In this document: in pieces, positions 1-34,648 of the stretch
Layout: each line of letters begins with the position of its first letter
Numbering within the stretch: the stretch's first letter is position 1
Source: Mariprofundaceae bacterium
GTDB lineage: Bacteria > Pseudomonadota > Zetaproteobacteria > Mariprofundales > Mariprofundaceae
DNA length: 34,648 nucleotides
NCBI GenBank assembly: GCA_015663235.1
Contig: DQSL01000020.1
Coordinates: forward strand, 1 to 34,648
Direction of reading: 5' to 3'
The notes under the pieces: generated by a model
Databases searched by the model: none
Told to the model about the DNA's origin: nothing
Seen by the model: the letters and a program-made list of their open reading frames with translations, nothing else
Made by a program: the position numbers and the translations under genes

Positions 1-216
1 CGATGCCTCACCCATAATCACCCGCGCCCCAATACCTTGATGCGTGCTTGCCGATACATGTTTCACCCTGCCTTCTTCCAAGGATACCGATTCAGACACA
101 CTATGCTGCAAATACAAGTCCGCATCATCTGCGCCCGCAGGTATCATCTGCTGCAACATTTGGCTTAATGTGGTCTCTGAAATATGCTTAAAGATAGGTA
201 AGGTTAATGAATTCAT
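1..216 (-). CDS. tldD: TldD-like metalloprotease, N-terminal part (runs off the window edge)
   Basis: Reverse-strand translation from ATG at 216: MNSLTLPIFKHISETTLSQMLQQMIPAGADDADLYLQHSVSESVSLEEGRVKHVSASTHQGIGARVIMGEAS. It shows the ADLYxQ..ES..LE.G.V......QG.G.R.. pattern of TldD/PmbA N-termini. No stop before the edge. Confidence 0.75.
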   Translation of the reverse strand, partial: MNSLTLPIFKHISETTLSQMLQQMIPAGADDADLYLQHSVSESVSLEEGRVKHVSASTHQGIGARVIMGEAS

Positions 217-279
217 GGCAACATCGTCTGTGATGGGTAGGTTTTGGTCAAGTTTAGAGAAAGGGAGGGTAGTTTTATA

Positions 280-1143
280 ATGATAATTAAGCCTATGGAT
301 TCCTTAGAAACACGAAAGCTTGAACTTGGAATCCTAAAGTCATTTAACCTGCCTGCTAATAAGGCATACTTGGTGGAGCAAGAGTGGAAACGCCTCAATG
401 CTGGAGAAAAAGGTGAAAAGAACACCGCGTATCTTCTAGATTTCTATTTAGACAAAGCGAAAAACTGGGCAATTATCCATGATTTGAGAATTGAACATGA
501 GGGAAAGGTAGCCCAAATTGACCATTTAATTATCACAAGAGCTTTGGATATATATGTTTTAGAAACCAAAGCCTACGGAGATACTCTGCATATTCTGGAT
601 GATGGCTCTTTTATCGCATCTTACCAAGAAAAAGAATATGCTGTATCTTCCCCTATTGAACAAAACAAGAGACATGCTTTTATACTTGAAAAGGCGATTC
701 AACCACTACTACCAAAACGCCTAGGTATTGTGCTAAAGCCGAGCATCCAAAGCTATGTGCTAATTGACCAAAACACCATTCTCAAACGTTCAAAAACTTT
801 TGACTCATCTCACGTCATCATGGCTGCACAATTCTTATCAAAACTTGATGAAAAATATGAAACTCTCGGCGTAAAAGAAGTGTTAACTAAGGCTTCAAAG
901 CTAATGTCTCAACAAAGTGTTCAAGACTTTGCTGAAGCAGTAGCTCATCTGCACTGCAAGAGTATAGAGAACTACAAAAAACGCTTTGGTATTACCGATA
1001 ATGACCAAAAAGAAAAAGCGTTTGTTTGCCAAGAATGTGAGGGGCAGGTTACGTCAAAAAATATAAGTTATTGCAAGAGCTTTAATGAACGGTTTAAAGG
1101 GCATGTATATTGTTTCAACTGTCAAAAAAACATTGCTGCGTAA
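280..1143 (+). CDS. NERD (nuclease-related) domain protein with C-terminal CxxC...CxxC zinc-ribbon-like tail
   Basis: ORF 244-1143. ATG at 280 preceded by AGGGAGGG is preferred over TTG at 244. Motifs GEKGE...L...L.....I.HDLRI...GKVAQIDHLIITRALDIYVLETK match NERD. C-terminus FVCQECEG...HVYCFNCQKN. Confidence 0.8.
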   Translation: MIIKPMDSLETRKLELGILKSFNLPANKAYLVEQEWKRLNAGEKGEKNTAYLLDFYLDKAKNWAIIHDLRIEHEGKVAQIDHLIITRALDIYVLETKAYGDTLHILDDGSFIASYQEKEYAVSSPIEQNKRHAFILEKAIQPLLPKRLGIVLKPSIQSYVLIDQNTILKRSKTFDSSHVIMAAQFLSKLDEKYETLGVKEVLTKASKLMSQQSVQDFAEAVAHLHCKSIENYKKRFGITDNDQKEKAFVCQECEGQVTSKNISYCKSFNERFKGHVYCFNCQKNIAA

Positions 1144-1152
1144 GGAGTATTT

Positions 1153-1884
1153 ATGATTGCAGGAATCACTACATTTTTCTTAGGTTTGATGATGTTATTC
1201 AGAGAAGCCGAATTGCGCGCGGTATTATGGCGCGTGCTGGGTTTATTGGCGGGATTAATGCTCGCTTTAATGTTGGGCGTGTTCTTCTTTTCTGAATATT
1301 TGGCTTCGATTTGGATTCCTGAAGGGGATGCTTGGTATTGGGTGGTCGTTGGTTATATCGCTTCATTTTTCGCTGGGTTACTTTCTATCGTCGTTGGTGC
1401 GGTGGCATTTGTGGCATTGGCATCTGCGGCAGCAGCACCGTGGCTTGATACCTTGGCGTACCGCACAGAAAAAATCATGGGGTTTGCCACCGTTGAAAAT
1501 GATGCATCGTGGGCAAATCAAGCCTTGGCAGCCATGATAAACTCTATTCGCCCACTGTTTGGTTTATTGCTTTGGGGGCTGTTGGCATTGGTATTCTTCT
1601 GGTTTCCACCCTTGATGACGCTGATTTGGACTTATGGCAGCATCCAGTTCCTCAATTATGAATTGTTTGACACACAAGCCTCCCGAAAAGACATGCCATT
1701 CAAAGCTCGCAAACAAAACATGAAAGAAAACCGCTGGTTTTGGCTTGGTTTTGGCGGCATAGCATTGCTACTCATGGCTGTGCCTATTCTTAATATTTTT
1801 GTGTTACCAGCCGCAGTCGTTGCCCTTGCAAAATATGATATTGAACAACATTTGACCACACAATCAACAGTCGAACAACCATGA
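1153..1884 (+). CDS. Multi-pass membrane protein, EI24/CysZ-like
   Basis: ORF with RBS AAGGAG. Several hydrophobic helices. C-terminal FLNYELFDTQASRKDMPFKARKQNMKENRWFWLGFGGIALLLMAVPILNIFVLPAAVVAL resembles the EI24 signature. Confidence 0.6.
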   Translation: MIAGITTFFLGLMMLFREAELRAVLWRVLGLLAGLMLALMLGVFFFSEYLASIWIPEGDAWYWVVVGYIASFFAGLLSIVVGAVAFVALASAAAAPWLDTLAYRTEKIMGFATVENDASWANQALAAMINSIRPLFGLLLWGLLALVFFWFPPLMTLIWTYGSIQFLNYELFDTQASRKDMPFKARKQNMKENRWFWLGFGGIALLLMAVPILNIFVLPAAVVALAKYDIEQHLTTQSTVEQP

Positions 1885-1910
1885 CTTTTTCAAGTGTGAT
1901 AATAATACTC

Positions 1911-1968
1911 TGTCATTTCGACCAGCGTGGAGAAATCTCAAGATTCCTCAACTTCGTTCGGCATGACA
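1911..1968. repeat. Intergenic TGTCATTTCGACCAGCGTGGAGAAATCTC...GGCATGACA-type dispersed repeat
   Basis: Terminal inverted TGTCAT (1911-1916) and ATGACA (1963-1968). Body resembles the widespread TCATTTCGACC-G-GGAGAAATCTC repeat seen in many bacterial genomes. Confidence 0.55.
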
Positions 1969-1988
1969 TCTAAGCCTAAGGATAAAAT

Positions 1989-3902
1989 ATGCCAGTTTTA
2001 ATGTTACACGGTCTGAAAAAGGCCTTTGGTCATCAGGTCTTGTTGGACAATGTGGACTTGCGTATTCGCGCAGGTGCGCGCGTAGGGCTGATTGGGCGCA
2101 ACGGCGAAGGTAAGTCCACGCTGCTTAAAGTGATTGCTGGGCAAATGGATGTTGATGACGGCAGTGTACAAATAAAAAGCGGATGTAAGGTCGCATATTT
2201 GCATCAAGACCCTCATTTTGAAGCAGGTCAAAGTGTATTTCAGGTGGTTGCCGAAGGCTTGGGTGGTGTTGCCAAAGTCTTAGACGCTTATCATCAAGCC
2301 ACCACCCAACTGGAACACGATTACTCTGATAAAGCCTTAAAAAAACTCGAAGATTTACAACATGAATTGGATCATTTGGGTGCATGGAAATTACACGCAA
2401 GAATTGAAACGGCAATTACCAAATTAGACTTGGATGCTGACCGTGATGTGGGTGAATTATCGGGCGGTTGGTTGCGCCGCGTAGCTTTAGCCCAAGCTGT
2501 GGTGGTCGAGCCTGAAATATTATTACTGGATGAACCCACCAACCATTTGGATATAGCATCCATTGAATGGTTAGAAGACTTTGTTGCATCATTCAAAGGT
2601 GCGGTTCTATTTATTACCCATGATAGATATTTCTTGGATGCCGTAGCAGAAGAAATCATTGAACTCGATAGAGGAAAACTCACCCATTTCCAAGCCAGTT
2701 ATGCTGAATATTTGCAGAAAAAAGCTGAGTTATTAAAAATTGAGTCCAGAGAGCACAAAAAGTTCGATAAAATGCTGGCGAACGAAGAGAAGTGGATTCG
2801 CCAAGGCATTCCTGCGCGAAGAACACGCAATGAAGGCAGAGTTCGCGCCCTTGAGGATTTAAGAAAACAACGCGCTGCCCGCAAACTGCGTGGTGGTGAT
2901 GTGGATTTACGCGTGGCATCGGGGGTTAAACCGGGCAAGTTGTTGATTGAAGCCATTGATGTTTGCCACAAATTTGAAACCGCAATGATTGTCGATAAGT
3001 TCAATTGCAAAATCATGGCGGGTGAACGCATTGGTTTCTTAGGCCCCAATGGTATAGGTAAAACAACACTGCTCAAAATTCTATTGGGTGAGTTGCAAGC
3101 CGATAGTGGTCGCGTCAAACATGGTGTGCGCCTTGCCCCTGCATTTTTAACCCAAATTCGCCAGTTGAACCCCGAAGCCAAGCTCAAAGATGTGCTTGTG
3201 CCAAGCGGCGGTAATTTTGTGCATATTGGTGGACATGAACCACGCCATATTGTCAGCTATATGCAAGATTTCCTCTTTGATAAAGAACTACTAAATGCAC
3301 GGGTCTCCGCCTTATCGGGTGGTGAGCGTGGTCGTTTATTACTCGCCAAACTACTACTCGAACCTGCCAATCTTTTGGTATTGGATGAACCGACCAATGA
3401 TTTGGATATTGGTACACTTGCTGTACTCGAAGAAGCTTTAGCCAAATATCAGGGCACGGTAATTATCGTTAGCCATGACAGAGCATTTATGGATAGAACG
3501 GTGAGCAAAGTGTTGGCATTTGAAGGTGATGGCAAAATTATACCCATCGAAGGTGGTTATTCTGATTATTTGGCATGGAAAGAACGCGCTGTTTTACGTG
3601 AAAAAGAAGAGAAAACAGCCGTTAAACGCAAAAAAACAGATGTTAAGACTGAAAAAATAACAAGCCCTGTCAAAAAACTTGCCTACAAAGAACAAAAAGA
3701 ACTGGATGATTTACCCGCCAATATTGAGTCGTGGGAAGAAGAAAAAGTAGCCATCGAAGCGCGTTTTTGTGATAACGATTATTTTTCTAACGACCCTGAA
3801 AGCTTTCAAAAAGACCAGAAACGATTGGATGCGTTGTCCAAACTATTAGAGCAAGGTTATGAACGTTGGGAAGCCTTAGAAGAAAAACAAAATAGCTTTT
3901 AG
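1989..3902 (+). CDS. uup: ABC-F family ATPase, Uup-type
   Basis: Two ABC cassettes: Walker A GRNGEGKST and GPNGIGKTT; signatures LSGGWLRRVALAQA and LSGGERGRLLLAKL; DEPTNHLD and DEPTNDLD. Charged C-terminal coiled-coil-like tail. Confidence 0.9.
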   Translation: MPVLMLHGLKKAFGHQVLLDNVDLRIRAGARVGLIGRNGEGKSTLLKVIAGQMDVDDGSVQIKSGCKVAYLHQDPHFEAGQSVFQVVAEGLGGVAKVLDAYHQATTQLEHDYSDKALKKLEDLQHELDHLGAWKLHARIETAITKLDLDADRDVGELSGGWLRRVALAQAVVVEPEILLLDEPTNHLDIASIEWLEDFVASFKGAVLFITHDRYFLDAVAEEIIELDRGKLTHFQASYAEYLQKKAELLKIESREHKKFDKMLANEEKWIRQGIPARRTRNEGRVRALEDLRKQRAARKLRGGDVDLRVASGVKPGKLLIEAIDVCHKFETAMIVDKFNCKIMAGERIGFLGPNGIGKTTLLKILLGELQADSGRVKHGVRLAPAFLTQIRQLNPEAKLKDVLVPSGGNFVHIGGHEPRHIVSYMQDFLFDKELLNARVSALSGGERGRLLLAKLLLEPANLLVLDEPTNDLDIGTLAVLEEALAKYQGTVIIVSHDRAFMDRTVSKVLAFEGDGKIIPIEGGYSDYLAWKERAVLREKEEKTAVKRKKTDVKTEKITSPVKKLAYKEQKELDDLPANIESWEEEKVAIEARFCDNDYFSNDPESFQKDQKRLDALSKLLEQGYERWEALEEKQNSF

Positions 3903-3948
3903 GCTTTCAAAACTTAAAAGCGCGCTGATTGAAGACCAAAACCTAATG

Positions 3949-3988
3949 CCAATCTGTCATTCCCGTGTAGGCGAGGATGGCGGATTGG
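3949..3988. repeat. Short intergenic inverted repeat containing TGTCATTCCCG-like sequence
   Basis: CCAATCTGTCATTCCCGTGTAGGCGAGGATGGCGGATTGG: terminal inverted CCAATC/GATTGG, core like the TCATTCCCGCG-type bacterial intergenic repeats. It sits between the convergent uup and ppk1 3' ends. Confidence 0.4.
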
Positions 3989-3993
3989 TTTAT

Positions 3994-6084
3994 TTAGCCC
4001 GCATTCATATGCCCAAGTGCATCCATCAATTCTTGCTGTGCCGACCTTGGTTTAGCATCGGAACGTATGCGCACATAACGACCATCCGAACGCAAGTTCC
4101 AAGTGCCTGTATTGTCCGCCAAATAGGTGCGCAACCCTTCTTTCATCACGCGGTCGAACAATGTTTTATCCAAGATTGGGAAACATGTTTCCACGCGGTG
4201 CAATAAATTGCGGCTCATCCAATCGGCACTGGCGCAAAACAACTCTTCGTCTCCACCATTCAAAAAATAATACACCCGATGATGCTCCAAGAAACGACCC
4301 AAAATCGAGCGCACACGAATATTTTCTGACACGCCTTTGATTCCCGGACGCAAACAACAAATACCGCGCACCATCAAATCAATTTTGACACCTGCCTGCG
4401 AAGCGCGGTACAAAGCTTGAATCATTTCTGGCTCTTCCAAACCGTTCATTTTACCAATGATGCGCCCTTGTCCACCTGCTTGCACATGTCCAATTTCCCG
4501 CTCAATACGCTCCAACATGCCTTTGTGCAGGGTAAAAGGGGCATGAAGCAGTGTTTTCATGCGTTGCACGCGACCTGTGCCTGTAAGTTGTTGAAACATT
4601 TTATGTACATCTTCTGCAAGCTCAGGGTTGCATGAGAGCAGCCCGAAATCAGTGTAATACCTAGATGTAATACTGTGATAGTTACCTGTGCCAAGATGCA
4701 CATAACGGCGTAAACGACGACCTTCGCGGCGTACAATCAACATCATTTTACCGTGTGTTTTATAACCCACCACACCATAAATCACCTGTACACCCGCAGC
4801 ATGAAGTCTATCTGCCAAACCAATATTATCCGCTTCATTGAACCGCGCTCTAAGCTCAATAATTGCCACCACTTCTTTGCCATTGGCCGCAGCTTTCACC
4901 AACGCATTTACAATCGGTGAGTCGGGTACAACGCGGTACATGGTTTGTTTAATCGCCAATACATCAGGGTCGTTGGCTGCCTGATTTAACAAGTCCATCA
5001 CAGGCTCAAAGCTTTGAAATGGATGATGTAACAACACATCCGAGCGTTTTATTCTATCAAACAATGATGATGAATCATCTTCGCTGGTGGTGGATAAACA
5101 TGTGGGCAAACCTGCAACAAAAGGTTTAAATTTCAAATCTGCTCTGTCCACTTCATCAGAAATCGCAGCCAGTCGGTACAAGTTCACCAGCCCATTCACG
5201 TGGTACAAATCCTGCTCTTTTAAGTTGAACTGATGCAATAAAAAGTCGGAAAGTTCTTCTGGACAACGAATGGAAACTTCAAGGCGAACAGCAGCGCCAA
5301 ATCGGCTATCCAAAAGCTCGGCTGCAATCATCTTTTTCAAATCTTCACTTTCTTCTTCACGGCGATAAAGCTCGCTGTTTCTTGTGACGCGAAACTGGTG
5401 ACATTGCGACACTTCCATACCAGGAAACAAATCATCCACATAGGCGTGCATAATCGATGAGAGCAGCACAAACCCGTGCGCACAATCTGCCACATCATCA
5501 GGCAAAGCAATCAAACGCGGCAATGAGCGCGGCGCTTGGACAATGGCTTTTTTTACATCACGCCCAAAGGCATCTTTGCCTTCAAGGGTGACGATAAAAT
5601 TTAAGATTTTATTGACCAACTTGGGAAAAGGATAGGCAGGGTCTAGGGCAATCGGGGTAAGCACTGGCAATAGCTCCGCACGGAAAAAGCGGCGAAGCCA
5701 TTGTTGTTGGGTTTCATTCCATTCATGCCGCGGTAAGATTTTAATATCTTCATCACGCATCGCAGGCAAAATGTCATTTTCTATCAATGCATATTGCTTC
5801 TCTACCAAGGCCTCAACATCGGTGCGAATGGCATTCAATGTTTCGGATGTGGAAAGCCCATCAGGTGAAGTCGCGTTTAAACCCATCGCCACACGTTGCT
5901 TTAACATCGCCACACGCACTTCAAAAAACTCATCCAAGTTGGAGCTACTGATACACAAGAAACGAAGGCGCTCTAAAAGCGGCACCGATTCATCACAAGC
6001 CAACTCAAACACACGTTGGTTAAATGCCAGCATGCTTAAGTTGCGATTCAAATATAATTCGGGTGCTTGTAAATCTTGGCTCAT
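3994..6084 (-). CDS. ppk1: Polyphosphate kinase 1
   Basis: ORF 3994-6138, start at 6084 (MSQDLQAPELYLNRNLSMLAFNQRVFE) with AGGAGAGA upstream. Catalytic motifs YVHLGTGNYHSITSRYYTDFGLLS and GYKTHGKMMLIVRREG. Confidence 0.95.
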   Translation of the reverse strand: MSQDLQAPELYLNRNLSMLAFNQRVFELACDESVPLLERLRFLCISSSNLDEFFEVRVAMLKQRVAMGLNATSPDGLSTSETLNAIRTDVEALVEKQYALIENDILPAMRDEDIKILPRHEWNETQQQWLRRFFRAELLPVLTPIALDPAYPFPKLVNKILNFIVTLEGKDAFGRDVKKAIVQAPRSLPRLIALPDDVADCAHGFVLLSSIMHAYVDDLFPGMEVSQCHQFRVTRNSELYRREEESEDLKKMIAAELLDSRFGAAVRLEVSIRCPEELSDFLLHQFNLKEQDLYHVNGLVNLYRLAAISDEVDRADLKFKPFVAGLPTCLSTTSEDDSSSLFDRIKRSDVLLHHPFQSFEPVMDLLNQAANDPDVLAIKQTMYRVVPDSPIVNALVKAAANGKEVVAIIELRARFNEADNIGLADRLHAAGVQVIYGVVGYKTHGKMMLIVRREGRRLRRYVHLGTGNYHSITSRYYTDFGLLSCNPELAEDVHKMFQQLTGTGRVQRMKTLLHAPFTLHKGMLERIEREIGHVQAGGQGRIIGKMNGLEEPEMIQALYRASQAGVKIDLMVRGICCLRPGIKGVSENIRVRSILGRFLEHHRVYYFLNGGDEELFCASADWMSRNLLHRVETCFPILDKTLFDRVMKEGLRTYLADNTGTWNLRSDGRYVRIRSDAKPRSAQQELMDALGHMNAG

Positions 6085-6303
6085 TGTCTCTCCTAAAAGT
6101 GTATCAACAACAATACTCTGCACCACAATATGACACAATCATGATATATTAATGAAATGATGATTTCTCATCTCTAACATAGAAAATAATGTTTGCAATT
6201 TAGCCTTATTATCTGTATGGTGAGCATGAAAAGCCAGTGCGTGGTTTTACGCAATACAGTTGAAGCTAATCAACCAACCTTTTCACCACAAAATAAAGGC
6301 AAA

Positions 6304-6329
6304 CAAGGAAACAATTTTCTGTTCCCTTG
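6304..6329. promoter_or_regulatory. Stem-loop/inverted repeat upstream of ppk2
   Basis: CAAGGAAACA-attttc-TGTTCCCTTG: 10-nt arms with one mismatch, about 37 bp before the ppk2 start codon. Confidence 0.35.
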
Positions 6330-6366
6330 GTATTTTATTGTCTAAAACTAAAGGTGCTAAATCAAC

Positions 6367-7287
6367 ATGAGCAAAAACAAAAAACGCAACAAAGAAAAGT
6401 TGGAAAAACTACTCAACCGTATGAGTAATCCGAAAAAGGTTCTCAAATCACCTAAGGTGATTTCGGGCAAGAAGCTACTTGCCCTAAGTTATGAAATGGG
6501 CACATACCCTTACCCTGAAAAGATGGACTTGGAAGAATATGAAGCAGAGAAACATTTGCTGCAAATTGAGATGCTTAAAGTTCAAGCTTGGGTGAAAGAA
6601 ACTGGGCAACGTATCCTTGGTATTTTTGAAGGGCGCGATGCTGCGGGTAAAGGTGGTGCCATCAAACGTTTTAATGAACATTTGAACCCACGCGCTGCCC
6701 ATGTCATTGCCTTGGAAAAACCCAATGAACGTGAGCTTGGGCAATGGTATTATCAGCGTTATATCAAACATTTACCCACCAAAGGTGAAATGGTGTTTTT
6801 AGACCGCTCTTGGTACAATCGCACAGGTGTTGAGCGCGTGATGGGCTTTTGTACGGATGAAGAATATTTAGAGTTTCTTCGCCAAACACCGCAACTTGAA
6901 CGTATGTTGGTCAACTCTGGTTTACACCTGTTCAAGTTTTGGTTTTCCGTCAGCCGCCATGAGCAACTTCGTCGTTTCCATAGCCGCACTCACGACCCAC
7001 TCAAGCAGTGGAAACTAAGCCCCATTGATATTCAATCCTTGGATAAGTGGGAAGACTATACCAAAGCCAAACAAGCCATGTTTTTCTATACCAGCACGGC
7101 CGATGCACCTTGGACTGTGGTGAAGTCAGATGATAAAAAACGGGCGCGTATCAATTGCATTCGTCACTACATCCACACCTTGGATTATCCTGGAAAAGAT
7201 GAAAATGTGGCATGTGCGCCCGACCCTAAAATCGTAGGAAGCGTACACCGCAAGCTCGACTACTCCAATAAGAAACACGCGGAATAA
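6367..7287 (+). CDS. ppk2: Polyphosphate kinase 2 family protein
   Basis: FEGRDAAGKGGAIKRFNEHLNPR (Walker A), FLDRSWYNRTGVERVMGF, SVSRHEQLRRFHSRTHDPLKQWKLSPID: classic PPK2 motifs. Confidence 0.93.
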   Translation: MSKNKKRNKEKLEKLLNRMSNPKKVLKSPKVISGKKLLALSYEMGTYPYPEKMDLEEYEAEKHLLQIEMLKVQAWVKETGQRILGIFEGRDAAGKGGAIKRFNEHLNPRAAHVIALEKPNERELGQWYYQRYIKHLPTKGEMVFLDRSWYNRTGVERVMGFCTDEEYLEFLRQTPQLERMLVNSGLHLFKFWFSVSRHEQLRRFHSRTHDPLKQWKLSPIDIQSLDKWEDYTKAKQAMFFYTSTADAPWTVVKSDDKKRARINCIRHYIHTLDYPGKDENVACAPDPKIVGSVHRKLDYSNKKHAE

Positions 7288-7293
7288 CTACCA

Positions 7294-7317
7294 TGCTCTG
7301 CTGAAATATGCAGAGCA
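7294..7317 (+). promoter_or_regulatory. Intergenic hairpin between ppk2 and the H1-like gene
   Basis: TGCTCTGC-tgaaatat-GCAGAGCA: perfect 8-bp stem, 7 nt after the ppk2 stop. No strong T-tract follows, so attenuator or mRNA-processing structure is possible. Confidence 0.45.
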
Positions 7318-7352
7318 ATCTTAAATTAAATACGACTACATTGAGGATAACT

Positions 7353-7643
7353 ATGAGCAAAAGTAAACATGATAAAGAGCTACAAGACGCGTTAGCAAAA
7401 GCAATTAAAAAAGCCGATAAAGCTGCGGCTAAAGCTGCAAAGGCTGCTAAAAAGGCAAAAAAAGCTGCCAAGAAAGCCAAGCGCACTGAAAAGCGGATGA
7501 GTAAAACCGCAAAAAAAGTAGGTAAACAACACGAATTGACCAAGCGTCATTTAAAGAAGTATGATGCAGCCAAGGTGAAAAAAGCCGCCAAGAAAAAAGC
7601 TGTGCAAAAGAAAGTTCGCGCACAACAGGCGGCAAGCACATAA
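7353..7643 (+). CDS. Lysine/alanine-rich histone H1/AlgP-like basic protein (96 aa)
   Basis: ATG at 7353: MSKSKHDKELQDALAKAIKKADKAAAKAAKAAKKAKKAAKKAKRTEKRMSKTAKKVGKQ... About one third Lys by hand count, with KKAAKKAK-type repeats. Confidence 0.75.
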   Translation: MSKSKHDKELQDALAKAIKKADKAAAKAAKAAKKAKKAAKKAKRTEKRMSKTAKKVGKQHELTKRHLKKYDAAKVKKAAKKKAVQKKVRAQQAAST

Positions 7644-7656
7644 CGAGGGTCAGCTT

Positions 7657-9183
7657 TTGAGCGTACATTTGGGCAAACACATTGCAGCAGTAGATATGGG
7701 AACCAATTCATTCCATATGATTATTGCCAAAGCCGAAGCACACGGCGCATTTCATATTGTGGACAGAATGAAACACTGGGTGCGTTTGGGCGATGGTGTA
7801 AATGCACGCGGTAGGCTCAATGAAGAGGCCATTGGACGTATGCTTGAAAGTTTAAAATTCTTCAAACAATTGGCAGAAAGTTATGATGCAGAAATACACT
7901 GCATTGCCACTTCTGCCATGCGTGAAGCACCCAATCAGTATGCCATTGCCAAACGCATTCGCCAAGAACTTGCTTTGGTCGTTGAAATTGTCAGCGGCGA
8001 AGAAGAAGCGCGGCTGGTGTTTCAGGGTGTACGCTCGGAAGGTTATATTCAAGATGAACCTGCCCATATTATTGATATTGGTGGTGGTAGCACAGAAGTC
8101 ATTGTCGGCAACAACCCCGATGGTGTGCTTGCAGCGGAAAGCTTGGATATGGGCGCGCGCCGCTATTCAAGAAAATTCTTTGCCGCAGGTAACTACACAA
8201 CACGTCAAATCAAACAATGCCATGCCGCTGCTGCCAGTAAAATTCAAGCTGTGGCATCGGAATACAAATCCTTTGCTATTCATGCCGTGTATGGCACATC
8301 AGGCACTATTCGCAGTTTGGCAGAAGTCATTTCCAGCTTTTGTGAACATGATGATGCCACTCACCTTGCCATACAAGATTTGAAAAATATTCGCCCCCAA
8401 CTTATCGAAGCCGTGAAAAGCAATGCTTTGCCTGCAAGCATTGAAGCAGAGCGCCAAGCCACTTTGGTGGCAGGCAGCATCATCCTTGAAGAGGTGATGC
8501 GCGCACTCAAAATCAAGTCCTTGCGCGTGTGCCCCAGTGCTTTGCGTGAAGGTATTGTCTTCGACCGCATCGCCAGCTCTGGTCGTTTACCTTCTCGCCC
8601 TATTCGTGCTGCCAGCCAAGCTATGGCAAAACGATTCAACCTTAATCGTAGCCAAATCAAACACGTGACCCAAACGGCTGAAATTATTTTTCAAGCATGC
8701 GAAAAACTATTGGACTTAAATGAGGAGGCTTATCGCTTGCTCATTGCGGCCTGCCAATTGCATGAAATTGGTTTGACCATGAGCCACAAGAAAATTCACC
8801 TACATGGCAGCTATATTATTGGGCATTCCAATCTCACAGGTGTCACCCAACGGCAACAGCAAATGTTAGCAGCTATGGTGCGATTCCACCGCAAATCCAG
8901 CCCCAATGCCAAACATGCGGCATTTAAAAGTATGCGCAGTAAAGATGTTCGCTCAACCATTGCTTTGGCTGCCATTTTGCGGCTGGCATCAGCTTTAAAT
9001 CGCACCAAAAGCGGTGAGCCTGCCTTGCCAAGCATTGTAGAGAAAAAGAATAAATGGCTTTGGTCTTTTGATGCACAATGGTTTGATGAACATGACGTAT
9101 GCATTTGGAACGGCGAACAAGAAAAGAGACCTTTGGTTAAACTTGTTGGCAAACCTATCAAGCTAAGCAAAAACACCGACTAA
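7657..9183 (+). CDS. ppx: Ppx/GppA family exopolyphosphatase/pppGpp phosphatase
   Basis: AAVDMGTNSFHMIIAK, IATSAMREAPN, EIVSGEEEARLVFQGV, IIDIGGGSTEVIVG, YGTSGTIRSLAEV, LRVCPSALREGIVFD: diagnostic Ppx/GppA motifs plus C-terminal HD-like helical region. Confidence 0.92.
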   Translation: MSVHLGKHIAAVDMGTNSFHMIIAKAEAHGAFHIVDRMKHWVRLGDGVNARGRLNEEAIGRMLESLKFFKQLAESYDAEIHCIATSAMREAPNQYAIAKRIRQELALVVEIVSGEEEARLVFQGVRSEGYIQDEPAHIIDIGGGSTEVIVGNNPDGVLAAESLDMGARRYSRKFFAAGNYTTRQIKQCHAAAASKIQAVASEYKSFAIHAVYGTSGTIRSLAEVISSFCEHDDATHLAIQDLKNIRPQLIEAVKSNALPASIEAERQATLVAGSIILEEVMRALKIKSLRVCPSALREGIVFDRIASSGRLPSRPIRAASQAMAKRFNLNRSQIKHVTQTAEIIFQACEKLLDLNEEAYRLLIAACQLHEIGLTMSHKKIHLHGSYIIGHSNLTGVTQRQQQMLAAMVRFHRKSSPNAKHAAFKSMRSKDVRSTIALAAILRLASALNRTKSGEPALPSIVEKKNKWLWSFDAQWFDEHDVCIWNGEQEKRPLVKLVGKPIKLSKNTD

Positions 9184-9187
9184 AGCT

Positions 9188-9676
9188 GTGAAAAGCAATA
9201 TCCACTTCATCAAAAAGCTTTCGTTTTTGTCTGACAAACGAAAATTCTCACTTTTTCTACCCTTTTTCTTGATGCGTGCATCACTGGAAGAATATAATGA
9301 GGATTGGAGCAAAGTTCGCATTCGGTTACCACTAAACTGGGTATCCAAAAATGCAGCGGGTAATATGTTTGGTGGTTTTCAAGCCAGCCTTGCCGACCCG
9401 ATTCCTGCCATGGCTTGTATCAAAAAGTTTCCAAAGTATAGGGTTGCCACCAAAAATTTGGCGATTGATTTTATCCGTGTTGGCAACTCTGATTTAATGT
9501 TGCACTTCGATTTTTCTGCGGAACAAGAGCAACAAATTTGTGCCGAATTAGCCGAACATGGTCGTGCCACACCAAGTTTTGATATGGTTTTCATCCGTGC
9601 CGATGGGAAGGTGTGTTCAAGAATCAAGAATACAGTCGCCATTCGTCCTTTAGGTTATGTGAGTTCCTTCGAATAA
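9188..9676 (+). CDS. DUF4442-type hotdog-fold putative thioesterase
   Basis: LNWVSKNAAGNMFGGFQASLADPIPAMACIKKFPKYRVATKNLAIDFIRVGNSDLMLHFDF pattern. GTG start at 9188 or ATG at 9272; the palindrome at 9219-9243 makes the later start plausible. Confidence 0.65.
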   Translation: MKSNIHFIKKLSFLSDKRKFSLFLPFFLMRASLEEYNEDWSKVRIRLPLNWVSKNAAGNMFGGFQASLADPIPAMACIKKFPKYRVATKNLAIDFIRVGNSDLMLHFDFSAEQEQQICAELAEHGRATPSFDMVFIRADGKVCSRIKNTVAIRPLGYVSSFE

Positions 9677-9704
9677 AGCCTTAACTTTAAACAGTATCAC
9701 ACAT

Positions 9705-9759
9705 CTGTCATACACCTGCCTCCTCATTGTCATACGTTTACCCCAAACCTGTCACATGA
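9705..9759 (+). promoter_or_regulatory. Pho-box-like array: 11-bp-phased CTGTCAT-type repeats upstream of the PhoX-like gene
   Basis: In exact 11-bp register: CTGTCATACAC / CTGCCTCCTCA / TTGTCATACGT / TTACCCCAAAC / CTGTCACATGA. Matches the PhoB site architecture (CTGTCAT heptamer plus 4-bp spacer). Confidence 0.75.
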
Positions 9760-9813
9760 CCTCCATAGCCTGTAAAAAGGGATTTTCCCGAATAAAAATA
9801 CAGGAAGGACATC

Positions 9814-12021
9814 ATGAAAAACCATATGAAAATAATATTATATATTGCACTCGCCATGCTGGCAGGGTGTAACAATGATAACACACCCACAAGTACGCTC
9901 TCATCAGGGGGAGTGACACCCTCGACCTCGACCTCCACCCCCACGATAACAGCGATTACATTCTCAAACACGCTCGCACCCACTGACCAATATGCACAAG
10001 GCGACCCTTATGCAACATACAATATGTCTGTGCCATACACGACATCTGTTGCAACCGTTACCCTTAGTGATGGTACAAGTACAAACTATCCATTGGAACA
10101 TAAGATGTTGTTTCGCTCTGATGATGTGATTCCAACGGGTGCACATGCTGGTGAATATTATGGTGGTATTGTGGATACATACGGCACCCCTGTTCTCGAC
10201 CCTGTTGCTGCAAACAATCCGCATTATACAACCGTTACCAACAAAGCACTTACTGCTGGCTTAACCCCTGCAAATAAAGACCAGTTCGTTGCAGATACAC
10301 CTGATGGTTCGGCTTTGATTCAAGTTGCTGGCGCACCCAGCTCTGCAACGACCGCAGACTTATCTTATTTGACGCATTTTGAATATGTCACTTGGGATGG
10401 TAATCAAGCTAGCCAATATGGTAAAAACCCAATGTTTGTTGGTAATAGTCTATTGTCACAGGATTTAACAACAGGGCTGCTTACCATGAAAAGCTTTGAT
10501 AAAGTTACCTTTAATGCTGAAAAAGGTTTATGGATTCCATGTGCTGCATCCAAGTCGCCTTGGAACACATTTATTGGCTCAGAAGAATATGAAGCTGACC
10601 AATACAACTTTGATATGTATAGCATGAACCCCGTTGCCAATCCTCTGGATTTTTCTAACGGCAACTTATATCAAGCCTTTAGAAGTAAATTCGGTGCAAC
10701 CACTGCCCGCCCTTACGACTATGGTTATGTCACTGAAACAACTGTTGACCAAGCTGGTGTGGCAACAGCCGTCAAACATTATGCCACAGGTCGTTTGGCG
10801 CGTGAGTTGATTAAAGTGATGCCTGATGGCAAAACTTATTATTCTGGGGATGATAGCAAAAGTACAATTTTGTTCATGGGTATTGCAGATGTCGCCAATG
10901 ATTTGTCTGCAACCACCTTGTACGCATCAAAGTTCACCCAAACAAGCCCTGTATCTCCTGCCAACACAGCACCTGGCGAAGTTGGTGCTGTTGTAGGTGC
11001 TGAGCTTGGCGCGGGCACATTATCTTGGATTCGATTGGGTCATGCCACTGATGCTCAAGTCAAAGCATGGGTTACTGCAGGCACCAAATCAACTGACATT
11101 TTCGATATTGTCATCGAGCCGGTGGCTGGTGTACTACCAACGGCTGTAACAGGCATTGTTGGCACAGGCATTGGCGGCGTGGTTACTGCGGCAGATATGA
11201 CTGCTGCAGGTTATAAGCGTGTATTCAACTACTACCATCGCCACACCAAAGGCAAAGCTGAATGGTTGCGTTTGCGCCCTAATATGGCTCAAGCTGCTGC
11301 ATTCTTGGAAACTCGCCGTTATGCGGTTTATCTAGGCGCAACAAGTGAGTGGACAAAAATGGAAGGTGTTGCCATGAATGCTGCTGATAAAAAAGCATAC
11401 ATCGCCATCTCTTACCAATACGACAGCATGACTGATGGTGTTGGCGATATTCAAATGGGTTTACTCACATCGGGTAATACCTATGAGTTATCACTAGCCG
11501 CAAATGTAGCCGACTCAACGGGTGCTGCAATCAGCAGTGCATGGGTGGCAACTTCTTTGGCGGCTATCCCAGAGCTTAAAGGTTTGGACAATGCTTATGC
11601 CGCCGCACCTGCTGCACACGAGCGGACTGCTGATGCACAGGGTAACTTTTGTGCTACAAGCAATGTCGGCAATCCTGACAACCTCAAGTTCTCAGAGTCC
11701 TATCGCACACTGTTTGTCGGTGAAGATAGCAACTGTCATGTGAACAACTTCGTGTGGGCATTTAATGTTGATACACGTTCGTTATCACGCATCCTATCTG
11801 TGCCAATGGGTGCAGAGGCTACTGGTTTGATGACTGTGGATAATATCAATGGTTATGCATACATCGGAGCCAACTACCAGCATCCTGGTGATAATGGTGT
11901 TGGTGCACCTCCTGCGGCTTTGGTAACAGCCGTTGAAGCTGCCAATCCAAACTTTGCAGCCGAACGTAACCGCTCTGGTGGCATTGGTTATATCCACTTC
12001 AAAGGTATGCCAAGAATGTAG
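9814..12021 (+). CDS. Secreted lipoprotein, PhoX/DUF839-like alkaline phosphatase family
   Basis: Lipoprotein signal MKNHMKIILYIALAMLAGC. C-terminal FSESYRTLFVGEDSNCHVNNFVWAFNVDTRSLSRILSVPMGAEATGLMTVDNINGYAYIGANYQHPGDN is typical of DUF839/PhoX. Pho-box-like array upstream. Confidence 0.75.
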   Translation: MKNHMKIILYIALAMLAGCNNDNTPTSTLSSGGVTPSTSTSTPTITAITFSNTLAPTDQYAQGDPYATYNMSVPYTTSVATVTLSDGTSTNYPLEHKMLFRSDDVIPTGAHAGEYYGGIVDTYGTPVLDPVAANNPHYTTVTNKALTAGLTPANKDQFVADTPDGSALIQVAGAPSSATTADLSYLTHFEYVTWDGNQASQYGKNPMFVGNSLLSQDLTTGLLTMKSFDKVTFNAEKGLWIPCAASKSPWNTFIGSEEYEADQYNFDMYSMNPVANPLDFSNGNLYQAFRSKFGATTARPYDYGYVTETTVDQAGVATAVKHYATGRLARELIKVMPDGKTYYSGDDSKSTILFMGIADVANDLSATTLYASKFTQTSPVSPANTAPGEVGAVVGAELGAGTLSWIRLGHATDAQVKAWVTAGTKSTDIFDIVIEPVAGVLPTAVTGIVGTGIGGVVTAADMTAAGYKRVFNYYHRHTKGKAEWLRLRPNMAQAAAFLETRRYAVYLGATSEWTKMEGVAMNAADKKAYIAISYQYDSMTDGVGDIQMGLLTSGNTYELSLAANVADSTGAAISSAWVATSLAAIPELKGLDNAYAAAPAAHERTADAQGNFCATSNVGNPDNLKFSESYRTLFVGEDSNCHVNNFVWAFNVDTRSLSRILSVPMGAEATGLMTVDNINGYAYIGANYQHPGDNGVGAPPAALVTAVEAANPNFAAERNRSGGIGYIHFKGMPRM

Positions 12022-12048
12022 TTCACTCAACAACAGTATCAAGACAAG

Positions 12049-12080
12049 AAAGCGACTGCCGAAAGGTGGTCGCTTTTTTT
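12049..12080 (+). terminator. Rho-independent terminator after the PhoX-like gene
   Basis: AAGCGACTGCC-gaaa-GGTGGTCGCTTTTTTT: stem followed by T-tract. Confidence 0.85.
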
Positions 12081-12149
12081 ATACCCTTCTGTTTATGGTT
12101 ATCTCACTTTATCAGCATAATAAATTGAAAAGATTCAATACTTTTCGAT

Positions 12150-12188
12150 AAAAAAAGCCGCCCTAACCCAAAAGGTTAAGACGGCTTT
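12150..12188 (-). terminator. Rho-independent terminator of rpsU
   Basis: On the minus strand: AAGCCGTCTTAACC-TTTT-GGGTTAGGGCGGCTTTTTT, just downstream of the rpsU stop. Confidence 0.85.
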
Positions 12189-12217
12189 CAAAGAATCCAA
12201 AGATTCGGTTTGCTTGC

Positions 12218-12433
12218 TTAGTATTCGCGACGTTGACGGGCGCGGATACGACGAAGACGTTTCATAAGACGCTTGCGTGCTGCAGCTTCTTTACGTTTCT
12301 TCGCTATCGAGGGTTTTTCATAAGCTTCACGACGACGGCATTCACTAATAACACCACCACGTTCAACTTGCTTACGGAATCGTTTAATCGCCATTTCAAT
12401 TGGCTCATCTGTACTTACTCTAATTCCTGGCAT
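12218..12433 (-). CDS. rpsU: 30S ribosomal protein S21
   Basis: MPGIRVSTDEPIEMAIKRFRKQVERGGVISECRRREAYEKPSIAKKRKEAAARKRLMKRLRRIRARQRREY: clear S21, with GGAGGTG RBS. Confidence 0.96.
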   Translation of the reverse strand: MPGIRVSTDEPIEMAIKRFRKQVERGGVISECRRREAYEKPSIAKKRKEAAARKRLMKRLRRIRARQRREY

Positions 12434-12538
12434 ATAAAAACATCACCTCCTTGGACAAACCGCAAACTTTATACGCTAATCGTATAGCCTTTGTATGAAG
12501 CTTGACTATGTGCCAACTCCTGCAAAGGGTCGCGCATT

Positions 12539-14107
12539 ATGGGTGGGGAAACTGTGAAGTCAAATCAAGCGAAAGACAAGAAGCCAAGTTTGTTCCGTGC
12601 TGCGGCGAAAGTCGGCAGTTGGACTATGCTGTCGCGTGTCTTGGGCTTTATCCGAGACATCTTTATTGCCCGACTTTTAGGCGCAAGCCCGCTTGCCGAT
12701 GCCTTCTTTGTGGCATTCAAAATCCCCAACTTCTTCCGCCGCATGTTCGCCGAAGGTACGCTCACCGTTGCCCTTGTGCCTGTGTTGGCTGAAGAACGCA
12801 AAAAAAGCGAAGAAGATGCCCATGCTTATTTGAATGCACTGGCTGGTTTGTTGCTCGCCGCACTCTTATTGTTCACGATTTTAGGTATGATATTCATGCC
12901 TTGGGTGTTGTTAACCTTCGCCCCAGGCTTTCACGATGAGCCAGGCCGCTGGCAGCAAGCATTAACATTATCACGTTTGATGTTTCCTTATTTGGTATTG
13001 ATTTCACTCGCTGCCATGTCTTGGGCAGTGCTCAATGCCTACCGCAAGTTCTCTGTGGCAGCAGCAAGCCCCGCACTTTTAAACATCGCCATCATCTTTG
13101 CCGCCGTTGTTTTAGCACCTTTGCATGACAACCCTGCCGAAGCTTTGGCAGTTGGCGTGATATTGGGTGGCGCATTGCAACTTGCCATCCAGTTTCCTGC
13201 GCTTAAACGTATTGGTTGGATTCCCAAACCCACATGGCGACCTCGATTGCCCGCCATCCATCAAACTTTAATGTTGTTTGGTCCTGCCGTGCTTGGTATT
13301 GCCGCCGTACAGATCAATATCTTGGTCGGCACGATTTTAGCCACATTATTGCCCACAGGTGCAGTGTCATATCTTTATTACGCCGATAGAATCGTGCAAC
13401 TGCCGCTTGCCTTGTTTGGCATTGCTATGGGCACGGCACTGTTACCCGCATTATCCGAGCACTTTGCCAACAATCGCACCGCCGAAGCCAAACAAGATTT
13501 AAAGCAAGGTTTAACATGGCTGACTTGGATTATATTGCCTTCCATGGTGGGCATTATGTTCCTCGCCGAACCCATCATTCGCACCCTATTTGAAAATGGC
13601 GCGTTCACCGCCTTGGATGCCGCCAACACATCCCATGCCTTGCAAGCCTATGCCGTAGGTTTGCTGGTATTCTGTTGGGCACGGGTATTGTCCACCGCAT
13701 GTTTTGCAGGCAAAGATGCCAAAGCCCCCATGAAATATGCGATTTATACGGTGATTGTGAATATCATACTCGCTGTGATTTTGATGCAACCTTTGAGTTA
13801 TGTAGGGCTTGCCTTGGCTTCTGCACTGGCATCATTTTTTAATGTCGCACTGCTTTGGGCGCACCTTCACAAAAAACACGGTGCAATCTTTGATACACGA
13901 AGCTGGAAACGCATGTTTTCCGCGCTGATTGCTTGTTTACCTATGGCAGCACTGCTGTATTACACACCGCAGCTTTGGGCGTTCCCCAGCGATAAACTGA
14001 TGCAATTCGTATGGTTGATTACTTTGGTTCTCGGCAGCATGGCCGCCTTCTTTGCATCAGCATGGGTACTTGGTGAACGAAACATCTTAAAAAACAAATC
14101 TTCTTAA
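12539..14107 (+). CDS. murJ: Lipid II flippase MurJ (MviN)
   Basis: SWTMLSRVLGFIRDIFIARLLGASPLADAFFVAFKIPNFFRRMFAEGTLTVALVPVL; multi-TM MATE-like protein with canonical MurJ N-terminus. The start may be a little downstream of 12539. Confidence 0.95.
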   Translation: MGGETVKSNQAKDKKPSLFRAAAKVGSWTMLSRVLGFIRDIFIARLLGASPLADAFFVAFKIPNFFRRMFAEGTLTVALVPVLAEERKKSEEDAHAYLNALAGLLLAALLLFTILGMIFMPWVLLTFAPGFHDEPGRWQQALTLSRLMFPYLVLISLAAMSWAVLNAYRKFSVAAASPALLNIAIIFAAVVLAPLHDNPAEALAVGVILGGALQLAIQFPALKRIGWIPKPTWRPRLPAIHQTLMLFGPAVLGIAAVQINILVGTILATLLPTGAVSYLYYADRIVQLPLALFGIAMGTALLPALSEHFANNRTAEAKQDLKQGLTWLTWIILPSMVGIMFLAEPIIRTLFENGAFTALDAANTSHALQAYAVGLLVFCWARVLSTACFAGKDAKAPMKYAIYTVIVNIILAVILMQPLSYVGLALASALASFFNVALLWAHLHKKHGAIFDTRSWKRMFSALIACLPMAALLYYTPQLWAFPSDKLMQFVWLITLVLGSMAAFFASAWVLGERNILKNKSS

Positions 14108-14121
14108 GCTAGCATAATACT

Positions 14122-14195
14122 TGTCATGCCGTACTTGATACGGCATCCATGCACCTCAGGCAACGTGGATTGCGGGTCACAGCCCGCAATGATGA
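14122..14195. repeat. Intergenic TGTCATGCCGTACTTGATACGGCATCC...ATTGCGGGTCACAGCCCGCAATGATGA repeat
   Basis: Two hairpins: ATGCCGTA-cttga-TACGGCAT and ATTGCGGG-tcaca-CCCGCAAT, the latter with intervening nucleotides in the loop. Flanked by TCAT/ATGA ends, typical of dispersed bacterial intergenic repeats. Confidence 0.65.
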
Positions 14196-14245
14196 GATAA
14201 CTTAACAGACCCCCCCCTCCCTTTGTTAATCTGCGCCGTAGAAAA

Positions 14246-14272
14246 AGGGTAAGCGAAAAAAATTTTCGCCCT
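14246..14272. repeat. Inverted repeat AGGGtaaGCGAAAA-aaa-TTTTCGCCCT
   Basis: GCGAAAA/TTTTCGC plus GGG/CCC with a 3-nt bulge, in the murJ-exonuclease intergenic region. Confidence 0.45.
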
Positions 14273-14326
14273 GTTTCAATAACATAGCGGAGGAAACAAG
14301 TAGATTATAAAGGGCAATTTCTTTGC

Positions 14327-14354
14327 TTCGTTTCTTTGTTGACAAAGAAACGAA
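14327..14354. repeat. 28-bp palindrome TTCGTTTCTTTGT-tg-ACAAAGAAACGAA
   Basis: Perfect 13-bp arms with a 2-nt loop, about 80 bp upstream of the exonuclease start. Confidence 0.7.
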
Positions 14355-14433
14355 AAAACCTTTTAACGCAAAGTATCTTTTGGACATTCCACCTTTTCAT
14401 GTAAGCTTCAACTCCACAAAGGGAGAGTCAACC

Positions 14434-15243
14434 ATGCAACGCGAAATCTTTGTTTATGATATTGAAACCGTACCCGATGCCGATGCGACTCGGCGACTGC
14501 TTGGTAATCAAGACATGGATGACTTTGAAGCCCGTGATGCATTATCCGCTTATTTTTTAGAAAAAACCGATGGTAAAAATGATTTTCCCCGCCAGCCCTT
14601 TCACCAAGTTGTTGCTATCAGTTATGTTCACCTCACCCGCGAAATCGGCGAAGAAGGCTCTGAACTCGCCATCAAACGCATTGCCACAGGTGGCACAGCC
14701 GATTCCAGCGAAGAAGAAATGTTGCAAGGCTTCTTCAACATCATCGAATCCCGCGCCCCACAATTGGTCAGCTTTAATGGCAGAGGTTTTGATATGCCAG
14801 TCCTCAAATATCGTGCCATGGTGCATGGTTTATCCTGCCCAAGATGGTTCAAAGAAGGCGATAAATGGAACAACTATGAAACCCGCTATTCGCATAACTA
14901 CCACCTCGACCTTTTAGAAACATTGTCCGATTTCGGCGCATCCGCCCGCTGCGCCATGCACGAAGTCGCCACGGCATTTGGCATCCCCGGCAAACTTGAT
15001 ACCGCAGGTGATGATGTGCGCGGTATGTTTGAAGGTGGTGAAATTGATGCCATCCGCAATTATTGCGAAACCGATGTTTGCACCACAGCCCTCATCATGT
15101 TCCGCTGGATGTTATTCAGAGGCGAACTCTCCGAAGGCGCATATGCCCGCGCTATCCTCGGTATGCGCAACTACCTTGAATCTGAACAAGAGCAACGCCC
15201 GCATTTGGGTGAGTTTCTAAATGCTTGGGAGAGTTCGACATGA
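14434..15243 (+). CDS. Predicted 3'-5' exonuclease related to the exonuclease domain of PolB (DEDD superfamily)
   Basis: MQREIFVYDIETVPDAD, LVSFNGRGFDMPVLKYRA, YCETDVCTTALIMFRWMLFRGEL: DEDD exonuclease motifs. ATG at 14434 with GGGAGAG RBS. Confidence 0.85.
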   Translation: MQREIFVYDIETVPDADATRRLLGNQDMDDFEARDALSAYFLEKTDGKNDFPRQPFHQVVAISYVHLTREIGEEGSELAIKRIATGGTADSSEEEMLQGFFNIIESRAPQLVSFNGRGFDMPVLKYRAMVHGLSCPRWFKEGDKWNNYETRYSHNYHLDLLETLSDFGASARCAMHEVATAFGIPGKLDTAGDDVRGMFEGGEIDAIRNYCETDVCTTALIMFRWMLFRGELSEGAYARAILGMRNYLESEQEQRPHLGEFLNAWESST

Positions 15244-15528
15244 AAATAGGTAAGTTGGTTCAATTATTTATTCCTAAAATATTTACTTACTGTGAGAAAC
15301 ATGACTCTAAAGAGCTAAATCGCTTAATGACCCTTGAATATTCAAGGTCCACCTTTCACCTATCATCATACCCATTCTGTTCAGCCTCCCCTAAGATTCT
15401 AAAAGAAAAGTCAATACGATATTGGACAGATGAATTCGATGTTTTAAACACAACTTATAGTGGCTAAGTCAAATTGGCCAATTTATAAGAGCCACTATAA
15501 ATGGCTTACAGAGAAGTTGCAGATGTAG
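15240..15528 (+). pseudogene. Small uncharacterised protein gene, apparently frameshifted near its 3' end
   Basis: Frame 1 from ATG 15240 ends at TAA 15465-15467 (...KSIRYWTDEFDVLNTTYSG*). The +1 frame from 15466 continues KSNWPIYKSHYKWLTEKLQM* to TAG 15526-15528. ATGA overlap with the upstream exonuclease stop. Confidence 0.5.
15455..15500. repeat. 46-bp interrupted palindrome
   Basis: TTATAGTGGCT-aagtc-AAATTGG|CCAATTT-ataag-AGCCACTATAA: 11-bp outer arms perfect, 7-bp inner arms perfect, 5-nt mismatch between. Confidence 0.8.
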
Positions 15529-15542
15529 CTGCCCGCTACATC
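15522..15542. repeat. Hairpin GATGTAGC-tgccc-GCTACATC
   Basis: Perfect 8-bp arms with a 5-nt loop, spanning the alternate-frame TAG stop. Confidence 0.55.
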
Positions 15543-15603
15543 ACCATAATTAATAGAACCCTAGAAAAATAAATACTCAATGGTGGATTATGGATAAGAA
15601 CCC

Positions 15604-16548
15604 TTAAAGCAAAAGCCCTTTGAGCCTATCCATCAGTTCAATATCTTGAAGCTCAGCAATACCCACCATCGCTTTATCTTTCCAAGGTAAATCAGCCCAT
15701 GCTGCCTTAATCAAATGCGGCATGGATTCTTCCAAAACGGTTAAAATCGACTGCGCTTGCAGCAGGTCTTTTTCTTTTTTATCCAAATCACGACGATAGT
15801 AATAAATTATGCACTTATGCAACGCATATCGGGCGGGCTGTGGCACATAAACCAACACACCATTGCGGGTAATCACGGCAGCTTGTTGCGGCTCTTGAAT
15901 CAAATAATCTAAGAACCGAAGTGGTTCGGCATGAATGTCTGTACCATTCAATAACACAGGTGTTGTATTGGGTTTGCCTCTCATAGGTGTTAGAAAATCA
16001 ATCTTCATGCCGTTTTTATGTTTAAAATTTGTGGGTGCATGTTTGTGATTAAGCTGAGGAATAGGGCGAAATCCAATTTTTTGTAGCCGCTCAACAACTT
16101 TGATGGGCTTCTGCCCCGATAACCTAACCATTCTGCCCATATCAATATCTTTGGTTTCGGCAGTATGCCCATCCCATGTCACGCCCAAAGCATTGCCTAT
16201 CGCACTAAACGCATGTGAGCCAATCAGCACACACTTTTGCTGTGAAAAGACACCCAGCGCATCCAATAATTCAATTGCCTTTAAGCTTGCTCTATCGGGT
16301 GCATTGCATCCTGCCGCCATCAGCATGGAGCACATCATACTTCTTGTTTTAAAGCTGGAATTTTTGAAGTCTGCTTGAATAGGTAGCGTTAAACGTTCTC
16401 CCTCATAAGAAATCCTATGCTGAAAATGAGTAATACCCTTGGGCTGCACAGCCACAACAGAACCCGATGAAGGAAAGCCAATTTCAGATTTTAGCTCCTC
16501 CATGAGATTACTATATATAAGTCTCGAAGTTTTATCCCAGTAATGCAT
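15604..16548 (-). CDS. GSU2403-type nucleotidyltransferase-fold protein
   Basis: CVLIGSHAFSAIGNALGV...TKDIDMGR (GS...D-x-D NTase core), KNGMKIDFLTPMRG...LRFLDYLIQEPQQAAVITRNGVLVYVPQPARYALHKCIIYYYRR. Confidence 0.75.
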   Translation of the reverse strand: MHYWDKTSRLIYSNLMEELKSEIGFPSSGSVVAVQPKGITHFQHRISYEGERLTLPIQADFKNSSFKTRSMMCSMLMAAGCNAPDRASLKAIELLDALGVFSQQKCVLIGSHAFSAIGNALGVTWDGHTAETKDIDMGRMVRLSGQKPIKVVERLQKIGFRPIPQLNHKHAPTNFKHKNGMKIDFLTPMRGKPNTTPVLLNGTDIHAEPLRFLDYLIQEPQQAAVITRNGVLVYVPQPARYALHKCIIYYYRRDLDKKEKDLLQAQSILTVLEESMPHLIKAAWADLPWKDKAMVGIAELQDIELMDRLKGLLL

Positions 16549-16560
16549 AACATGAAGTAT

Positions 16561-16605
16561 GCGATCAGTTATACCTTTTTGTCAAATAAAGGTATAGCTG
16601 ATCGC
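16561..16605. promoter_or_regulatory. 45-bp near-perfect palindrome between the nucleotidyltransferase and the ABC transporter operon
   Basis: GCGATCAGTTATACCTTT-ttgtcaaat-AAAGGTATAGCTGATCGC: 18-nt arms with a single mismatch, 13 nt upstream of the NTase ATG and 48 nt before the ABC GTG. Confidence 0.8.
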
Positions 16606-16652
16606 TTCTGTTGCTCATAGTTTTTCAGTGCAAGCTGGCATAGAGTTAGCCC

Positions 16653-17579
16653 GTGGACACGATTATTTCAATTTCAAATTTATCCAAAGTATATGCCAAC
16701 GGACACCAAGCCCTTGATGATGTGTCGTTGGATATTAAACGTGGTGAAATCTTAGCGCTTTTAGGACCAAACGGAGCGGGGAAAACCACACTCATATCGA
16801 CCATTTGTGGCTTAGTGTCACCGACTTCAGGCAGTGTAACAGTGAACGGCTTTGATATTGAAGAAGACTACCGCCAAGCCCGTGAACTCATTGGACTTGT
16901 GCCACAAGAATTAACATTGTCCGCTTTCGAATCGCTTTGGCACACCATAGATTTCAGCCGTGGTCTTTTTGGTAAACCCGCTGATGTACCATACCTTGAA
17001 CAACTTCTCAAAGACCTCAGTTTATTCGATAAAAAAGACCAAGAAATACACATGTTATCAGGCGGCATGAAGCGGCGGGTCTTGATTGCCAAAGCTTTAT
17101 CGCATGAGCCGATGATTTTGTTTTTGGATGAGCCAACCGCAGGTGTAGACGTGGGTTTGCGCAAAGATATGTGGAAGATTGTGCATAAGCTGCGTGATGC
17201 GGGTGTGACCATCATCTTGACCACCCACTATATCGAAGAAGCTGAAGCTATTGCCGACCGCGTTGGCGTCATCAACAAGGGGAAACTCTTATTGGTTGAA
17301 GACAAAGACAACCTGATGCAAAAGCTGGGTAAAAAGCAGCTGATTATTGAGCTTTCGGAAGCGATTCGTGTAATTCCTGAATCCCTTGCCTCTTACGCTC
17401 TGGTATTGTCCAAGGCGGGCAACAAGCTAACTTATCACTATGATACGACTGCCGATGGCACGGGTATTACAACATTATTGCAACGGACTCGAGAAGCAGG
17501 GTTGTCCCTCAAAGACATGCAGACCAAACAAAGTTCGTTGGAAGATATTTTCGTTGATTTGGTGGAGGAAAGCACATGA
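16653..17579 (+). CDS. ABC-2 type transporter ATP-binding protein
   Basis: [65 protein letters not shown] start. Confidence 0.9.
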
Positions 17580-18337
17580 GTTTCCGCGCTGTTTCCACCA
17601 TTTATAAGTATGAAATGCTGCGCACTTGGCGCACACTTTTTCAAAGTGTTGCTTCGCCTGTGTTGTCCACATCCCTTTACTTTGTCGTCTTTGGCACAGC
17701 CATTGGCTCACGCATTCAAGCCATTGAAGGTGTATCATACGGCTTGTTTATCGTGCCTGGTTTAATCATGCTCGCCATACTCACCCAAAGCATTGCTAAC
17801 GCATCTTTTGGCATCTTTTTTCCTAAGTTTACAGGTGCAATTTATGAAGTGATGTCTGCCCCTATTTCATTCTTTGAAATTTTACTGGGTTATGTGGGCG
17901 CTGCTGCCAGCAAATCATTTATTATTGGCATTATTATTTTAACCACCGCCAACTTGTTTGTAGACATCCAAGTTGCCCACCCTATTTGGATGCTTACTTT
18001 TCTGATTTTAACATGCATTTCATTTAGTTTACTTGGTTTCATCCTTGGCTTGTGGGCGAAAAATTTTGAGCAACTACAAATTGTGCCGCTCTTGATTGTC
18101 ACACCCTTGGTCTTTCTCGGTGGCACATTTTATTCAGTGAATATGCTGCCACCCATCTGGCAAACCATCACCCTGTTCAACCCTGTGCTTTATTTGGTGA
18201 GCGGTTTCCGTTGGAGTTTTTTTGAAGTGTCTGATGTGCATGTTTGGCTGAGTTTAGCAGTGATACTTAGCTTCTTGGCTACCTGCATTGCTATTGTGTG
18301 GTGGATGTTTAAAACGGGCTACCGCCTAAAAAAATGA
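17576..18337 (+). CDS. ABC-2 type transporter permease
   Basis: ATGA overlap with the ATPase gene. [44 protein letters not shown] and [17 protein letters not shown] are YadH/ABC-2 membrane signatures. Confidence 0.9.
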
Positions 18338-18349
18338 TGCTTTACATCT

Positions 18350-19177
18350 ATGTTCAATAATTTGCTACGAACCATGAAGTTGATAATCGTCATCACCTTT
18401 GCCATAAGCCTTTCAAGCTGCGCCTCAACACATGGCGAATGGGGCAAGTCCGCCACTTTAATGCCTAGATGGAGTGCAGTAAAAGATGCTGCTGTTTCTG
18501 CCGCGACCGACCCAAACACTTGGATACCTCTTGCTGGTGCTGCGGTTTTTGGTGCAACCTCCTTTAGTGGAACCAACTGGGATCACAAAACATCCGACTG
18601 GGCAGTGCGCACCACCCCCATATTTGGCTCTGCCGAACATGCGCGCGATACAAGCGACCGACTGGAAGATATATCTCGAACCAACTTCTTTTTCACCTCA
18701 CTGCTCACCCCATCAGGTGATGGTTGGGATGGCGCATGGAATAAAGCCAAAGGCTTGGCAATTGGTTTTACCGCTCGCCGCATTAATGCGGAAATCACAG
18801 ATTCCATCAAATTTTCCACCAACCGCGTGCGCCCAGACAAAAGCGATGACTTCAGCTTCCCATCAGGGCATACGTCTAATTCAAGCGTTTATGCGAGCAT
18901 TTCAGTACACAACTTAACCTACTTAAACCTTACACAAACACAGGAAGCCCTTTGGAAAGCTTCATCCTATACCGTGGCTGGCTTAACAGCTTGGGCAAGG
19001 GTGGAAGGCAATCGCCATTACCCCTCAGATGTGTTGACCGGTTATGCATTAGGCAACTTTTTAGGCATCTTTATTAGCCAAGCTTTTATCAACCCTGAAG
19101 CCAAAAATAAGTTTCATGTTGACATGAGCCTTCTGCAAAACCGTGAACAATCTTTCACATTAAGCTATCGTTGGTAA
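18350..19177 (+). CDS. PAP2-family phosphatase with lipoprotein-like signal
   Basis: Lipobox ISLSSC. PAP2 motifs KFSTNRVRP, FPSGHTS, ARVEGNRHYPSDVLTGYALG. Confidence 0.85.
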   Translation: MFNNLLRTMKLIIVITFAISLSSCASTHGEWGKSATLMPRWSAVKDAAVSAATDPNTWIPLAGAAVFGATSFSGTNWDHKTSDWAVRTTPIFGSAEHARDTSDRLEDISRTNFFFTSLLTPSGDGWDGAWNKAKGLAIGFTARRINAEITDSIKFSTNRVRPDKSDDFSFPSGHTSNSSVYASISVHNLTYLNLTQTQEALWKASSYTVAGLTAWARVEGNRHYPSDVLTGYALGNFLGIFISQAFINPEAKNKFHVDMSLLQNREQSFTLSYRW

Positions 19178-19180
19178 ATC

Positions 19181-20902
19181 ATGTATAACAACTACTTCGG
19201 GCTAAGCGAAAAGCCATTCACCATTGCACCCAACCCGCAATATTTATATATGAGCAAGCGGCATCAAGAAGCCTTGGCACATATGCTGTATGGCTTGCAG
19301 GGTGAAGGCGGCATTATGGTGTTGACTGGTGAAGTCGGCACGGGCAAAACCACCATTTGTCGCAGCCTGCTCAACCAACTGCCTGAGAACACCAATGTGG
19401 CATACATCATCAACCCCAGACAATCCGAAACAGAAATGTTGGCAAGCTTGTGTGATGAATTGCATATTGCCTGCACAGAGCCAAGCAGCATTAAAAGTTT
19501 AACCGATGCGCTCAATCAATACTTATTGGAAACCCATGCCAAAGGTCGGCATACCGTGCTCATTATTGATGAAGCGCAAAATATCGACATTACCGTGATG
19601 GAGCAACTTCGGCTTTTGACCAACTTGGAAACCAACGACAAAAAACTGCTACAAATCATGTTGCTTGGGCAGCCTGAATTATCAGATATATTGCAACGCC
19701 AAGATTTGCGACAATTTGCCCAACGCATCACTTCGCGTTATCACCTCACCCCCTTGGATAAAGCTGAAGTTACGGCTTATGTGAACCATCGCCTTACCAT
19801 TGCAGGCTGTGAAAACCAGACGATTTTTTCCAAGGTTGTGCTAAGTTTATTGTATGATTATTCAGGTGGCATCCCGCGCCTTATCAATTTGATTGCAGAC
19901 CGCGCATTGCTTGGTGCTTATGCATCGGAAAGCAAGCAAGTGAACAAACAGATGTTGCAACAAGCCAAGCTGGAAGTGATGGGCGAGCTATCAAAACAAA
20001 CACATACTTCTCGTCCTTTCGTTTTACCTTACTTGTTTGTATTTATCGCAACCTTAGCCGCACTTTGGGCTTGGAATGAAACACAAACGCCGCAACACCC
20101 AACGGCTAGCAACATCACCGCGCAACCATCGCTGCATGTGCAAACCACGCCCAAACCATCGCTGGAAACAGTGGTGATGCCAACACCTACCCAACATGCG
20201 ATTAAAGAAATGATGGGAAAAGAGAGTCATGAGCCTATAAAAGAAGTGGTGCGCACACCTAAACCTATCGCTGCCCAAGCGCCACAAGCACAACATATTC
20301 CAAGCACCGCATCTCAAAATGATGCTTTTATTTCTATTTTCAAAGCATGGAACATTCCGTATCAGCCAGCCACAGATGGTGATGCCTGTGCCTTTGCTTT
20401 AACACATCAACTTGCATGTTTGCGTCAACGTAGTGACTTGGCAACCATGCGCAGCTTGGATAGACCTGCCGTGCTCACCATCAGCAATGAAACAGGACAA
20501 ACAGTATATACAGCGATTACATCTTTGATGGGTACAACCGCCCTCGCCGCTGTGCAAGATGTATATGCTGAAATACCTTTGAACCAACTGGCGCTGCAAA
20601 GTCACAATGATTTTACATTGTTATGGAAAACTCCCCAAGCTTATGATGCGCCTGTGCGCCCTGGGCATCAAGGCAAGCTGGTGGCACTTTTGGCAGCACA
20701 AGTCACCCAAGCTCTCAATCAAAGCTGGATTGGTGCGCCGCGAACGCAATATGATGACAGCCTCAAAGAACAGGTGAAAATAGTGCAGCGGCAAGAAGGC
20801 TTAGCGCCTGATGGCGTGGCTGGACCACTGACGTGGATTCACATCAATCGCTTGAACCAACTGAATGCGCCTAGCTTACAAGCGGTGGTGGAAAACAACT
20901 GA
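19181..20902 (+). CDS. gspA: ExeA/GspA-like AAA ATPase with C-terminal peptidoglycan-binding domain
   Basis: YFGLSEKPFTIAPNPQYLYMSKRHQEALAHMLYGLQ, LTGEVGTGKTT, LIIDEAQNI, TM helix, C-terminal VKIVQRQEGLAPDGVAGPLTWIHINRL. Confidence 0.88.
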   Translation: MYNNYFGLSEKPFTIAPNPQYLYMSKRHQEALAHMLYGLQGEGGIMVLTGEVGTGKTTICRSLLNQLPENTNVAYIINPRQSETEMLASLCDELHIACTEPSSIKSLTDALNQYLLETHAKGRHTVLIIDEAQNIDITVMEQLRLLTNLETNDKKLLQIMLLGQPELSDILQRQDLRQFAQRITSRYHLTPLDKAEVTAYVNHRLTIAGCENQTIFSKVVLSLLYDYSGGIPRLINLIADRALLGAYASESKQVNKQMLQQAKLEVMGELSKQTHTSRPFVLPYLFVFIATLAALWAWNETQTPQHPTASNITAQPSLHVQTTPKPSLETVVMPTPTQHAIKEMMGKESHEPIKEVVRTPKPIAAQAPQAQHIPSTASQNDAFISIFKAWNIPYQPATDGDACAFALTHQLACLRQRSDLATMRSLDRPAVLTISNETGQTVYTAITSLMGTTALAAVQDVYAEIPLNQLALQSHNDFTLLWKTPQAYDAPVRPGHQGKLVALLAAQVTQALNQSWIGAPRTQYDDSLKEQVKIVQRQEGLAPDGVAGPLTWIHINRLNQLNAPSLQAVVENN

Positions 20903-21495
20903 TGTCGTATATTTTGGATGCGCTAAACAAAGCGGATAAAGATAGGCAACAACAAGCCCCAATCAGCACAACACCTGCTTCCTCGCAGCATAAGCCTACA
21001 ACTGCACATCAAACAAACGCAGGAAAATACAGTTTATTTATCGTTTTTATAACTGTGGTTTCCCTCGTTTTGTGGGTTTTTCCAAGTAACGATGAAACAT
21101 CTATTCAACAAGATACCCTGCCTCAAAAAAAGCAAAACATAACCCCTGCGCCTCAATTTAGGTCACTTGTTCAAGTCAAAGAAACAACACCTCAACCCAT
21201 ACAACAAACGGCAACAAAAACCGAACCTGTTCAAGAAAAAGTTAAAACTGTCCCCAATATTATGGCTTTGCATTCAGAAATACGAAACCAGCTTCCACCC
21301 ATTGCAATTTCTGCACATGTTTACAGTCAAAGCACCAATAAACGTATGGTGATTATCAACAACCAAGTTAAACACGAGCAACAGTATATTGCAGAACATT
21401 TGCAACTTACACGTATCACGCAGCATGGCATTCAACTGCAATATAAAGACACCGCTTTTACGATGAAAGTAAAAGACCAATGGCCGCCTTTTTAA
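20902..21495 (+). CDS. gspB: GspB-like general secretion pathway protein
   Basis: MSYILDALNKADKDRQ N-terminus, TM, C-terminal PIAISAHVYSQSTNKRMVIINNQVKHEQQYIAEHLQLTRITQHGIQLQYKDTAFTM. Confidence 0.85.
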   Translation: MSYILDALNKADKDRQQQAPISTTPASSQHKPTTAHQTNAGKYSLFIVFITVVSLVLWVFPSNDETSIQQDTLPQKKQNITPAPQFRSLVQVKETTPQPIQQTATKTEPVQEKVKTVPNIMALHSEIRNQLPPIAISAHVYSQSTNKRMVIINNQVKHEQQYIAEHLQLTRITQHGIQLQYKDTAFTMKVKDQWPPF

Positions 21496-21591
21496 GGCTC
21501 CTCGCAAATCCAACCAACATGTAACCAACCTTATTCATTTAACCTTGTTCTCTAATGGTAAAACCATTGAAAAAATCAAGGGAGAATCAAG

Positions 21592-23112
21592 ATGCAATAT
21601 AGTAATCCAAACACTGAAGGTGCGGTGATCAACTTTAAGCCGCAATATGAAAATTTTATTGGTGGCGACTGGGTTGCCCCAGTAAAAGGGCAATACTTTG
21701 AAAATGTGTCACCCGTAAACGGCAAAGTTTTTTGTAAAATTCCACAGTCCACAGAAGAAGATATTAACCTCGCACTTGATGCTGCTCACGCTGCCAAAGA
21801 TGCGTGGGGCACAGCATCTGTCACTGAACGCTCCAATATCCTGCTCAAAATTGCCGACCGTATTGAAGAAAATTTAGAAATGTTAGCCGTGGCTGAAACA
21901 TGGGACAACGGTAAAGCAGTACGTGAAACCTTAAACGCCGATGTACCTTTAACAGCAGACCATTTCCGTTATTTTGCAGGCTGCATTCGCGCCCAGGAAG
22001 GTTCATTGGGTGAAATTGACAACAACACCATCGCTTATCATTTTCATGAGCCTCTCGGTGTTATTGGTCAAATTATTCCTTGGAATTTCCCTTTGCTGAT
22101 GGCGGCGTGGAAACTTGCGCCAGCCCTTGCCGCAGGTAATTGCGTTGTTTTAAAACCTGCTGAACAAACACCAGCTTCGATTTTAGTACTTATGGAACTG
22201 ATTGGTGATTTATTACCCGCAGGCGTGCTCAACATTGTGAATGGTTTTGGCGCAGAAGCAGGCAAAGCTTTGGCAACCAGCAAGCGTATTGCAAAAATTG
22301 CTTTTACAGGCTCAACACCTGTGGGTTCTATGATTATGAAGTATGCAGCGGATAATATTATCCCATCCACTGTGGAGCTTGGTGGCAAGTCACCCAACGT
22401 GTTCTTCTCTGATATTATGAATCAGGAAGATGCGTTTCTAAGCAAATGTATTGAAGGTGCTGTGCTGGCATTCTTTAACCAAGGCGAAGTATGCACATGC
22501 CCATCGCGTTTATTGGTTCAAGAAGATATTTATGAAGATTTCATTGCGATGGTCATTGAACGATCCAAACAAATCAAACGCGGCAACCCTTTAGATACTG
22601 AAGTGATGGTCGGCGCACAAGCATCCAAAGAGCAATATGACAAGATTTTGAGTTATCTTCAAATTGGTCGTGACGAAGGGGCTGAAGTATTGATTGGTGG
22701 TGATATGGAGACATTGGAAGACGGCTACAATGACGGCTTCTATATCCAGCCAACCTTGCTTAAAGGCACCAACGACATGCGCGTATTCCAAGAAGAAATC
22801 TTTGGGCCTGTCGTTTCTGTCACCACATTCAAAGATGCTGAAGAAGCATTGGCCATTGCCAACGATACTGAGTTTGGGCTTGGTGCTGGTGTATGGACAC
22901 GGGATATGAACTTATCCTACCGTATGGGCCGTGGTATTGAAGCGGGGCGTGTTTGGACAAACTGCTATCACCTATATCCTGCACACGCTGCATTTGGTGG
23001 CTATAAAAAATCAGGTGTTGGTCGTGAAACCCATAAAATGATGCTCAATCATTATCAGCAAACGAAAAACTTGCTTGTAAGTTACGATGTTAACCCACTA
23101 GGATTCTTCTAA
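21592..23112 (+). CDS. NAD-dependent aldehyde dehydrogenase (AldB/ExaC-like)
   Basis: [72 protein letters not shown] (catalytic Cys), [12 protein letters not shown]. Confidence 0.93.
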
Positions 23113-23135
23113 AAAGTTTATCCATTCTAACATCG

Positions 23136-23172
23136 GAAAAACACGGGGCGCTTTGCGGCTCGTGTTTTTTTG
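23136..23172 (+). terminator. Terminator between aldehyde dehydrogenase and the convergent regulator
   Basis: AAAAACACG-gggcgctttgcggct-CGTGTTTTTTT. Confidence 0.75.
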
Positions 23173-23193
23173 TTTAAAACACTCAGAATGCGG

Positions 23194-24366
23194 CTATAAA
23201 AACACTTGCTGATTTTGCGCGAGTTCAGCAAGGCGTTCACGAATTACTTCATTTTCTTTGGCTTGGTGCATGTGTGCCATCAACAGTTCAGGGTCATCAC
23301 AATCTGTAAGTATACGCTGCATGACAACATCAAGGCATCGCCGCCATTCTTCAATCACTGGCGCTTGCGATTGCAATAATAAGGGTGCGCGATAGAGCGA
23401 CACGGCATCATGCACATGCTGGCAACGCAAAATGTCCCATATATCAATAAAGTCTGCCCAAATAGGCATGGTCAATTGGTAAGGGCGAGAAGAAATATGA
23501 CCACCCAATAAACGCCGCAAATGTGATATTTCTGCTTTTAATGTTGTGGTGGAAACAGAGGCATCACCATAAAGTGCAGCATGAAAAGCATCCAAATGCA
23601 AACCTTGGGGGTGAAGCGCAAGAATACATAAAATTTCAACTTGACGATGGGTTAGCTTGACAGTTTTTCCATGCAACACTACGCGAGGCTGCCCAAGCGC
23701 ATGAATTTCAAGGGCTGCTCTGGGCTGCTCATCAGCTAATGATAAAGCAATTGAGCGCGCCATATCATTGACCGCAGCCTGACCAAGCGGCGTGTGCTTT
23801 TTCCAAGTTGTGGACAAGTCCAAAATCCCTACACAACGACCTGATTGGGGGTGAATAACTGGTGCAGCATAACACACCCAATCATGCACAAAAGGCTGGA
23901 AATGCTCAAAAGAAAACACGGTGACAGCTCGTTTTAACTTTAATGCTAAACCCACAGCATTGGTTCCTGCTGCGCGCTCATGCCAACATCCACCTACCCG
24001 AAAATTCACAGCATCAGCACGTGATTCCATATGTTTACTGGCACACGTCCATAACAGGTTGCCGCATGTATCAGATATTGCAGCAACCAATGAACCTTCT
24101 TTGGCAAGCTGCATGATTTTGTCTTGGTCTTTACCTGCGGCCTTAGCTAATGATGAGCTTTCCCAACGCTTTGTAATAGTGTTATCTGAAAACGGGACGC
24201 TGTCTTTTCCAACTTGTACATGGTTCGCACTTCGCTTCCATGAAGCTGCAATTTCACCGCGCACCTCTTCGCCTACGTTTAATCCTGAAGCAAAACGTTC
24301 CCACTCTGTTCCCATCTGATTTCGTCGATGTAATAAGTTGTGATGTTCTTTAGTGAGCCTTCCCAT
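23194..24366 (-). CDS. AcoR-like GAF-domain transcriptional regulator with C-terminal winged helix, no sigma54-interaction domain
   Basis: N-terminal ASWKRS, WHERAAGTNAVGLAL, APVIHPQSGRCVGILDLS as in AcoR-type sensors. C-terminal VKLTHRQVEILCILALHPQGLHLDAFHAALYGDASVSTTTLKAEISHLRRLLGG resembles OmpR/SARP-like wHTH. No AAA+ GAFTGA region. Confidence 0.75.
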   Translation of the reverse strand: MGRLTKEHHNLLHRRNQMGTEWERFASGLNVGEEVRGEIAASWKRSANHVQVGKDSVPFSDNTITKRWESSSLAKAAGKDQDKIMQLAKEGSLVAAISDTCGNLLWTCASKHMESRADAVNFRVGGCWHERAAGTNAVGLALKLKRAVTVFSFEHFQPFVHDWVCYAAPVIHPQSGRCVGILDLSTTWKKHTPLGQAAVNDMARSIALSLADEQPRAALEIHALGQPRVVLHGKTVKLTHRQVEILCILALHPQGLHLDAFHAALYGDASVSTTTLKAEISHLRRLLGGHISSRPYQLTMPIWADFIDIWDILRCQHVHDAVSLYRAPLLLQSQAPVIEEWRRCLDVVMQRILTDCDDPELLMAHMHQAKENEVIRERLAELAQNQQVFL

Positions 24367-24419
24367 AAAGTAGAAACATATGCTAATTTTTTATAAAACA
24401 CAATCATACACCAAACACA

Positions 24420-25058
24420 TTACCTTCCGCATTGCTCACTAGGGCTTGCAAGAATAGCCGCAACTTCAGTTGCCAAAGCAGGTACTTGTGGTGTGTATGT
24501 TACACCCGTAATCGGTTCAATTTGTGTCACAAATGCGCGCAAATGATTGCGTGAACCACACAATAAGTTCTCATACGTTTGAATGATTAAGGCATGAACT
24601 GGTTGCACCAACGACTTCTCATGGTTGATGTCTGCAATGTCCACTTCTTCCACCAACGCGCCCACCATCAGCGCATCCAAATCCGTGCTTGTCGCACCCG
24701 CTGCTGTGTTGATGAGCTGATCAGATAAAGTTTGCAGTGCTGGGTCGGTATAGGCATTAGCAATGCCCGTGGAGGGGTCAGTTTCGCCGTAAGTGTTTAG
24801 CAAATCTAACATTTTCTGGGCATGAACCGTTTCAGAATTGAGTGAAATATTTTGAAACACCGTCAAACCTTTATTGTTAAAAATCGTCATATACAAATCA
24901 CGCGCCAACTCTTCTTCTTCGCGCATATATTTTAACCCTGCAATCTCATCGGCATTGAGTGGTGTGGAAAGCCCTGCGTCTGCCGTTGTTTTGGGATTAC
25001 CACATGCCGCCAATAATCCCGCTGCTACAACCATCATCCATAATGTTATCGCTTTCAT
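24420..25058 (-). CDS. DUF2202 ferritin-like domain lipoprotein
   Basis: Lipobox LLAACG. LNADEIAGLKYMREEEELARDLYMTIFNNKGLTVFQNISLNSETVHAQKMLDLLNTYGETDP is the DUF2202 signature. Confidence 0.85.
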   Translation of the reverse strand: MKAITLWMMVVAAGLLAACGNPKTTADAGLSTPLNADEIAGLKYMREEEELARDLYMTIFNNKGLTVFQNISLNSETVHAQKMLDLLNTYGETDPSTGIANAYTDPALQTLSDQLINTAAGATSTDLDALMVGALVEEVDIADINHEKSLVQPVHALIIQTYENLLCGSRNHLRAFVTQIEPITGVTYTPQVPALATEVAAILASPSEQCGR

Positions 25059-25253
25059 GCCTTACCTCTTGTCTTCACTGTTTATTGATAAGTCACAAGC
25101 ATCACAGCTCAACATTAATACATTATTAATTTCTAATATGTAAGAAGTTGTGATTTATCCCGACTATCAAGCCATATATCGTGATAAACTTGTGATGGTT
25201 TTGCATTACGCTGCACATCATGAATACTACCAGCACTAACCAAGGAAGAAGAT

Positions 25254-25952
25254 ATGCTCAAAAAAAGTTTGCCCCTACTCATCATCGCAGCCCTTACTGC
25301 CCTATTTTTTTTATCAGGGTGGCATGAATATTTAAGCTTTGAACAGTTGCGCGAACACCGCCTTGAGCTTAATGCTTGGGTCGCTGAACAGCCCATTCTT
25401 GCAGCATTAGCCTTTATTATGGCTTACATAATCGTTGTCGCATTTTCACTGCCAGGCGGCACAATCATGACGCTTACGGGCGGCTTTTTGTTTGGTGCAG
25501 TCTGGGGCGGTCTTTACACGGTTGTGGGTGCGACATTGGGTGCGACAATCATCTTTTTGATTGCCAAAACATCCTTGGGTGATGCCCTGCTTGCCAAGGC
25601 AGGCAAGTCGATTCAATCCATGAAAGCAGGTTTTAATGAAAATGCGCTCAGTTATATGTTTGTGCTGCGCCTTGTGCCGTTATTTCCCTTCTTTATTGTC
25701 AACCTTGCCCCTGCATTCTTGGGCGTGCCGCTGCGCACCTACGTGATTGCCACCTTCTTTGGCATCATGCCTGCTACATTTGTATTCTCGCTGGCAGGTA
25801 GTGGTTTGGGCAAAGTGTTTGAACAAGGCGGCGCGTTTTCCATCGCAGGTATTTTAACCCCTGAAATGCTTGGCGCATTGCTTGGTTTGGGGTTGTTGTC
25901 TTTAATCCCTGTGTTCTACAAAAAATTGAAAGGCAATGGAGGCGCAGCATGA
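25254..25952 (+). CDS. TVP38/TMEM64 (VTT domain) family membrane protein
   Basis: FSLPGGTIMTLTGGFLFGAVWGGLYTVVGATLGATIIFLIAKTSLG...FVLRLVPLFPFFIVNLAPAFLGVPLRTYVIATFFGIMPATFVFSLAGSGLG. Confidence 0.92.
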   Translation: MLKKSLPLLIIAALTALFFLSGWHEYLSFEQLREHRLELNAWVAEQPILAALAFIMAYIIVVAFSLPGGTIMTLTGGFLFGAVWGGLYTVVGATLGATIIFLIAKTSLGDALLAKAGKSIQSMKAGFNENALSYMFVLRLVPLFPFFIVNLAPAFLGVPLRTYVIATFFGIMPATFVFSLAGSGLGKVFEQGGAFSIAGILTPEMLGALLGLGLLSLIPVFYKKLKGNGGAA

Positions 25953-27412
25953 ACCCAGTTAATCTAAACAGTCAAGGTGTGATCCAAACAGATATTTGTG
26001 TGATTGGCGCAGGCTCTGGTGGTTTATCCGTGGCTGCTGGTGCTGTGCAAATGGGTGCAAGTGTGGTGTTGATTGAAAAAGCCAAAATGGGTGGTGATTG
26101 TTTGAACACAGGCTGTGTGCCATCCAAAGCCTTGCTTGCCGCAGGGCATGTGGCGCAAACCATGCGTGACGCATCTGCATTTGGCATTGAAACGGTTGAA
26201 CCCAATGTCGATTGGGCAAAAGTACACGGACATATCCATGATGTGATTGCCCAAATTGAACCCAATGATTCAGTGGATAGATTTGAAGGTCTGGGGGTCA
26301 ATGTCATCCAAGCGGCTGCGAAATTTGTGGATGAACATACCGTCAAAGCAGGTGATAAAACCATCAAAGCCAAGTATTTTGTGGTGGCAACAGGTTCATC
26401 GGCATTTGTGCCACCCATTGATGGCGTGAATGATGTTGCCTACTTCACCAATGAAAATATTTTTAACAATACATCACCCATTGAACATTTGATTGTGATT
26501 GGTGGTGGGCCGATTGGCATGGAGATGGCGCAAGCACATCGCAGATTGGGCGCAAAAGTAACTGTGATTGAAGTGATGAAATTACTGGCAAAAGATGACC
26601 CTGATTTAACATCAGTGGTGCTTAAACATTTAAGCAAGGAGGGCATCCGCTTCCACGAAGGCGTGAACAATCTACGCTTTGAACAGCATGAAAACGGCAT
26701 TCACGCTTTTTTTGATGAAGATGATGGCAGCGGCACAAAAGTATGTGATATTCATGGCTCGCACTTATTGATTGCCACAGGTCGCAAAGCCAATGTAAAC
26801 GGTTTAAACCTTGAAGCGGCAAACGTAACCTACTCGCCGCGTGGCATTGAAGTGGATAAACGCTTACGCAGCAGTAATAAAAAAATATTCGCCATTGGTG
26901 ATGTGGCGGGTCCTTATCAGTTTACACACATGGCGGCATACCAAGCGGGCATTATTATTCGCAATATCTTGTTCAAAATGCCTGCCAAAGTAGATTATTC
27001 CGCCGTGCCTTGGGTGACATACACTGACCCCGAACTTGCCCATGTGGGTTTAACCGAAGCCGATGCCAAGTCGCAAGGCAAAGAAGTGCGTATTCTCAAA
27101 TGGGCTTTCACGGAAAACGATAGAGCCCAAGCCGAGCAACGCACGGAAGGTTTGGTCAAAGTTGTGGTCACACCCAAAGGTCTAGTTTTGGGTGCAAGCA
27201 TTGTGGGTTTACACGCTGGTGAGTTGATTCAACCTTGGATTCTAGCCATTTCACAAAAAATGAAAATTGGAGCCATGGCATCAGCGATAGCGCCCTACCC
27301 CACCCTTGCCGAGGTTAATAAACGTATTGCAGGCAGCTTTTATACCGACAAATTATTTTCTGCTGGCACAAAACGTATTGTACGTTTTCTAATGCGCTGG
27401 TTTTCGTTTTAA
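25949..27412 (+). CDS. Mercuric-reductase-like FAD/pyridine nucleotide-disulfide oxidoreductase
   Basis: CVIGAGSGGLSVAAGAVQMGASVVLIEKAKMGGDCLNTGCVPSKALL (redox CxxxxC), IGGGPIGMEMAQ, IFAIGDVAG. C-terminal APYPTLAEVNKRIAGSFYT. ATGA overlap with the TVP38 gene. Confidence 0.88.
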   Translation: MNPVNLNSQGVIQTDICVIGAGSGGLSVAAGAVQMGASVVLIEKAKMGGDCLNTGCVPSKALLAAGHVAQTMRDASAFGIETVEPNVDWAKVHGHIHDVIAQIEPNDSVDRFEGLGVNVIQAAAKFVDEHTVKAGDKTIKAKYFVVATGSSAFVPPIDGVNDVAYFTNENIFNNTSPIEHLIVIGGGPIGMEMAQAHRRLGAKVTVIEVMKLLAKDDPDLTSVVLKHLSKEGIRFHEGVNNLRFEQHENGIHAFFDEDDGSGTKVCDIHGSHLLIATGRKANVNGLNLEAANVTYSPRGIEVDKRLRSSNKKIFAIGDVAGPYQFTHMAAYQAGIIIRNILFKMPAKVDYSAVPWVTYTDPELAHVGLTEADAKSQGKEVRILKWAFTENDRAQAEQRTEGLVKVVVTPKGLVLGASIVGLHAGELIQPWILAISQKMKIGAMASAIAPYPTLAEVNKRIAGSFYTDKLFSAGTKRIVRFLMRWFSF

Positions 27413-27460
27413 ATATGGTTTAAACTTGGCTAAGTATCATTGAAGGTTTTGGAGGCACGT

Positions 27461-30226
27461 GTGTCACAAGCGAAAAAAACGCATGAAGATATACTCAACA
27501 AGCTCAAACAATCCATGCGAGTTTCACCCTTGAAAGAAGCCAAAAAGCACAGCCCGCCCCAAGCAACTTCCGCCGTTGTGCAGCAGCCAAATACAGCGCA
27601 GCAGCCCAGCTACCACGATATTGAATACCCATCACGCGCATTGTATCTCATCAATGCATGGCGGATGCATGGGCATTTACATGCCGACTTAGACCCCCTC
27701 AAATTGCACAAATCCAAACCTAGCCCTGATATGCAGCTTGCTTATTATGGCTTGAGCGAAAAAGACTTGGATGCCCACTTTCCCACGGGTGATTTGGTGG
27801 GCGATTCACCGATGACATTGCGCGGTATTCTTGATGTTTTGCAGCAAACATACAGTGGTCATATCGCACCTGAACTCATGCATATCAGCGATACAACGCG
27901 CCGCAATTGGTTGCAACATCGCTTAGAAAGCATCCGCTCTACACCACATTTTGATGCAGAGAAACGCCAGCGAATTTTTGGCAAGCTCATGCGTGCTGAA
28001 CAGTTTGAACGCTTCTTGCACACGCGATACACAGGACAAAAACGCTTTTCTTTGGAAGGTGGAGAAAGCCTGATTCCGATGTTGGATAGCTTGATTCAAC
28101 GCGCTGGAAAACATGGTGTGAAAGAAATGATTATGGGCATGGCACATCGCGGACGCTTGAATGTGCTTGCCAATGTATTACACAAATCTTTAAGCGATAT
28201 TTTTGCCGAATTTGAGGGCAACCAGTTTTCTGATACAGAGCAAGGTGCAGGTGATGTTAAATATCACATGGGGTTTTCGTCAGACATTGAAACCGAAGGC
28301 GGCAACCTGCATTTGTCTTTGGGTTTTAACCCATCTCATCTTGAAATTATTTCGCCCGTGGTTTTGGGCAGCATACGTGCTCGCCAATGCCGCCGCAAAG
28401 ATACTGCCCGCCGTGAAGTGATGGGCGTGTTGATTCATGGTGATGCCGCATTTGCAGGGCAAGGCATTGTGGCTGAATCTTTGAACCTTGGCGATTTACC
28501 TGGCTACCGCACTGGCGGCACGATTCATATCGTGGTCAACAATCAAATTGGTTTTACCACCAACCCCTTTGATGCCCGCTCCACATTTTATTGCACAGAC
28601 ATTGCAAAAATAGTACAAGCACCTGTGTTGCATGTGAACGGAGATGACCCTGAAGCATGTTGCATGGCGATGGAGCTGGCGATGGACTATCGCCATAAAT
28701 TCCGCAGCGATGTGGTCATTGATTTGGTATGTTACCGCAGGCTTGGGCATAACGAAGCCGATGCACCAGAAGTGACCCAACCAAAAATGTATCGCCGTGT
28801 ACATGAGCACCCAACCACGCTGACATTGTACCGCGAACAATTGGCAAATGCGGGGGTGATGAGCCAAGCAGAAAGTGAACAAGCCATCACTGATTACCGC
28901 ACATGTTTGGATAATATTCGCCGTGAAAACCTTGCCCACCCTGCTCCCAAACTTGAAAATAGTTTGCATGGTCGTTGGGAAGGTTTTGTGCGCGAAGGTG
29001 CAATCCTTCCAGTGACCACTGTTGCTTCTAGTACATTAAAAACATTGGTGCGTCAGGCGACAACAGTGCCTGAAAGCTTCAAGCTGCACCCCAAAGTGAA
29101 AAAGATTTATGAAAGTCGTGTGCGTATGATGGATGGTGAAACACCCATAGATTGGGGCTGCGCTGAAATGATGGCATATGCCACTTTACTTGATGATGGC
29201 GGTTGGGTGCGGCTAACCGGGCAAGATTCTGGGCGTGGCACCTTTTTCCACCGTCACGCCATCGTTTATGACCAAAACACAGGCAAAGGTTTCACCCCAC
29301 TTCGCCAATTAAGAAAAGGCGAGTTATCACGTTTTTTAGTCGTTGATAGTATGCTTTCAGAGCTGGCTGTGTTGGCTTTTGAGTATGGTTACTCTGTTGC
29401 TGAGCCACGTGCTTTAGTGATTTGGGAAGCCCAATATGGTGACTTTGCCAATATGGCGCAGGTGGTGATTGACCAGTTTATTGCCGCAGGTGAATCCAAA
29501 TGGAAACGTATGTCAGGCTTAGTATTATGGCTTCCTCATGGTTATGAAGGACAAGGGGCTGAGCATTCATCGGCGCGGTTGGAAAGATACCTCCAGCTCT
29601 GCGCAGATGATAATATGCAAGTGGTGTATCCATCCACCCCAGCACAAATATTTCACTTGTTACGCCGCCAGTATTTAATAAATACACGCAAACCTTTAAT
29701 CATCATGGCTCCCAAAAGTATGCTACGCAATAAAGCATCCACATCTTTGTTGGAAGACTTTACCGACCACGGATTTTTGCCTGTGTTGCCAGAAATACAT
29801 ATGCCAAGTGCGCAATGTAAACGCATTATTTTATGCAGCGGAAAAGTGCATTTTGACTTGCTGGAAGCGCGTGAAAAGTTGGGTGTCACCGATATACATA
29901 GCATCCGTTTGGAGCAACTGTATCCCTTCCCTGATGAGGGCTTGCGCCAAATATTAAGCCAAGCCCCTTATAAAGATTGTGCGCAAGTGTTGTGGTTGCA
30001 AGAAGAGCCTGTCAACCAAGGCGCATGGCGACAAATCAAACATCGCATTCATGAAAACTTGCGCCCTGATCAAACATTGTTTGCCTTAGCACGTCCTGAA
30101 TTGGCAGCACCTGCCGTGGGCTCTATGAAGCGGCACAACGAACAAAAAGAGAATTTATTGCAAGCAGCATTGGCTGATGATGTGAATCAATTTATGCAAT
30201 ACAAGGCAGGGTGGAATCATGTTTGA
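27461..30226 (+). CDS. sucA: 2-oxoglutarate dehydrogenase E1 component
   Basis: ORF from TTG 27440; GTG at 27461 with GGAGG upstream preferred. LINAWRMHGHLHADLDPL, GMAHRGRLNVLANVLHK, DVKYHMGFSSD, NNQIGFTTNPFDARST, YEGQGAEHSSARLERYLQLCADDNMQVVYPSTPAQIFHLLRRQ. Confidence 0.95.
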   Translation: MSQAKKTHEDILNKLKQSMRVSPLKEAKKHSPPQATSAVVQQPNTAQQPSYHDIEYPSRALYLINAWRMHGHLHADLDPLKLHKSKPSPDMQLAYYGLSEKDLDAHFPTGDLVGDSPMTLRGILDVLQQTYSGHIAPELMHISDTTRRNWLQHRLESIRSTPHFDAEKRQRIFGKLMRAEQFERFLHTRYTGQKRFSLEGGESLIPMLDSLIQRAGKHGVKEMIMGMAHRGRLNVLANVLHKSLSDIFAEFEGNQFSDTEQGAGDVKYHMGFSSDIETEGGNLHLSLGFNPSHLEIISPVVLGSIRARQCRRKDTARREVMGVLIHGDAAFAGQGIVAESLNLGDLPGYRTGGTIHIVVNNQIGFTTNPFDARSTFYCTDIAKIVQAPVLHVNGDDPEACCMAMELAMDYRHKFRSDVVIDLVCYRRLGHNEADAPEVTQPKMYRRVHEHPTTLTLYREQLANAGVMSQAESEQAITDYRTCLDNIRRENLAHPAPKLENSLHGRWEGFVREGAILPVTTVASSTLKTLVRQATTVPESFKLHPKVKKIYESRVRMMDGETPIDWGCAEMMAYATLLDDGGWVRLTGQDSGRGTFFHRHAIVYDQNTGKGFTPLRQLRKGELSRFLVVDSMLSELAVLAFEYGYSVAEPRALVIWEAQYGDFANMAQVVIDQFIAAGESKWKRMSGLVLWLPHGYEGQGAEHSSARLERYLQLCADDNMQVVYPSTPAQIFHLLRRQYLINTRKPLIIMAPKSMLRNKASTSLLEDFTDHGFLPVLPEIHMPSAQCKRIILCSGKVHFDLLEAREKLGVTDIHSIRLEQLYPFPDEGLRQILSQAPYKDCAQVLWLQEEPVNQGAWRQIKHRIHENLRPDQTLFALARPELAAPAVGSMKRHNEQKENLLQAALADDVNQFMQYKAGWNHV

Positions 30227-31259
30227 AATCAAAGTGCCCAGCTTGGGCGAATCGGAAAATGAAGCAACGCTAATCACATGGCTCAAAGATGTGGGCGATG
30301 ATGTGTTTGTGGATGACATTATTGCTGAAATTGAAAGTGATAAAATCACCATGGAAATCACGGCAACCGAATCGGGAAAACTGGTTGAGCAACTTGCCGA
30401 AGAAGAAGATACCGTTGAACCTGGGCAAGTGATTGGGCGCATTGATACATCTGTGGTGGTGGTCGCAGGTGAGAAACCTGTCGCCACACCCAAAGAAACA
30501 CCTGCGCCAGTTGAGCGGGTAAACCTTGATGATTCGCCTGCGTCAGCTGGTCTCGCCGAACGCGAAGAAATCCGTGAGCCCATGACGCGCTTGCGCAAAC
30601 GCATTGCAACTCGCCTCAAAGAAGCGCAAAACACCGCCGCCATGCTCACCACATTTAATGAAGTGAATATGCAGCCCATCATGGATATCCGCAAACAATA
30701 TCAAGAAGATTTCACGGCAAAGCACGGTGTGAAACTTGGCTTTATGTCCTTCTTCAGCAAAGCATGTGCAGTGGCTTGTGCTGAGTTTCCGACCGTGAAT
30801 GCCATGATTGATGGTGATGATGTGGTGTATCACAACTATATTGATATGGGCATTGCGGTGTCCACGGAAAACGGCTTGATTGTGCCTGTATTACGCGACG
30901 TGGGTATCAAGTCATTGGCTGAAATCGAGCTGGGCATTATCTCGCTTGCAACCAAAGCGAGAGAGGGCGGTTTAGCACCTGATGATTTGCAAGGTGGCAC
31001 GTTCTCGATTACCAACGGCGGTACTTTTGGCTCTATGCTATCCACACCAATTTTAAATACACCACAAAGTGCCATTTTGGGTATGCATACTATTCAAAAA
31101 CGTGCAGTGGTTGAAGATGATGTCATCGTGGCAAGACCGATGATGTATTTGGCACTGTCTTACGACCATAGATTGATTGATGGCAAAGATGCCGTGCAGT
31201 TTTTGGTGCGTGTGAAGCAACGCTTGGAATCCCCTGATTTATTTGATTTAGACCTTTAA
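30219..31259 (+). CDS. sucB: Dihydrolipoamide succinyltransferase (E2o), short form
   Basis: Lipoyl domain VPSLGESENEAT...IESDKITMEI. Catalytic domain ATRLKEAQNTAAMLTTFNEVNM...LALSYDHRLIDGKDAVQFL. 346 aa. Confidence 0.93.
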   Translation: MFEIKVPSLGESENEATLITWLKDVGDDVFVDDIIAEIESDKITMEITATESGKLVEQLAEEEDTVEPGQVIGRIDTSVVVVAGEKPVATPKETPAPVERVNLDDSPASAGLAEREEIREPMTRLRKRIATRLKEAQNTAAMLTTFNEVNMQPIMDIRKQYQEDFTAKHGVKLGFMSFFSKACAVACAEFPTVNAMIDGDDVVYHNYIDMGIAVSTENGLIVPVLRDVGIKSLAEIELGIISLATKAREGGLAPDDLQGGTFSITNGGTFGSMLSTPILNTPQSAILGMHTIQKRAVVEDDVIVARPMMYLALSYDHRLIDGKDAVQFLVRVKQRLESPDLFDLDL

Positions 31260-31270
31260 AATACCTCGCA

Positions 31271-31331
31271 TCGCATATTCATGCGATACCGCAACTTTCT
31301 CCCAACACCTAACATTCGCACATCGAATGTT
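31271..31331 (+). promoter_or_regulatory. Two tandem hairpins in the sucB-sigma factor intergenic region
   Basis: TCGCAT-attc-ATGCGA (31271-31286) and AACATTCG-cacat-CGAATGTT (31311-31331), the second immediately before TTGAGGGAG and the ATG at 31347. Confidence 0.5.
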
Positions 31332-31346
31332 TTGAGGGAGACGGTT

Positions 31347-32189
31347 ATGGCAGCAGTAGCTTTGGATTCAACATCATTATATATGAAAGATATTAAGCGC
31401 TATGCTTTATTGACGGCTGAAGAAGAAATTAAGCTTGCCAACCGCATCGCAGAGAACGATGAAGCAGCAAGACAAACCATGATTAATGCCAACCTTAGAT
31501 TGGTGGTCAAAATCGCCCGTAAATATATGAATCGCGGGCTTGGTTTGGATGATTTAATCGAAGAAGGCAACCTTGGTTTGATTCATGCTGTGGGCAAATT
31601 TGATGCGGCACATGAATGTCGCTTTTCAACGTATGCAACATGGTGGATTCGTCAAAATATTGAGCGTGGCATTATGAACCTTGCTCGCACCATCCGTGTT
31701 CCTGTGCATGTTTGTAAAGAAATCAATGGCATGAAACGTTCAGCAAACACCTTACGGTCTATGCTTGGCCGCGAACCTACAGAAAATGAAATCGCGCTTA
31801 AAATGGGTAAAACAAAAACACGTATTCAAGCCTTAAAAGAAGCTGCACTGCCCACCAATAGTGCCGACCAAATGCTTCTCGGTTGCGATGATTTCACGGT
31901 GTATGATATTATTGCAGATACCAATGCAGAACAGCCACATGAACAAATGCACAACAATATTCGTACTGATTTGGTACAAGCTTGGCTTGGTTTCTTAAGC
32001 AAAAAAGAACGTGACGTGATGATGCTTAGATATGGCATTGGCGATAGGGACGACCCTTGGACATTAGAGGCCATTGGTGACCATTTTGGCGTGACACGTG
32101 AGCGCATTCGCCAAATTCAAGTTGCAGCATTGGCTAAATTGCGTAACCTACCAGAGGCACAAAATATGCTTCTGGAGGAAGTGATTTGA
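31347..32189 (+). CDS. rpoS: RpoS-like sigma-70 family sigma factor
   Basis: [86 protein letters not shown], and region 4.2 [20 protein letters not shown]. Lacks the long RpoD region 1.1, and its layout resembles RpoS. Confidence 0.8.
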
Positions 32190-32719
32190 CGATACAACCA
32201 GCCCTTCAACTTCGAGATTTTATTCGTAACATCCCTGATTTTCCTAAACAAGGAATCAACTTCAAAGATATAAGCCCTCTACTCGCGGATGGTGGTGCAT
32301 TTTCTGAATGTACATCCGAGCTTTCGATACACATGCCTGATGATATTGATGCCATTGTTGGCATTGAATCGCGCGGCTTTTTATTTGGCGCAGCCCTTGC
32401 CCAATTAACAGGTGTTGGTTTTGTACCGATTCGCAAGCCTGGAAAACTGCCCGCTGCAACCCATGCCATTGAATATGAACTGGAATATGGCACGGATATT
32501 TTAGAAATTCATAGGGACGCGCTAAGCCGAGGGCATAAGGTTGTCATTGTCGATGATTTGTTAGCCACAGGCGGCACGGCTGCTGCGACCATCAAACTGG
32601 TTGAACAGTTGGGTGGGGAAGTGGTCGCATGTTTGTTTGTGATTGAATTGGACTTTTTAGGCGGCAAAGAAAAGTTGGGCAACACGCCTGTTTTCAGCCT
32701 TTTACACTACGATGATTAA
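32186..32719 (+). CDS. apt: Adenine phosphoribosyltransferase
   Basis: [72 protein letters not shown] start overlapping the sigma-factor stop (TTGA). Confidence 0.95.
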
Positions 32720-33354
32720 TCTTCCAAGAGGCTTGCAAACACTGTTTGGCAATGTTTAATCACTAATTTCTCCACATGTTCCCGCTCAGCATCAACGCCT
32801 AACTTTTCCAACGAGGTTACAGGAGCATCAGCCATGCCACACGGCACAATACCTTTAAAGTGATTGAGCTTGGGGTTGATATTTAAAGCAATACCATGCC
32901 AAACCACCCAACGCCGACAGCGAACACCTGCGGCGGCAATTTTTAAGCCACCCACCCAAACACCAATCCCACGCTCATCCCGTGTTGCGATGACATCCAA
33001 ATCAGCCAACGTACGCATAAGCATTTCTTCCAAACGCCAAATATGCTTTCGTAAATCTTGCTCTTGCGATAAATCAGCCACCACATAACACATCAACTGC
33101 CCAGGGCCATGATAGGTGACTTCACCACCGCGCCCTGTTTCAAACACTTCAATGGTTTCACCATCAATGTCTCGCGTTAATACATCCTGCTCTGTGCCTG
33201 ATGTACCCAGCGTATAAATGGGTGGATGTTCCGTGAGAATTAGGTGAAACTTATTCTCCCCAGCCAGTAAAGCATCGCGCAACTTTTCCTGCTCAGCCAT
33301 GGCTTTAGGATATGTTTGTTGAGCGTGATGAATGCGTGAAAAACACGGTGACAC
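32716..33354 (-). CDS. lipB: Octanoyltransferase LipB
   Basis: TGRGGEVTYHGPGQLMCYVVADL and GGLKIAAAGVRCRRWVVWHGIALNINPKLNHFKGIVPCGM. GTG start at 33354. Confidence 0.95.
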   Translation of the reverse strand: MSPCFSRIHHAQQTYPKAMAEQEKLRDALLAGENKFHLILTEHPPIYTLGTSGTEQDVLTRDIDGETIEVFETGRGGEVTYHGPGQLMCYVVADLSQEQDLRKHIWRLEEMLMRTLADLDVIATRDERGIGVWVGGLKIAAAGVRCRRWVVWHGIALNINPKLNHFKGIVPCGMADAPVTSLEKLGVDAEREHVEKLVIKHCQTVFASLLED

Positions 33355-33366
33355 AGTGATGGAACC

Positions 33367-34470
33367 TTAATCCAATGCAGGCAAATAAACCTTAAAGATA
33401 CTGCCTTTACCAACACCTGTTTTGATACGAATTTGACCATTATGTTTCTTAATGATTTTAAGCACTTGTGGCAAGCTCATGCCTCGCCCTGCAAACCGCG
33501 TTGAGAAAAAAGGTTCAAAGATTTTCTGTTGCGTTGCTGCATCCATGCCATGCCCATGGTCTTCGACGGCAACAAGTACATACTTTTTATTCAAGCCTGT
33601 TTTTTTATTCAACAGTACAACATTTTTGCTTGAAATAAGAATGTCCCCGCCTTCCTTGGTGGCATCCACTGCATTATGCACCAAATATTTTAGCATTTTC
33701 ACAATGCTTTCGTGATTGGCAAAAAGCCTATGCAACTTCTTATGCGTACGAATCGTTAAGCGGCGTGGTTTGTCCGCCGCCAATTCAGCTTTATAATAAG
33801 CTTCTACTTCTTTGATAACATCTTCAAGGTGCACTTCATCCAACGTTAAATTGTCTGATGTGTCCGCAAAATCGACCAAGTTATGTGCAACATCACTCGC
33901 CTGCATACCACTTGCTGAAATACGATCCAATTTTGCAGCAAGCTCAGGTCGGTCAGCAAGCTCCATCTTCACCAAATCTGCCGTGCCGACCACTGAAGCC
34001 ATTTGATTATTAATCAAGTGTGCAATGCCGCCTGTCACTGAACGCAAAGTTTCCGCAAACTCATCTTTTTTCTTTTCATCCACGGTAATGTCCGTGACCA
34101 AGCATTCTATCACTTTGCTGTAGTCTTCTTGGTTAATCACAAGTTGTGCATTGATTGAAGCGATAAATGTTTCTCCGTTGGCGCGTTTCATATCCGTGAT
34201 GTAACCACGAACCAGTCGGTCAGAAATCACTTGGTCAACCAAAGCATTGCCCATATTTGGTACAATCCAACGCGAGAAGAAATCATGCCCAATCAATGCA
34301 TCCTGCGTAAGCCCAAGCAAATGCTGCGCTGCTTCATTGGCTTCATGAATATCACCATCCAAGCCAATCACAATATAAGCGTTATCAATCAAGCTCGCCA
34401 AGCTAGAGCCTTTTTTTACAAGGTCTTTTTGTGGTTGTTTATTCGCTTGATTGTGACGGTCTTGTGCCAA
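33367..34470 (-). CDS. PAS-domain sensor histidine kinase (no adjacent response regulator in window)
   Basis: PAS-like SLIDNAYIVIGLDGDIHEANEAAQHLLGL. H-box GGIAHLINNQM. N-box LVHNAVDATKEGG. VAVEDHGHGMDAATQQKIFEPFFSTRFAGRGMSLPQVLKIIKKHNGQI. Confidence 0.9.
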   Translation of the reverse strand: MAQDRHNQANKQPQKDLVKKGSSLASLIDNAYIVIGLDGDIHEANEAAQHLLGLTQDALIGHDFFSRWIVPNMGNALVDQVISDRLVRGYITDMKRANGETFIASINAQLVINQEDYSKVIECLVTDITVDEKKKDEFAETLRSVTGGIAHLINNQMASVVGTADLVKMELADRPELAAKLDRISASGMQASDVAHNLVDFADTSDNLTLDEVHLEDVIKEVEAYYKAELAADKPRRLTIRTHKKLHRLFANHESIVKMLKYLVHNAVDATKEGGDILISSKNVVLLNKKTGLNKKYVLVAVEDHGHGMDAATQQKIFEPFFSTRFAGRGMSLPQVLKIIKKHNGQIRIKTGVGKGSIFKVYLPALD

Positions 34471-34648
34471 CGATTACGCCCCCATATCCCAAAGCTAAAA
34501 TACTTACGAAAGCAAAATACTGACATTAACCTCATAATTGGCAATAATTTTGCTACCTTTGATATTAATCACTTGCTTTTAAACCCGCATTATTCATAAA
34601 TCGTCGTGATGGTTGCGCCGAAACTTTGTTTGCAACGCATATTGAAGA

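What the first reader, a model, noticed from the sequence alone, without database searches (positions are those of the whole stretch)
7353..7643. Histone H1/AlgP-like basic protein embedded between ppk2 and ppx
A 96-aa protein, about one third lysine by my count with KKAAKKAK repeats, sits in the same direction between polyphosphate kinase 2 and exopolyphosphatase. In Pseudomonas aeruginosa the H1-like protein AlgP has been reported to associate with and organise polyphosphate granules on the nucleoid. Direct operonic linkage to polyP synthesis and degradation genes suggests a dedicated polyP-DNA organiser or a lysine-rich polyP-binding protein. The protein and its position are read from sequence; the function is inference.
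Basis: partly seen in the sequence, partly recalled or inferred. Interest (0 to 1): 0.72.

Follow-up and report, generated by a model that had tools for sequence, protein, structure and literature searches.

The report
Lysine-rich helix protein beside ppk2
In some Ghiorsea bacteria (marine Zetaproteobacteria), a tiny, very positively charged helical protein is encoded between an enzyme that makes or uses polyphosphate and one that breaks it down, and it has been inherited together with the former, so it is probably a dedicated polyphosphate-binding helper; this is untested.

Summary
Window 7353-7643 encodes a 96-aa protein (32 K, 24 A, no proline, computed charge about +29) between ppk2 and ppx. 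It is a real gene: it is intact in 7 Ghiorsea genomes with dN/dS about 0.05-0.09, and its lysine/alanine core is nearly invariant although synonymous sites there are near saturation. It has its own ribosome-binding site, and every intact operon carries an intercistronic hairpin before it. It was found only in Ghiorsea. About 90 other PPK2 loci have no such neighbour. It goes with one PPK2 lineage, whose members carry a strongly basic N-terminal tail, rather than with Ppx. G007 and G013 have carrier-like Ppx but a diverged PPK2 and no small gene. Three further loci have lost ppk2 and part of the small gene together.

The AlgP label is only partly right: no KPAA repeats, no proline, no N-terminal domain, no repeat-length variation, and no H1-like Pfam or NCBIfam match. 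It is predicted to be one continuous helix with lysine concentrated on one side. Best reading: a PPK2-linked cationic helix that binds polyphosphate and shapes granules or condensates. Tethering of granules to DNA is possible but has no specific support. Function is inferred, not shown.

The parts
7353..7643 (+). Small lysine/alanine-rich gene (96 aa, 33% K, 25% A, no proline); predicted single cationic amphipathic helix
6367..7287 (+). ppk2 (306 aa, TIGR03707 PPK2_P_aer) with a basic N-terminal tail
7657..9183 (+). ppx, exopolyphosphatase (508 aa, Ppx/GppA), TTG start
3994..6138 (-). ppk1, divergently transcribed (714 aa)
7294..7317 (+). Intercistronic RNA hairpin between ppk2 and the small gene (8-bp stem, 8-nt loop, no U-run). 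Hairpins of different sequence sit at the same place in all carriers; absent in genomes without the small gene
7343..7347 (+). Shine-Dalgarno-like GAGGA, 5 nt before ATG 7353
7645..7649 (+). Shine-Dalgarno-like GAGGG before the ppx TTG start
9188..9676 (+). DUF4442 / 4HBT-type thioesterase-like gene, 4 bp after ppx; probable end of the operon

Best explanation
A dedicated accessory protein of PPK2-type polyphosphate metabolism in part of the genus Ghiorsea. It is a rigid, roughly 14-nm cationic helix with lysine concentrated on one face. It binds the polyanion polyphosphate as a counter-polycation at the granule or condensate made or used by the adjacent PPK2. There it would compact or scaffold the polymer, or limit its access to PPK2 and Ppx. 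Shown here: the gene is real, under strong purifying selection, in the ppk2-ppx operon, and inherited with one PPK2 lineage. Predicted: a single helix. Inferred: polyP binding and a granule role. Bridging to DNA is a weaker add-on.
For: 1) Synteny ppk2-small-ppx in 7 Ghiorsea genomes, with dN/dS about 0.05-0.09 and a nearly invariant K/A core. 2) It goes with PPK2 and not with Ppx: on the PPK2 tree presence needs 1 change (3 of 500 shuffles as low); on the Ppx tree, with degraded copies as a separate label, 5 changes (434 of 500 as low). G007 and G013 have carrier-like Ppx (pN 0.09-0.10 to the window) but PPK2 with pN 0.15 against 0.034-0.054 in carriers, at similar pS, and no small gene. 3) Carrier PPK2s have a strongly basic first 50 residues (net +8 to +13); non-carriers have -2 to +5. 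The AlgP paper cites work in Ralstonia that only polyP kinases with basic pI co-localised with granules (PMC9239181). 4) Lysine-rich stretches of E. coli YihI and Rnr bind polyP and need the lysines (PMC12345225). 5) AlphaFold2: one helix, residues 3-95, mean pLDDT 90.6; charge periodicity peaks at 101-104 degrees per residue, and the local charge moment exceeds 500 of 500 shuffles. 6) In three loci ppk2 and the 5' part of the small gene are lost together, and no intact small gene is seen without ppk2.
Against: No direct evidence of polyP binding. Cationic helices also bind DNA, RNA and ribosomes. Joint loss of adjacent genes may just be one deletion. The PPK2/Ppx discordance rests mainly on one ancestral event (the G007+G013 lineage). 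ppk2-ppx operons work without it in G007, G013 and G017. It is unknown outside Ghiorsea.
Confidence: 0.5

Rival explanations
1. AlgP-like organiser: one molecule bridges polyP granules and nucleoid DNA and spaces the granules.
For: Works-like analogy: AlgP is a basic protein needed for even granule spacing (PMC9239181); K/A-rich tails with KAAK motifs, as in HupB, bind DNA (PMC5676037).
Against: No proline or KPAA repeats, no second domain, no length variation. A single helix has no evident separate granule-binding and DNA-binding parts.
Confidence: 0.2
2. General nucleoid-associated, RNA-binding or ribosome-binding basic protein whose place in the polyP operon reflects shared stationary-phase or starvation expression.
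For: Composition fits any polyanion; K/A-rich tails bind DNA.
Against: Confined to ppk2-ppx operons, no paralogue elsewhere in the window's genome at E 0.001, and follows the PPK2 allele.
Confidence: 0.22
3. A direct protein partner or regulator of PPK2 (or of Ppx) acting through protein-protein contact, polyP binding being secondary.
For: The PPK2 sequence shifts where the small gene is absent (pN 0.15 against 0.034-0.054); exact residues outside the K/A core are invariant (K58-Q59-H60, T63-K64-R65-H66-L67-K68-K69-Y70-D71).
Against: No acidic docking surface was looked for or modelled; carrier PPK2 is itself basic at its N-terminus, which speaks against simple electrostatic docking there.
Confidence: 0.15
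4. Spurious low-complexity ORF, not a protein-coding gene.
For: Low-complexity sequence, no database family.
Against: dN/dS about 0.05-0.09, constant length of 95-96 aa and conserved synteny in 7 genomes.
Confidence: 0.01

Closest known systems
AlgP (AlgR3) of Pseudomonas aeruginosa
   Same: Very basic lysine/alanine-rich protein; link to polyP and PPK2 (AlgP puncta overlap Ppk2A; PMC9239181)
   Different: AlgP is 352 aa with a helical N-terminal domain and a disordered KPAA tail; here 96 aa, proline-free, predicted single helix, encoded inside the polyP operon
Histone H1-like bacterial proteins and tails (HupB C-terminal domain; chlamydial HctA/HctB)
   Same: KAAK-type lysine/alanine-rich composition
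   Different: No proline/PAKK motifs, no HU domain, no Pfam H1-like match; in a polyP operon; not of variable length
Lysine-rich polyP-binding regions (PASK and PASK-like; YihI N-terminus, Rnr basic domain)
   Same: Dense lysines expected to bind polyP
   Different: PASK needs D/E/S/K-rich windows; here the spacer is alanine and acidic residues are few; a whole protein rather than a tail
CHAD-domain polyP-binding proteins (phosins)
   Same: Small accessory proteins in polyP biology
   Different: CHAD is a folded domain with conserved histidines; no CHAD match in this genome

Membership tests
AlgP | C-terminal KPAA tandem repeats | tested here: not met
   0 prolines in 96 aa
AlgP | Separate ~124-aa helical N-terminal domain | tested here: not met
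   Whole protein is 96 aa, one helix 3-95
AlgP | Localises to polyP granules and is needed for their spacing | not testable with these tools
   Needs microscopy
Bacterial histone H1-like proteins | Lysine/alanine-rich composition with KAAK motifs | tested here: met
   33% K, 25% A, KAAKKAK block
Bacterial histone H1-like proteins | Match to a curated H1-like profile | tested here: not met
   No Pfam family at E<=1; NCBIfam only a chance match at E 0.32
Bacterial histone H1-like proteins | DNA binding | not testable with these tools
   Needs EMSA
CHAD phosins | CHAD domain | tested here: not met
   No Pfam match of the protein; none in the genome
PASK polyP targets | At least 75% D/E/S/K with at least one K in a 20-aa window | not tested
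   The K/A block has alanine in place of D/E/S, so it is unlikely to qualify; no window scan was run. Definition from PMC12345225

The most novel reading that the evidence does not exclude
A new class of polyphosphate-dedicated protein: an operon-encoded, proline-free cationic single helix inherited with a basic-tailed PPK2, acting as the counter-polycation scaffold of polyP granules, with its own expression level set by an intercistronic hairpin.
Probability: 0.35. Interest if true: 0.65.

Novelty: new variant of a known kind. Interest (0 to 1): 0.45.

Why it matters
How bacteria build and position polyP granules is poorly understood, and the best-studied candidate organiser, AlgP, came from granule proteomics. 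A tiny protein fixed inside the polyP operon and linked to one PPK2 lineage is a simple test case of whether a cationic helix alone can organise polyP. Natural pairs of carrier and non-carrier operons offer a built-in control.

Tried and rejected
Spurious ORF: rejected by dN/dS and synteny. A widespread ppk2-neighbour family: rejected; 92 loci were scanned (89 outside Ghiorsea-type ppk2-ppx operons plus the three such operons without the gene), and the only lysine-rich ORFs that appeared were short or out-of-frame ones judged by eye to be spurious. Remote homology: nothing in Pfam, NCBIfam, PHROGs (best E 0.054) or the PDB profile search. Pho-box control: matches at chance level. Canonical intrinsic terminator between ppk2 and the small gene: not found, no U-run. 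Rfam: no match. Recent transfer of ppk2+small as the reason for the high PPK2 identity: rejected, synonymous sites are as diverged as in neighbouring genes. A linkage with ppk1: not consistent, since the G003 carrier has no ppk1 at this locus or elsewhere in its incomplete genome. A fold search was not run because a single helix matches everything.

Full report
OBSERVATION. The window is contig C85 of a 1.8-Mb draft genome. The relatives that carry the gene are named Ghiorsea sp. or uncultured Zetaproteobacteria. It has 32 lysines and 24 alanines in 96 residues, no proline, and a computed charge of +29. The gene starts 65 bp after ppk2 and ends 13 bp before ppx, on the same strand; ppk1 is divergent upstream.

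IT IS A GENE. Searching relatives with PPK2 and then with the small protein found seven intact copies, all in the order ppk2-small-ppx and all in Ghiorsea: the window (G000), G002, G003, G004, G005, G010 and G015. They align without internal gaps at 78-88% identity to the window. Nei-Gojobori counts give dN/dS of about 0.05-0.09 wherever dS can be calculated. In residues 20-43 there are 11-16 synonymous changes against 0-2 non-synonymous ones, so the exact order of K and A, not just the composition, is kept. That differs from the AlgP tail, whose repeat number varies between isolates (PMC9239181).

DISTRIBUTION. In 78 genomes of the order, only Ghiorsea genomes match. A scan of 84,980 species genomes found seven loci, all from Ghiorsea or unnamed Zetaproteobacteria and apparently the same genomes as; that scan relies on two short peptide patterns and so reaches only close relatives. 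Among 92 PPK2 loci from Zetaproteobacteria and other Pseudomonadota (these exclude the intact carriers), none has a credible lysine/alanine-rich neighbour, and only G007, G013 and G017 place ppk2 next to ppx. The arrangement is therefore lineage-specific.

IT GOES WITH PPK2. Three ppk2-ppx operons lack the gene: G007, G013 and, in another genus, G017. On the Ppx tree G007 and G013 sit inside the carriers, next to G004 and G005, but on the PPK2 tree they fall outside. Against the window, PPK2 of G007 and G013 has pN 0.15 while carriers have 0.034-0.054, at similar synonymous divergence; their Ppx (0.09-0.10) and other genes are like those of carriers. The simplest scenario is that ppk2 was replaced, or changed sharply, and the small gene left with the old allele while ppx stayed. 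Label counts agree: one change on the PPK2 tree (3 of 500 shuffles as low), five on the Ppx tree with degraded copies labelled separately (434 of 500 as low). If degraded copies are counted as carriers the Ppx tree needs only two changes, so this argument rests mostly on the G007/G013 event. Carrier PPK2s also have a very basic first 50 residues (net +8 to +13), non-carriers -2 to +5 (the G004 value includes a probably over-extended start).

DECAY. Three loci show remnants. In G006 ppk2 and the first third of the small gene are gone, with a TnpB-like gene (name from the sequence, not tested) directly upstream of the remnant. In G011 a deletion joins the beginning of ppk2 to the last part of the small gene. 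In G002:C40 ppk2 stops after about 81 residues and the small gene is frame-shifted within its lysine run; G002 also has an intact copy on another contig and is 9% contaminated, so two strains are likely. No intact small gene was seen without ppk2. Each of these could be one deletion across neighbours, so they are weak evidence of functional coupling.

INTERCISTRONIC HAIRPIN. Between the ppk2 stop and the small gene every intact operon has a strong hairpin: z-scores -4.0 to -6.3 in the six intergenic sequences scored (G002 and G015 are identical), and G004 also folds one. The stem sequences differ completely between subgroups. The three operons without the gene have none (z 0.97, -1.56, -0.11). 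In the window it is at 7294-7317. There is no U-run, so it is not a textbook terminator; a processing or stability element that sets the small gene's level relative to ppk2 is the likeliest role (inference).

STRUCTURE. AlphaFold2 with the seven-sequence alignment predicts one helix, residues 3-95, mean pLDDT 90.6, pTM 0.41. The periodicity of K and R peaks at 101-104 degrees per residue, and the local charge moment exceeds all 500 shuffles in windows of 18-54 residues, so lysine is concentrated on one side. Predicted confidence of lone helices can be overstated; free in solution it may be partly disordered.

FUNCTION. The best-supported mechanism is a polyP counter-polycation serving PPK2. 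Supporting knowledge: lysine-rich stretches of YihI and Rnr bind polyP through lysines (PMC12345225); AlgP, with net charge +55, localises to granules and is needed for their spacing (PMC9239181); polyP granules were reported in the zetaproteobacterium M. ferrooxydans (PMC8042907). No CHAD protein was found in the draft genome, which leaves room for another polyP-binding accessory. What is shown is genetic linkage and constraint; polyP binding and a granule role are inferred; a DNA tether is only an analogy. The confidences given to the rivals overlap, since a polyP-binding helix could also touch DNA or PPK2.

COMPARISON AND VERDICT. It may work like AlgP but is not a member of that family: KPAA repeats and the N-terminal domain were tested and not met. 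It matches no curated H1-like profile. It is best filed as a new variant of a known kind, lysine-rich polyanion-binding proteins linked to polyP, with the unusual points that it is a whole protein, proline-free, fixed in sequence, operon-encoded and tied to a basic-tailed PPK2. The narrow distribution and the lack of direct evidence hold the interest score at 0.45.

Noticed in passing
window 7288-7352: Hairpin of unrelated sequence but constant position between ppk2 and the small gene in every carrier, absent where the small gene is absent; possible differential-expression element.
   Followed up: partly
window 3994-6138 (ppk1): Two very different ppk1 types occur in Ghiorsea: 92-95% identical to the window (G004, G005, G006, G009, G011) or only 63-65% (G002, G008, G012, G015); several genomes, including G007 (100% complete), have no match.
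   Followed up: no
L049:6044-7630 (G006): A TnpB-like ORF sits directly upstream of a truncated small gene, with ppk2 missing and ppk1 on another contig: probable mobile-element rearrangement.
   Followed up: partly
L050:1143-1370 (G011): Deletion joining the lysine-rich start of ppk2 to the lysine-rich small gene, perhaps by recombination between the two A-rich stretches.
   Followed up: partly
window 9814-12021: PhoX-like protein (PF05787, E 4e-14) with a signal-peptide-like N-terminus, downstream of ppx: the polyP cluster may extend to phosphate scavenging. In G002 a PhoX-like gene lies beside ppk1 and the thioesterase.
   Followed up: no
window 9188-9676: DUF4442/thioesterase-like gene 4 bp after ppx; in G002 and G015 it lies next to ppk1 instead, so the cluster has been shuffled.
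   Followed up: no
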